From Methylobacter sp. (lineage in GTDB: Bacteria; Pseudomonadota; Gammaproteobacteria; Methylococcales; Methylomonadaceae), in NCBI GenBank assembly GCA_030655535.1, contig JAURVK010000010.1:1-61907 (forward strand): a stretch of DNA of 61,907 nt, read 5' to 3'. The number at the start of each line of letters is the position of its first letter. Positions within the stretch are counted from its first letter, which is position 1. The notes below the pieces were generated by a model. That model made no database searches and was not told the DNA's origin. It worked only from the letters and a program-made list of their open reading frames with translations. A program made the position numbers and the translations under genes. Shown here in pieces: positions 1 to 61,907 of this stretch.

Positions 1-86
1 AACAGCATTAATTCAAGGCATTAAAAACTTCGTGCTCTCCGTGTTCTTCGTGGTTATTTTCTAAATACGAATACTTTCACAGTCTC
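1..86. repeat. Partial copy (cut by window edge) of a MITE-like repeat ending in CTTTCACAGTCTC
   Basis: Reverse complement matches 16201 onward: ATAACCACGAAGAACACGGAGAGCAC(G/T)AAGTTTTTAATGC(C/A)TTGAAT(T/G)AATGCTGTT plus terminal GAGACTGTGAAAG. Confidence 0.75.
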
Positions 87-158
87 TTACTTGATTGAAA
101 AAGTTGAACGCTCTAACCTACAGACACTCACTACCATACCAACCGGTTTTTTTGAAAA

Positions 159-1895
159 ATGGCATATGAATCGTTGTTAACCGTTTTGCAAGAAAGGCAG
201 AAACTTTCTGTTGCAGAATTGAAAAAAGTCGAGCGCGTGCAAAAAACATCGGTCTCGGAAACTGTGCCGCAGTTGCTGGTTAAGCTTGGCTTGTGTTCGG
301 AGTTGGATGTGGCCGACGCTTTTGTTGAATCGGGCCGGTTTGAAAAAGTGACACCGGATCAATATCCGCTGGAAATGCAATTGCCGGAAACCGTGCCGTT
401 GCGGTTTCTAAAAAACTATCATGTCATCGGTTTGAGTCGCAATGACGATATTACCGTTGCCCTGATGGACCCCGAAGACCGGTTTGTGATTGATGCGTTA
501 AAACTGGCGACCGGAAAAAACATTATCTCCAAAGTCGGCCTGCTTTCGGAAATCGATGCGGCGCTGGAAGTGCAGTATGGCGAAGGCCGTTCGCAAATGG
601 ATAAACTCGTTGACGATCTGAGTGTCGATGATCTGGGCGAGGAAGATCTGGAGCATTTAAAAGATCTGGCCAGTGAAGCGCCGGTCATCAAAATGGTCAA
701 TCTGATCATGCAGCGGGCGATTGAAACCCGGGCCTCGGACATTCATATTGAGCCTTTCGAGCAATCCCTAAAAGTCAGGTTACGCGTCGATGGCGTGTTG
801 AAAGATATTGACGCGCCTTCGGTCAAATCCACCGCAGCAGTGATTTCGCGCATCAAGATCATGGCCAAGCTGAACATCGCCGAACGCCGCCTGCCGCAGG
901 ATGGCCGCATCAAGGTGCAAATGTTGGGTAAAGAGCTGGATTTACGGGTTTCGACGATACCGACGATGTACGGCGAAAGCGTGGTGATCCGCTTGCTGGA
1001 CAAGGAAAATACCGTGCTGGATTTTGCCGCATTGGGTTTTTCAGGAAAACATTTACAGCAGTTTATCGATGTACTGGCTCAGCCGCACGGCATTATCCTG
1101 ATTACCGGTCCTACGGGTAGCGGTAAATCCACCACGATGTATGCCGCGCTAAAACAGCTCAACACCTCCGAGCGAAAAATCATTACCGTTGAAGATCCGG
1201 TCGAATACCAGATGGACGGAGTCAATCAGATTCAGGCAAAACCGCAAATAGGCCTGACCTTTGCGTCGGCGTTGCGTTCTATCGTGCGCCAGGATCCCGA
1301 TGTGATCATGATCGGTGAAATGCGCGATCTGGAAACGGCAAGAATCGCCGTGCAATCTGCGCTAACCGGGCATTTGGTGTTGTCGACGCTGCATACCAAC
1401 GACGCCGCCGGCGGTGTCACCCGATTGCTGGATATGGGCCTCGAAGAATATCTGCTCACTTCCACCGTCAACGGCATCTTGGCGCAACGTCTGGTAAGAA
1501 AGCTGTGTCCTGAATGCAAGCAACGCTATACGCCGACCCCGGACATTGTCGACGGCATGAGGCTACGACGGTTTGCGTCGGGTATCGCCAAGGATGGTGT
1601 GTATGCCGCAAGCCAGTCGGGAACTGGCGCGGCCGGCGATATTGTTTTATACAAACCGGTCGGCTGCGCGTCTTGCGGCGGCTTGGGTTATCGTGGACGG
1701 TTGGCGATTATCGAATTTTTGCAAATGACCGATCCTCTGCGTAAATTGATTATGGCGCATGAAGAAGCCGGAGCCATTCAGCGGCTTGCTATTGAAGAAG
1801 GCATGACCACGATGTATGAAAACGGCCTGATTAAAGCCCTGCAAGGGATTACCACCCTGGAAGAAGTGCTGCGGGTAACTTCAGCGGAGTCCTAA
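159..1895 (+). CDS. gspE: Type II secretion system ATPase GspE
   Basis: Walker A GPTGSGKSTT, EDPVEYQ, IGEMRDLETA, GHLVLSTLHTNDA, CPEC...CASC zinc motif; first gene of T2SS operon. Confidence 0.97.
   Translation: MAYESLLTVLQERQKLSVAELKKVERVQKTSVSETVPQLLVKLGLCSELDVADAFVESGRFEKVTPDQYPLEMQLPETVPLRFLKNYHVIGLSRNDDITVALMDPEDRFVIDALKLATGKNIISKVGLLSEIDAALEVQYGEGRSQMDKLVDDLSVDDLGEEDLEHLKDLASEAPVIKMVNLIMQRAIETRASDIHIEPFEQSLKVRLRVDGVLKDIDAPSVKSTAAVISRIKIMAKLNIAERRLPQDGRIKVQMLGKELDLRVSTIPTMYGESVVIRLLDKENTVLDFAALGFSGKHLQQFIDVLAQPHGIILITGPTGSGKSTTMYAALKQLNTSERKIITVEDPVEYQMDGVNQIQAKPQIGLTFASALRSIVRQDPDVIMIGEMRDLETARIAVQSALTGHLVLSTLHTNDAAGGVTRLLDMGLEEYLLTSTVNGILAQRLVRKLCPECKQRYTPTPDIVDGMRLRRFASGIAKDGVYAASQSGTGAAGDIVLYKPVGCASCGGLGYRGRLAIIEFLQMTDPLRKLIMAHEEAGAIQRLAIEEGMTTMYENGLIKALQGITTLEEVLRVTSAES
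1584..1633 (+). repeat. In-frame palindromic insertion element in gspE (encodes IAKDGVYAASQSGTGAA)
   Basis: 48/50 nt identical to 6445-6494 in gspL; hairpin GCCGC-AA-GCCAGT-CGGGA-ACTGGC-GCGGC. Confidence 0.8.
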
Positions 1896-1903
1896 TAATA
1901 CCT

Positions 1904-1961
1904 GTGGGGGCGACTTTAGTCGCCCTTTGACTGACCGGGCGACTAAAGGCGCCCCTCACAA
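1904..1961. repeat. REP/BIME-like inverted pair TGTGGGGGCGACTTTAGTCGCCC...GGGCGACTAAAGGCGCCCCTCACA
   Basis: Palindromic arms; related copies at 26743, 37815 and 53960. Confidence 0.75.
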
Positions 1962-1970
1962 AATGAATTT

Positions 1971-3188
1971 ATGACTTTATTTGCCTATAAAGCGGTTAAT
2001 AGTCTGGGCGAAACCGAAGAGGACGTCAGGGACGCGGTTGATGAACAGCAGTTGATTGCGACTTTGCAGACGGAAGGCTATATCCCTATTCGCGTAGTAC
2101 CGGCCAGCGCCAAATCGTTTCTGGGCTTAAGACTGGGCATCAAGCAAAGCAAATTATCGCAAAAAGACATCGCTTTGTTCACCGGAGAATTGGCAACCTT
2201 GCTGGAGTCCGGCTTGCCGTTGGATAAATCCCTGCTGGTGTTGATCGACTTGACTGAAGACAATGAACGGGTGAGCAAGTTGATCGGCCGGGTTCTGGAG
2301 AAAGTAAAAAGCGGATCTACGCTGGCCAATGCGTTGGAAAAACAGTCCGGTATTTTCAGCAAGTTTTATCTGAATATGATCCGCGCCGGTGAGGCGGGCG
2401 GCAGTCTGGGCGAAGTATTGACGCGCTTGTCCGACTATCTGGAGCGCTCTCGGGAATTAAAAGAGACGGTCAGCACCGCGTTGATATACCCTGCCATTTT
2501 GCTGATTATGTCGCTGGCCTCGCTTTTTGTGATGCTGACCTTCGTGGTGCCGCAGTTTTCCGAGATGTTTGAAAGCGCGGGCAAGGCGCTGCCGGTATCG
2601 ACCCAGATCGTGGTGGGGCTGGCAAACTGGCTGCAAAGCTATTGGTGGATGCTGGCTTTGGGCATTGTCTTCATCACCGCTTATATGAATCTTCAGATGG
2701 CCGATCCGGTCAAAAAGAAGGTCTGGGACGGCCGTTTTTTGAAACTGCCGCTGGCCGGGACGATTATTTTGCACAAGGAAACCGCCAACATCAGCCGCAC
2801 GCTGGGCACTTTATTGGGTAATGGCGTTTCGATACTGGCGGCTCTGGTTATCGTTCGTGAAACGGTAGACAATCTGGTTTTGGCGGCGGCCATTCAGGAT
2901 ACCGAAGAGCAGTTAAAGCAGGGTAAAAACATGTCGGATGCTTTGTTGGAGAAAGGCATATTTCCCAAAATGGCCATGCAAATGATAAAAATGGGCGAAG
3001 AAACCGGACGTCTGGAAGAAATGTTGTTGCGGGTGGCGACTATTTACGATAAACAGCTCAGGGTGTCAATACAGCGTATGCTGGCATTGCTGGAACCGGC
3101 ATTGATAATTACCTTAGGCCTGATGATTGCGGGCATCATCGTGTCGATTTTGCTGGCTATCCTGAGCGTTAATGATTTGGCTTTTTAA
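1971..3188 (+). CDS. gspF: Type II secretion inner-membrane protein GspF
   Basis: GspF/PilC family: FTGELATLLESGLPLDKSL, GEAGG, KMGEETGRLEEML; operon position. Confidence 0.96.
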   Translation: MTLFAYKAVNSLGETEEDVRDAVDEQQLIATLQTEGYIPIRVVPASAKSFLGLRLGIKQSKLSQKDIALFTGELATLLESGLPLDKSLLVLIDLTEDNERVSKLIGRVLEKVKSGSTLANALEKQSGIFSKFYLNMIRAGEAGGSLGEVLTRLSDYLERSRELKETVSTALIYPAILLIMSLASLFVMLTFVVPQFSEMFESAGKALPVSTQIVVGLANWLQSYWWMLALGIVFITAYMNLQMADPVKKKVWDGRFLKLPLAGTIILHKETANISRTLGTLLGNGVSILAALVIVRETVDNLVLAAAIQDTEEQLKQGKNMSDALLEKGIFPKMAMQMIKMGEETGRLEEMLLRVATIYDKQLRVSIQRMLALLEPALIITLGLMIAGIIVSILLAILSVNDLAF

Positions 3189-3203
3189 ATATAGGAATGC
3201 ATT

Positions 3204-3659
3204 ATGAAAGAGGTAACGAGGTTCAAGGTTCAAGGTGCAAGGTTCAAGGCGCGTCTTCGCGGTTTCACCCTGCTTGAATTATTGGTGGTGTTGGGCATTA
3301 TTGCGATGCTGGCCGGGATCGTCGGGCCGCAGGTCATGAAGCACATGGGCGAATCCAAAACCAAAGCGGCCAAGGTGCAGATTGAAGATCTGGCGGCCGC
3401 TCTGGATATGTATAAGCTGGATTTGGGCAGCTATCCGACTTCCGAGCAAGGCTTGATGGCCTTGATTGAATCGCCCGATAACGCTAGGCGCTGGAATGGC
3501 CCTTATTTGCGTAAATCCAAAATGCCGTTGGATCCATGGCAACAGGAATATCGTTATGTTGCTCCCGGCGAGCACGGGAAATTCGATTTGTATACCTTAG
3601 GGGCGGACGGCAAGGAAGGCGGTGAAGGCGAAGATCAGGATATTGCTAGTTGGGAGTGA
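3204..3659 (+). CDS. gspG: Major pseudopilin GspG
   Basis: RGFTLLELLVVLGIIAMLAGIVGPQVM prepilin motif; LDLGSYPTSEQGL, WNGPYL. Confidence 0.97.
   Translation: MKEVTRFKVQGARFKARLRGFTLLELLVVLGIIAMLAGIVGPQVMKHMGESKTKAAKVQIEDLAAALDMYKLDLGSYPTSEQGLMALIESPDNARRWNGPYLRKSKMPLDPWQQEYRYVAPGEHGKFDLYTLGADGKEGGEGEDQDIASWE
3221..3248 (+). repeat. Heptanucleotide tandem repeat (GTTCAAG/GTGCAAG x4) in gspG leader
   Basis: GTTCAAG GTTCAAG GTGCAAG GTTCAAG read directly. Confidence 0.9.
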
Positions 3660-3667
3660 TTTATGAG

Positions 3668-3709
3668 GGGCAAGGTTAAAGGTGCAAGGTAAAAGGCAAA
3701 AAGCGAAAG
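3668..3709 (+). repeat. Degenerate heptanucleotide tandem repeat (6 units) at gspH start
   Basis: GGGCAAG GTTAAAG GTGCAAG GTAAAAG GCAAAAA GCGAAAG. Confidence 0.75.
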
Positions 3710-4152
3710 GAAAATCGCAGCGCGGCTTTACCTTGCTGGAGTTGGTCGTGGTGCTTTTTGTCGTGGTGCTGGGTTTTTCCGTCATCGGTCTTAATCTGTC
3801 GTCAGGCAGTGATTCCACCGAAATCAAAGCGGCGGCTAGGGATATAGTCTCGGCGCTACGTTATGCCAGAGGTCAGGCTTTAATGACTCATCAGGAAGCC
3901 ACGGTTGCTGTTGATCTTGGTGGCAACAGCTACACGGTCAGCGGTAGGGACAAGCTTTATAAAATACCCGAGACTATCGATATCACCGTGGTGACAGCGC
4001 AAACTGAATTGGTTGGAGAAGGGGCGGCCAACATTCGTTTTTTTGCCGATGGTTCCTCAACCGGCGGAAGAATTACGCTGGAGCGAGGCAATGTATCGTG
4101 GAAAATCGATATAAACTGGTTAACCGGGCAGATCGAGCTTGAAAGCAAATAA
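3682..4152 (+). CDS. gspH: Minor pseudopilin GspH (GTG start)
   Basis: QRGFTLLELVVVLFVVVLGFSVIGLNLS; position between gspG and gspI. Confidence 0.9.
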   Translation: MQGKRQKAKGKSQRGFTLLELVVVLFVVVLGFSVIGLNLSSGSDSTEIKAAARDIVSALRYARGQALMTHQEATVAVDLGGNSYTVSGRDKLYKIPETIDITVVTAQTELVGEGAANIRFFADGSSTGGRITLERGNVSWKIDINWLTGQIELESK

Positions 4153-4549
4153 ACAGCGCGGCTTTTCTTTACTGGAAATCCTGATTGCGTTTTCAATCCT
4201 GGCGCTTTCACTCGGGATTTTGCTGAAGATATTTTCTGCCGGTGTTAATACCGCCGGTGTTGCCGAGGAATATACCGCCGCCGTGCAAATTGCCGAATCG
4301 TTAATGGCCAAAACCGGTGTAGAATCGCGCTTGCAGCCGAATGAAGCTACCGGCCTGGAAAATGAAAAATACCATTGGCGGCTGTCGGTCAGTCCATTTC
4401 AATTCACGGCTGAGAATTTGGATGTCACGACTATAGCGGCAGAGCTTTTTAAGGTTACGGTTACGGTAAGCTGGGGCGATCATAATGCCCGCGTCGATCG
4501 CAGGCAGGTTGAGTTAATTACCTTAAAGCTGGTTAATAAAGCGTCATGA
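4139..4549 (+). CDS. gspI: Minor pseudopilin GspI
   Basis: QRGFSLLEILIAFSILALSLGILL; operon position. Confidence 0.93.
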   Translation: MKANKQRGFSLLEILIAFSILALSLGILLKIFSAGVNTAGVAEEYTAAVQIAESLMAKTGVESRLQPNEATGLENEKYHWRLSVSPFQFTAENLDVTTIAAELFKVTVTVSWGDHNARVDRRQVELITLKLVNKAS

Positions 4550-5301
4550 GGAAAGCTCGGATTCAAGGTTCAAGGTGCAAGGTGCAAGGTTTAATATGCC
4601 AGCGGGGCTTTACGCTGATTGAAGTTTTGATAGCCATGACGCTATTAAGTATCATGGTGGTGTTATTGTTCAGCAGCTTGAGAATTTGCGCCAAAAGTTG
4701 GGAGCAGGGAGAAAACAAGATAGCCGAGGTGAATGAAGCCGCAGTCGTTTATAACTTTTTTCAGCGGCATTTATCCTCGGCCATTCCTTTATGGAACGAT
4801 TTTACCGCCAGGGATGGTGGGTATGCCGCAAGCCTGCCGGGAATGATTGCGACGACTGAAAACAAGGATAAAACTTTCTCTTTCCAGGGCAAAAAACAGT
4901 CCTTGCAGTTTGTCTCGGTTTTCCCGGCAAGTGCCAGGAGAACAGGTATGCAGCTGTTTTCAATAGAACCTCGGCAACAAGATGGCGAGCAGGATATTAA
5001 GGTGACTTTAACGCCGTTTTATCCGGTGGCCGAGGGTGAAGAATGGCATCGGGAAGAGGTGGTTTTATTAAGAGATGTCAGTAATTTTACGTTGGCTTAT
5101 TTTGGTGTTGATGATTCAGGCGAAGGGACTTGGCAGGATGAATGGCTGGAAAAAGACGCTCAACCCCGATTGGTCAAAATCAGTATCAATACTGGCAATG
5201 GCGTTTATTGGCCGGACATGATCATAGAGCTTAAAGTTGCAGGCGCTGGAATTGGAACCGATACGGCAAATGGTGCCGTATCGGCAGAGAATAGCGATTG
5301 A
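4546..5301 (+). CDS. gspJ: Minor pseudopilin GspJ
   Basis: CQRGFTLIEVLIAMTLLSIMVVLLFSSLR; operon position. Confidence 0.93.
   Translation: MRKARIQGSRCKVQGLICQRGFTLIEVLIAMTLLSIMVVLLFSSLRICAKSWEQGENKIAEVNEAAVVYNFFQRHLSSAIPLWNDFTARDGGYAASLPGMIATTENKDKTFSFQGKKQSLQFVSVFPASARRTGMQLFSIEPRQQDGEQDIKVTLTPFYPVAEGEEWHREEVVLLRDVSNFTLAYFGVDDSGEGTWQDEWLEKDAQPRLVKISINTGNGVYWPDMIIELKVAGAGIGTDTANGAVSAENSD
4561..4588 (+). repeat. Heptanucleotide tandem repeat (4 units) in gspJ leader
   Basis: ATTCAAG GTTCAAG GTGCAAG GTGCAAG. Confidence 0.9.
4804..4850 (+). repeat. Degenerate copy of the gspE/gspL in-frame element in gspJ
   Basis: ACCGCCAGGGATGGTGGGTATGCCGCAAGCCTGCCGGGAATG; encodes TARDGGYAASLPGM. Confidence 0.6.
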
Positions 5302-6302
5302 TCAGGCTAAAGGGCTTCGCCCTGGTTCTGGTTTTATGGGTGTTGAGCCTGCTAACCGTCATGGCCGGGAGTTTTGCTCTGAGTATGCGGCGGGAGGCGG
5401 CCATTGTGACCGGCAGCAGCACGAATGCTCAGGCCATGGCTGTTGCAGAATCGGGACTGGCGGTTGCCGAGCTGATGTTATTGAATCCAAATCAGCTAAA
5501 ACGCTGGCATACCGACGGCAGTATTTACCAAATTGATTATGCGGAGTCAAAAGTCCGAATTCGGTTGTTAGCTGAGACCGGTAAGGTGGATATAAACAGC
5601 GCGGATCAGATACTGCTGCAAGGGCTTATGGCTTACGCACCGGTGGAGACCGAGTTACAAACCAAGCTGGTCAATTCGATTCTCGATTGGCGCGATGCGG
5701 ATGATCTGGTGCGCATAGAGGGCGCGGAGAAAAAAGACTATAAAGAGGCGGGATTAAGTTACCGGCCTCGCAACCGGCCGTTTCAGTCTATTGAGGAATT
5801 ACAGTTGGTATTGGGCATGGATGAACAGGTCTTTAAGTGGCTTGAAAGCTTGGTCACGGTCTACTCGGGACAGCCCAAGGTTGATTTGACTCAGGCAGCC
5901 AAAGAAGTTTTGCAGGTGTTGCCGGAAATAGATGCCGGATTAATAGACGGCTATATTGCAGCCCGGCGGGAAAGCGCGATAAACGGCTTGCCGGCCCCGG
6001 CAGTTCCGGTAGTCTCTAATCCAGGCATGGCGGCCGGGCAAACGGGTCAGAGCATGCCCGTAACAGCTGTCAATGACGGGGCAGGGCAAAAAGGTGCGAT
6101 CATGGTTGTCACCGAAGCACGGTTGGATGATGGTACAACGGCCGTCATCAAGGCGCTGATAAAAAAATCGGATAGTCAGGTGTCGACGCCGTTTCAGGTT
6201 TTGAAATGGCAGCGCAATGCCGGCGACGATGGTTCATTATTTACAGACGAAAAAGATGATTTACTAGTGGGACAATATGCCGAACCTGAATTCAACAATT
6301 AA
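5298..6302 (+). CDS. gspK: Type II secretion minor pseudopilin GspK
   Basis: KGFALVLVLWVLSLLTVMAGSFALSMRREA, DINSADQILLQGL, operon position. Confidence 0.94.
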   Translation: MIRLKGFALVLVLWVLSLLTVMAGSFALSMRREAAIVTGSSTNAQAMAVAESGLAVAELMLLNPNQLKRWHTDGSIYQIDYAESKVRIRLLAETGKVDINSADQILLQGLMAYAPVETELQTKLVNSILDWRDADDLVRIEGAEKKDYKEAGLSYRPRNRPFQSIEELQLVLGMDEQVFKWLESLVTVYSGQPKVDLTQAAKEVLQVLPEIDAGLIDGYIAARRESAINGLPAPAVPVVSNPGMAAGQTGQSMPVTAVNDGAGQKGAIMVVTEARLDDGTTAVIKALIKKSDSQVSTPFQVLKWQRNAGDDGSLFTDEKDDLLVGQYAEPEFNN

Positions 6303-7455
6303 TCTGGATGTTAAAAAGTTCTTTCGCTGGTGGCTGCGCGAACTTGACTTTCTGGTGCCTGAAAAAATCAGGCAGCTGGTTAACGAGAAACAGGGTTTCA
6401 TTATCGTTCGTCCCGAAGGCAACCGGTTGGCGCTGACTTATGTTATCGCCAGGGAAGGTGTGTATGCCGCAAGCCAGTCGGGAACTGGCGCGGCTGATGG
6501 ACAAATCGAGCCGTTGGCAATACTGGAGCGCAACGCATCGGGCATCGCGCAATATAAAGCCTTGCAGGCCAAAGATGAAAGACTGGCTAAAGCGAATTTA
6601 ATACTCCGGCTAACAGCGCAACAGGCTATTCAAAAGGAACTTGTCCTGCCGGCCGCCGTAAAAGGAAACCTGTCCCAGGTTGTCGCCTATGAACTTGATC
6701 GCTATACGCCGTTTAAGGCGGAGCAGGTTTATTTTGCGGTTAAGCAGCTGGAAGCTGAGCATGAACCGGGGCAAATTCGAGTCATGCTGGTGTTAACGCC
6801 CCGGGAAACGCTTGATACGCTGTATGAAGACATCAAGTCTATGGGCATGTCGCCGTTATTCGTTGATTATGAAGCCACGCCAAATGATCTTGAGCAGCGC
6901 TATGATGCCTACAATTTATTACCCGAATACCTAAGGGAAAAAACCGCCAATACGCCGCGCCTGATTTATTCGGCGCTGATTGCGGCGGTATTTTTACTGC
7001 TGGCTGCGGTGCTGGTATCGCCGGTCTGGTTTGAATATCGGACGGTTAACGCCTTACAGGAAAAAATCGATACCCTAGAAAAGGATGCCAAGGACGTTAA
7101 GGCCTTGCAACTGGAGATCGATGCGATGATAGACGAAACACGACTACTGATAGCCGAGAAAAGTGCGGCTCCGACGGTAGTCGATATGCTGAATAGCTTA
7201 AGCGCGATAATGAAAGACGATACCTGGCTGTCCTATGCGCAATACTCGGACGGGCATCTGCAAATACAGGGCGAGTCGCCGGCCGCTTCGGCATTGATCG
7301 GCGTTCTGGAAGACTCTGAATTGTTTGCCAATGCCCGGTTCGTCTCGCCGGTCACCCAGGATAAAATCAGTAAGCAGGAGCGCTTTCAAATTACCGTTGA
7401 CGTTACCCCGGCAATTGCGTCTGCGCCGACACAGTCGAACGGGAGACGCCAGTGA
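6277..7455 (+). CDS. gspL: Type II secretion protein GspL
   Basis: AELDRYTPF-type cytoplasmic domain (YELDRYTPFKAEQVYF), single TM, operon position. Confidence 0.88.
   Translation: MPNLNSTINLDVKKFFRWWLRELDFLVPEKIRQLVNEKQGFIIVRPEGNRLALTYVIAREGVYAASQSGTGAADGQIEPLAILERNASGIAQYKALQAKDERLAKANLILRLTAQQAIQKELVLPAAVKGNLSQVVAYELDRYTPFKAEQVYFAVKQLEAEHEPGQIRVMLVLTPRETLDTLYEDIKSMGMSPLFVDYEATPNDLEQRYDAYNLLPEYLREKTANTPRLIYSALIAAVFLLLAAVLVSPVWFEYRTVNALQEKIDTLEKDAKDVKALQLEIDAMIDETRLLIAEKSAAPTVVDMLNSLSAIMKDDTWLSYAQYSDGHLQIQGESPAASALIGVLEDSELFANARFVSPVTQDKISKQERFQITVDVTPAIASAPTQSNGRRQ
6445..6494 (+). repeat. In-frame palindromic insertion element in gspL (encodes IAREGVYAASQSGTGAA)
   Basis: 48/50 nt identical to 1584-1633. 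Confidence 0.8.
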
Positions 7456-8039
7456 CCGAGTTCGATAGTAAGAAAATGCAGCGATGGTTGGCAGTAGGCC
7501 TGCTGGTTGCGGCAATGCTGATAGTCGGTTTGGTTGTCATTGTGCCGGTGGTTAACAAAGGTTTGGAGCTGCGCGAGTCCAAAAGTAATCTCGTTTTCAG
7601 ACTGCAGCAATATGAACGGATCTTGGCAAGAAAAGATGCCGTCATTGCAAGCATGAACGCCATAAAAGAGCAGTATCAACAGCGCGGACTTTTGAACAGC
7701 CAGAGTACCGGCGCTTTAGCATCCGCCGAGGTTCAGGAGTTCATTAAAAAAACCATTGTGGAGGCAGGCGGACAATTGAGCAGCACCCAGGCGTTACCTG
7801 TCAGCACCAGAAATGAATTTAACCGGATAACCGTCAGCGTAAGGATGACGGGTAATAGCGAAGTGTTGCGGGCGGTACTGTACAAGATAGAAACATCAAC
7901 CCCGCTGATTATTATTAATCAGCTAGACATCAGGCCGATGCGCGGCGTAAGAAGCAGGACAACGCGCCAGATCGAACCGAGCAACGAATTAAATATCAAT
8001 TTTCAGGCCGTCAGTTTTATGCGGAAGCAGCCGGAATGA
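7452..8039 (+). CDS. gspM: Type II secretion protein GspM
   Basis: Single N-terminal TM, GspM/PilO-like; position after gspL. Confidence 0.85.
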   Translation: MTEFDSKKMQRWLAVGLLVAAMLIVGLVVIVPVVNKGLELRESKSNLVFRLQQYERILARKDAVIASMNAIKEQYQQRGLLNSQSTGALASAEVQEFIKKTIVEAGGQLSSTQALPVSTRNEFNRITVSVRMTGNSEVLRAVLYKIETSTPLIIINQLDIRPMRGVRSRTTRQIEPSNELNINFQAVSFMRKQPE

Positions 8040-8671
8040 ATATTAAACTCATAAAACTGCTGGTATTTATCTGCATCGGCCTGTGCTTGATTATTGTCGG
8101 GGAATGGTTGTACGCAAGTCATGCACGACACCGCTTGCTGACATCGATAAGCTCGGAAAAACTGCAAGACTACAAGACAGATGAGTTACCCGAAATAGAA
8201 CTGAAAAAACTGCCGGAAGACAATTATGTCGATCTGGTTGCCAGGCCGTTATTTATTAAAGGCAGAAAACCTGTCGATGAGCCGAGTTCTGCGGCAGAGG
8301 AAGCGGGTACCAAATCGGAAAGTTTTGATTGGGAGCTGACCGGAGTTTACGGTACCCAAAAAAACGTATCGGGACTATTCAGCCGGTCTAAAGCAAGAGT
8401 TGCCAAAGACAACTTTCGAAAAATAAGCGTAGGGGATGAGATTGACGGATGGAAACTGACCGAAATAAATAAGGACAGGGCTATGCTCAAACAAGGCGAT
8501 AAAGAGAAAGAACTGCTGCTTCGAAAACCGAAATTAAAAGCATTACCCGTGCAGCCAAATAAAACGCCATTTGCTGCGGCTGTACCTGTTCCGTCGCCTT
8601 TTTCTACTCCACCCGCTACGCCTGAACCTGCTGAAAATATCAACGAAGGCTCATCCGAGAATGAACAATAA
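8036..8671 (+). CDS. Type II secretion GspC/GspN-like protein (HR domain)
   Basis: N-terminal TM; DLVARPLFIKGRKP...WELTGVYGTQKNVSGLFSR...ISVGDEIDGWKLTEI resembles GspC homology region. Confidence 0.75.
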   Translation: MNIKLIKLLVFICIGLCLIIVGEWLYASHARHRLLTSISSEKLQDYKTDELPEIELKKLPEDNYVDLVARPLFIKGRKPVDEPSSAAEEAGTKSESFDWELTGVYGTQKNVSGLFSRSKARVAKDNFRKISVGDEIDGWKLTEINKDRAMLKQGDKEKELLLRKPKLKALPVQPNKTPFAAAVPVPSPFSTPPATPEPAENINEGSSENEQ

Positions 8672-10821
8672 TGACTAATATAAAGAAAATATCAACAGCT
8701 TCTTGCTTGGTAATCATGGGTTTTACACTGTCAAGTTGTGAATTACTCGGCCCCAAGCAGGCCGCCAAATTACCGTTGATGCCGGTGAAAACCGAGCAAA
8801 CCGATGTGGTTTATGAAGAACTGCAAAACAAAGCGCCTGTTACTGAAACAGCGCAGGCCAAGCCTGAATTATTTCCAGGTACCAACCGGTTTGTACCGGA
8901 CACGGCAACGCAGCATAGAAAAACCAAAAGAGGCGGCGAGGGCACATACAGCCTGAACTTTGATGAAGCGGATCTTGGCGAAGTAGCCAAAGTTATCTTA
9001 AGCGACATACTGGGGCAAAACTATGTGCTTAGCCCCAAAGTGGCAGGCAAAGTCACTTTGCAAACCACCGACCCCTTAAGTAAAGACGAGCTAATCCCCA
9101 CTCTTGAAATGCTGTTGCGCATGAACAATGCGGTGCTGATTAAGGACGCCAGCATTTACCATATCGAACCTGCCAACGAAGCCCTGTACAGCTCCAGTTT
9201 TGCGGCTCCCGGTGCGGCCGGCAGGACGGGCTTTCAAGTCAGAGTTATCCCGATCAGAAATGTCGCCGTACAAGACCTTATCGAGGTGATCAAACCGCTG
9301 GTGCAGGAAAAGACCATACTCAATGTTGATGGCACCCGCAATATCATGATCGCTTCCGGCACCCCGGATGAATTGGGGCGGGTCATGGATATGGTCAGCA
9401 CCTTTGATATCGATGTGTTGAAAGGGCGGTCTTTCGGCCTGTTTCCGTTGACGCATGTTGATGCGGAAACCATTATTAAAGAACTGGAAGAGGTGTTCAA
9501 TAAAAAAGCCAAAGGGGATGAGTCCGACTTTTTTCGTTTTATCCCTATCGAACGTTTGAATGCGATCATGGCGATCACTCATCAGGCGCGGTATTTAAAG
9601 GATATTGAAAGCTGGATAGTCAGGCTGGATCGTGCCAATACCGCTTCCGGCGGCGGTGTTAATGTCTATAAGGTTCAGCATGTTGATGCCGTGGAACTGG
9701 CAGATACCTTAAATGAGATTTTTGCCGGCGCGCAAAAAAAGGACAAATCGGCAAAGCTGGCACCGGGATCGAAAGCGGTTGAAATAACCAACAAAAAACA
9801 GACGGATACCCAAAAAACAAGCGCCGGCAATACCCAAACCGGAGACGCCAAAGTGTCCAATGTCGGTGAGGTCAGAATAATCGCCGACGCAGCCAATAAC
9901 TCGGTCATTATTGTCGCCACCGCTCAGGAGTATGAAGCGATCCGGCCGATTATCAAACAACTGGATGTGATGCCGTTGCAGGTGTTGATTGATGCGACCA
10001 TAGCCGAGGTGACTTTAACGGATAACTTGGTATACGGCATTCAGTGGTTTCTTAAAGAAGGCAGTTCGGGTATCGGTAGCGGCCTAGGGAAGGCTTCGCT
10101 TACTGATCTTGCCGTTGCAGGCGCTGCGGCCTCTGCAACAGGCGGGCTGAGTTTGTTGTATAACTCGGGCTCTGTTAAAGCCTTATTAAGCGCCGAAGCC
10201 ACCGATGGCAATGTCAATGTGATTTCCTCGCCGTCGTTGATGGTGTTGAATAATCAGGAAGCCTCGATACAGGTGGGTGAAGAAATACCGTTAAGAACCT
10301 CCCAGTCGACCAATGTCACTAATGTCGGCGGAACTGATGCGACTCAAACTTCAGGCGGACTGGTAACCAGTGGCATACAGCAGCGTAAAACCGGGGTTAA
10401 ATTAACGGTTAAACCCAGAGTCAACGCCAATGGTCTAGTTATTATGGACATTGAGCAAAGTGTTGAAAATGCACAAACAACCAAAACTAGCGGTATCGAT
10501 TCACCCTCCATACAAACCCGGGAAATCAACAGTTCCGTTGCGGTGCAAAGTGGCGAAACTATTGTTCTGGGGGGCTTGATTAAGGATGACGACACCGATA
10601 ATAAAGCCGGCATACCTTTTTTACATGAGTTGCCGGTGATAGGGGCGTTGTTCGGTAATACCACTAAAAACAAGATCAAAACTGAATTAGTGGTATTGAT
10701 TACCCCGCGCGTGGTCGGTACCCTGCAGGATGCCCGATTGATTACCGACGAATTCAAGCGCAAATTGACCGGAATTTATGAGGATAAATCCGTTATTTCG
10801 GGAGGTTCAACCGTAGAATAG
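8671..10821 (+). CDS. gspD: Type II secretion secretin GspD
   Basis: Lipoprotein-like signal; N0-N3 domains; VPLLRTSQ-type and GIPFLHELPVIGALFG secretin motif; LVVLITPRVV. Confidence 0.97.
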   Translation: MTNIKKISTASCLVIMGFTLSSCELLGPKQAAKLPLMPVKTEQTDVVYEELQNKAPVTETAQAKPELFPGTNRFVPDTATQHRKTKRGGEGTYSLNFDEADLGEVAKVILSDILGQNYVLSPKVAGKVTLQTTDPLSKDELIPTLEMLLRMNNAVLIKDASIYHIEPANEALYSSSFAAPGAAGRTGFQVRVIPIRNVAVQDLIEVIKPLVQEKTILNVDGTRNIMIASGTPDELGRVMDMVSTFDIDVLKGRSFGLFPLTHVDAETIIKELEEVFNKKAKGDESDFFRFIPIERLNAIMAITHQARYLKDIESWIVRLDRANTASGGGVNVYKVQHVDAVELADTLNEIFAGAQKKDKSAKLAPGSKAVEITNKKQTDTQKTSAGNTQTGDAKVSNVGEVRIIADAANNSVIIVATAQEYEAIRPIIKQLDVMPLQVLIDATIAEVTLTDNLVYGIQWFLKEGSSGIGSGLGKASLTDLAVAGAAASATGGLSLLYNSGSVKALLSAEATDGNVNVISSPSLMVLNNQEASIQVGEEIPLRTSQSTNVTNVGGTDATQTSGGLVTSGIQQRKTGVKLTVKPRVNANGLVIMDIEQSVENAQTTKTSGIDSPSIQTREINSSVAVQSGETIVLGGLIKDDDTDNKAGIPFLHELPVIGALFGNTTKNKIKTELVVLITPRVVGTLQDARLITDEFKRKLTGIYEDKSVISGGSTVE

Positions 10822-10853
10822 CGGATAAAAATGGCCAAGTATGTTGCCGAACA

Positions 10854-10915
10854 GCTCCTGCAATAAGTTTGCGTATTATGCAGGAGCACAAACCGGGCGC
10901 ATTGTGCCCCGGTTT
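10854..10915. terminator. Convergent gspD/rpiA terminator region with two hairpins
   Basis: GCTCCTGC...GCAGGAGC and AACCGGG...CCCGGTT hairpins in the convergent intergenic region. Confidence 0.6.
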
Positions 10916-10925
10916 GCCTACTATT

Positions 10926-11579
10926 TTAAAACGTAGTGACTTCAGTGCCTTTGCCGATTAACACCACATCGGCAGGACGCATCGCAAAAATACCGACGGT
11001 AACTACGCCGGTAATGTTGTTGATGATTTGTTCCAGTTTGATCGGATCGACAATATTCATATTATGCACATCGAGAATCTCGTTGTGGTTATCGGTAATA
11101 AAATTTTCCCGCCACACCGGTTGACCGCCTAATTTAACCAGCTCTCTGGCAACATAACTTCTGGCCATCGGAATGACTTCAACCGGCAGTGGAAATGCGC
11201 CCAGCACATCGACGCATTTGCTTTCATCGGCAATACAGACGAATTTCCTGCTGGCGGCTGCAATAATCTTTTCGCGAGTCAATGCGCCGCCGCCGCCTTT
11301 AATCAGGTATTTGTGCGGATTGACTTCGTCGGCTCCATCCACATAAACATCCAGCGTACCCACTGCATTTAAATCGAATACCGGAATGCCGATTTTTTTT
11401 AAGCGTTCGGTACTCGAGATTGAACTGGAAACGGCTCCCTCAATATCGGCCTTAAAATCGGCCAAACAATCGATGAAGTGATTAACGGTAGAGCCCGTGC
11501 CCACGCCGATTATGGCAACATCTTTAATATAGTGTAAAGCGGCTTGAGCCACCTTTTGTTTTAATTCGTCTTGAGTCAT
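10926..11579 (-). CDS. rpiA: Ribose-5-phosphate isomerase A
   Basis: [38 protein letters not shown]. Confidence 0.98.
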
Positions 11580-11744
11580 GAAGCTATCCTGATTTTAGTT
11601 AAGGGTAAGTAATAGGGTATGTGATAATACCGTAGAACCAAAAATTACTCAGCTGATTTTTAATAAAGCGACGTAACGATAGAAATAGAACGCGGATACC
11701 GCAGATTGGGCCGATAATCGCCCCTACGATAAATTAAAATCCCC

Positions 11745-14700
11745 ATGTTCATCCTGCACAGTTCCAATAAAACCGAAAACCTGGTTGCTCACCTGACCGC
11801 AGTCATTAAAAACGCGCCGCTGGCATCGCCTTTCGCCAAGGAAGTTTTTTTGATTCAAAGTCAGGGCATGGAGCGGTGGTTATCACAGCAGCTAGCCAGT
11901 CAATTTAAAGTCTGGGGAAATTACGAGTTTTTATTTCCCGGCAAGTTTTTCAGTTCTCTGGCGCAGGGCATCGACAGCCGCTTAAACGATGCGGCTTTCG
12001 AGCGTAATTTGATGCTCTGGCGGATTGAGGCATTGCTTCGCAGACTGGATGGCGATCAATTCTTGCCGTTAACGCAATACCTGTCGGGCGAAAATATCGC
12101 CTTAAAACGCTATCAGTTAGCCCGGCAGCTGTCGCAAATTTTCGACCAGTACCAGATGATGCGACCGGATATGCTGGCGGCTTGGCAAAAAGGGCAGTTG
12201 CTGTATCAAACTGCAACCGAATGCTGGCAACAAGCGCTGTGGCTGCAAATAACAGAACAGACCGGCAACCGGCATCGGGGTTCATTATGGCTGGATGTGA
12301 TCGCCAAGTTGAATGCCGCAGAGGAAGGCGCATTTAGTCAACAATTGCCGGAGCGAATTTCGGTGTTCGGACTGAATACCATGCCGCCGTTATTGTTGAG
12401 CTATTTGGAAGGCCTGTCCAAACATTGCCAGCTGCATCTTTTCCTGCTCAATCCGGCGCAAGATTTTTGGGCCGATTTGGCCACCAAAAGACAGCGAACC
12501 AGCGACGAAAACTTTAGCGGGCATCCGTTGCTGTCAACATTAGGCCAGCAGGGACGCGAGTTTCAGGAGATGTTGCTGGAGCAGGTGCAGTTCGATTTCG
12601 AACCGGAAAGCTTTGCGCCTAGCGAGGCGCACAGCAATCTGCACCGGTTACAAAACGGCATTTTAAATAACCGGCTGGACGAGCCGATTTTGCAACAAGA
12701 CGACTCGATCAGCATTCATGCCTGTCATTCCAGAATGCGCGAGGTGGAGGTGTTGAAAAACCAGTTGCTGCAAGCGCTGGAAAACGACCCGACGCTGGAG
12801 CTGCGCGATATTGTGGTAATGGCGCCGGATATTCAGGTATACGAGCCGTTTATTTCGGCGGTTTTCGACGATATCCAACATGCCATCGCCGATCGCAGTT
12901 TGCGCCTGAGCAACAATGCATTGGATGCCTTCATCCGTTTTTTAGACTTAAGCCAAAGCCGTTTCGGCTGGCAGACCGTGCTGGATTTACTCGAACAACC
13001 GGTGGTGTATCCGGGTTTCGGTTTGTCCGAGACGGATCTGAATTTGATCAAGCACTGGGTGCAGGATACCCATGTACGCTGGGGCAAATCGGCACAACAC
13101 AAGCAGGAACTCGGCCTGCCCGAACTCAGCGGAAATACCTGGCAAGCGGCGCTGGACAGGTTACTGATGGGTTATGCAGTCGGCAGCGATGAAGATTTTG
13201 TTGCCGGCCTGTTGCCTTATAAAGATATTGAAGGCTCCTCGGCGCTGGCCTTGGGCGGTTTGTGCGATTTTATGCAGCTGCTGTTTAAAGCCGGCAAGGA
13301 ACTCAAGCAGGCAAAATCGCTAAAAAACTGGAGTGCGCAGCTTTATTATTACGCCGACCAGTTATTGACTGCCGCAGAACCCGTTGAGCGACAACAGCTT
13401 AACGAACTGCTGGCGGAATTGTCCGCCGAACTGGCCGAAGTGCATCATGATGATGTCGAGCTGCAAGTGATCGTCAGCTGGTTGGAAGGCATGGTTGCCG
13501 AACGCAAATCGGCTAACGGTTTTTTGCGCGGCCAGTTGACCTTTTGTTCGATGTTACCGATGCGCTCGATCCCGTTCAAGGTGATTGCGCTGTTGGGCAT
13601 GAATGACGGTGAATTTCCCAAAATCGACCGCCATCCGACTTTCGATTTGCTGGCTAAAAACTTTCGTAAGGGCGACCGTTCGCGGCGTAGCGACGACCGC
13701 TACCAGTTTCTGGAAATCCTGTTATCGGCCAGACAGCAGCTGATAATGACCTATATAGGACAGTCGATCAGCCACAATGATGCGATTCCGCCGTCAGTGG
13801 TGATCAGTGAGTTGCTGGAGGTTTTGCAATGCGAGGGCGACCGGCCGGTCGCCCCTACGATTACCCGACATCCCTTGCAGTCGTTCAGCCGGCGTTATTT
13901 CGACGGCACTACTGGTTTGTTCAGTTTTTCAAAAGCCGATTGTGAAACCGCCGACGCTTTGTCCGCTAGGGATGAACGGTCGATAGATCCTGCGACTTTG
14001 TGGTGGCAAGGAACACTCCCTGAAGACACCAAAGAAATCGAAGTGATCGAACTGAACGAATTGTTCAATTTCTTCCGGCATCCGCAGCGCTATTTTATGC
14101 AACGACAACTGGATTTTCGCTTTACCGGTATGGAAGCCGATGCTGAAGAACGCGAACCGTTCAGCATCGCCAAGCTGGAGGGTTATGCCATTTATCATGA
14201 ATGGATACACGAGGCGTTGAACGGCAAACCGGTAACGGTAAAAAAACTGCAAGCGCAAGGACGGTGGTTAGCGGGCGTACCGGGTGAGCTGGAGTTCGAC
14301 CGGCAACAGAGGGTAGTTAATGACTTTGTCGAACGAATAAAGGCCAAAAATCTGGGTGCGCCTTTAGACGATTTGCCGATAGACATAACCATGGGTTCAT
14401 ATCGTCTGGTCGGCAAACTAGGTAACCGTTACCAACACGGCAGCCTGTTTTATCGCTATGCAGATCTAAAGGGTAAGGATTTTATCTGTGCCTTGTTGCA
14501 TCATCTCCTTATTAACCAAGTTCAAGAACAATCAACGATTTTACTCAGCACTGATGAGGATCTGGTTTTGTTGCCGGAACATTGCCAACCGGATCATCTG
14601 ACTGCATTGATAGATATATACCGGTTAGGCCGAAAACAGCCCGATGCATTTTTTGTCGAATCGGCCTTGGCGTACATTAAGCAGGCCTACAAACTGAAAG

Positions 14701-14891
14701 CCGGCAACCGGGCCTCAAAATCGGCACTGGATGCGGCAATCGAGCAATTGTCCAGAGCGGTAGAACAGCCCTACGAGCCGGAACTCAGGCGGCTTTACGG
14801 TAATGTAACAGACATGGGACTGGTGCTGGGCGAGTCGTTTGAGCAGCAATGCCAGACTCTTCTGCAACCGGTTTGGGGTGCCACGCATTAA
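11745..14891 (+). CDS. recC: Exodeoxyribonuclease V gamma subunit RecC
   Basis: MFILHSSNKTENLVAHL, QSQGMERWLSQQLA, GQLTFCSMLPMRSIPFKVIALLGMNDGEFP. Confidence 0.95.
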   Translation: MFILHSSNKTENLVAHLTAVIKNAPLASPFAKEVFLIQSQGMERWLSQQLASQFKVWGNYEFLFPGKFFSSLAQGIDSRLNDAAFERNLMLWRIEALLRRLDGDQFLPLTQYLSGENIALKRYQLARQLSQIFDQYQMMRPDMLAAWQKGQLLYQTATECWQQALWLQITEQTGNRHRGSLWLDVIAKLNAAEEGAFSQQLPERISVFGLNTMPPLLLSYLEGLSKHCQLHLFLLNPAQDFWADLATKRQRTSDENFSGHPLLSTLGQQGREFQEMLLEQVQFDFEPESFAPSEAHSNLHRLQNGILNNRLDEPILQQDDSISIHACHSRMREVEVLKNQLLQALENDPTLELRDIVVMAPDIQVYEPFISAVFDDIQHAIADRSLRLSNNALDAFIRFLDLSQSRFGWQTVLDLLEQPVVYPGFGLSETDLNLIKHWVQDTHVRWGKSAQHKQELGLPELSGNTWQAALDRLLMGYAVGSDEDFVAGLLPYKDIEGSSALALGGLCDFMQLLFKAGKELKQAKSLKNWSAQLYYYADQLLTAAEPVERQQLNELLAELSAELAEVHHDDVELQVIVSWLEGMVAERKSANGFLRGQLTFCSMLPMRSIPFKVIALLGMNDGEFPKIDRHPTFDLLAKNFRKGDRSRRSDDRYQFLEILLSARQQLIMTYIGQSISHNDAIPPSVVISELLEVLQCEGDRPVAPTITRHPLQSFSRRYFDGTTGLFSFSKADCETADALSARDERSIDPATLWWQGTLPEDTKEIEVIELNELFNFFRHPQRYFMQRQLDFRFTGMEADAEEREPFSIAKLEGYAIYHEWIHEALNGKPVTVKKLQAQGRWLAGVPGELEFDRQQRVVNDFVERIKAKNLGAPLDDLPIDITMGSYRLVGKLGNRYQHGSLFYRYADLKGKDFICALLHHLLINQVQEQSTILLSTDEDLVLLPEHCQPDHLTALIDIYRLGRKQPDAFFVESALAYIKQAYKLKAGNRASKSALDAAIEQLSRAVEQPYEPELRRLYGNVTDMGLVLGESFEQQCQTLLQPVWGATH
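13835..13854. repeat. Perfect 20-bp REP-like palindrome inside recC (GGGCGACCGGCCGGTCGCCC)
   Basis: Exact self-complementarity; followed by CTACG as in the REP-like family. Confidence 0.85.
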
Positions 14892-14959
14892 TAAAATGGT
14901 GGGTTACGTCAAGTAGGGTGCGCACCATTTACGAATGCCAGAATAGTCGGACTCCAAGC

Positions 14960-15065
14960 GGGACGGGGTTTGCAACCCCGTTCCTAAGGTTTCTTCGATG
15001 TCTGAACTAAGTGGACGCACTTAATCAACGCTAAACGTTTCGAACGGGACAGCAGTCCCGTTCGG
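14960..15065. repeat. Two REP-like hairpins (GGGACGGGGTTTGCAACCCCGTTCC; CGAACGGGACAGCAGTCCCGTTCG)
   Basis: Inverted repeats in the recC downstream intergenic region. Confidence 0.6.
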
Positions 15066-15197
15066 TGTGAACAATCCATTTCGAGTATCAAGATTGCTAG
15101 TACGATTGGACGTCGAAAAGGTGTGCAATGTACCTCATTTAAGGATGGAGTGCAGGCTTTCTGCAAGTTATACGGCAAACAGATCGGAACAAGGCAA

Positions 15198-15722
15198 TTA
15201 ACGCCGGCTCAGATCCGAAATGGCATCCATAACCATTCCCGTTCCAATCGTGATTAACAAAATGTCGTTCGCCACACGGATATAACGGTGCCTGGGCGGA
15301 GGCGGCCCCAGTTGCATAAGGATCGTCGGCGGCAGGTCATAGTAAATGACGCTACGAGGTAGCTGTCGACCTAGAGTCCACTGTTTTGCCTGTCCGGGCG
15401 GCATGCAACCGTTGTGTTTCTTGGCGAGCCCTGGCGGACAGTGCCCGCTACGGAACTGTTCGGCATAGTAGTCATGGATCACGGCTCGATGCCGGTCACC
15501 AAAATAGCGCTGTTCTCTAAAGTCATCCGAGCCTTTTTGAGAAAACGACCGAACATTGTGATCTCGGTCAGGGTTACGTTTTTGACTTTCTTGCTGCTGA
15601 TGTTTTTCGGCTTTACCATGAGCGCCTCTTGAAGGCTTGTCGGCAAGAGCCGAGCCGACCGTCAACATTCCTGCTATAACAAAGGCCATGGTTCGACTTA
15701 TTTTTAAGGTAAATTGCTGCAT
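15198..15722 (-). CDS. CigR/RcnB-like periplasmic protein
   Basis: Signal peptide; CPPGLAKKHNGCMPPGQAKQWTLGRQLP...PPPRHRYIRVANDILLI motif typical of CigR/RcnB family. Confidence 0.65.
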   Translation of the reverse strand: MQQFTLKISRTMAFVIAGMLTVGSALADKPSRGAHGKAEKHQQQESQKRNPDRDHNVRSFSQKGSDDFREQRYFGDRHRAVIHDYYAEQFRSGHCPPGLAKKHNGCMPPGQAKQWTLGRQLPRSVIYYDLPPTILMQLGPPPPRHRYIRVANDILLITIGTGMVMDAISDLSRR

Positions 15723-15818
15723 ATTTTATTCCCAAATAAAAAGTTAACATTTGCTCACTGGCTTGCTTGCACGCAACGCACACACAAATTAATGTCTGTC
15801 ATCGCATTGTTGCACAAC

Positions 15819-16076
15819 TTAAGTCGAAGTGTCAGATTCTGTTGTATCAGGTTTTTTATAATTTTCGACAAAAGCTTTTAATCCTTTTTGTACGGGCTCG
15901 TAAGTAGCATCAATATTACTGCCGATATTGCCTTTATTCAATACGTTAAGACCTTCCAATTCTTTAAAGCCTTTATCAATCCCGCCGCCAATTAACGTCG
16001 TAAATGAGAGCAGGGCATCTTCAGTGCTTTGTTCGGGATGATTAGCCTGATACTGATCAAAAAAGCCGTACTCAGC
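15819..16076 (-). pseudogene. C-terminal remnant of a DUF5610-like protein
   Basis: Minus-strand translation YGFFDQYQANHPEQSTEDALLSFTTLIGGGIDKGFKELEGLNVLNKGNIGSNIDATYEPVQKGLKAFVENYKK*, with an in-frame stop just upstream and no start codon. Confidence 0.6.
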
Positions 16077-16200
16077 TTAGCTAGGAGACGATCAAGCCGC
16101 AGGCCAAAGTAATGCCCAGACATAATGGCATTGCGACCAAGAACACCACGATTCAGGAAAGAATATCATTTTTAGATGACGGAAGCAGTATTGAGCGTGT

Positions 16201-16372
16201 GAGACTGTGAAAGATTTGTTTTTAGCATAAATCTAAGAAATAACCACGAAGAACACGGAGAGCACTAAGTTTTTAATGCATTGAATGAATGCTGTTATTT
16301 CCTCCGTGTCCTTCGTGTTCTCTGTGGTAAATAATTTTTTCAGCTCGATTTGGATAATACTTTCACAGTCTC
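16201..16372. mobile_element. 172-bp MITE-like palindromic element with 13-bp perfect TIRs
   Basis: GAGACTGTGAAAG ... CTTTCACAGTCTC ends; internal inverted CCACGAAGAACACGGAG / CTCCGTGTCCTTCGTG; related copy at window start. Confidence 0.75.
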
Positions 16373-16532
16373 GTGTTTGTGTATCACGTTAATAATCCTT
16401 TAGTTCTAAAGAGGGCTTACATTAATGCCCCGCGTTATTCTTGAAGGCCGTTATTAGTATAGTGCGTCTTTGGCAGGAAACCATTAAACACAATCATCCT
16501 GGCCCCTTAACCTTTCATGATTTTCCGAGTAC

Positions 16533-16728
16533 ATGAGCCTTTTATTAATAGAGGACGATGCCGTTCTGGCTGACGGCTTGCTCATACCGAGCGATAGCGG
16601 TTATTCGTTTACCTGTCACGGCCGGCGTTTACGCGGAACAGTTGCAATCTATGTACACCGCGTGCGTAAACGTATCGAACTATTTGGCGCGGTCGATTAG
16701 AACGGTGCGCGGACTCGGTTATTTATAG
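16533..16728 (+). pseudogene. Decayed OmpR-family response regulator (N- and C-terminal remnants fused, frameshifted)
   Basis: MSLLLIEDDAVLADGL... then VAIYVHRVRKRIE..., frameshift, ...IRTVRGLGYL*. Confidence 0.7.
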
Positions 16729-16741
16729 GAACGGTCAGTCG

Positions 16742-16834
16742 ATGATTAAAAAGCGTAGCTTAAAAACCGAAATTCTTCTTCGGCCGGCCATTCCGTTAAT
16801 TTTATTGATAAGCTTCGAGTCTGTTTTATCTTAA
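16742..16834 (+). pseudogene. N-terminal remnant of a sensor histidine kinase
   Basis: MIKKRSLKTEILLRPAIPLILLISFESVLS* directly after the response-regulator remnant. Confidence 0.5.
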
Positions 16835-16999
16835 TTTGTCACCTGCATCATATTGACGTAACTGCTCACTTAGCTGACAGGGTTTTTGTTGTAAAAACGA
16901 GAATAAGTAACGTACTGTTTTTTTACTAGGAGCCACAACAAAGCCTAACAACGGATTTGAATTGTTGTAGATTTGCAAATTATTTGATGATTTGTTGCT

Positions 17000-17043
17000 C
17001 TGTAATAAAACTGTAACAAAACTGTCATTAAGCTGTCATTTAA
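17000..17043 (+). promoter_or_regulatory. Tandem Pho box: four 11-bp direct repeats
   Basis: CTGTAATAAAA CTGTAACAAAA CTGTCATTAAG CTGTCATTTAA; matches the PhoB CTGTCATNNNN repeat logic; TATTCT -10-like just downstream. Confidence 0.85.
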
Positions 17044-17091
17044 TTTTCCTATTCTTGTCCCAAACCTTTCGATAACAACCAAAAACAAAAC

Positions 17092-18588
17092 ATGAAAATA
17101 TCTAAACTTACACTGGCAATCGCTACCGTTTTAGGTGCGAGCGCATCGGCTAGCGCTTTTGCCATGGATCTGTATGTTGATACCAAAACCAAGCAGATTT
17201 ATGCGGAACCGGGTAGTGGTCGTGAGCTGATGGGTTCTTTCGAGAGGGTTCAGGATGCTCCTGCGAAAACAGCCGAGAAATCAGACAAAGCGGAAATTGC
17301 CGCTATTCGTGAAGATTTAGCTTTAAAGCAGAATGAAATCAAGGCCCTGGAAGAGCATGTGGTGGCTAGTAGAGAAGAAAGAGCCAAGAACGATGAGAAA
17401 TGGTTTAATAAAATCAGTATGCGCGGTTACACCCAGCTTCGCTACAACCAACCTCTATCGGGCGACCGCACTTCATCAGACCCGGAGTTGAAATCAGTGG
17501 GTGACAGCAGCATTAAAGATAATAGCGGCTTTAGTTTTCGCCGCGTTCGCCTGGTATTTTCCGGCGATGTGAATGAATATGTGTCTTTATATCTGCAACC
17601 GGATTTTGCTTCCAATGTTAGCGATAGCCAGCAACATTTCGTGCAACTACGCGACGCCTATGCGGATTTGGCCTTTGACAAAAAACATGAATATCGCATT
17701 CGCGCCGGTCAATCGAAAGTGCCATTCGGCTGGGAAAATTTACAGTCTTCGCAAAACCGTCTATCGCTTGATCGTAACGATGCCCTTAACAGCGCCGTGC
17801 CGAGCGAGCGGGATCTGGGTCTGTTCGCATACTGGACGCCTGAGCATGTACAAAAGCTCTGGAAAGACTTAACTAAGAAAGGCTTAAAAACATCGGGGGA
17901 TTATGGCATCGCGGGCGTGGGTGTTTATAACGGGCAGGGTATTAACCGCGCTGAAACCAACGACGATTTATATGCTATTGCTCGTGCCACCTATCCGATT
18001 GAGTTGAATTTCCTGGGCTACCCTTTTAAAGGACAGGTACTGGAAGTGGGCGCTGCGGCATTATCAGGTCAATTTAGTTCGACTACGGCCGACATGACCC
18101 TATTGGGTAGCGGTAAAAAAATATTAAAGGCAGATCTTGATAAAACGCTTATAAGGGACAAAACTGTACGAGAAGACCGGGTCGGTGTGCACGCCATCCT
18201 TTTCCCTCAACCATTTGGCTTACAGGCAGAATGGAACTGGGGTAAAGGCGGAACCTTGAATCCGGACGGTAATGGCGGTAAAGGCTCTTTTGAAAGCCAA
18301 GACCTGAGAGGCGGTTATGTACAGGCCAGTTACAAGATTGATAAGGTATTCCGTGCCGATGGTGTGCTGATTCCTTATGCCAAGTGGCAAACTTACCGTG
18401 GCGCCTGGAAAGGCGCAAACAATTCGCCGCGGATTTCGACAGATGAAATTGAAGTCGGTGTGGAATATCAGATTATGAAAGCGCTGGAATTAACCCTGGC
18501 TTATTCAACCATGGATCGAACCAACACCAGTAATCTAGGCCAAGCTTCCGGAGACCTTGGAAGAGCGCAGTTGCAATGGAATTACTAA
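17092..18588 (+). CDS. Phosphate-selective porin (OprP/OprO family)
   Basis: Signal peptide, N-terminal coiled coil, FRRVRLVFSGDVNEYVSLYLQPDFAS, QLRDAYADL, RIRAGQSKVPFGWENLQSSQNR. Confidence 0.88.
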   Translation: MKISKLTLAIATVLGASASASAFAMDLYVDTKTKQIYAEPGSGRELMGSFERVQDAPAKTAEKSDKAEIAAIREDLALKQNEIKALEEHVVASREERAKNDEKWFNKISMRGYTQLRYNQPLSGDRTSSDPELKSVGDSSIKDNSGFSFRRVRLVFSGDVNEYVSLYLQPDFASNVSDSQQHFVQLRDAYADLAFDKKHEYRIRAGQSKVPFGWENLQSSQNRLSLDRNDALNSAVPSERDLGLFAYWTPEHVQKLWKDLTKKGLKTSGDYGIAGVGVYNGQGINRAETNDDLYAIARATYPIELNFLGYPFKGQVLEVGAAALSGQFSSTTADMTLLGSGKKILKADLDKTLIRDKTVREDRVGVHAILFPQPFGLQAEWNWGKGGTLNPDGNGGKGSFESQDLRGGYVQASYKIDKVFRADGVLIPYAKWQTYRGAWKGANNSPRISTDEIEVGVEYQIMKALELTLAYSTMDRTNTSNLGQASGDLGRAQLQWNY

Positions 18589-18627
18589 TTTCAGGTTTAC
18601 CTGAGTTCTTGTAAAGGTTAGCTTACA

Positions 18628-18664
18628 AAGCCGCACTGGGTAATTCATTGCGGCTTTTTTTTAT
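18628..18664 (+). terminator. Rho-independent terminator after the porin gene
   Basis: AAGCCGCA...TGCGGCTT followed by T-tract. Confidence 0.85.
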
Positions 18665-18858
18665 AGTACGAGGTCGGCGCGCTTTTCTGCCCAACTCAAT
18701 TGCTTAGCAAATTCATCGATGTAGGGTGTTAATTTATAACCGTCTTCTGTTTCCGTTAAATACAGTTTATCGCCCTTATCGAGGCGTAAACGATTAAGCG
18801 CTTCTTTTGGCGGAATCACTCCTGCCGAATTACCAATACGACGAATCGCTAATTCCAT
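18661..18858 (-). CDS. AbrB/MazE-family antitoxin-like protein
   Basis: MELAIRRIGNSAGVIPPKEALNRLRLDKGDKLYLTETEDGYKLTPY. Confidence 0.8.
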   Translation of the reverse strand: MELAIRRIGNSAGVIPPKEALNRLRLDKGDKLYLTETEDGYKLTPYIDEFAKQLSWAEKRADLVL

Positions 18859-18925
18859 AAATCACCTCGGGAATGTTATTACAATTGTTGCTACTTAGTA
18901 TAAGGCAATTTTTGTAACTGGGGTA

Positions 18926-18993
18926 GGGCGCGCCATGCGCGCCAAAGGATAGTAAGATTATTCAAAAAAGGCGCGCGTGGCGCGCTCTACGCC
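18926..18993. repeat. Inverted pair of GGCGCGC(A/G)TGGCGCGC REP-like units
   Basis: GGGCGCGCCATGCGCGCC and GGCGCGCGTGGCGCGCTCTACGCC in opposite orientation. Confidence 0.65.
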
Positions 18994-19014
18994 TTGTCTA
19001 TAAACCCGATATTC

Positions 19015-19335
19015 TCAGTCATGGCCCATTACTTTTAGCTGGGCGCGCAGGTTTTCAAGCTCTTCGATCAAGTCCAGCGCCAGTGCAATACCGGCCAGGT
19101 TAACGCCCAGATCGTGCTGTAACCTGAGCGCGGAACGCACCCGCACCAGACTGGCTCCTGAAAAACGCCATAAATGTATCTCATCGCCTTGCGGCTCGAT
19201 AATGCTTTCTTCAACCAGGCTGATAACCCATTCTGCTTGGACGCCGCAAGCATGGCACAATTGTTCCAAGCTCAGACTGTCATCTTCGATCACTGTGCCG
19301 GTATGTACTGGCAATAAGTCATGTGAATTCATCAA
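19015..19335 (-). CDS. cbpM: Chaperone modulator CbpM
   Basis: MerR-like CbpM: LCHACGVQAEWVISLVEEGI-like, LRLQHDLGVNLAGIALALDLIEEL; adjacent to cbpA. Confidence 0.85.
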   Translation of the reverse strand: MMNSHDLLPVHTGTVIEDDSLSLEQLCHACGVQAEWVISLVEESIIEPQGDEIHLWRFSGASLVRVRSALRLQHDLGVNLAGIALALDLIEELENLRAQLKVMGHD

Positions 19336-19517
19336 ATTTCTTCGCTATTCTGAAACCTCCCCCTTCAGGGGGATTATTTGAGTTTGACAACGATGCACCG
19401 GCATCGTTATCCTTTGTGGCAACTTCCTCGTTCACGGGGAGGAACAATCCACCGACCTCTATCCGTCGGCGGTTGTCACTCGATGGATGAGGTCGGGTGT
19501 GGATTGAAACATTAGTT

Positions 19518-20453
19518 TTATACCCCCAAAGATAGGCGCGGATTAAAATCGAGTTCTTGCTGCATTTTTTGGTAAATTGCCTTGGCGCGCTCGGTGTTTA
19601 CAGGCGGCAGCGCGATTTGCAGCACGACGAAGAAATCGCCCGGTGTTTTGGCCGGTAGTCCACGACCTTTTAAGCGCAGTTTTGTGCCTTGTCGGGAATT
19701 GGGCGGTATTTTCAGGTCAACATTGCCTTCCGGTGTAGGCGCTTTGATTTTAGCACCTAAGGCCGCCTCCCAAGGCGTGACCGGCAAATCCAGATAAATA
19801 TCGGTTTCTGAAACTCGATACAGCGGGTGGCTGTTAAAGGCTATTTCAAGCAGCAGGTCGCCGGCTTTACCGCCGCCTGAGCCGGGGTCGCCCTGACCTG
19901 ACAGGCGTATGTGTTGTCCGGGTTTAATGCCTTTGGGGATTTTGATGTTCAGGCTACGGTGCTTGACCTGTATATAGCCTTGCGCATCCATTCCCGGGGT
20001 GCTGAGGGAAATATTGCGGGTCGCACCCTGGATGCTGTCTTCCAGATCGATGTAAATTTTTGCATGACTGTCCGATCCCCGCATATGGAAGCCGCGCGAC
20101 CCCTGACCGGATGGGCGGAATCCGGCGCGACCGAATAATTGTTCAAAAAAATCGCTAAAGGCGCCGGCATCGCCGCCGCCTTTGAATTCGAAGCCTTCAT
20201 TCCAGTTTGGCGGCGGCCTGAATTCCTCTCCGGCTTTCCAGTTCGTGCCCAGTTTATCGTAAGCGGCTCTTTTTTGAGGATCCTTGAGTACTTCGTAAGC
20301 CTCACCCAGTTCCTTGAATTTTGCCTCGGCATCCTTTTCCTTGCTGACATCGGGATGATACTTGCGCGCCAGTTTACGATAGGCGCGCTTGACTTCGTCC
20401 TGAGTGGAGGTTCTGGATAGCCCCATGATTTTGTAGTAATCTTTATATTGCAT
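19518..20453 (-). CDS. cbpA: DnaJ-class curved-DNA-binding protein CbpA
   Basis: J-domain MQYKDYYKIMGLSRTSTQDEVKRAYRKLARKYHPDVSKE; G/F region and DnaJ C-terminal domain. Confidence 0.93.
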   Translation of the reverse strand: MQYKDYYKIMGLSRTSTQDEVKRAYRKLARKYHPDVSKEKDAEAKFKELGEAYEVLKDPQKRAAYDKLGTNWKAGEEFRPPPNWNEGFEFKGGGDAGAFSDFFEQLFGRAGFRPSGQGSRGFHMRGSDSHAKIYIDLEDSIQGATRNISLSTPGMDAQGYIQVKHRSLNIKIPKGIKPGQHIRLSGQGDPGSGGGKAGDLLLEIAFNSHPLYRVSETDIYLDLPVTPWEAALGAKIKAPTPEGNVDLKIPPNSRQGTKLRLKGRGLPAKTPGDFFVVLQIALPPVNTERAKAIYQKMQQELDFNPRLSLGV

Positions 20454-20650
20454 GTCGCCCGTCCGATGACGTGAATTTGCCTGGAAAATCATATGCCCAC
20501 ATTATTGCGTACTCAGACACCAATATAATAGAACGCGGATGACGCTGATAATTAAGATAAAAATAAGATTTTTCTTGAATTATCCGCGTCGCCTAAAGGC
20601 ACCTTCTTTTGGCATCTGCGTTTCATTTTTCTAACTGCTGAATTACGCTT

Positions 20651-21244
20651 TCAGCTTATGCGACTTGCCCGATAGGCGCGCATTAAGGCGACAAATGCCA
20701 GAAAATCGTACAGGCCGTGAATCACTATTGGAATTAATAAGTTCCTGTCGCCGCTATAATCCATCGCTAAGCTTAAATAAATCCCCACTAAAGTCGCCAG
20801 CACCGCATAAAGCGGGGTCACGGCATGAGCCAGTCCAAAAATAATATTAGTAACGATCAGGCCGGCGGTCATTCCCCTGGACGATTCTATCCAGGGCTGG
20901 ATAACGCCGCGAAACAGCAGCTCTTCGGATAGTCCGGCAATCGATGCCAGTATCAATAAATCGGTCCAGTGATAACGCTGCAAGCTGGGGCCTAAAGTTT
21001 CAAACAGCAGGTTTTTAATCTTGATGACCGATTCTATCTGCATTTGCTCTAGGCTTAACAGCAATAAAAATAAAGGCATAGCCCCTATTACGCCGTAAGC
21101 GATGGCGGTTTCTGAAAAATGCAGGTAAGCGAAAGGCTTGATGTTCGCGAGCCAGCCTAAAGCTATCGCGACCGGAATCAGCGCCGCTTCAAAAGAACAG
21201 GCCTTTTTAAAAAAATCGCCGGGCTTGAACGAAGATTTATCCAT
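20651..21244 (-). CDS. CPBP family intramembrane metalloprotease
   Basis: SEELLFRGVIQPW, GLAHAVTPLYAVLATLVGIYL, HGLYDFLAF. Confidence 0.9.
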   Translation of the reverse strand: MDKSSFKPGDFFKKACSFEAALIPVAIALGWLANIKPFAYLHFSETAIAYGVIGAMPLFLLLLSLEQMQIESVIKIKNLLFETLGPSLQRYHWTDLLILASIAGLSEELLFRGVIQPWIESSRGMTAGLIVTNIIFGLAHAVTPLYAVLATLVGIYLSLAMDYSGDRNLLIPIVIHGLYDFLAFVALMRAYRASRIS

Positions 21245-21347
21245 GGGTTTTATTTGCGCAGTAAGAGCAGTAAGAGCAGTAAGAAAAGAACATTCTAATC
21301 AAAAATGGTTAAAATAGTCGTTTTGATTGATTACTGCGACTGATCCT

Positions 21348-21605
21348 ATGCTGTGTTTTATTTATAAAAGCCTGAGAAAAGAACATCTTTATTTGTATGT
21401 CGATAAAAAAGACGATTTTTCAAAGGTGCCGGAAGCGCTGTTCAACAGCTTTGGCAAAATGGAATTTGTGATGGATCTGGAGTTGACGCCGGAACGCAAA
21501 CTGGCCAAGGAAGAAGCCGGGAAAGTTATCGATAGCCTGACGGCGAAAGGTTTTTTTGTGCAGCTGCCGCCGGTTCACCTGCCGATGCCGTTGAAGATTC
21601 AATAG
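21348..21605 (+). CDS. YcgL domain protein
   Basis: MLCFIYKSLRKEHLYLYVDKKDDFSKVPEALFNSFG...GFFVQLPP. Confidence 0.88.
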   Translation: MLCFIYKSLRKEHLYLYVDKKDDFSKVPEALFNSFGKMEFVMDLELTPERKLAKEEAGKVIDSLTAKGFFVQLPPVHLPMPLKIQ

Positions 21606-21616
21606 CTTGGGCTGAT

Positions 21617-21655
21617 AAAGGGCGACTGTAGCAAGCCCCTCTCAAAGCGTGTTGA
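21617..21655 (+). repeat. Left arm of ~40-bp inverted repeat flanking a two-gene minus-strand segment
   Basis: AAAGGGCGACTGTAGCAAGCCCCTCTCAAAGCGTGTTGA matches the reverse complement of 22648-22689. Confidence 0.75.
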
Positions 21656-21784
21656 ATTTTTAGTTGAAACTCACCGTCGGCTTACGACGGTGATAAGCAT
21701 TGGAGGTGGTTTGTGAGTAAACCGGCTTAAGGTGTGGCAATGTAATTATTAGAATATTTATGTTGAGCTACCGCGCATAAAACT

Positions 21785-21979
21785 TTACAGTTTAAATTTT
21801 TGCATTTGATCATAAATGTCCATAGATTTAGCGTGACTATCTATCATTTGTTTTGTTTGTGCTTCAAGGGTTGATTCATCTGCGCTTCCACCTTGTAATA
21901 ATGCGTCTAGCATTTTTGTTGCAGAGAGCTCGTTGTTCAGTGCTACTGTGTACTCTTCGAGTAATTGATTATAGGTCAT
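21785..21979 (-). CDS. Hypothetical 64-aa protein
   Basis: MTYNQLLEEYTVALNNELSATKMLDALLQGG...; isolated ORF with plausible start. Confidence 0.5.
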   Translation of the reverse strand: MTYNQLLEEYTVALNNELSATKMLDALLQGGSADESTLEAQTKQMIDSHAKSMDIYDQMQKFKL

Positions 21980-22066
21980 TTTTTTATCAAATCAGAAGTG
22001 GTTTATGTTTGAACTGTAAAATTAACAATTAAAAATAGTTATTGCTCTACCTTAGTTAAATCCGAG

Positions 22067-22453
22067 TTATTTAGGAGTGCCATTTGGAAGGTATCCATTT
22101 TTATTTGCATCAAGACAAAGTCTATAAGTATCCGACCAAACCTTATCGGAGCCAGCTTTTGGGGCAGCTACATATAATTTGTGACCTTGAGTTAGCTTTA
22201 TTTCGATTCGACGGACAGCCTCATCTAATAATGGCGTTCTTTTTGCTTTTGAGTCGATTTTTGGGGTCGCTTCTTCAAGGGTTCTATTAATACCGTTTTC
22301 AATAGAAATGCCTTTGCTAGCATCTATATATCCATCTAAAATAAAATCAGAAGCAATACTGCAATCAGCCTCCAGCGCTTCTTTTGCTGTCCTTGCTGCA
22401 ACATTGCTGCTAAGCAAAATCATCATTAATATTGACGCGTATAAAATTTTCAA
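22067..22453 (-). CDS. Exported hypothetical protein (Rap1a/Tai-immunity-like fold possible)
   Basis: Signal peptide; two Cys (DCSIASDFILDGYIDA...YRLCLDAN); family assignment tentative. Confidence 0.5.
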   Translation of the reverse strand: MKILYASILMMILLSSNVAARTAKEALEADCSIASDFILDGYIDASKGISIENGINRTLEEATPKIDSKAKRTPLLDEAVRRIEIKLTQGHKLYVAAPKAGSDKVWSDTYRLCLDANKNGYLPNGTPK

Positions 22454-22647
22454 CTCATTCCCCTTATTGCATAGTTACTATGGAATTGTCATGTTTCAAC
22501 AAGATAGATTGATCGCAACTATAACATAATCTGGTGCCGCACGTAGTGGCCGCTATATGTAGATGTTATAAGGTGGTCGATACCTAATGATGACCAATGT
22601 CTATTTCTTGTCGATAACGTAAGTTAGTAGTTTTACCCTTAAAAAAA

Positions 22648-22689
22648 TCAACACACTTTGAGAGTGGCTTGCGACTGTAGTCGCCCTTT
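22648..22689 (-). repeat. Right arm of the inverted repeat
   Basis: TCAACACACTTTGAGAGTGGCTTGCGACTGTAGTCGCCCTTT. Confidence 0.75.
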
Positions 22690-22694
22690 GTAAT

Positions 22695-23261
22695 TTACGC
22701 TTTCGGCAAGGTTACGCCGGTCTGTCCCTGATACTTGCCGCCCCGGTCTTTGTAAGAGGTTTCGCAAACCTCGTCGCCGCCGAAAAACAGCATTTGAGCC
22801 ACGCCTTCATTGGCATAGATTTTTGCGGGCAGCGTCGTGGTATTGGAAAATTCCAGCGTCACATGACCTTCCCATTCCGGCTCTAAAGGCGTTACATTCA
22901 CAATGATGCCGCATCTTGCATAAGTCGATTTTCCCAGACAAATTGTTAATACGTCGCGTGGAATGCGGAAATATTCGACCGTTCTGGCCAAGGCGAATGA
23001 GTTTGGCGGAATAATGCAGACATCGGACTTAACATCGACAAAGCTGTTCGAGTCGAAGTCTTTGGGATCGACAATGGCGGAATTGATATTGGTGAAAATC
23101 TTGAATTCGTCTGAACAGCGGACATCATAGCCGTAACTGGAGGTGCCGTAGGAAATGACCCGGCCGCGTTCCGAGTCCCTGACCTGGCCGCTTTCAAACG
23201 GCTCTATCATGCCCTGTTGTTCCGCCATGCGGCGTATCCACTTGTCCGACTTAATGCTCAT
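22695..23261 (-). CDS. dcd: dCTP deaminase
   Basis: [61 protein letters not shown]. Confidence 0.98.
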
Positions 23262-23373
23262 GCTCTACTAACTACTCAGTGTATTAAAACGTCCAATTTT
23301 CACACAGAGAGGGGATAGGCACAAGGCCAAAGGCGAAAGGCGAAGGCAGCCGTGTTTTCCTTGCGCCTGTTTT

Positions 23374-24471
23374 TCAGGTATTTTGCACGACGATCTTGGG
23401 AAACTTCGTGGTGAAATCCTTAGCCTTCAGCGCCAGTCTGGCCGCCGTTTTACGCGCGATTTGTTTATAAATTTGCGCAGGCCGCCCCTCAGGGTCGGCA
23501 ACCACGGTCGGCCTGCCGGAATCGGCAAATTGTCGGATGTTAATGTCCAAAGGCAGGGAGCCGAGAAACTCGATTCTGTTGCGCTCTGCCATCGCCAATC
23601 CGCCGCCTTCGCCGAAAATGGCTTCTTCGTGGCCGCAGTTGCTGCAAATATGCATGCTCATATTTTCAACCAGACCCAGTACCGGCACGTTGACCTTCTC
23701 GAACATCCCTAAGCCGCGCTGGGCGTCAATCAGTGCAATATCCTGCGGCGTGGTGACAATAATCGCGCCGCTGACCGGGATCTGCTGGGACAGGGTTAGC
23801 TGAATATCGCCGGTACCCGGCGGTAAATCGACAATCAAATAATCCAGGTTGTCCCAGTTGGTGTCTTTAAGCAGTTGCTGCAAGGCCGTCGTGACCATCG
23901 GGCCGCGCCAGATCATGGCTTGATCGGCTTCCACCAGATAGCCGATTGAAATGGTCTGTATGCCGTAAGCGACCTTAGGCATCATGGTTTTCTGGTCTTT
24001 ACTTTCAGGATAGCCGGAAAGCCCGAGCATCATCGGGATGCTGGGTCCGTAAATGTCCGCGTCCAGAATGCCGACATTAGCGCCTTCTGCGGCCAGCGCC
24101 AGAGCCAGATTGACCGCCGTCGTCGATTTGCCCACGCCGCCTTTGCCGGATGCCACCGCGATAATGTTTTTGACGTTGGGCAGCGGTTTCAATGCCTGTT
24201 GTACCGCATGGGAAACGATTTTTACGCTCACTTCAACGCTGACATCGCCGATACCGGCCAGTGTTTTCAGATGGTCTTCAAGCTCAGCTTTAAGTTCGGC
24301 TAGGTAGCTTTTGGCCGGATAGCCCAACTCCAGTTTAATACTGACGTCGTTGCCATCTACCGTAATGGCTTTGACCGATTTTGCAGAAACCAGATCGGCT
24401 CCATTGTGGGGGTCGATAAATGTTTGCAGTAGATCTTCTACATCAGTTTTTTCGATGCTCGTCATGCCCAT
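23374..24471 (-). CDS. apbC: Iron-sulfur cluster carrier ATPase Mrp/ApbC
   Basis: IAVASGKGGVGKSTTAVNLALALAAEGANVGILDADIYGPSIP. Confidence 0.97.
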   Translation of the reverse strand: MGMTSIEKTDVEDLLQTFIDPHNGADLVSAKSVKAITVDGNDVSIKLELGYPAKSYLAELKAELEDHLKTLAGIGDVSVEVSVKIVSHAVQQALKPLPNVKNIIAVASGKGGVGKSTTAVNLALALAAEGANVGILDADIYGPSIPMMLGLSGYPESKDQKTMMPKVAYGIQTISIGYLVEADQAMIWRGPMVTTALQQLLKDTNWDNLDYLIVDLPPGTGDIQLTLSQQIPVSGAIIVTTPQDIALIDAQRGLGMFEKVNVPVLGLVENMSMHICSNCGHEEAIFGEGGGLAMAERNRIEFLGSLPLDINIRQFADSGRPTVVADPEGRPAQIYKQIARKTAARLALKAKDFTTKFPKIVVQNT

Positions 24472-24654
24472 GCTCCCTAGTTGTAATAAAATACGCCTGA
24501 TTAATAACCAAGTACCAGACTCAAGATATGGGTTATTTTACCGATTTCAACGCACTATTGCACTTATTAGCGGCTTGATAATCACTGATTGCCTTTATTT
24601 TATGCCATAATACAAAGCTGTTTTTGCCTTCGAATTGTTTGCACTTTTTACACT

Positions 24655-26673
24655 ATGTCAGATAGAAAAATTCTCGTCACCAGCGCACTGCCTTACGCCA
24701 ACGGCCCGATTCATCTCGGTCATCTGGTTGAATATATCCAGACGGATATTTGGGTGCGTTTCCAGAAACAACGCGGCAACCTCTGCTATTACGTTTGCGC
24801 GGACGACACCCACGGCACGCCGATCATGCTCAGGGCGGATCGCGAAGGCATCACTCCGGAACAACTGATCGCCCAAGTCGGCGAGGAACATTTGGCCGAC
24901 TTTACCGAATTCGGCGTGGAATTCGATAATTACCACAGCACCCATTCCGAAGAAAACAAAGCGCTCTCGTCGCTGATTTACGAGCGTTTGCGCGATGCCG
25001 GACACATCAGCTCTCGCAGCATTACCCAGGCCTTCGATCCGGTTAAGAACATGTTTTTGTCCGATCGTTTTATCAAAGGCGAATGCCCAAAATGCGGAGC
25101 ACTCGATCAATACGGCGACAGCTGCGAAGCGTGCGGCGCAACTTACTCGCCTACCGAACTGAAAAACGCGGTTTCGGCGATTTCAGGCGCAAAGCCGGTC
25201 GATAAAGATTCGGTACATTATTTTTTCGATCTGGCCAACTTTAGCGACATGCTTCGCGACTGGACTCACGCCGGTCATTTGCAACCCGAAGTCAGCAACA
25301 AATTGGCCGAATGGCTGGACGGCGGTTTGCAGCAATGGGACATAAGCCGCGATGCGCCGTATTTCGGCTTTGAAATCCCCGACGCGCCCGGCAAATATTT
25401 TTATGTCTGGCTGGATGCGCCGATCGGTTACATGGCCAGTTTTAAAAACCTGTGCGATAAGCAGGGACTTGATTTTAACGAGTTCTGGAGCAAAAACAGC
25501 GACGCCGAGCTGTATCATTTTATCGGCAAAGACATCATCTATTTCCACGCCCTGTTCTGGCCTGCGATGCTCAACGGTGCGCACTTCAGGACGCCCAGTG
25601 CTATTTTTGCGCACGGCTTCTTAACCGTGAACGGCGAAAAAATGTCCAAATCGCGCGGCACCTTTATCAAAGCCAGAACCTATCTGGATCACCTGAATCC
25701 CGAATACCTGCGCTATTATTTTGCCGCCAAGCTCAGCGCCGGGGTCGATGATCTGGATTTGAATTTTGACGATTTCAGCCAGCGGGTTAATTCCGATCTG
25801 GTCGGCAAAGTGGTTAATATCGCCAGTCGTTGCAGCGGTTTTATCGCCAAACGCTTTGATAATAAGTTGTCGGAACAATGTTCGGAACAGGCGCTGTTCC
25901 ATGAATTCGTTACGGCCAACGAACAAATTGCCGAGCTTTACGAGGCCCGGGAATTCGGCAAAGCCATGCGCGAGATCATGGCATTGGCAGACAAAGCCAA
26001 CCAGTATATCGACGAGAAAAAGCCCTGGCTGATCGCCAAGGAAGAAGGCAGAGATCAAGAACTGCATGAAGTCTGTTCCATGGGACTCAACTTGTTCCGG
26101 TTACTGGCTGTTTATTTAAAGCCGGTGCTGCCGGTGTTGGCAGGCAATGCGGAGAGTTTTTTAAACATCGAATCCCAAGCTTGGCCGGTTGGTACTCAGC
26201 CATTATTAAGCCATACAATCAATGAATTCAAGCCGTTGATGACAAGGGTTGACGCCGACAAAATCGTGGCGATTGTCGATGCGTCCAAAGAACATCTGGA
26301 AAAAACAGCCGAAGCTCCTACAGAAAGAAAATACGAACCGATCGCCGACACCATCGAATTTGACGATTTTGCCAAGCTGGATTTGCGTATCGGTCGAATC
26401 ATCAAGGCCGATCATGTCGAAGGTGCAGACAAATTATTGCAGTTGACCGTGGATATCGGCGATGAAATCCGCAACATCTTTGCCGGGATTAAATCCGCCT
26501 ACAGCCCGGAAGAGCTGGAAGGAAAATTAACCCTGGTCATCGCCAATCTTGCGCCGAGGAAAATGCGTTTCGGTCTGTCCGAAGGCATGGTGCTGGCCGC
26601 AGGCCCCGGCGGCAAGGACATTTGGGTTTTGAGTCCCGATGAAGGCGCTCAGCCGGGGATGCGGGTTAAATAA
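24655..26673 (+). CDS. metG: Methionyl-tRNA synthetase (with C-terminal tRNA-binding domain)
   Basis: [68 protein letters not shown]. Confidence 0.99.
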
Positions 26674-26742
26674 CTTCGTTATCGTTCCCACGCAGCGTGT
26701 CACTGCCATTAAATTAAACAGATTAGACAAAATAATTGCTAA

Positions 26743-26813
26743 TGTGGCGGCGACTTTAGTCGCCGATTGAGTGCTAGGTTGTTACTGACTGGGCGCCTTG
26801 CGTCGCCCCCACA
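26743..26813. repeat. REP/BIME-like element TGTGGCGGCGACTTTAGTCGCC...GGGCGCCTTGCGTCGCCCCCACA
   Basis: Palindromic ends; internal spacer matches the reverse complement of the 37815 copy. Confidence 0.75.
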
Positions 26814-26910
26814 ATCAGATTCATGCCTTAACTTAATAGCAGTGACGCTCCCGAGTGGGAACTATTACTAAATTTGTTTGCCTAATCGGCGCGACGAGAA
26901 TTCCCAAAAC

Positions 26911-27501
26911 ATGCCTGTTTCACCTGAGCCCCCCACCTTGATCGACCAAATCAACGCGTTACTGCCGCAGACCCAATGCGGCCAATGCAGCTTCCAGGGC
27001 TGCCGCCCTTACGCCGAGGCCATAGCCTCCGGCGCGGCGGACATCAATCAGTGTCCGCCGGGCGGAGACCAAGGCATAAGTGATCTGGCCGATTTATTGG
27101 GCGTCTCTTCCAAACCGTTAAATACCGAATTCGGTCAGCACAAGCCTGCAAGCGTTGCGTTTATTATTGAACAAGACTGCATCGGCTGCGTTAAATGTAT
27201 CGCTGCCTGTCCGGTCGATGCGATAGTGGGCGCGGCAAAATTCATGCACACGGTTATCGCCTCGGAATGTACCGGCTGTGAATTGTGTGTAGCGCCTTGT
27301 CCGGTCGATTGCATCGTCATGCAGCCCGCGCCGGTCAACAATACCGAAGGGCTAAGGGCGCAAAAATCCGCACAGGCGAAACGGCGCTACGATGCGCGCT
27401 GTTTGCGCAAGGAAAAACAAGAGCTTGAGAAAGCAGAGCGCGCGAAAAAGAAAAAGCTGGCATTGCTAAAGAGTGCGGTTGGACTGGGGAACGAAACCTA
27501 A
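26911..27501 (+). CDS. rnfB: RnfB/RsxB-type electron transport ferredoxin subunit
   Basis: [22 protein letters not shown]...CPPGG; two 4Fe-4S motifs [32 protein letters not shown]. Confidence 0.9.
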
Positions 27502-27597
27502 TATTGATAGCATTAATCGTTGCGTTATTTTAGTTAAGCAAGCGGGTAGAAACTGTAATAAACTAACACCAGTTTTTATTTTTTAACGAGTCACTTT

Positions 27598-27933
27598 ATG
27601 CGACGTTTTATTCTACTGAGTTTGCTGGCCTTTCCGGTATATGCTGTCGACGAGCAACCGCCGACGCTTGAGGCTGTGCCGGAGGCGCCGAAACCGCCTA
27701 TGCCTGTGCAAAACGGCGAAACCATGGAGCCCGACATTACCATTATTCGTAAAGGTAAGGAGACCATTCAGGAATTCCGCCGTGGCGGCAGGCTTTATAT
27801 GATTAAAGTGGTACCGGCTGTCGGCCCGCCTTATTATTTTCTCGATACCAATGGCGACGGTAAAATGGATGTACGCCGCAGCGATCTGGACAGAGACTCT
27901 GAAATCAATATGTGGAAGCTGTTGGAATGGTAG
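27598..27933 (+). CDS. DUF2782 family protein
   Basis: Signal peptide; EPDITIIRKGKETIQEFRRGGRLYMIKVVPAVGPPYYFLDTNGDG. Confidence 0.85.
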   Translation: MRRFILLSLLAFPVYAVDEQPPTLEAVPEAPKPPMPVQNGETMEPDITIIRKGKETIQEFRRGGRLYMIKVVPAVGPPYYFLDTNGDGKMDVRRSDLDRDSEINMWKLLEW

Positions 27934-27946
27934 TCGCTTAAAATCA

Positions 27947-28915
27947 GTGTCTGTATTTACTCGAATAACCCGCCCGCAACTCGATCAGTTCTTTAGCGCT
28001 TATACCCTCGGAGAAGTCATTAGTTTTGAGGGTATAACGGACGGGATAGACAATACCAATTATGGTGTAATAACTACGCAAGGCAGCTTTGTACTGACTC
28101 TGTTTGAGTCGCTGACTGCCGATCAATTGCCGCATTTTTTAACATTACTGGCGCATCTGGGCAAAAACAGTTTGTTATGCCCCAGTCCTCAAAGCGACCG
28201 GCAGAAAAATTCCTTGCGTCAGCTTAATGGCAAGCCTGCCGCTGTATTTAAACGATTATCCGGTTTAGCAATCGTATCGCCGTCGATTTTGCATTGTCAG
28301 GAAATCGGCTTGCAGCTGGCGAGTTTGCATCGTTGCACACAAGCCCATGTGTTCCCGATAAAAAACGGCAATGATTTAAGCTGGTGCAAAACGGTGTTGA
28401 ATAAAATCGGCGCTTATTTATCGGCAGAAGATCGTGAGTTGATTGATGATGAACTGGCTTATCAAGCTAAATACAGTCATGCTAATCTGCCGAGCGGCGT
28501 TATTCACGCCGACCTGTTCAGGGATAATGCCTTGTTTGTCGATGACCGGCTCAGCGGACTGCTGGATTTTTACAGCGCCTGTACCGATACCTTGTTGCTC
28601 GATGTTGCGATAGCGGCTAACGACTGGTGCTGCGATAACGGCACCGTTAATCATCAAAAGTTCGCGGCGTTGTTAGCGGCTTATGAAAGCCTGAGGCCAC
28701 TGGAGCCGCTGGAAAAACAATACTGGCCGACCCTGCTTAGGGCTGCGGCGTTACGTTTCTGGCTATCGCGACTGGAGCACCAGCGCTATCCGCGTCCCGG
28801 CGAAATGACTCAGCAAAAAGATCCGTTGGTTTTCCGGCGTATACTAGGGCAGCATCGACAACCGGCCTGTTTATCGGGCAACACAAATACCGTCAACCTC
28901 AGGAGCACTGCATGA
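27947..28915 (+). CDS. thrB: Homoserine kinase (APH-fold ThrB type), GTG start
   Basis: SVFTRITRPQLDQFFSAYTLGEVISFEGITDGIDNTNYGV, GVIHADLFRDNALF. Confidence 0.93.
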   Translation: MSVFTRITRPQLDQFFSAYTLGEVISFEGITDGIDNTNYGVITTQGSFVLTLFESLTADQLPHFLTLLAHLGKNSLLCPSPQSDRQKNSLRQLNGKPAAVFKRLSGLAIVSPSILHCQEIGLQLASLHRCTQAHVFPIKNGNDLSWCKTVLNKIGAYLSAEDRELIDDELAYQAKYSHANLPSGVIHADLFRDNALFVDDRLSGLLDFYSACTDTLLLDVAIAANDWCCDNGTVNHQKFAALLAAYESLRPLEPLEKQYWPTLLRAAALRFWLSRLEHQRYPRPGEMTQQKDPLVFRRILGQHRQPACLSGNTNTVNLRSTA

Positions 28916-29274
28916 TTAAAATTCTTCATCTCACCTTTATTCTATTGTCTATTACCAGTTTTGTCGGCAGAGTCTTTCTGGCAGAAAAACGCCCTGAAAT
29001 GCTGGCGCAAAAATGGATAAAAATCGGGCCGCATATCGTTAATACTTTTTTGCTGATCACCGGTTTTATGTTGATATTTCAAGGTCAATGGCTGTCAGGC
29101 GAGTTCGGCTGGATTGCGGCTAAAATAATAGCGCTGCTGGGCTATATCGGCTTGGGTATGGTTGCTATCAAGAGTCAGGGCGCTCTGCGTTGGCAAGCTT
29201 TTGCCGGCGCACTTGCCTGCTTTATTTATATCGGCATAGTCGCGGTCAGCAAAAATGCCTTTTTCTTTTTATAG
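28912..29274 (+). CDS. SirB-family membrane protein
   Basis: IKILHLTFILLSITSFVGRVFLAEKRPEMLAQKWIKIGPHIVNTFLLITG; 4 TM. Confidence 0.8.
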   Translation: MIKILHLTFILLSITSFVGRVFLAEKRPEMLAQKWIKIGPHIVNTFLLITGFMLIFQGQWLSGEFGWIAAKIIALLGYIGLGMVAIKSQGALRWQAFAGALACFIYIGIVAVSKNAFFFL

Positions 29275-29292
29275 CGGCCGGAAAAAATACCG

Positions 29293-30114
29293 CTATAAAG
29301 AAAATTCAATTTTACTGATGTGTTGGTTCAGCCAAAATAGAACATCCTTGCCTTTGTGAAACGAGTTTGGATCAAATTCAGGGATTGGGGCGTTGGTTAA
29401 TAGCGCCCAGCGGGACAGCTGGTTTTTGAGTTGTCCCTGTTCGCTGACCGTAAAATGATAGCGTTGCACCAGCTGGGCAAACAGCTTGGGTTTCGGCGCG
29501 GACATCATCTTGGCCAGACGGCTTAACTCTGACAGCAGGGCTTCAATCGTTACCACATGCGCGGCTATTAATGCCGCAACCTGCTTTGGCTGGATGTTTT
29601 CCGCCGGGGATAATTCATTATCTGAAATAACTTTCAGGCAGTGGATTAATTCGCCGGTCGAAAAGCGCACCGCCGTTTCATAAAACGCAGACGCTTCCAT
29701 ATCGCACAGATGTTCTTGGCTATAAACGAGCTGCGGCCTTGATACCGTTTGGATGCTTGCCGAGGAGCAAGGCGGCGTAAAAACCAGCGGCGGATAATAG
29801 CTTTTCCGGCTGTCGACATCGGTGATTTTGTCGATTAGAAACAGGCTGCCGACAGCATGGTTTTTATGCCCGGCGATACCGATATTGAGCAGCACCGGCG
29901 GGTTAATCGCAGCAAACAAAGCCTGGGTGTAAGCCACACCGGCAGCGATCGCGCTTTTCCCCAATCCGGTTACCGTCAGGCAGATCTCTTGATTGAAATA
30001 AACCGCAAACGACTGAATCGTCGTATCTTTCTTTAAATTGAAATGTTCGACCAGCGGCTTGGCCTCGCAAGGCAGGGCGGCATAGATAAAAATTCGGTGC
30101 GGATTTTGTTGCAT
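29293..30114 (-). CDS. Nucleoside phosphorylase/MTA-SAH nucleosidase-like protein with C-terminal extension
   Basis: IYAALPCEAKPLVEHFNL, VTGLGKSAIAAGVAYTQAL, NIGIAGHKNHAVGSLFLIDKITD, DMEASAFYETA. Confidence 0.75.
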   Translation of the reverse strand: MQQNPHRIFIYAALPCEAKPLVEHFNLKKDTTIQSFAVYFNQEICLTVTGLGKSAIAAGVAYTQALFAAINPPVLLNIGIAGHKNHAVGSLFLIDKITDVDSRKSYYPPLVFTPPCSSASIQTVSRPQLVYSQEHLCDMEASAFYETAVRFSTGELIHCLKVISDNELSPAENIQPKQVAALIAAHVVTIEALLSELSRLAKMMSAPKPKLFAQLVQRYHFTVSEQGQLKNQLSRWALLTNAPIPEFDPNSFHKGKDVLFWLNQHISKIEFSL

Positions 30115-30117
30115 AGT

Positions 30118-30564
30118 TTACGGTTTACCTGAAGATAATGCTGACAGGTCGGTGTTAGCGTCTAAGCTGGCAGCTTCAGCCAGGGTGTATTTGTCTAGCA
30201 CCGTCATAAATGCGCGTTGCGCTTCATATAAAGTGGCCTTCAGGAAGCAGTTGCGGATCAGGCGGCACTGATTATTCGGGGCATCGAAGCACTCGACCAG
30301 ATTCATGTTAACTTCAGTTTTTCGTACTATTTCGCCCACACCAATGGTATTCGCGGGTCTGGCCAACTGGATACCGCCGCCCTTGCCCCTGGTTGTCGTA
30401 ATAAAGCCTTGATTGGCCAGACTATTTGCTACTTTTACCAAATGGTTACGGGAGATTTGATAATACTCGGCGATTTCTGCAATGGTCGCCATGCCCGGTT
30501 CCGGCAAGCGGGCAAGATAAATCAGCAGGCGCAACGAAAGGTCGGTGAATTGCGTCAATTGCAT
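30118..30564 (-). CDS. nsrR: Rrf2-family nitric-oxide-sensing repressor NsrR
   Basis: MQLTQFTDLSLRLLIYLA, EIAEYYQISRNHLVKVANSLANQGFITTTRGKGGGIQLARP, C-X7-C-X5-C cluster (CFDAPNNQCRLIRNC). Confidence 0.93.
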   Translation of the reverse strand: MQLTQFTDLSLRLLIYLARLPEPGMATIAEIAEYYQISRNHLVKVANSLANQGFITTTRGKGGGIQLARPANTIGVGEIVRKTEVNMNLVECFDAPNNQCRLIRNCFLKATLYEAQRAFMTVLDKYTLAEAASLDANTDLSALSSGKP

Positions 30565-30650
30565 AGTTAATACTCCTTCAAAGTTGTCTGTATTCCATTT
30601 TAAGCTTTAAAATTAACAGATAGCGCTTGACGATTTAATCATCACGCCAT

Positions 30651-30673
30651 AAGATGCATTTTAAATACATCTT
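30651..30673. promoter_or_regulatory. NsrR operator 1 (AAGATGCATTTTAAATACATCTT)
   Basis: 11-1-11 near-perfect palindrome matching the known AAGATGYATTT-N-AAATRCATCTT NsrR motif; between divergent nsrR and hemoglobin genes. Confidence 0.88.
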
Positions 30674-30715
30674 CTTGTCTCGCCTTATCAAAGCCACTGA
30701 AAAGCCGGGATATTG

Positions 30716-30736
30716 AAGATGTATTTTAAACATCTT
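30716..30736. promoter_or_regulatory. NsrR-like operator 2 (AAGATGTATTTTAAACATCTT)
   Basis: Second AAGATGT...ACATCTT palindrome just upstream of the hemoglobin RBS; spacing 2 bp shorter. Confidence 0.7.
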
Positions 30737-30756
30737 TTCATTATTTGGAGAAAAAT

Positions 30757-31131
30757 ATGTCACAACAACAATCTTTGTTTGAGAAAATAGGCGGTGAAGC
30801 CGCTGTCAATGCCGCCGTTGACATTTTTTACCGTAAGGTATTGAGCGATGACCGCATCAGTTCCTTTTTCGAAGGCGTGGACATGGATAAACAGGCCGCA
30901 AAACAAAAATCATTCCTGACCATGGCTTTCGGCGGGCCGCATAATTACACCGGCCTCGATATGCGTCTTGGTCATGCACATCTGGTCGAACGCGGCTTGA
31001 ATGACTCACATGTCGATGCGGTGATCGAAGACCTTGGCGCTACCCTCCGCGAGTTGAACGTAGCTGAGGATCTGATCGCTCAGGTTGCGGCCATCGCCGA
31101 AAGCACTCGAAACGACGTGCTGTGCCGTTAA
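30757..31131 (+). CDS. Group I truncated hemoglobin (copy 1)
   Basis: LFEKIGGEAAVNAAVDIFYRKVLSDDRISSFF, FLTMAFGGPHNYTGLDMRLGHAHLVERGL. Confidence 0.94.
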   Translation: MSQQQSLFEKIGGEAAVNAAVDIFYRKVLSDDRISSFFEGVDMDKQAAKQKSFLTMAFGGPHNYTGLDMRLGHAHLVERGLNDSHVDAVIEDLGATLRELNVAEDLIAQVAAIAESTRNDVLCR

Positions 31132-31160
31132 CTTTCCCTCTTTGAATCAGGTACGCCGCT

Positions 31161-32141
31161 ATGGTTACTATTCGTTACGCAAAAGACAATTTCGAGCTGG
31201 ATGAAAATCAATCCGTTCTGGATTGTTTGACCGGTCACGGTGTACCTGTTCCTTTTTCCTGTCGCAGCGGCGTCTGTCAGACCTGTCTGATGCGCGCCAC
31301 TGGCGGCACGCCTCCTGAAGTTTCGCAATACGGTTTAAAGGATAGTCTCAAGCTCCAGAACTATTTCCTCGCTTGCGTTTGTCATCCTGGCGCAGATCTT
31401 GAAGTCGCCCTGCCGGATGACGATGATATTCAGGCGGTTATTCCCGCTACCGTCAAAAGCCTGAAATTACTCAATACAGACATCATGCAGGTGGTTCTCG
31501 AATGCCACCTGCCTATTGATTACAGGGCAGGACAATTCATCAACCTGTTTAAAAATCAGTCGCTCGGCCGCAGTTACTCACTCGCCAGCGTACCGCATGA
31601 AGATGAACATCTTCATCTTCATGTCCGCCGTCTGCCGCAAGGTCGGGTAAGCGGCTGGATACATGAGGAATTACGTCCCGGCGAGACCGTAGAGATTCGC
31701 GGGCCCGGCGGCGACTGCTTTTACATACCCGGCAATACCGAACAGGGCTTGGTTCTAATCGGTACGGGCTCCGGGCTTGCGCCTCTTTACGGCATCATCC
31801 GCGACGCCCTCAGTCAGAATCATAGCGGCCCTATCCATCTGTTTCACGGCAGCCGCGATTTGAACGGGCTTTACCTGACCGGAGAACTGCACGAGCTGGT
31901 TCAGCAATATTCGAATTTCAATTATGTGCCCTGTCTGTCCGGTGATGACGTGCCGCACGGCTTTGCTGCGGGACGAGCCGATGATGTGGCCTTTCAGCAG
32001 ATCCCCAATCTCAAGAACTTGCGCATGTTTCTCTGCGGACATCCTGAAATGGTCAAAATAGCCAAGAAGAAAGCTTTTATGGCCGGTGCATCCATGAAGG
32101 ATATTTATGTCGATGCGTTTAATGTCAGTCAGTCTTCGTGA
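31161..32141 (+). CDS. 2Fe-2S ferredoxin-FAD/NAD(P)H oxidoreductase
   Basis: CRSGVCQTC...LACVCHP plant-type ferredoxin; GRSYSLAS FAD motif; GTGSGLAPLYGIIRD NAD motif. Confidence 0.92.
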   Translation: MVTIRYAKDNFELDENQSVLDCLTGHGVPVPFSCRSGVCQTCLMRATGGTPPEVSQYGLKDSLKLQNYFLACVCHPGADLEVALPDDDDIQAVIPATVKSLKLLNTDIMQVVLECHLPIDYRAGQFINLFKNQSLGRSYSLASVPHEDEHLHLHVRRLPQGRVSGWIHEELRPGETVEIRGPGGDCFYIPGNTEQGLVLIGTGSGLAPLYGIIRDALSQNHSGPIHLFHGSRDLNGLYLTGELHELVQQYSNFNYVPCLSGDDVPHGFAAGRADDVAFQQIPNLKNLRMFLCGHPEMVKIAKKKAFMAGASMKDIYVDAFNVSQSS

Positions 32142-32229
32142 ATTACTGTAAACCAAGCAGATGCGTTACCGCCAACTGGAAAACTGAGAGCGGAAGGTAA
32201 CCTTAAACTTCACCGATGGAGATTGCCTG

Positions 32230-33039
32230 ATGCCCCGCGTCGTTGCCTTATATCGTTATCCCGTGAAGGGTTTCACGCCCGAACGGTGCGAAGCTGTCAA
32301 TGTCCTTGATGAAGGACGAATTGTCGGCGATCGGGTTCTGGGCGTCCGTTTTGCCGACTTAGGGGTGATGGATGATGCCTGGAGCAAAAAACACCAGTTT
32401 GTTGCTCTAATGAACACACCAGGCATTGCACGACTTCAGCTTCGGTTCGATCATCAGACGCTTAGACTATGCATCGGCTTGGACGGTGAGGTTTTGGCGA
32501 ATGAGACATTGGACGAGAAGGGGCGCAGCAAAATTGCCGCCGCGATTGAAAATTATGTACTCAAGCTGGATGAAAATCCGCTTTCCTCTCGCCCGGATCG
32601 GCTGCCGTTACGATTAGTTGGCAACGGGATTACGCCCCGTTATCAGGATAATGAGGCCGGACAGATAACCTTGCACGGCCGCGCAAGTTTGGCGGCTGTC
32701 GGCGCCGCTGTCGGCGAGAACGATCTCAATGAACTTCGCTTCCGTTCGAATATCGTTATCGACGGTCTGGCTGCATGGGAAGAACAAAGCTGGGTGGGGC
32801 GCAAGATTCGTATCGGTCAGGTTAATTTCGACGTTGTCATGCCGAAGAGCCGATGCCTCGCCACGCAGGCGAATCCTAACTCCGGCAAACGGGATTTGCC
32901 GATTCTTAAAATGCTGACTCGTGTGTTTAGTCAGGAAAAGCCGACTTTCGCCATTGCGATGCTTACCAGTGGTGTTGGCGGGCCGATTCACCTTGGCGAT
33001 AAAGTCAGTCTCATTGATTTGATGGACCTTGCTGATTGA
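32230..33039 (+). CDS. MOSC domain protein
   Basis: VVALYRYPVKGFTPERCEAVNVLDEGRIVGDRVLGVRFAD; FRSNIVIDGLAAWEEQSWVGRKIRIGQVNFDVVMPKSRCLATQANPNSGKRDLPILKML. Confidence 0.9.
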   Translation: MPRVVALYRYPVKGFTPERCEAVNVLDEGRIVGDRVLGVRFADLGVMDDAWSKKHQFVALMNTPGIARLQLRFDHQTLRLCIGLDGEVLANETLDEKGRSKIAAAIENYVLKLDENPLSSRPDRLPLRLVGNGITPRYQDNEAGQITLHGRASLAAVGAAVGENDLNELRFRSNIVIDGLAAWEEQSWVGRKIRIGQVNFDVVMPKSRCLATQANPNSGKRDLPILKMLTRVFSQEKPTFAIAMLTSGVGGPIHLGDKVSLIDLMDLAD

Positions 33040-33301
33040 GCAAGGCAACAGTCATATTCTGCTCAGGACGGCAAAGACACGCCAGAAAATAGTTTTGCTT
33101 TTGCAGGGTATCTTTAAGGCCGACTTGGGCTGAGACAGGTGGAGAGTTGTCAAGACTGCGCATTTGGCAGGCTTGACAAAGACCTTGACGACAACCATAA
33201 GGTACCTTTATGTTTTCCCGTAACAGGGTCTCCAATACGGTCTCATCGGATAGACAGGAAAATGTTGATTCGCCAATAGTTATGCGTTGCATAGTCTCCA
33301 C
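33011..33301 (-). CDS. Stand-alone 2Fe-2S ferredoxin
   Basis: CRQGLCQAC...NYFLACLCRP; paralogous to the N-terminus of 31161-32141; 3' end overlaps the MOSC gene. Confidence 0.9.
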   Translation of the reverse strand: METMQRITIGESTFSCLSDETVLETLLRENIKVPYGCRQGLCQACQMRSLDNSPPVSAQVGLKDTLQKQNYFLACLCRPEQNMTVALLNQQGPSNQ

Positions 33302-33313
33302 CTGATATTGCAG

Positions 33314-33706
33314 TTATTTGCCTAATACGTCATTGCGTGTGCTTTCCGCAATCGCAGCAGCTTGGCCGATCAGTTCCGGCGGTACATTTAACTCGGTTAA
33401 GGTTGCGCCAAGATGTTCCATGACCGCATCGAAATGACTTGCATTCAAGCCCATCTTGACCAGATGCGCATGAGCAGTACGCATATCTGCGCCGCTGTAA
33501 TTATTGGGACCGCCGAATGCCATAGTCAAAAAAGCTTTTTGTTTGGCAGCTTGTTTTTCCATGTCGGAATTGTCGAAAAAACGGTTAATGCGGTAATCTG
33601 CCAGCACTTTGCGATAAAAAATATCTACAGCCGCGTCAACAGCCGCTTCGCCGCCAAGTTGTTCATAGAGTGTTTGGGTTGAAGCTGTTTCTTGTGATTC
33701 GCTCAT
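33314..33706 (-). CDS. Group I truncated hemoglobin (copy 2)
   Basis: LYEQLGGEAAVDAAVDIFYRKVLADYRINRFF, FLTMAFGGPNNYSGADMRTAHAHLV; roughly 70% identical to copy 1 by eye. Confidence 0.93.
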   Translation of the reverse strand: MSESQETASTQTLYEQLGGEAAVDAAVDIFYRKVLADYRINRFFDNSDMEKQAAKQKAFLTMAFGGPNNYSGADMRTAHAHLVKMGLNASHFDAVMEHLGATLTELNVPPELIGQAAAIAESTRNDVLGK

Positions 33707-33850
33707 TATTGTCTCCAGTAGTATGTAAGTAATTATTTTTATTTAAGCAAATTCGCTCATATAGAAGTTTATAACAACAGATGAATTTTTGCTATAAAAC
33801 AGCGGGGCGAAAGGTGAAAGACGAAAAGACTGGAGGTGTTTTTTTGCCCT

Positions 33851-34693
33851 TTAGCCCTTCGTCTTTCGTCTTTCGTCTTCATATCGTTCAATCAGCCGCT
33901 GATAATAGTCAGCCTCCTCGGTTTTGCCTCGCTTGGTAACGCCGTTAAGGTAAATACCGGCTTTTTTTAGCAGCATATTGACTGCCGCCTGTCGGTTTTG
34001 ATCAGACAATTGACCGGCATCAATGATTTTTTGCAAGGCGCTGATTCGAAACCGATCCATACCCCAGTATGCACAAGATAACTGGTCTTCATGACCGCCA
34101 TGCTTGTTTATTTGCGGCTGTTCAACCAATAAAACCGGATAATTTGCAGCGATTCTGAGCCACAGGTCATAGTCTTCACAAGCAGGCAGTTGCGTATCGA
34201 ACAGGCCGATGTCTGCAAATACCGAACGGTGTATCAACACGGCGGACGGCGACATCGCGCATAGCGGCAAGCAATGGGTAAATATCCAGCCGCCGGTTTT
34301 GGCGTATTTTTTGGGTACGTTGACCTGGGTTCCATTGCGTATCCAATTTTCTTCAGTGTGGCAAATCCGGTGTTCAGGGTGATCCGCCAACGCCGCCATC
34401 TGTTTAGCCAGTTTTTCAGGCAGCCATTCGTCATCGGAATCCAGAAAAGCCAGCCAGTCGCCGGTCGCTTGTTGAATACCGAGATTGCGCCCCGCGCTGA
34501 CGCCGAGATTTTCCTGATGGTAATAATTTACCTGAGGAAATTCTTGTTGGAGCATGACGTCAGTACCATCGGTAGAACCGTCATCAATGACTGTAACTTC
34601 TGTCGGTAATAAGCTTTGGGAATAGACGGATAATAGCGCCCGTTTCAGCAGGTCACGGCGATTGTAGCTGGGGATAACGACTGAGATAGTTAT
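33851..34693 (-). CDS. Family 2 glycosyltransferase; full frame extends to an ATA codon at 34693 (first ATG only at 34555)
   Basis: In-frame upstream codons read ITISVVIPSYNRRDLLKRALLSVYSQSLLPTEVTVIDDGSTDGTDVML; DSDDEWLPEKL, CEDYDLWLRIA. Confidence 0.75.
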   Translation of the reverse strand: MTISVVIPSYNRRDLLKRALLSVYSQSLLPTEVTVIDDGSTDGTDVMLQQEFPQVNYYHQENLGVSAGRNLGIQQATGDWLAFLDSDDEWLPEKLAKQMAALADHPEHRICHTEENWIRNGTQVNVPKKYAKTGGWIFTHCLPLCAMSPSAVLIHRSVFADIGLFDTQLPACEDYDLWLRIAANYPVLLVEQPQINKHGGHEDQLSCAYWGMDRFRISALQKIIDAGQLSDQNRQAAVNMLLKKAGIYLNGVTKRGKTEEADYYQRLIERYEDERRKTKG

Positions 34694-34832
34694 AAGATTA
34701 CCTTACATTTTAATGGGTGTTCCGCTTAGCAGCATGTGCGAAATAAGTTGAATAACTGTAGTTGCAAATTTATTCGCAACTACACCGAAAAATTATTTCA
34801 CCTGCTTGCGCACGTTATTTTATGAACGTTTC

Positions 34833-37490
34833 TTAGTTCTGTTTCAGCTCTATAACTGCTTTAGAAGTCCCTGTTCCGTCGCTTTCGGCGGCGTTTTTGA
34901 AATGAATTTGTTTCAACCGGTTAAACGCCGACCAGAAGTTGGTGTCCATGACTACATGATTGCCGATCGAAACGATAACCCTGATGAGCTCGGGGATGCC
35001 GTTTGTGACTGAGACTATATAAACCGGCTGCACGTAGAGTACGCTGTTGCCCATCGGCATAATGATCATGCGGCCTAAGCGAATATTAGAGCCGCCCTGG
35101 TCCCAGAGCGTGAATTGCGCGGAAATCTCCGGATTTTGCTCGATCAGCGATTCAACCTGCGCCGGTCCGTTGACCTGGACATCCTTAAGGAATTTATACA
35201 GCGTGATGCCGGGTTTATAGTCGGTGCTGCAGGTCTGGCTATCCAATATGCCGGCGACGCCTATCATGCTGAGGTTGTTGCTGTTGATCGGCGTCATTGG
35301 GTTCAGCATGACAAATTCTTCTGTGTTATTGCAGTTGCCAAAATCGATGGTTTGATAATAAGGCTTTACCTGCTCACCCCGGACTTTGGCAAATTGCCAG
35401 GTTTCCGCCTGTTGGTAAAATAATTCGGGTTTCTGTTGATGATATTTGGCATACACCTTCATCTGTAAATAATACAGGTCTCTGGGATAACGCAGATGCG
35501 ATTTCAGGTCTGCGGGCATTTCCTCCATGTTCTTGAACAGGCTGGGATAGGCGATGTTGTAAGCCTGAATGATGACATCCGAGGGATCGGAAATATAATA
35601 CTGAATATCGCCGTCAAAAGCGTCTATTACTATCTTGGCGGAATTACGGATATAGTTAAATTCCTGTTTGCCGTCCAGGAAATCGTCGCCTGCAGGCTTG
35701 GAAACGGGGTAGCGGTTAGACAAGGTGTAGGCGTCCTGTATCCAGTAAAACCGGTCGTTGCTCATGACCAGATAAGGGTCGCTATCCAGGCGCAGAAAGG
35801 GGGTCGCGGTATTAATGCGCTCGGTGATATTGCGGCGCATTAATACCCGGCTTTCTTTCGAGATATTGGTGGAAAAGAATATTTTCGGATCCTTGAAATA
35901 AAAGGCAAATAACGCCTTTCTGAACAGGGAAGGAATCGGTATACCGCTTTTGCCTTTATAAGCGCCCTCCATGCCGGGGTCCGTCAGGGATTTGGAAATG
36001 CCGACCACGTCCAGCTTGTTAGGTACGATGGCGTACTTATATTGTTCCTGACCATAATAAATGTCCGGATATTTAACGCTTAAGCCGACATTTGAACTCA
36101 GGTTTAAATCGCGCAAATACCAGAGCAGAGGCTGGCCTGCATCTTGTGCGGCTGGCGTGACCACGGCGCCGTAGCCGTGGGTGTAGCGCAAGTGGGTGTT
36201 TTCCCAGTTTTGCGCTTCGGGCGGCAATTTCGATATATTGACTTCTCTGGCGGAAAGATTGACCTGTCTGACGTGGTCGCGAAGGAAATAACGATCCTCA
36301 TCGACAGACAAGAAAGTGTAATAGGGTCTTATCGATTGCAACTGTCTATAAGTGTCAATCAGGATTTCCCTATCCCAAACCGGTATGTTTTCAAAATGTT
36401 TTTGCGTGCTCCATGTTTCAATGTCGTCAACGGCATTGAGTTTGATGGGGAGGTCAATGATTTTGATGTTTTTTAAATCATAGGCATCCATGGTGGCATT
36501 GATATTGTGCTGCATGAACGGTTTTTCCGTTCTGACCGGATTGGGGTTGACGATGTATTTTTGGATTAAATCAGGGATAAACTGAATCTTGGGTAGACCC
36601 AGGACAGAGAGAAAAACGGCAAGTGATATTAAAAGCGGCGCTTTGATGCGGTGTTTTTCTGAAAAAATAAACAGACCGGCGGAAATGGCGGCCGCCAGAA
36701 AGGTAATGATACCGAGCCAAATCAGCGGCAATTGATAACGGAGTTCGGTAAAACCGGGACCGTAAAAGACAGGCTCGTGGCTGTCGGTATAAAGCAGCGA
36801 AAAGCGTTGCAGCATGAATCCCCAGACCACGAATAAAACCACAAAGCCTATGAGAATGACCAAATGGATTTTTGCGCCCAAAGGGAATTCCTTGCTCTGG
36901 TTGGGCACAAAAATATGCTCCAGCCAATACAATAATCCGACCATGCAGAAGATCAGGCCGGCGGTGGTTAGCAGTTCTTGCTGGATCAGCATGTAGATCG
37001 GGTAGGACAACAGATAAAAGCTGACGTCCTGACCGTAAACCGGCTCGGTCACTCCCGAAGCGCTGCCGAAAAAATAAAGCAGTGCGGTTTCCCATTGGTG
37101 ATAAAAGGGAATGGCGATAAAAAAGGCTAAAATTAAAGAAATAGGCGTGTATATCTTTGCCGAGCCGCTCATGAAGGTATCGGCAAAGCGTTGGAAGCGT
37201 CGGCGTTTATCGGCATTGCTGAGAATCTCATTCTGCGGGTTTAGGCCCAGATAACGTGAGGCGATCCAAAAATGAAAAAAGAAAATGATAAAGAACGCCA
37301 GGGTTACTCCACCGGAAAGAAAAAACTTGTACAGCAGTCTTAACCAGAAGTAGGCTTCAAGTTTTAATGATTTGTACCACCATAGATCAACAAACAGATC
37401 AAGAAATATGAAATAAAAGGCGACATATAAAATGATAGCGATTACAAGTGTCGCTCCAATCAGCGCGGGTAAAAGCTTCAGGTTCCGCAT
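34833..37490 (-). CDS. UPF0182 family membrane protein
   Basis: 7 N-terminal TM; FVDLWWYKSL, PFMQHNINATMDAYDL, YTHGYGAVVTPA, PDIYYGQ. Confidence 0.93.
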   Translation of the reverse strand: MRNLKLLPALIGATLVIAIILYVAFYFIFLDLFVDLWWYKSLKLEAYFWLRLLYKFFLSGGVTLAFFIIFFFHFWIASRYLGLNPQNEILSNADKRRRFQRFADTFMSGSAKIYTPISLILAFFIAIPFYHQWETALLYFFGSASGVTEPVYGQDVSFYLLSYPIYMLIQQELLTTAGLIFCMVGLLYWLEHIFVPNQSKEFPLGAKIHLVILIGFVVLFVVWGFMLQRFSLLYTDSHEPVFYGPGFTELRYQLPLIWLGIITFLAAAISAGLFIFSEKHRIKAPLLISLAVFLSVLGLPKIQFIPDLIQKYIVNPNPVRTEKPFMQHNINATMDAYDLKNIKIIDLPIKLNAVDDIETWSTQKHFENIPVWDREILIDTYRQLQSIRPYYTFLSVDEDRYFLRDHVRQVNLSAREVNISKLPPEAQNWENTHLRYTHGYGAVVTPAAQDAGQPLLWYLRDLNLSSNVGLSVKYPDIYYGQEQYKYAIVPNKLDVVGISKSLTDPGMEGAYKGKSGIPIPSLFRKALFAFYFKDPKIFFSTNISKESRVLMRRNITERINTATPFLRLDSDPYLVMSNDRFYWIQDAYTLSNRYPVSKPAGDDFLDGKQEFNYIRNSAKIVIDAFDGDIQYYISDPSDVIIQAYNIAYPSLFKNMEEMPADLKSHLRYPRDLYYLQMKVYAKYHQQKPELFYQQAETWQFAKVRGEQVKPYYQTIDFGNCNNTEEFVMLNPMTPINSNNLSMIGVAGILDSQTCSTDYKPGITLYKFLKDVQVNGPAQVESLIEQNPEISAQFTLWDQGGSNIRLGRMIIMPMGNSVLYVQPVYIVSVTNGIPELIRVIVSIGNHVVMDTNFWSAFNRLKQIHFKNAAESDGTGTSKAVIELKQN

Positions 37491-37814
37491 AGTGTCCTCT
37501 TTAAAATATAGAAAATTGTTGTTGACGATGCCCGTTTTGTGCATTTTTTAGACGACCGCTATTCGATCCAATACACGTTTTTAACCGTATTCTAACATCC
37601 AATAAAATGTTCGTAATGATTTAGAGGCCATGGCTGAAAAACAGGAATAAATATGTTGCAGGTCCGTCACAGTCGAAATGGAAATAACCCAGTCAAGTGG
37701 GTGTTTTCGATGTCGCTGCCATCGCCTGTTTTCATCATCAATTTTTGCCGTTATCTGTCAACAGATCATTAGCCGGTTTTCTGCGCTGCCATTAAGTTAA
37801 GACATGATCATGAT

Positions 37815-37904
37815 TGTGGGGGCGACTTTAGTCGCCCGGTCAGTGAACAACCTACTGTTTAATCGGCGACTACCAATAGTAGGCTTTAGGCGAAGTCACC
37901 CCTC
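37815..37904. repeat. REP/BIME-like element, inverted relative to the 26743 copy
   Basis: TGTGGGGGCGACTTTAGTCGCCCGGTCAGTGAACAACCTACTGTTTAATCGGCGAC... Confidence 0.7.
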
Positions 37905-37998
37905 GATCAGCAATTATTTTGCCTTTACTTGTGCTTGTTTAGCTTAGGGGAATAAGCACACCGCTTATTTATCGATGGTCGTATGTGGCTTTAATAAA

Positions 37999-38190
37999 TC
38001 AAGAAGCTATTCCAATAATTCTGTCCGGAACCATTGGAGTAGCCTCCCGTCTTGTGTGTTTTGCTTTGCGGCTGTATTTGCTTTTATCGCAAAAAGTTTG
38101 CGCTTTATTAAACAGGTGCGCGTACTTGGCGACCGGGTTTTGGTTCGGAACACAATCGGTTCCTGTTTGATTTTTACGTTTTTTCATCAT
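37999..38190 (-). CDS. Small Lys/Arg-rich conserved protein (DUF7230-like)
   Basis: KRKNQTGTDCVPNQNPVAKYAHLFNKAQTFCDKSKYSRKAKHTRRE; N-P-V-A-K-x-A-H-x-F-N-K-A motif recognised from small proteobacterial proteins. Confidence 0.55.
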   Translation of the reverse strand: MMKKRKNQTGTDCVPNQNPVAKYAHLFNKAQTFCDKSKYSRKAKHTRREATPMVPDRIIGIAS

Positions 38191-38267
38191 TTACCTCTTA
38201 TAATAGAATAAGTTTGTGTGAATCCACACAGCAATAATATATCATTTTTTAAGAGTACATAGCGCTA

Positions 38268-40139
38268 GTGAAATTTAGAAAAGACTTTGATGTCATTGTG
38301 GTGGGTGGCGGACATGCGGGAACAGAAGCCGCGCTGGCATCGGCAAGATGTGGCGCGAACACCTTGTTGCTGACGCAAAATATCGACACGCTGGGACAAA
38401 TGAGCTGCAATCCTGCGATTGGCGGCATAGGCAAGGGGCATTTGGTTAAGGAAGTCGATGCCTTGGGCGGGGTGATGGCCAGGGCTATCGATCATGGCGG
38501 CATTCAGTTTCGTACCTTGAATGCCAGCAAAGGCCCGGCGGTTCGGGCGACTCGCGCTCAGGCGGATCGTCAGCTTTACAAGCAGGCGGTCAGAGCGGCG
38601 CTGGAAAATCAGCCCAATCTGGCTTTATTTCAGCAAACCGTATCCGATTTGATGGTCGAGGGCGACAGGGTTGTCGGCGTTAAAACCCAAATGGGCTTGA
38701 ATTTTACCGCAAGAGCCGTGGTTTTAACCACCGGCACTTTTTTAGGCGGAAAAATACATATCGGCCTGGAAAACTACAGCGGCGGTCGTGCCGGCGATCC
38801 GGCCTCGATTGCTCTGTCCGAGCGGTTAAGGGAGTTGCCGTTTAGAATCGATCGCTTGAAAACCGGCACGCCGCCGCGTATCGACGGACGGACGATTGAT
38901 TTTGGCAAGCTCGAAGAACAGCATGGCGACGATCCGGTGCCGGTGTTTTCGTTTATCGGCAAGCGCGAGCAGCATCCCAGGCAAATTCCGTGTCATATAA
39001 CGCGCACTAACAGTAAAACTCACGATATCATCCGTTCCGGCCTGGACCGTTCGCCGCTGTATTCGGGGATTATCGAGGGTATCGGGCCGCGTTATTGTCC
39101 GTCCATTGAAGATAAAATCGTTCGCTTTGCCGACCGGGATTCGCACCAGATTTTTGTCGAACCGGAGGGTTTGAATACCCATGAGATTTATCCCAACGGC
39201 ATTTCAACCAGCCTGCCTTTCGATGTGCAGTATGAGTTCGTGCGCTCGATGCTGGGTTTTGAAAACGCCGAAATCGTGCGTCCCGGTTATGCGATCGAAT
39301 ACGACTTTTTCGATCCCCGAGATTTGAAATCGTCGCTGGAAACCAAGCACATGGATGCCCTGTTTTTTGCCGGACAAGTCAACGGCACCACCGGTTATGA
39401 AGAAGCGGCGGCGCAAGGCTTGATCGCAGGATTGAATGCGGCGCGTTTGGTTCAGGGTCTGGACAGTTGGTGTCCGGGACGCGATGAGGCGTATATCGGC
39501 GTGATGATTGACGATCTGATTACCTGCGGCACCCAAGAGCCGTATCGGATGTTTACCAGTCGCGCCGAATACCGCTTGCTGTTGAGGGAGGACAATGCCG
39601 ATTTGCGCCTGACCGAAAAAGGCCGGGAATTGGGCTTGGTTGATGATCAGCGCTGGCAGGCTTTCGAGATTAAACGGGCAGCCGTCTCCCAATTGCAGGA
39701 CGATCTGAAAAAAAAATGGGTCAGAACGGAAACGGCAGAGGCAACTCAGGTCGAGCAATATTGGGGTAAGCCGTTATTGCGGGAAGCCAATTTGATGGAT
39801 TTGCTGCGTCGCCCGGAAGTCGACGTTCAGCAATTGCTGTCGTTTATGGTCGGCGTTGAGGATATGGATCTGCAGGTAGCCGAACAGGTTGAGATTCAAG
39901 CCAAATATGCAGGCTATATAGACCGGCAGCAAACCGAGATAGACAAGGCTTTGCGTTACGATCACCTGCGCTTGCCCGAGGCCATCGATTACAACGGCGT
40001 TCCCGGTCTTTCCAATGAAGTGAGCGAAAAGCTTAAAAAACAGCGGCCTGAAACTTTGGGTCAGGCCTCGCGCATCCCCGGAATTACGCCGGCCGCCGTT
40101 TCCCTGTTACTGGTTTATTTAAAGAAGAAAAGCGCCTGA
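38268..40139 (+). CDS. mnmG: tRNA uridine-5-carboxymethylaminomethyl modification enzyme MnmG (GTG start)
   Basis: [61 protein letters not shown]. Confidence 0.99.
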
Positions 40140-40774
40140 TGGAAGCATGTCGAAAAATCCTGGTTTCCGGGATAGCCTCGTTAAATTTAAACGTCACTGA
40201 CGAACAAGTGGATCAGTTGCTGAGCTTTATAAAGCTGATTGAGAAATGGAATAAAGCCTATAATCTGACCGCGATACGGGATAGGGAAGAAATGGCGCGA
40301 TTGCATATACTGGATAGCCTGGCGATCCTTCCTTATATTGAAGGCGCGCGGGTCATCGATATCGGCACCGGCGCAGGATTGCCGGGTATTCCGTTGGCCA
40401 TATGTTTGCCTGAAATCCACTTTACCTTGCTCGATAGTAATGCCAAGAAAACTCGATTTGTACAGCAGGTTATTTTGGAATTAAAACTTAAAAATGTGCA
40501 AGTTGTTCACAGTCGCGTGGAAAATCATCATCCTGCAACAGCATATGATGCAGTCCTTACCCGGGCGTTTGCCAGCTTGTCCGATATCGTCAAGTTGACC
40601 TCGCATCTGCTGGCCGGAAAGGGGGTGTTGCTGGCAATGAAGGGGCAGAATCTGGATGCGGAACTGGAACAGGTAGCAGCAAAAAAATCGGTTATCCCGG
40701 TCAGTATTCCGGGAACTGATGTTGAAAGATGTTTAGTGCGAATAGAATTGCCTGAACAGGCAGAGGTAAGGTAG
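40139..40774 (+). CDS. rsmG: 16S rRNA (guanine527-N7)-methyltransferase RsmG
   Basis: KWNKAYNLTAIRDREEM, HILDSLAILPYI, VIDIGTGAGLPGIPLAI. Confidence 0.98.
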   Translation: MEACRKILVSGIASLNLNVTDEQVDQLLSFIKLIEKWNKAYNLTAIRDREEMARLHILDSLAILPYIEGARVIDIGTGAGLPGIPLAICLPEIHFTLLDSNAKKTRFVQQVILELKLKNVQVVHSRVENHHPATAYDAVLTRAFASLSDIVKLTSHLLAGKGVLLAMKGQNLDAELEQVAAKKSVIPVSIPGTDVERCLVRIELPEQAEVR

Positions 40775-41550
40775 TGGGAAAAGTAATTGCAATAACCAAT
40801 CAAAAAGGCGGTGTAGGAAAGACTACAACCAGCGTCAATCTGGCAGCCTCACTGGCTGCGGCTAACCGGCGCGTGTTGCTGGTAGACCTTGATCCGCAGG
40901 GCAATGCGGCTATGGGCTGCGGCGTCGATAAACAGACGGTTAACTATTCCAGTTACGATTTATTGATGGAAGAAGTGCCTGCGTCGGAAACAGTCATTAA
41001 CATTCCGGACATCGGTTTTTCGGTGATTCCCGGTAATGGCGATCTTACTGCGGCAGAAGTGCAGTTAATGCAGGCCGAGCATAGGGAGCGGCGGCTTGCC
41101 GACGCCTTGATTCCGATAAAACCGGATTACGATTATATCCTGATCGATTGCCCGCCCTCATTGAATATGCTGACTTTAAATGCGATGGTCGCGGCAAACA
41201 GCGTGCTGGTGCCGATGCAGTGCGAATATTATGCGCTTGAGGGTTTGTCGGCATTGATGAGTACCTTGAAAAATATTCAGGACACGGTCAATCCGGAGCT
41301 GTATCTGGAAGGTATCCTGCGCACCATGTATGACGACAGGAACCGGCTGACCAAGGATGTCTCGGAGCAGTTGATCCGCTATTTCGGCGATAAGGTTTTT
41401 AGAACCTGTATCCCAAGAAATGTCCGCTTGGCCGAAGCGCCGAGTCATGGTTTGCCGGTGCTGAGCTATGATAAGTCATCGCGAGGATCTGTAGCCTATA
41501 TTACCTTGGCGGGTGAAATGATCAGAAAAGAAAAGCACAGCAGCACATGA
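40774..41550 (+). CDS. parA: Chromosome partitioning ATPase ParA
   Basis: KVIAITNQKGGVGKTTTSVNLAASLAA, DLDPQGNAAMG. Confidence 0.97.
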   Translation: MGKVIAITNQKGGVGKTTTSVNLAASLAAANRRVLLVDLDPQGNAAMGCGVDKQTVNYSSYDLLMEEVPASETVINIPDIGFSVIPGNGDLTAAEVQLMQAEHRERRLADALIPIKPDYDYILIDCPPSLNMLTLNAMVAANSVLVPMQCEYYALEGLSALMSTLKNIQDTVNPELYLEGILRTMYDDRNRLTKDVSEQLIRYFGDKVFRTCIPRNVRLAEAPSHGLPVLSYDKSSRGSVAYITLAGEMIRKEKHSST

Positions 41551-41840
41551 CCTTAAAAAAACGTGGGTTAGGTCGCGGGCTTGAAGCCTTGCTGGCGGAT
41601 GATTCCGCTAAAAAAGAAACACATCAGCCGCAAACGAAGCAGTCGGCTGATAATCGGTCGGTTAAAGATAAAATTCGGCTTAAGCCTGAGACAATCGAGG
41701 CAGTGGATGAGCGAGCGGGAATGGTGGTTGCGTTATTTAAAAATATTCAAAGAGAAAACCTTCTTCTGCTGGAGGAAGCGGAGGCTTTAAAAAAATTGAT
41801 TGAAGAGTTTGAATCGATACTCTGTGCCGATCAGTCATAA
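41547..41840 (+). CDS. Truncated ParB-like protein (97 aa)
   Basis: TLKKRGLGRGLEALLAD and ALFKNIQRENLLLLEEAEALKKLIEEFE align with ParB KKRGLNRGLDALLG and ALIENIQREDLNPLEEAEALKRLLEEFE; no HTH or C-terminal domain. Confidence 0.8.
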   Translation: MTLKKRGLGRGLEALLADDSAKKETHQPQTKQSADNRSVKDKIRLKPETIEAVDERAGMVVALFKNIQRENLLLLEEAEALKKLIEEFESILCADQS

Positions 41841-41898
41841 ATCAGCGCAAGTGGCATTAGCCGGTTAAATGATTAAATAAAGAGAAAAGTTAAAAGTT

Positions 41899-42753
41899 AT
41901 GGCTGTGAAAAAACGGGGATTAAATCGAGGTCTGGATGCTTTATTAGGCAATATTGCCGATAAAGACGAGGTCAGTGAAGGCCATCAGCTGCACACCTTG
42001 CCTATCGAGTATCTGCAGCGAGGCAAGTATCAGCCAAGAAAAGATATGAATCCTGAAAAACTTCAGGAGCTGGCGGATTCGATAAAAGCACAAGGGGTCA
42101 TACAGCCGGTTGTCGTGCGCAAAATTGCGCTGGAAAAATACGAGATAGTGGCGGGAGAGCGCCGCTGGCGTGCCGCACAATTAGCCGGATTGCAGCAGGT
42201 TCCGGTGGTCATCAAAGAAATAGACGATCGCGCCGCGATGGCGATAGCGCTGATAGAAAATATCCAAAGAGAAGACCTGAACCCTTTGGAAGAAGCGGAA
42301 GCCTTAAAAAGGTTGCTGGAAGAGTTTGAAATGACCCATCAACAAGTTGCCGATGCGGTTGGCAAGTCGCGTGCTACCGTGACTAATTTATTGCGATTGA
42401 TAGATTTGCACCCTGAAGTGAAAAAATTATTGATCACCAGGCAGTTGGAAATGGGTCATGCAAGAGCGCTGTTGTCTCTGGACGGCCCAAAACAGGTGGC
42501 AGCGGCTAACAAAATTGTCAGGGACGGGTTAACGGTAAGGGCGACAGAGCGACTGGTTAAAGACAGTCAGATAGAGCCTAAAATAACTAAAGCCAGGGAA
42601 GTCGATAAAGACACCTTACGTTTGCAGGAAGATTTGACCGCAAAACTGGGTGCAAAAGTGCTGATTGATCATAAAGAAAACGGCACCGGAAAGCTGGTCA
42701 TCGCATATTCCAGTTTAGAAGAGCTGGATGGAATTCTTGAGCAAATTAAATAG
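41899..42753 (+). CDS. parB: Chromosome partitioning protein ParB
   Basis: KKRGLNRGLDALLG, GERRWRAAQLAGLQQVPVVIKE, ALIENIQREDLNPLEEAEA, VGKSRATVTNLLRLIDL. Confidence 0.97.
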   Translation: MAVKKRGLNRGLDALLGNIADKDEVSEGHQLHTLPIEYLQRGKYQPRKDMNPEKLQELADSIKAQGVIQPVVVRKIALEKYEIVAGERRWRAAQLAGLQQVPVVIKEIDDRAAMAIALIENIQREDLNPLEEAEALKRLLEEFEMTHQQVADAVGKSRATVTNLLRLIDLHPEVKKLLITRQLEMGHARALLSLDGPKQVAAANKIVRDGLTVRATERLVKDSQIEPKITKAREVDKDTLRLQEDLTAKLGAKVLIDHKENGTGKLVIAYSSLEELDGILEQIK

Positions 42754-42861
42754 CGTAGTAGGTAAGGCGCTGACAGATGAAGAGCGACAAAAGGCGTGGG
42801 TTGAATTTAATCTTCCTTGATTTAATGAAGGTCGCTAGCTATAATCCCCGAGCTATTATGC

Positions 42862-43230
42862 ATGGAGTTGGGTGTGGTAGATAGAAAACGCTCCACTGTC
42901 AGTAAAATCATAAGTTATCAAGTGCTAACGATAATAATTATGACGGCAGGATTTGCCCTGGCAGGGGGGGCTTACGCTTTATCGGCGGCTTTAGGCGGAG
43001 CGGCGGCATTTATACCCAATCTGTATTTTGCCTTGCGGATACATAAATCTGCCGGGCAGGAAGCAAGAAAGATTGTAAATTCTTTCTATGCGGGGGAATC
43101 AGGCAAGTTATTGTTAACGGCCGCGCTGTTTTTTATGATTTTCCAACTTCCAAACATAGAAATATTACCGCTGCTGGCAGTATACATAGCAGCATTATCG
43201 GTTTTTTGGTTTGCGCTGTTGATGCGCTGA
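42862..43230 (+). CDS. atpI: ATP synthase subunit I
   Basis: AtpI-like 4-TM protein directly upstream of atpB. Confidence 0.85.
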   Translation: MELGVVDRKRSTVSKIISYQVLTIIIMTAGFALAGGAYALSAALGGAAAFIPNLYFALRIHKSAGQEARKIVNSFYAGESGKLLLTAALFFMIFQLPNIEILPLLAVYIAALSVFWFALLMR

Positions 43231-43245
43231 CACACACATATTTAG

Positions 43246-44031
<786 letters not shown>

Positions 44032-44058
44032 TTTTTTAACTTTTTTATCATTAACTAA

Positions 44059-44361
<303 letters not shown>

Positions 44362-44400
44362 CAGGCTGTTTAACTTTACTAGCAACAAGAGGAACGCATC

Positions 44401-44874
44401 GTGAGTATCAATGCTACTCTGATTGGGCAAATGATTACCTTTGCACTTCTGGTATGGTTTACCATGAAGTACATCTGGCCGCCTTTATTTGACTCTTTAG
44501 AAGAACGTAAAAAGAAAATTGCTGATGGTTTGGCTGCGGCTGAAAAAGGTCAGGAACAAATGCACTTGGCAGAGAAAAAAGCCACGGGCGTTTTAAAAAA
44601 AGCCAAAGAACAATCTTCAGAGATTGTTAATCTTGCTCAAAAGCGTGCCACTGAAATTGTTGAAGCATCAAAAGACACTGCTAAAAAAGAAGGTGATCGC
44701 TTGATTCTTGTGGCAAAGGCGCAAATTGAACAAGAAAAACAGCAGGCTAAAGAAGGTTTGCGTAAAGAAGTCGCAGCCTTGGCTTTGCGGGCAGCGGAAC
44801 AGATTCTGAGTGCAGAAATCGATAAAACCAAGCACCAGGACATCCTGAGCAAAATCTCTAATCAATTAGGATAG
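44401..44874 (+). CDS. atpF: F0F1 ATP synthase subunit b
   Basis: [28 protein letters not shown]. Confidence 0.98.
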
Positions 44875-44882
44875 GCAGCATA

Positions 44883-45413
44883 ATGAGCGAACTGGCAACA
44901 TTGGCAAGACCTTATGCAGCGGCGGTGTTCAAGCGATCCAAAGAAACCGGTACGACTGAAAAGTGGTCGGAAGGTTTGGCGTTTATATCGGCTGTGCTGA
45001 ATGATAAAGAAATTTCTGTTGTAGTGGATAACCCAAAAGTCAGCAAAGAGAGGTTATCGGCGCTGATGCTCGATATTTGTCAGGGGCAAGTAGAGGAAGA
45101 AGGTGAAAATTTTCTGAAATTGCTGGTTCAAAACAACCGACTCACTTTGGCGCCGACTATTGCGAAACTATTCGAAGTCTATAAGGCAGAAAGTGAAGGT
45201 TATGTCGATGTTGAAGTAGCTACCGCTTACGCCTTCTCCAAAGAAGAAAAGCAACGTTTCACTTCAACGCTGGAAAAAACGCTAAGCAAAAAAGTCCGTA
45301 TGAATGTGACCGTGGATAAATCATTAATTGGTGGCGTGCTGGTACGTGCAGGCGACAGAGTGATTGACGGTTCCATTAAAGGCCAGCTTCAACAATTAGC
45401 AAAACGACTCTAA
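44883..45413 (+). CDS. atpH: F0F1 ATP synthase subunit delta
   Basis: [37 protein letters not shown]. Confidence 0.98.
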
Positions 45414-45432
45414 ACTAGAGCGAGAAAAGAGC

Positions 45433-46974
45433 ATGCAATTAAACCCATCTGAAATAAGTGATCTGATTAAAAAGAAGATCGAAAACTTCGACCTGAGCGC
45501 CGAGGCTCATACGGAAGGTACCGTAGTCAGTGTGACTGACGGTATTGTACGCGTACACGGTCTTTCGGAAGCGATGCAAGGCGAGATGCTGGAATTCCCC
45601 GGCAACACCTTCGGCATGGCGCTTAACCTTGAAAGAGATTCCGTGGGTGTGGTGGTATTAGGTTCATACCAGCATATCTCCGAAGGCGACACCGTAAAAT
45701 GTACCGGTAAAATTCTGGAAGTACCTGTCGGGGAAGCATTGCTGGGTCGTGTCGTTGACGCGCTGGGTAATCCTATCGACGGCAAAGGCGCTATTGAGAC
45801 AACCGAAACTTCGCCGATTGAAAAAATTGCACCCGGCGTAATTGCCCGTCAATCAGTTGACGAACCTGTGCAACTGGGTTTGAAATCTATCGACGCGATG
45901 ATTCCTGTTGGTCGCGGTCAGCGCGAGTTGATCATTGGCGATAGACAAACCGGTAAAACGGCTATCGCGATTGATGCGATTATCAATCAAAAAGGTACGG
46001 GCATTAAATGTATCTATGTCGCTATCGGCCAAAAACGCGCATCGATTGCCAACGTAGTTCGGAAGCTCGAAGAGCACGGCGCAATGGCTCACACTATTGT
46101 GGTCGCGGCATCTGCATCGGAATCGGCCGCGTTACAGTTTATCGCGCCTTATACCGGCTGTTCGATGGGTGAATTCTTTAGAGACCGCGGCGAAGATGCC
46201 TTGATCATTTATGATGATTTAACCAAGCAAGCCTGGGCTTATCGTCAGATTTCCCTGTTGCTGCGTCGTCCGCCAGGTCGCGAAGCGTACCCGGGAGACG
46301 TGTTTTATTTACATTCCCGTTTGCTGGAAAGAGCATCGCGCATTAATTCCGCAGAAGTTGAGAAATTAACCGGCGGCAAGGTAAAAGGTAAAACAGGATC
46401 GTTAACTGCATTGCCGATTATTGAAACGCAAGGCGGCGACGTCTCGGCTTTCGTACCGACTAACGTAATTTCCATTACCGATGGTCAGATCTTTTTGGAA
46501 AGCGATTTGTTTAACTCCGGCATACGCCCGGCGGTGAATGCCGGTTTATCGGTATCGCGTGTCGGTGGTGCAGCTCAAACCAAGATCATCAAGAAATTGG
46601 GTGGCGGTACCCGCCTTGATTTGGCTCAGTATCGTGAGTTGGCGGCTTTCGCCCAGTTTGCATCCGACTTGGATGAAAACACCCGTAAGCAGATCGAACG
46701 CGGTCAACGCGTAACCGAACTGATGAAACAGAATCAATATTCGCCGATGTCGGTAGCGCAAATGGCGGTTTCATTGTTTGCTGCTAATGAAGGTTTCCTT
46801 GATAGCCTGGAAGTTAACAAGGTACTTGATTTTGAAGCTGCTTTACAGTCGTACATGACGGCAGAGCATTCTGAATTAATGAACAATATTAATGCAACTG
46901 GCGATTTTAGTGATGATATAAGAAAGGGTCTGCTAAGTGCTATCCAGACTTTCGTCAAAACGCATAGCTGGTAA
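45433..46974 (+). CDS. atpA: F0F1 ATP synthase subunit alpha
   Basis: [32 protein letters not shown]. Confidence 0.99.
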
Positions 46975-46986
46975 AAGGGTCTTAAG

Positions 46987-47850
46987 ATGGCTGTTGGTAA
47001 AGAAATACGCACCAAGATCGGGAGTATAAAAAATACTCAGAAGATCACCCGGGCAATGGAGATGGTTGCCGCGAGTAAAATGCGTAAAACAAAAGACAGA
47101 ATGTTGGCAACACGCCCATACTCAAAAAAAATTGGCCAGATTATCAAACATCTGGCTCAAGCAAATCCTGAGTATAAACACTCTTTTCTTGTTGAACGCC
47201 AAGTTAAGCGGGTTGGAATCATTGTCATTAGCTCTGACAGGGGCTTATGCGGCGGACTGAATTCGAATTTATTCAGAAAAACGCTGAACCAAGTCATACA
47301 ATGGGACAAAGAAAATATCGAAATAGACATTTGTACGATAGGTACCAAGGCTTTCGGTTTTTTTGGCAATCTGAAAGCAAATCTGGTCGGTCAGGTTTCT
47401 AAATTGGGTGACACTCCGCACCAGCATGATATTGTCGGTATTATTAAAATCATGTTAGATGCGTATGAGCAAGGCAGAATCGATGAGTTGCATGTGATTA
47501 GCAATGAATTCGTTAATACCATGACTCAGAAGCCTACTATTGAAAAATTATTACCTGTCGTAGCCGGTGAGCTTGAAGATGATCTGAAAGGTCATTGGGA
47601 TTATATTTATGAACCTGATGCCAAGGAAGTTCTGGATCATCTGCTAACCCGATATATCGAATCCATCGTTTACCAGGGATTGGTTGAAAATAATGCCTGC
47701 GAACAGGCGGCCAGAATGGTGGCGATGAAGAGTGCTTCCGATAATGCCGGAAATATTATCAGCGAGTTACAACTGGTCTATAACAAAGCCAGACAAGCCG
47801 CTATCACTCAGGAAATTTCAGAAATTGTTGCCGGTGCCGCAGCTGTTTAA
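46987..47850 (+). CDS. atpG: F0F1 ATP synthase subunit gamma
   Basis: [29 protein letters not shown]. Confidence 0.99.
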
Positions 47851-47860
47851 GCCCAAGTAA

Positions 47861-49267
<1,407 letters not shown>

Positions 49268-49285
49268 AACTTGTAGGCAATAATT

Positions 49286-49708
49286 ATGACCATGACCGTA
49301 CATGTAGACATCGTTAGTGCAGAAAAGGAAATATTTTCCGGATTGGCGGAAATGGTATTTGCTCCTGCTGAACTTGGCGAAGTGGGCATTTCGCCTCGGC
49401 ATGCGCCATTAATATCAAGACTTAAGGCCGGCGAAGTTCGGGTAAAAGTCAGCGACAAGGAAATTTATCCGTTCTATGTGTCAGGAGGTATGCTGGAGAT
49501 ACAGCCGCATTTGATTACCATCTTGGCGGATACGGCGATAAGAGCGAAAGATATTGATGAGGCGGCCGCAATAGAAGCCAAAATCAGGGCTGAAGAAGCA
49601 TTGGCAGACAAATCGGGGCGAATTGATTTTGTGACGGCTCAGGCACAATTGCATCAAGCCGTGATGCAATTAAGAACTTTGGATAGACTTAGAAAGCGCG
49701 GCGGGTAA
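49286..49708 (+). CDS. atpC: F0F1 ATP synthase subunit epsilon
   Basis: HVDIVSAEKEIFSGLAEMVFAPAELGEVGISPRHAPLI. Confidence 0.98.
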   Translation: MTMTVHVDIVSAEKEIFSGLAEMVFAPAELGEVGISPRHAPLISRLKAGEVRVKVSDKEIYPFYVSGGMLEIQPHLITILADTAIRAKDIDEAAAIEAKIRAEEALADKSGRIDFVTAQAQLHQAVMQLRTLDRLRKRGG

Positions 49709-49742
49709 TTGAGATATTACACACCGCATTTTACCCTTTTTG

Positions 49743-49783
49743 AAAAAGCCCGGTAACGTATTCATACGCTGTCGGGCTTTTTT
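49743..49783 (+). terminator. Rho-independent terminator after atpC
   Basis: AAAAAGCCCG...CGGGCTTTTTT hairpin and T-run. Confidence 0.85.
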
Positions 49784-49802
49784 GGTTTAAACGGAATATC
49801 AA

Positions 49803-51173
49803 ATGAAAATAACGACTATTATTCTGGCTGCGGGTAAAGGAACCCGTATGCGCTCGGAATTACCCAAAATTTTGCATCAAATTGCCAATAGACCCTTGTT
49901 ACAGCATGTATACGACACAGCTAAACACCTGGAAAATAATACCATCAGGATTGTTGTCGGCCACGGTGCAGAGTTGGTTACTGAAGCCTTAAAGGATTTG
50001 GATGCCGATTGGGTAGAACAAACGCAGCAGTTAGGCACAGGTCACGCGGTGCAACAGGTAAGCGATCAAATTGCCGATTCCGATAATGTGTTGATACTGT
50101 ATGGCGATGTGCCTTTGTTGAAATTGGCAACCGTTAGGTTACTGATAAACAATGTCAACGACCGGTCTCTGGCTTTACTCACCGTAAATCTTGCTAATCC
50201 GGCCGGTTACGGCAGAATAGTCAGAAATGCGGCAGGACAGGTTGTAAAAATTGTCGAAGAAAAAGATGCGACAGAGGCTGAAAAACAGATTAATGAAGTC
50301 AATACCGGCATCATGGCGGTGCAGGGCAAGCAATTAAAAAAATGGCTGAGCCAGTTAAATAACAGTAACGTCCAGGGCGAATACTATTTGACCGACGTGA
50401 TTGAAATGGCGGTTGCCGATCACATCGCTATCGTTACCAGCCAGCCGGAAATCGAAGATGAAGTGCTGGGGGTTAATAACCGTATACAGCTCAGTCACCT
50501 GGAGCGCGTGTATCAGCAAGAGCAAGCCAGAAGCTTGATGGAGCAGGGCGTCACCCTGAAAGACCCGATGCGCTTCGATCAACGAGGTACAATAGCAAGC
50601 TTGGGGCAGGACATAATAATCGATATTAATGTGATTTTAGAAGGGAAAAACAGCATCGGCAGCCATGTCAAAATAGGTGCCAACACCCAGATAAAAAATT
50701 CCATTATCGGTAATCATGTAGAAATTTTGGCAAACTGCGTTATTGAAGATGCGGTCGTTGGGCAAGGCAGTAAAATAGGCCCATACGCCAGATTAAGGCC
50801 TGAAAGCGTGTTGGCAGAAAATGTCCATATCGGAAATTTTGTAGAAATCAAGAAAACATCGGTTGCCGCAGGCAGTAAAATAAATCACTTAAGTTATATT
50901 GGCGATACCACGGTGGGCGCACAAGTCAATATTGGCGCAGGAACCATTACCTGTAATTATGATGGCGTTAATAAGTTCAGAACCATTATCGAAGACGGCG
51001 CTTTTATAGGCTCAAATAGCCAGTTGGTCGCCCCGGTTATTATAGGCAAAAATGCCACAATAGGTGCAGGATCAACCATCACCAAAGACAGTCCTGAGAA
51101 TCAGTTGACCTTAAGCCGAGCCAAACAGATTTCTATTACAGGATGGCAACGACCCGTTAAGGAGGAGAAATAA
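49803..51173 (+). CDS. glmU: Bifunctional GlcNAc-1-P uridyltransferase / GlcN-1-P acetyltransferase
   Basis: IILAAGKGTRMRSELPKILHQIANRPLLQHV; hexapeptide repeats. Confidence 0.99.
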   Translation: MKITTIILAAGKGTRMRSELPKILHQIANRPLLQHVYDTAKHLENNTIRIVVGHGAELVTEALKDLDADWVEQTQQLGTGHAVQQVSDQIADSDNVLILYGDVPLLKLATVRLLINNVNDRSLALLTVNLANPAGYGRIVRNAAGQVVKIVEEKDATEAEKQINEVNTGIMAVQGKQLKKWLSQLNNSNVQGEYYLTDVIEMAVADHIAIVTSQPEIEDEVLGVNNRIQLSHLERVYQQEQARSLMEQGVTLKDPMRFDQRGTIASLGQDIIIDINVILEGKNSIGSHVKIGANTQIKNSIIGNHVEILANCVIEDAVVGQGSKIGPYARLRPESVLAENVHIGNFVEIKKTSVAAGSKINHLSYIGDTTVGAQVNIGAGTITCNYDGVNKFRTIIEDGAFIGSNSQLVAPVIIGKNATIGAGSTITKDSPENQLTLSRAKQISITGWQRPVKEEK

Positions 51174-51174
51174 T

Positions 51175-53004
51175 ATGTGTGGAATTGTAGGTGGTATAGC
51201 GCAACGAAATGTAGTCCCTATTTTACTGGAGGGTTTGAGACGGCTGGAATATCGCGGTTATGATTCGGCAGGACTCGCGGTCATCAACAATCAGCAAATC
51301 TATCGGAAACGAGAGCTGGGCAAGGTAAAAGGCCTTGAATTGTTGCTGGAGGCCGATCCCGTTTCAGGCAATATTGGTATAGCGCATACCCGTTGGGCTA
51401 CCCACGGAAAACCCAGTACGGCTAATGCGCATCCGCATATTTGCCGGAATAAAGTGGCTGTCGTCCATAACGGCATTATTGAAAATCATGAGCATTTAAG
51501 AGAAGTCCAGCAGCAAAACGGTTACGTTTTCACCTCGGAAACGGATACCGAAGTTATCGCGCATGAAATTAATCACGCCATGGAATCAACAGACGGATTG
51601 CTGAACGCCGTTAAAAAGGCCATTAAAGAACTGGAAGGCGCCTATGCTCTGGGGATAATGAGTGTTGATGAACCCGATACTTTGATAGCCTGCAGAAAAG
51701 GCAGTCCGCTAGTGATAGGCGTCGGCTTTGGCGAATATTTTATTGCCTCTGATGTTGCTGCTTTATTGCCGGTTACGCAACGTTTTATCTTTCTCGAAGA
51801 AGGCGACATTGCCAAGCTAAGTATCAATGAACTGCTGATCTATGATGCGCAAGACCAACTGGTCAAACGTCCGATCAAACAAAGCCAATTGACCGCAGAC
51901 TCGGTTGATAAAGGTGAATACCGCCATTACATGCTCAAAGAAATCTATGAGCAGCCGTTTGCTATCTCACAAACCCTGGAAGGTCGATTCGTCAACAATC
52001 GTCTGCAGGAAAACGCATTCGGACATAACGCCGCTGAAGTGTTCGATAACATAAAAGCCATCCAGATTTTAGCCTGCGGCACCAGTTACCATGCCGGTTT
52101 GGTGGCGCGCTACTGGTTTGAAACATTAGCCCATATCCCCTGTAGCATCGAAGTAGCCAGTGAATTTCGCTACAGAAATCCGGTATTGGCACCGGATACC
52201 CTGATAGTCACGATCTCGCAATCCGGCGAAACCGCAGACACCCTGGCGGCATTGCTGGAGGCCAAAAAGCTGGGCGCAAGATATTCATTGGCCATCTGCA
52301 ACGTGCCGGAAAGCTCATTGGTCAGGGAATCCGATCTGGTGTTAATGACCCGCGCCGGCCCTGAAATCGGCGTTGCCTCAACCAAGGCGTTTACTACGCA
52401 ATTGGCAACATTAATGTTGTTAGTCATTGCCGTGGGCAGACGTTTTCATCTGACCGAAATAGCCGAGCAAAAAATTACCTCGGAATTATTCGGCCTGCCC
52501 GGAAAAATTGAACAAGTGTTAAAGCTGGATGATGAAATTAGGGTTCTGGCCGAGCAATTTGCCGAAAAACAGCATGCCTTGTTTCTAGGTAGGGGAACCC
52601 ATTACCCGATAGCCATGGAAGGCGCGTTAAAATTAAAGGAAATCTCCTATATCCATGCCGAGGCCTACCCGGCTGGCGAGTTAAAGCACGGCCCTTTGGC
52701 CTTAATCGATGCCGACATGCCGGTGGTGACCGTAGCGCCAAACAACAGCCTGCTGGAAAAACTGAAATCGAATATTCAGGAAGTCAGCGCCAGAGGCGGG
52801 CAATTGATTGTTTTTATGGATGAGACCTTAGCCACAGTCAATGATGAAAATATACAGATTGTGAAAGTACCCCAAGTCGAGGATGAAATTTCACCGATCG
52901 TGTACACCATTCCTTTACAGTTGTTGGCTTATCATGTCGCCGTTTTGAAGGGTACGGATGTCGATCAACCCAGGAATCTGGCGAAGTCGGTTACAGTGGA
53001 ATAG
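51175..53004 (+). CDS. glmS: Glutamine-fructose-6-phosphate aminotransferase
   Basis: MCGIVGGIAQRNVVPILLEGLRRLEYRGYDSAGLAV; SIS domains. Confidence 0.99.
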   Translation: MCGIVGGIAQRNVVPILLEGLRRLEYRGYDSAGLAVINNQQIYRKRELGKVKGLELLLEADPVSGNIGIAHTRWATHGKPSTANAHPHICRNKVAVVHNGIIENHEHLREVQQQNGYVFTSETDTEVIAHEINHAMESTDGLLNAVKKAIKELEGAYALGIMSVDEPDTLIACRKGSPLVIGVGFGEYFIASDVAALLPVTQRFIFLEEGDIAKLSINELLIYDAQDQLVKRPIKQSQLTADSVDKGEYRHYMLKEIYEQPFAISQTLEGRFVNNRLQENAFGHNAAEVFDNIKAIQILACGTSYHAGLVARYWFETLAHIPCSIEVASEFRYRNPVLAPDTLIVTISQSGETADTLAALLEAKKLGARYSLAICNVPESSLVRESDLVLMTRAGPEIGVASTKAFTTQLATLMLLVIAVGRRFHLTEIAEQKITSELFGLPGKIEQVLKLDDEIRVLAEQFAEKQHALFLGRGTHYPIAMEGALKLKEISYIHAEAYPAGELKHGPLALIDADMPVVTVAPNNSLLEKLKSNIQEVSARGGQLIVFMDETLATVNDENIQIVKVPQVEDEISPIVYTIPLQLLAYHVAVLKGTDVDQPRNLAKSVTVE

Positions 53005-53007
53005 ATA

Positions 53008-53553
53008 ATGGCAAAATTATCACTGCAAGAGCAACTATTAAAATCCGGCTTAGTCAGCGCCGCTCAAGCCAAAAGCGTTAAATCCGATAAGCGCAAACAA
53101 ACCCAGCAGCAGCGCAAGAATAACGTCGAGGTGGTTGATGAGGCTAAAAATCTGGCTCAAAAAGCCCAGGCTGAAAAAATCGAAAGGGACAGGGAGCTTA
53201 ATCAGTTGCGCCAGCAGCAGGACGAGAAAAAACAGTTGGTCGCTCAAATAAAACAGATTATTGAATTAAACCGGCTGCCCAGGGATGCTGAAGGATCGGC
53301 TTATAATTTTACCGATAATAGCAAGGTCAAGCGGCTGTATGTCTCGGAGACGATGCGCGATCAGATTGCCGAGGGACGGCTGGCCATCGTAAAACTCGGG
53401 ACAAACTATGAAGTGATCCCGGCCGACGCGGCAAGAAAAATACAGCAGCGCGATGCTGCCGGTGTGATCGTTTTTAATGAGCAAAATAAAGCGGCAGATG
53501 TTGTAGATGATGCTTATGCGGAGTACCAGGTTCCCGATGATTTGATCTGGTAA
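53008..53553 (+). CDS. DUF2058 family protein
   Basis: SLQEQLLKSGLVSAAQAKSVKSDKRKQTQQQRKN...YEVIPADAARKIQQRD. Confidence 0.9.
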   Translation: MAKLSLQEQLLKSGLVSAAQAKSVKSDKRKQTQQQRKNNVEVVDEAKNLAQKAQAEKIERDRELNQLRQQQDEKKQLVAQIKQIIELNRLPRDAEGSAYNFTDNSKVKRLYVSETMRDQIAEGRLAIVKLGTNYEVIPADAARKIQQRDAAGVIVFNEQNKAADVVDDAYAEYQVPDDLIW

Positions 53554-53606
53554 TATTAAAAAATAATCAGAACTAATCCTGACAACAAATAACTCCAATC
53601 GGCCAC

Positions 53607-54042
53607 TATGTATAGTATCGAACTATGTAATGATCCCTGTTCTATGCGCTACCTGATATTGTTGGTAGCGCCCTATACATAGTTTCAGTGCCTGACGGAG
53701 CTGCATCAATGCAGTGATAGCGGGATATTTTGTATCGGGGGTATTGGGATCTTGCCGGAGCCTTGTCTTATATGACCAAGTTGACCTCGACGTATTGAAG
53801 TGTGTGGATTTCCACTTCAGAGTACCAGTAAAACTATGTCAAGTTAATAGACTTCCAATTTTTCTGTAGATCAATGAAATAGCGCTTCGCAGCCTGCTAC
53901 CATCTATGCGCTATACATAGTACTCAGTCAACTTTATTCTGACGGTTAAGCAACTGGATGTGGGGGCGACGCAAGCCGCCCCCACAATTACAGGCACCCG
54001 TCATTTCTAAATTGACTAAGTAATAGTTGAGTACTATACATA
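53607..54042. repeat. ~436-bp MITE-like intergenic element with imperfect TIRs TATGTATAGTA..AACTAT
   Basis: Left TATGTATAGTATCGAACTAT vs right (rc) TATGTATAGTACTCAACTAT, 17/20; internal CTATACATAGT copies and a REP-like hairpin GTGGGGGCGACGCAAGCCGCCCCCAC. Confidence 0.6.
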
Positions 54043-54173
54043 AGGGTCGAAACAGGACAGTCAATGTCAGCTTCGATCGAGACCATTTTTTGGCGGCGCC
54101 AGATCAATTCCGGCTGATAATCTCCCCATGCGCGGCTGACCGCAGATGGGGAATTTGAGCGTCTATTTAAAAC

Positions 54174-55067
54174 TCAACCCTGCGTTAACCTGATTTCCGC
54201 TTCACGGTATTTTGCCGCACAATACTCAGCCACTTCTGCGGGCAAATGCGGGCCCGGCGCGGTTTTATCCCAATCCAGCGTTTCCAGGTAATCACGGATA
54301 TATTGCTTGTCGAAGCTGGGCGGACTGATGCCCACCCGATATTGATCGGCAGGCCAGAAGCGCGATGAATCGGGGGTTAGAGCTTCATCGATCAGGTATA
54401 AAACGCCGTCGTCGTCGATCCCGAATTCGAATTTGGTATCGGCAATAATAATGCCCCGTTCTTTGGCGTAGGCGGCGGCTTCCTTGTACAGCTTCAAACT
54501 GGCGTCGCGCACTTTTTCCGCCAAGTCCCGGCCCATCAATTCGACGGTAAGTTCAAAAGAGACGTTTTCGTCATGCTGATCGACTTCGGCTTTTGTAGAC
54601 GGCGTATAAATAGGTTCAGGCAGTTGCTGCGCCTGCTGTAAACCTTCGGGCAGTTTAATGCCGCAGACTGCGCCGGATTTTTGGTAGTCTTTCCAGCCGG
54701 AGCCGATTAAATAACCGCGAACAATCGCTTCAACCGGCAGCGGTTTTAATAACTTGACGACGATAGCGCGGCCTTCAATCTGCGCGCGCTCGGCGGCATC
54801 GGGAACCACCTGTTTCAGCGGAATGTCGGACAGGTGATTGGGCATGACGTGCTTCATTTTTTCAAACCAGAAATTGGACACGCTGGTTAAAACACGGCCT
54901 TTGCCAGGGATAGGGTCAGGCAAAATCACATCGAAAGCAGACAGCCGGTCGGTGGTCACAATCAGCATGTGCCGGTCGTCAATGTCGTAAATATCCCGCA
55001 CTTTGCCGCGTGCTCTGAGCTTTAAAGACGACAGTGTTGATTGGTATAGGGCTTCTGGAGCAGTCAT
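54174..55067 (-). CDS. purC: Phosphoribosylaminoimidazole-succinocarboxamide synthase
   Basis: [48 protein letters not shown]. Confidence 0.98.
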
Positions 55068-55177
55068 AGGTTCTCGCTGGTGTCAAATAAGGTGATTTTA
55101 TCAGTTGTTCGGGGCCGGGTTAACCAACAACCCGATTCATATGCTCTGTGCCTTCAGCGTAACTAGCACATAGTCCC

Positions 55178-56215
55178 TTAACGGAACATATCCTTGTTAA
55201 CCGCTTTATCCATAGCATTTTTTGCGGTAATGATGCCTTTATCGACCAGCTCTTTCATATTCTGATCCAGCGTCTGCATGCCGTCTTTGCGTCCGGTTTG
55301 AATCGCAGAATACATTTGCGCTACCTTGGCCTCGCGAATCAGGTTTCTGATAGCCGCTGTACCCACCATGATTTCATGCGCGGCAACACGCCCGCCGCCG
55401 ATTTTTTTCAGCAAGGTTTGCGAAATAACCGCCTGTAACGATTCGGACAGCATGGCTCGAATCATGTCTTTTTCTGCGGCAGGAAATACGTCGATAATAC
55501 GGTCGATGGTTTTAGCGGCAGAAGTGGTATGCAAAGTGCCGAACACAAGGTGACCGGTTTCTGCCGCTGTCATGGCCAGTCGGATGGTTTCCAGGTCGCG
55601 CATTTCACCGACCAGAATAATATCGGGATCTTCCCGCAGCGCCGAACGCAACGCTTCAGCAAAGCCGTGAGTATCGCGATGGACTTCCCGTTGGTTAATC
55701 AACGATTTTTGGCTCTCATGAACAAACTCGATAGGGTCTTCTACGGTCAGTATGTGCGCGTAATCATTGCGGTTAATATGATTAATCATCGCCGCCAGCG
55801 TCGTTGACTTGCCGGAGCCGGTAGGGCCGGTCACCAGAACCATACCGCGCGGTTTTTGGCATAATTCTTCAAAAAACTTGGGTGCTTTCAAATCTTCCAG
55901 GCTCATAATTACCGAGGGAATCGTCCTGAATACAGCGGCGGCACCGCGCTCCTGATTAAACGCGTTAACACGAAACCGGGCAACACCGGGCAATTCGAAT
56001 GAAAAATCGGTTTCTAAAAACTCCTCATAATCCTTGCGTTGCTTATCGTTCATAATGTCATAAATCAGCGCATGCACTTCCTTATGATCCAATGCAGGAA
56101 TATTGATCCGGCGAATGTCGCCATCAACCCTGATCATAGGCGGGAGCCCCGCCGATAAATGCAAATCCGACGCTTTGTTTTTAGCTGAAAAAGCCAGTAA
56201 TTCGGCAATATCCAT
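55178..56215 (-). CDS. pilT: Type IV pilus twitching motility ATPase PilT
   Basis: ASDLHLSAGLPPMIRVDGDIRRI, GPTGSGKSTTLAAMINHIN, LREDPDIILVGEMRDLETI. Confidence 0.96.
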   Translation of the reverse strand: MDIAELLAFSAKNKASDLHLSAGLPPMIRVDGDIRRINIPALDHKEVHALIYDIMNDKQRKDYEEFLETDFSFELPGVARFRVNAFNQERGAAAVFRTIPSVIMSLEDLKAPKFFEELCQKPRGMVLVTGPTGSGKSTTLAAMINHINRNDYAHILTVEDPIEFVHESQKSLINQREVHRDTHGFAEALRSALREDPDIILVGEMRDLETIRLAMTAAETGHLVFGTLHTTSAAKTIDRIIDVFPAAEKDMIRAMLSESLQAVISQTLLKKIGGGRVAAHEIMVGTAAIRNLIREAKVAQMYSAIQTGRKDGMQTLDQNMKELVDKGIITAKNAMDKAVNKDMFR

Positions 56216-56380
56216 AACATCCTCAGGAACATCAAAATAAAAATATCTTTATACCATAGATCATCTTTTTGTTTTTTTGAAACTGTGTTGGTTGTCGCGG
56301 CTTAAAATAACAAAGCCAGCCTTGAAACTCCGGTGTCAGCAATTTTTGGAGTGCAAAGCTTCCGCTCCTGCTCACGCCCC

Positions 56381-56402
56381 TTGCCTACATCCATGTAGGC
56401 AA
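56381..56402. repeat. Palindrome TTGCCTACATCCATGTAGGCAA
   Basis: 9-bp perfect arms, intergenic between pilT and yggS. Confidence 0.7.
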
Positions 56403-56538
56403 AGCTTGTTTTGGTTGTTTTGCGATTTTGAGCGGTGTGGTGTGGGCAGAAGTTGCCCGGCGAGAAATGAGCGGATTTAAAAAGCCGACTAATGAACAGC
56501 AAATACTATAATAACCGGCGACTAACCGAGGAATATAC

Positions 56539-57222
56539 ATGGTAACTCTAGCGCAAAGATTGAAACAAATACGCTCGCAAATCTGCGATGCAGAATTAGC
56601 CTATAACCGTCAGCCCGGATCGGTGCTGTTATTGGCCGTCAGCAAAACCAAGCCATCCGAAGCGATTGCTTGCGCCTATCAATCAGGGCAACGCCATTTC
56701 GGCGAAAACTATTTGCAGGAAGCATTGAGAAAACAACAGGAACTGGGGGCTTACGCTATTACCTGGCATTTTATCGGCCCGATACAATCCAATAAAACCA
56801 AAGCGTTGGCGACCCATTTTGATTGGGTACACAGCGTCGACAGTTTGAAAATAGCCAGACGCCTTAGCGAGCAGCGCCCGTCTCATTTGCGGCCGTTAAA
56901 TATTTGCCTGCAAGTCAATATCAGCGATGAACCCAGCAAGTCCGGCATCACCCCGGCCGAATTATCGCAACTGTGCGAACTGGTCGCCAAACTGCCGAAC
57001 CTGAAATTACGCGGCGTAATGGCCATTCCGGCGCCGCAACAGGATTTTGAGCAACAACGCCGACCTTATAAAACACTTTATCAGGCCGTTGCAAAATTGG
57101 GGCAACCCGAGCTGGATACCTACTCGTTCGGTATGACCGGCGATTTAACAGCCGCGATAGCCGAAGGCTCGACTATCGTCAGAATCGGCACCGCGTTGTT
57201 TGGCGAGCGCGATTATTCGTAG
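56539..57222 (+). CDS. YggS-family pyridoxal phosphate homeostasis protein
   Basis: LLLAVSKTKPSEAIACAYQSGQRHFGENYLQEAL, WHFIGPIQSNKTK, SFGMTGDLTAAIAEGSTIVRIGTALFGER. Confidence 0.97.
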   Translation: MVTLAQRLKQIRSQICDAELAYNRQPGSVLLLAVSKTKPSEAIACAYQSGQRHFGENYLQEALRKQQELGAYAITWHFIGPIQSNKTKALATHFDWVHSVDSLKIARRLSEQRPSHLRPLNICLQVNISDEPSKSGITPAELSQLCELVAKLPNLKLRGVMAIPAPQQDFEQQRRPYKTLYQAVAKLGQPELDTYSFGMTGDLTAAIAEGSTIVRIGTALFGERDYS

Positions 57223-57253
57223 GAGCGATCATCGCGGCTAAAGCCGCTCCTAC
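57219..57253. repeat. REP-like hairpin GTAGGAGCG...GCGGCTAAAGCCGCTCCTAC
   Basis: Palindromic; sits between the convergent 3' ends of yggS and the FAH-family gene. Confidence 0.75.
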
Positions 57254-57258
57254 AGGCG

Positions 57259-58125
57259 TTAACTAAAATCATCCGGCTCTTCAATAACCGGATTAATCAA
57301 TGTCCCGATGCCCTCAATTTCAATCCGGGCAGTTTGTCCCGGCAACAGATAACCGCGCGGTTTCATTTTTACCCCGACCCCGGCAGGCGTGCCGGTGGCA
57401 ATCACATCGCCCGGCTCCAGCGTCATCGCTTGCGACAAATAGGCGATCATTTCATAGCAGTTGAAAATCATCTGTCCGGTGTTGGCATGTTGCCGCAGTT
57501 CATCGTCAACCCAGGTTTTAAGATTCAGGTTATGCGGGTCGCCGATTTCATCGCCGGTTACCAGCCAAGGCCCTAGCGGGCCGTGAGTATCGAATGATTT
57601 GCCCAGCGTAAAAGTCGGCGAACGAAACTGCCAGTCGCGCACCGACACATCATTGGCAATGGTAAAGCCGGCAATGACTTGGTGGGCCTTATCGACCGGC
57701 ACATGGCGGCAGCGGGCGCCGATCACAAAAGCCAGCTCGCCTTCATAATCCAGCTTATCTGAGACTTTAGGCCGGTGTATCGCGTCGCCAGGCCCGATCA
57801 CACAGGTGCCTTGTTTGGTGAAAAAACTGGGATATTCCGGCTTATCCCGGCCGGTTTCTTCGATATGGTCGGCATAGTTCAGGCTGATGCCTAAATATTT
57901 GCCGGGCCTCGGCACCGGGGCATGCAGCTTGACTTGATCCAGAGCGATACGATCCAAGCCGCTGTCGATTTGCTCTCGCATCGCATCCAAGGCTCTGGCG
58001 CCTGCACCCAGAAATTCAAGCAGGGTTGCCGGTATTTTAGTATTGTTTTTGCTGTCAACGACCATAGCCTCAACGACAGCGCCTACACGAGTTTCGTGAT
58101 TATGAGTAAAGGTTACCAGTTTCAT
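57259..58125 (-). CDS. Fumarylacetoacetate hydrolase family protein
   Basis: YLGISLNYADHIEETG, DYEGELAFVIG, FTIANDVSVRDWQ, GDVIATGTPAGVG. Confidence 0.95.
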   Translation of the reverse strand: MKLVTFTHNHETRVGAVVEAMVVDSKNNTKIPATLLEFLGAGARALDAMREQIDSGLDRIALDQVKLHAPVPRPGKYLGISLNYADHIEETGRDKPEYPSFFTKQGTCVIGPGDAIHRPKVSDKLDYEGELAFVIGARCRHVPVDKAHQVIAGFTIANDVSVRDWQFRSPTFTLGKSFDTHGPLGPWLVTGDEIGDPHNLNLKTWVDDELRQHANTGQMIFNCYEMIAYLSQAMTLEPGDVIATGTPAGVGVKMKPRGYLLPGQTARIEIEGIGTLINPVIEEPDDFS

Positions 58126-58243
58126 CAGTTAAACTTATCCGTACGATTTCAAGTGCCGCTATTATAAACGCAAGCGTAAACTCAAGAGCTTGCGCCCAAA
58201 AAAAGATATAATTAATCATTTTTAATTTAATGAGGAACATAAA

Positions 58244-58915
58244 ATGAATGAAAACTGGATTGCGCCTTCCATCCTGTCGGCTAATTTCGCAAAACTGGGT
58301 GAAGAAGTCGATAACGTTTTAAAAGCGGGCGCCGATGTGGTGCATTTCGACGTGATGGATAACCATTTCGTGCCCAACCTGACTATCGGGCCCCTGGTTT
58401 GCGAAGCGTTGAGAAAACACGGCGTTACCGCACCCATCGATGTACATTTGATGGTTGAGCCGGTTGACCGTCTTATTCCCGACTTTGCCAAAGCCGGCGC
58501 CAGCATCATTACCTTCCATCCCGAAGCCTCCGTGCATATCGATCGCACCCTGCAATTGATTAAAGATTGCGGTTGTAAGGCCGGACTGGTATTTAACCCC
58601 GGCACGCCGCTGCATTATCTGGATTATGTGATGGATAAGCTGGACATGATTTTGTTGATGTCGGTTAACCCCGGCTTTGGCGGCCAGTCTTTCATCCCTT
58701 CGGCGCTGGATAAATTGCGTGAAGTCAGAACCAGAATCGACGACAGCGGTTTGGCTATTCGCCTGGAAATCGACGGCGGCGTTAAAGTCGACAATATCCG
58801 CGATATTAAAGCGGCCGGTGCCGATACTTTCGTGGCCGGTTCTGCTATTTTCAGCCAACCGGATTACAAAAAAGTGATTGACGAAATGCGTGCTGAATTG
58901 GCTAAAGCGGTTTAA
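58244..58915 (+). CDS. rpe: Ribulose-phosphate 3-epimerase
   Basis: [45 protein letters not shown]. Confidence 0.99.
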
Positions 58916-59031
58916 AGTCAGGCAATGCGTAGGGCGGTTTCGCGCTAGCAAACCGCCAACCAGCTACGTCTTACGCATTCCGACCGCAATAATGACAGCA
59001 TCATTCGGCGCATTCAATTTGGAGTAAACTA

Positions 59032-59361
59032 ATGACCACGATAACTTTCGATACCCATGATTTTGTTAAAAAGCTCAAAGGTGTTGGTTTTAGTGAAGAA
59101 CAGGCAGAAGTTCTGACCGATTTACAAAAAGCCACGGCATCGAATACGCTAGAACAAGCGCGGCATGATTATGAACTGGATGATTTGGCTACCAAGCGTG
59201 ATTTGAAAGAGCTGGAGCTAAAAATTGAATTGGTTAAATCAGAGTTAAAGCGCGAAATTGCAGAAACTAAAGCTGATTTAATCCGCTGGGTGGTGGGTGT
59301 TGGTTTGTTGCAAATAACGATTATTGCTGGATTGATGTTTAGATTAACCGGCAAGGTTTAG
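59032..59361 (+). CDS. DUF1640/CCDC90-like coiled-coil membrane protein
   Basis: FDTHDFVKKLKGVGFSEEQAEVLTDLQKA...DLATKRDLKELELKIE; C-terminal TM. Confidence 0.85.
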   Translation: MTTITFDTHDFVKKLKGVGFSEEQAEVLTDLQKATASNTLEQARHDYELDDLATKRDLKELELKIELVKSELKREIAETKADLIRWVVGVGLLQITIIAGLMFRLTGKV

Positions 59362-59627
59362 GGTGTGATTAATAGGAGTTAAATAATGATTCAAGACGAT
59401 ATTATTAACGAATTACCATACATTAGCTGAAGCTAAGCTCATATAAATTTACTCCCATTTGAGCTAAAAAACGTATACGTTTGCAATCGCTACAGCCCTT
59501 GACTAGAAAGGGATTTATGATTTTAAGTTATACGATTTCACAGTAAGATGGGAATAGAAAGCGCAATACATTATTTGATTGATAAAATTATTTTGACACG
59601 ATAACGCCACACACCGAATAACAAAAA

Positions 59628-61115
59628 ATGACCCCAGAACAATTCAATCACCTAGTCCTGCAGGGCTACAACCGCATCCCGATTTGCCGCGAAGTGTTGG
59701 CCGATCTGGATACGCCTTTAAGCGCGTATCTGAAACTGGCCGACGGCGCTTATTCCTATTTATTCGAATCGGTGCATGGCGGCGAGCAATGGGGTCGCTA
59801 TTCGATCATTGGACTGCCTTGTAAAACCATCGTTAAAATCACCGGCAATCAAATCCGTGTGGAACAAGGCGGCGAGCTGCAAGAATCGCTCACCCATGAC
59901 AACCCGCTGATCTGGATAGAGCAGTTTAAAGCACGTTACAACGTCCCCGATATCGACACCTTGCCCCGATTTAACGGCGGTTTGGTCGGCTATTTCGGCT
60001 ATGAGACCATCGGCTATATCGAGCCTAAGTTGCGCAGCACCGGCAAACCCGATCCGTTGGGCAATCCAGACATCCTGCTGATGGTGTCGGAAGACATGCT
60101 GGTGTTCGATAACTTGTCCGGCAAAATGCTGTTGCTGACCCACGCCAATCCCGAAGAAGCCGATGCCTATAACCGCGCTGTCGCTCGAGTGGATGATTTG
60201 GCCGTCAAACTGCGCGAGTTGCAAGCCAAGCCAACAAAAAATCACACGCACAACAAAGTCGAAGAATCCGATTTCATCTCGGGCTTTACCCAGCAGGGCT
60301 TTGAAGAGGCGGTGTTGAAAGCCAAAGAATACATCACCGACGGCGACATCATGCAGGTGGTGCTGTCGCAACGCATGTCCATCCCCTACACCGCTTCGCC
60401 GCTGAATTTATACCGGGCTTTGCGCTGTTTGAATCCTTCGCCGTACATGTTTTTCCTGAACCTGGACGACTTCCATATCGTCGGTTCGTCGCCGGAAATC
60501 CTGGTCAGGCTGGAAGACAACATGGTCACGGTTCGACCGATTGCCGGTACCCGTCCACGCGGCGAAACGCCGGAACAGGATATTGAACTGGAAAAAGACC
60601 TGCTGGCCGATCCCAAAGAACTGGCCGAGCATTTGATGCTGATCGACTTGGGCCGCAACGATGTGGGCCGGGTCGCGGAAATCGGCAGCGTGCAACTGAC
60701 CGATAAAATGATCGTCGAACGCTATTCGCATGTCATGCACATCGTCTCCAACGTCACCGGACAGCTGCAGCAAGGCGACAACGCCTTCGATGTGCTGGCG
60801 GCGACGTTTCCGGCAGGCACCGTCAGCGGCGCGCCGAAAATACGCGCGATGGAAATTATCGACGAACTCGAACCGGTCAAACGCGGCGTTTATGCAGGCG
60901 CAGTCGGCTACATAGCCTGGTCCGGCAACCTGGATACCGCCATCGCAATCAGAACCGCCGTGATAAAAAACAACATGTTACATATACAAGCCGGTGCCGG
61001 TATCGTTTACGATTCCGTACCCAGAAACGAATGGGATGAGACCATGAATAAAGGCCGCGCAATATTCCGCGCCGTGAGTATGGTCGAAGCTGGATTGGAA
61101 GGGGAGCAACCATGA
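59628..61115 (+). CDS. trpE: Anthranilate synthase component I
   Basis: [51 protein letters not shown]. Confidence 0.98.
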
Positions 61116-61702
61116 GTGCAGTCAAAGTCGTCATGATCGATAACTACGACTCGTTCACTTACAATCTGGTGCAATATTTCGGCGAGTTAGGCGCTGACGT
61201 GACCGTGGTGCGTAACGATCAGGTGACCGTCGAAGACATAGAAAACCTTGTCCCCGATAAGCTGGTGATTTCCCCCGGCCCCTGTACGCCCAAGGAAGCA
61301 GGCATATCCGTTGCTGCGATCTTAAAGTTTGCCGGGCGCATTCCTATCCTGGGCGTTTGCTTGGGGCACCAAAGCATCGGCTATGCGTTCGGCGGCAATA
61401 TCGTCCACGCCAAAAGCATCATGCACGGTAAAACCTCGCCGGTTTATCATCGGAATCAAGGCGTATTCAAAGGGCTTAACAACCCGTTTATAGCCACCCG
61501 TTATCATTCGCTGGTCATCGAACAGGCGACCATTCCCGATTGCCTGGAAATAACCGCCTGGACGCAGGACGAAGCGGGCAACCTCGATGAAATCATGGGC
61601 GTCAGGCACAAACAGCTGGATATTGAAGGGGTGCAATTTCATCCCGAGTCGATTTTGACTGAGCATGGGCATGATTTGTTGAGGAATTTTTTGGAAAGAT
61701 GA
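61112..61702 (+). CDS. trpG: Anthranilate synthase component II (glutamine amidotransferase)
   Basis: [65 protein letters not shown]. Confidence 0.98.
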
Positions 61703-61826
61703 TTGGAACAAATCGTTAAACCAAGTCATCCTTAAGTATTAAAAGCAGTCAACGCATTGCAACGGGAGTGCGAGCTTTGCTTGTACTTGCAGGCGAAGCC
61801 TGCACTCCAGCAGTTAGTAACTTTAT

Positions 61827-61855
61827 GCCGGACGGGGCAGCATGCCCCGTCCGGC
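61827..61855. repeat. REP-like hairpin GCCGGACGGGGCA-GCA-TGCCCCGTCCGGC
   Basis: 13-bp perfect stem downstream of trpG. Confidence 0.75.
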
Positions 61856-61907
61856 TGTATGTTAAAGATTTGGTATATTGTGGGCGCAAATTTATTCGCG
61901 CTTTTAA

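Follow-up and report, generated by a model that had tools for sequence, protein, structure and literature searches.

Protein-coding palindromic elements are known mainly from Rickettsia, a genus of obligate intracellular bacteria with decaying genomes. The elements described there (RPEs) are short palindromic repeats that lie in frame in unrelated ORFs and encode a conserved peptide (PMC10969869). Intragenic REPs are known as well, some of them located inside ORFs either singly or in groups (PMC3733652). The window analysed here, a stretch of 61,907 nucleotides, is one contig (C32) of a Methylobacter metagenome-assembled genome (MAG) of 2.76 Mb in 179 contigs, and a short palindromic element had been predicted in three of its genes. 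The original prediction likened this element to the Rickettsia palindromes, as a selfish repeat tolerated inside ORFs, and the likeness is borne out by the lack of gene avoidance, the filter on reading frame and the decaying copies described below.

The three host genes, all on the + strand, are gspE (159..1895; T2SSE domain, E 2e-145), gspJ (4546..5301; N_methyl prepilin motif, the name being taken from the operon position) and gspL (6277..7455; PilM_2/PilN matches). As predicted, positions 1584-1633 in gspE and 6445-6494 in gspL are nearly identical (48/50), and 4804-4853 in gspJ is a decayed third copy, identical to the gspE copy at 39 of 50 positions, in which the pairing of the 3' stem is lost. 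The repeat is real, and its supposed length of about 50 bp has to be corrected to 51 nt, or 17 codons, because in tandem arrays of two or three copies elsewhere in the MAG (contigs C15, C132, C39 and C177) the period is exactly 51 nt, and because the length difference between filled and empty orthologous sites is exactly the same. The copies occupy 1584..1634 in gspE (IAKDGVYAASQSGTGAA), 4804..4854 in gspJ (TARDGGYAASLPGMIAT) and 6445..6495 in gspL (IAREGVYAASQSGTGAA), each on the + strand and in sense frame 0. A filter-free search of the window with a covariance model (R1) returned exactly these three, at E-values of 1e-14, 7e-8 and 6e-14, respectively, and no significant fourth copy in the window, the next match having an E-value of 0.7. 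On neither strand does the rest of the window contain another position within 22 mismatches of the element.

Beyond the window, a BLAST search of the MAG with the gspE copy found about 36 places, nearly all of them within ORFs of unrelated genes, of which at least 33 (a lower bound, as the count comes from searches) are element-like copies, a few of them shortened at one or the other end. The unit, ATCGCCAGGGATGGTGTGTATGCCGCAAGCCNGYCGGGARCNGGCGCGGCG, follows a simple plan: ATCGCCAGGGATGGTGTGTATGCC, a GC-rich hairpin and a final G, 51 nt in all. Neighbouring units in some of the tandem arrays bear different stems, which fits separate, repeated insertions, and arrays in which all units are identical (L007) might have arisen by tandem duplication. 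Many copies are present across Methylobacter, including Methylobacter tundripaludum SV96, and nearly all matches in a pattern scan of named genomes belong to this genus.

Folded as single-stranded DNA (z about -3 to -4), the unit forms one hairpin at element positions 3-16 and a second at 22-50, with GGGA in the loops of both. The prediction had recognised the 3' hairpin, GCCGC-AA-GCCAGT-CGGGA-ACTGGC-GCGGC with its AA bulge (1605..1633 in the gspE copy, + strand), but had missed the 5' one, CGCCA-GGGA-TGGTG or, more generally, CGCCA-(N)GGA-TGGTG (1586..1599, + strand). Loop 1 reads A-N-GGA, in which N varies and GGA hardly ever does, and GGA is also kept in loop 2. The 3' hairpin has the architecture of a REP, with a tetranucleotide at the foot, a basal stem, a 2-nt bulge, a second stem and a loop, and it is preceded by GTAT in nearly all of 189 copies. 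Among 75 copies, 11 of the 16 pairs vary on both sides, giving a covariation score of.246 versus.119 for shuffled controls (0/500 reaching the observed value), with slid controls likewise far below it. At pair 32-42, 157 distinct copies include 55 TA, 51 AT, 13 GC and 13 CG, while the 5' hairpin draws its main support from pair 4-15 (GU, GC, UA and AU). Compensatory changes of this type may come from selection that preserves the fold or, equally well on these data, from correction templated by the hairpin.

To what sequence the element is joined can be read from 37 comparisons of filled and empty sites, representing about 18 distinct sites, in all of which the flanks join cleanly: no base is added or missing, and the target site is not duplicated. 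In one example the filled site consists of aaaggctatttt, the 51 nt and then acgccc, and the empty site of aaaggctatttt followed directly by gcagcc. The empty site already contains a T in 31 and a G in 33 of the 37 comparisons. Across 97 independent sites, position -1 is T in 96, position -2 is T or A in 88 (T being the more common) and position +4 is G in 73, so that the insertion target is T^NNNG, usually with TTT or TAT as the preceding bases. Given that the element itself begins with ATCG, its left junction after T (T^ATCG) is again a target and can take further copies head-to-tail with a period of 51.

The element is found inside genes at the frequency of random positions: an ORF of at least 200 aa crosses 70 of the 91 sites with enough flank, compared with 76% of positions drawn at random from these loci (p = 0.90), and gene avoidance is absent. 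The hosts are unrelated to each other and include RNase R, SufD, TtcA, ComEC, AceE, HemL, RibF, FolP and a CobW-like protein, among others, names that were assigned by inspection, Pfam having been applied to the three window genes only. Because 51 is a multiple of three and the consensus is free of stops in all six frames (true of about 7% of shuffles and 1.6% of window 51-mers), an insertion adds 17 residues and does not kill the gene. Length alone was considered as an explanation of the genic spread and rejected, since the genomes of family f119 also have units of 51 nt, yet their copies are extragenic. Coding copies are in sense orientation in 50 of 76 cases, 45 of these 50 being in frame 0, and the counts over the six frames (45:0:5:12:2:12) depart strongly from target availability (.228:.081:.184:.217:.175:.116; chi2 68, p 2e-13), with sense frame 0 used 2.6 times over expectation and sense frame 1 never. 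The main peptide, from sense frame 0, is IARDGVYAASxSGTGAA; about one third of genic copies are antisense, and the two antisense frames in use encode other peptides, AAPVPD..AAYTPSLAI and ..GIHTIPGD. Stop codons are rarest in the frames actually used. We read the frame bias as selection after insertion.

We also compared gspE and gspL across the genus. A clean insertion was seen on alignment of the orthologues: 5 of 20 Methylobacter GspE proteins have the 17-residue insert and the other 15 are empty. The insert sits between the CPxC and CxxC pairs (CPEC and CASC in the window gene), as the original prediction had placed it, in the stretch that corresponds to an unaligned gap between residues 315 and 331 of V. 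cholerae GspE (PDB 1p9r). An AlphaFold model of GspE built from 20 close orthologues had a mean pLDDT of 39 and was set aside. Four other Methylobacter species share the gspE insertion, and its presence conflicts with the gspE tree, in which filled and empty proteins are sisters in three pairs (G007/G015, G004/G020 and G011/G021, with support of about 1.0 each), implying that the insert was gained more than once or was lost precisely. The pattern would be accounted for by recurrent insertion, by precise loss or by local recombination. In gspL, several other species have the element or its remnants at slightly differing points in one loop, and most species are empty. Old copies drift in sequence. 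Neither a segment shared by descent in distant genera nor a lack of further genomic copies, the two outcomes that would speak against a selfish repeat, was seen.

The explanation that we consider very probable is that a non-autonomous mobile element of 51 nt inserts whole at T^NNNG and is tolerated in genes through selection on frame and loop, and we regard its main parts as demonstrated by the results given here. The unit enters 3' of the T and before NNNG, duplicating and deleting nothing; further copies would land head-to-tail at the re-created T^ATCG; and selection would then retain those insertions whose frame and loop the host protein tolerates, for the most part sense frame 0 together with two antisense frames. 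The element itself is probably selfish and near-neutral, serving no host function. Two functional readings compete with this. The GGA-loop hairpin pair could bind CsrA/RsmA at the RNA level, copies spreading or persisting by placing mRNAs under CsrA control, a reading in keeping with the A-N-GGA of loop 1 and the GGA kept in loop 2, with a CsrA gene in the genome, with the sense majority of coding copies and with the f119 copies, which lie downstream of a same-orientation gene in 18 of the 19 cases where an upstream gene is scorable. However, the roughly one third of genic copies that are antisense yield RNA lacking GGA loops, orientation is mixed in genera other than f119, an RNA function has no need of the frame 0 found in 45 of 50 sense copies, and no Rfam family matches, which together make CsrA control improbable. 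Still less credible is selection of the 17-residue peptide for itself, as a linker or binding tag spread by recombination between genes. It would account for the strong preference for sense frame 0, and the low number of stops in that frame is in keeping with it. It is at odds with the different peptides of the antisense copies, with stems that vary through compensatory DNA changes, with the absence of the insert from most orthologues and with the drift of old copies. The antisense copies in essential genes suffice to have largely refuted it already.

No enzyme that would mobilise the element was found. The lack of duplication, the hairpins near both ends and the T-rich 5' target are reminiscent of single-strand (HUH) transposition, and by this analogy the likeliest of several candidates, although one to which we give somewhat less than even odds, is a HUH/Y1-type transposase that would act in trans on folded single-stranded DNA and recognise the GGGA-loop hairpins. 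A lagging-strand orientation bias is the expectation for IS200/IS605; in M. tundripaludum SV96, leading and lagging orientations are 8:8 (n=16, with skew sampled every 200-350 kb). This apparent lack of bias, the lack of a nearby Y1 gene and the G at +4, which known Y1 systems do not explain, weigh against REP/RAYT or IS200/IS605 systems of the standard type. The REP version of the idea, in which TnpA-REP/RAYT moves the element with GTAT replacing the GTAG guide, gains from the REP architecture of the 3' hairpin, from the 12 Y1_Tnp matches in the MAG and from the published guide rule (PMC8266576), which on GTAT predicts cleavage after AT, the observed -2/-1 being A/T then T. We nevertheless think it unlikely: the GTAG/CGTC tag is absent, T outnumbers A at -2, the right end (CG^) misfits the same rule, and no copy was found beside Y1 genes, the 362 element loci containing no ORF for a Y1 transposase (positive control 36/39) and there being no element within 1.5 kb at 10 of the 12 Y1 matches. 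Nor do Y1 counts follow element counts (G010 and G004 each have about 21 elements and 1 Y1), and no Y1 subfamily common to the element-rich genomes was seen, so that proximity or presence does not support a RAYT/Y1 mobiliser. As a short, repeated, hairpin-forming and non-autonomous sequence that inserts into genes, the element could also be taken for a MITE with its origin in a DDE insertion sequence. This is most implausible, since the element is not spanned by terminal inverted repeats and no duplication occurs in the 37 comparisons.

With covariance models the element was detected in 18 of the 29 genera of the family (61 of its 201 genomes); counts of 20 or higher are nearly confined to Methylobacter, G119 being one divergent exception. 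Related two-hairpin units were detected in 51 of 369 Gammaproteobacteria genomes; the E-values of these models are rough, and most listed matches follow the ANGGA...GGA plan. G119 has 120 matches, mostly in 52-nt arrays lying between genes, and G127 has arrays of 50 nt. In nine such relatives' genomes, an ORF of at least 200 aa crosses only 1 of 80 copies, versus 70 of 91 in the Methylobacter set, a test that is weaker in G119, where about half of the loci are cut by contig ends, and unaffected in complete genomes. The 51-nt form also lies within ORFs in Methylovulum, g39 and g28. Some relatives have units at the tip of longer palindromes, and palindromic target flanks, absent in Methylobacter, are seen in some. 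Neither the element nor its relatives matched Rfam, searches of phages, plasmids and viral contigs gave no match, literature searches by sequence string gave chance matches only, and we found no paper describing the element in the open literature, exclusive of subscription journals and the original RPE papers. The Methylobacter element is a gene-invading lineage of a mostly extragenic, class-wide superfamily. More tentatively, a recombinase of an unrecognised kind might move this superfamily, which lies outside Rfam and the papers searched, to T^NNNG targets with no duplication, and a single lineage in Methylobacter and near genera might have passed from extragenic to gene-invading and still be adding 17-residue peptides to core proteins.

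The same phenomenon as in Rickettsia can be followed here in methanotrophs that are free-living and in part open to cultivation (M. tundripaludum SV96). The element has exact boundaries and a target motif, and dozens of filled and empty pairs as well as extragenic relatives are available. This opens to test the movement of the element, how an extragenic repeat becomes tolerable in genes, and the effect of a fixed 17-residue insert on core proteins. As a practical warning, such inserts will mislead the annotation of domains and the prediction of structures in Methylobacter.

Among the systems compared, the repeats of about 48-52 nt in other Gammaproteobacteria, found here by models built from Methylobacter copies, share the plan of two hairpins and the ANGGA and GGA loops, but those examined are nearly all extragenic and often form the arrays of 50 or 52 nt. 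IS200/IS605 elements and their non-autonomous derivatives likewise have a hairpin close to either end and enter 3' of a short, T-rich motif with no duplication; unlike them, the Methylobacter element has no nearby tnpA, shows an extra G at +4 and has hairpins only 1-2 nt from its ends. GTAG- and CGTC-tagged REPs share the small hairpin-repeat form but are mostly intergenic, whereas the Methylobacter element has neither tag (GTAT instead), does not avoid genes and has no RAYT beside its copies. The nearest known kind appears to be the protein-coding palindromic elements of Rickettsia, whose behaviour it matches. Likened by description, both are multicopy palindromes in frame in unrelated ORFs, and the Methylobacter insertions are clean against orthologues; RPEs, however, measure about 150 bp, form ten families and are nearly half genic, and the Methylobacter element has 51 nt and two hairpins, resides in a free-living methanotroph and has tandem arrays and a T^NNNG target.

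At three loci (L462, L481 and L401), a superfamily copy, one of the two-hairpin units related to the Methylobacter element, lies immediately 3' of a T-run that looks like part of an intrinsic terminator. Among the 19 copies of f119, a family whose copies are extragenic, for which the upstream gene could be scored, 18 lie 3' of that gene and in the same direction.

The 52-nt arrays of the 2.1-Mb genome G119 (L402-L421, L344, L350 and L364), which are carried at numerous contig ends, appear to be nested within a second palindrome, GGTGCGTTTG...CCCACGCACC. At L434-L452, in genomes G032 and G590, the two-hairpin unit sits at the apex of a larger palindrome that is itself conserved (for example, TTTCGCCATCTG[...]CATGGCGAAA), with flanks complementary over up to 10 bp. 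Another copy is found inside a group II intron match (L393, 442-666) as an insert in one intron loop, and at L399 a second group II intron is located 0.3 kb from a superfamily copy.

A Y1-transposase-like ORF at L154 1272-2004, on contig C31 of the Methylobacter genome itself, has an N-terminus in which the peptide NPECKLxLQGRRSLHSNR is repeated in tandem; this may be a further case of a DNA repeat translated as protein. In the window, the 5' ends of three neighboring pseudopilin genes carry (AAGGTTC/AAGGTGC)n heptamers (3218-3249, 3666-3696 and 4562-4591; seven pattern matches versus 0.01 expected), encoding KVQG/RFK-type leader residues directly N-terminal of the prepilin GFTL motif.

Because many element hosts in the Methylobacter genome (L001-L030) are core or essential-looking genes, the element amounts to an unplanned insertion-scanning experiment on the loop tolerance of host proteins.
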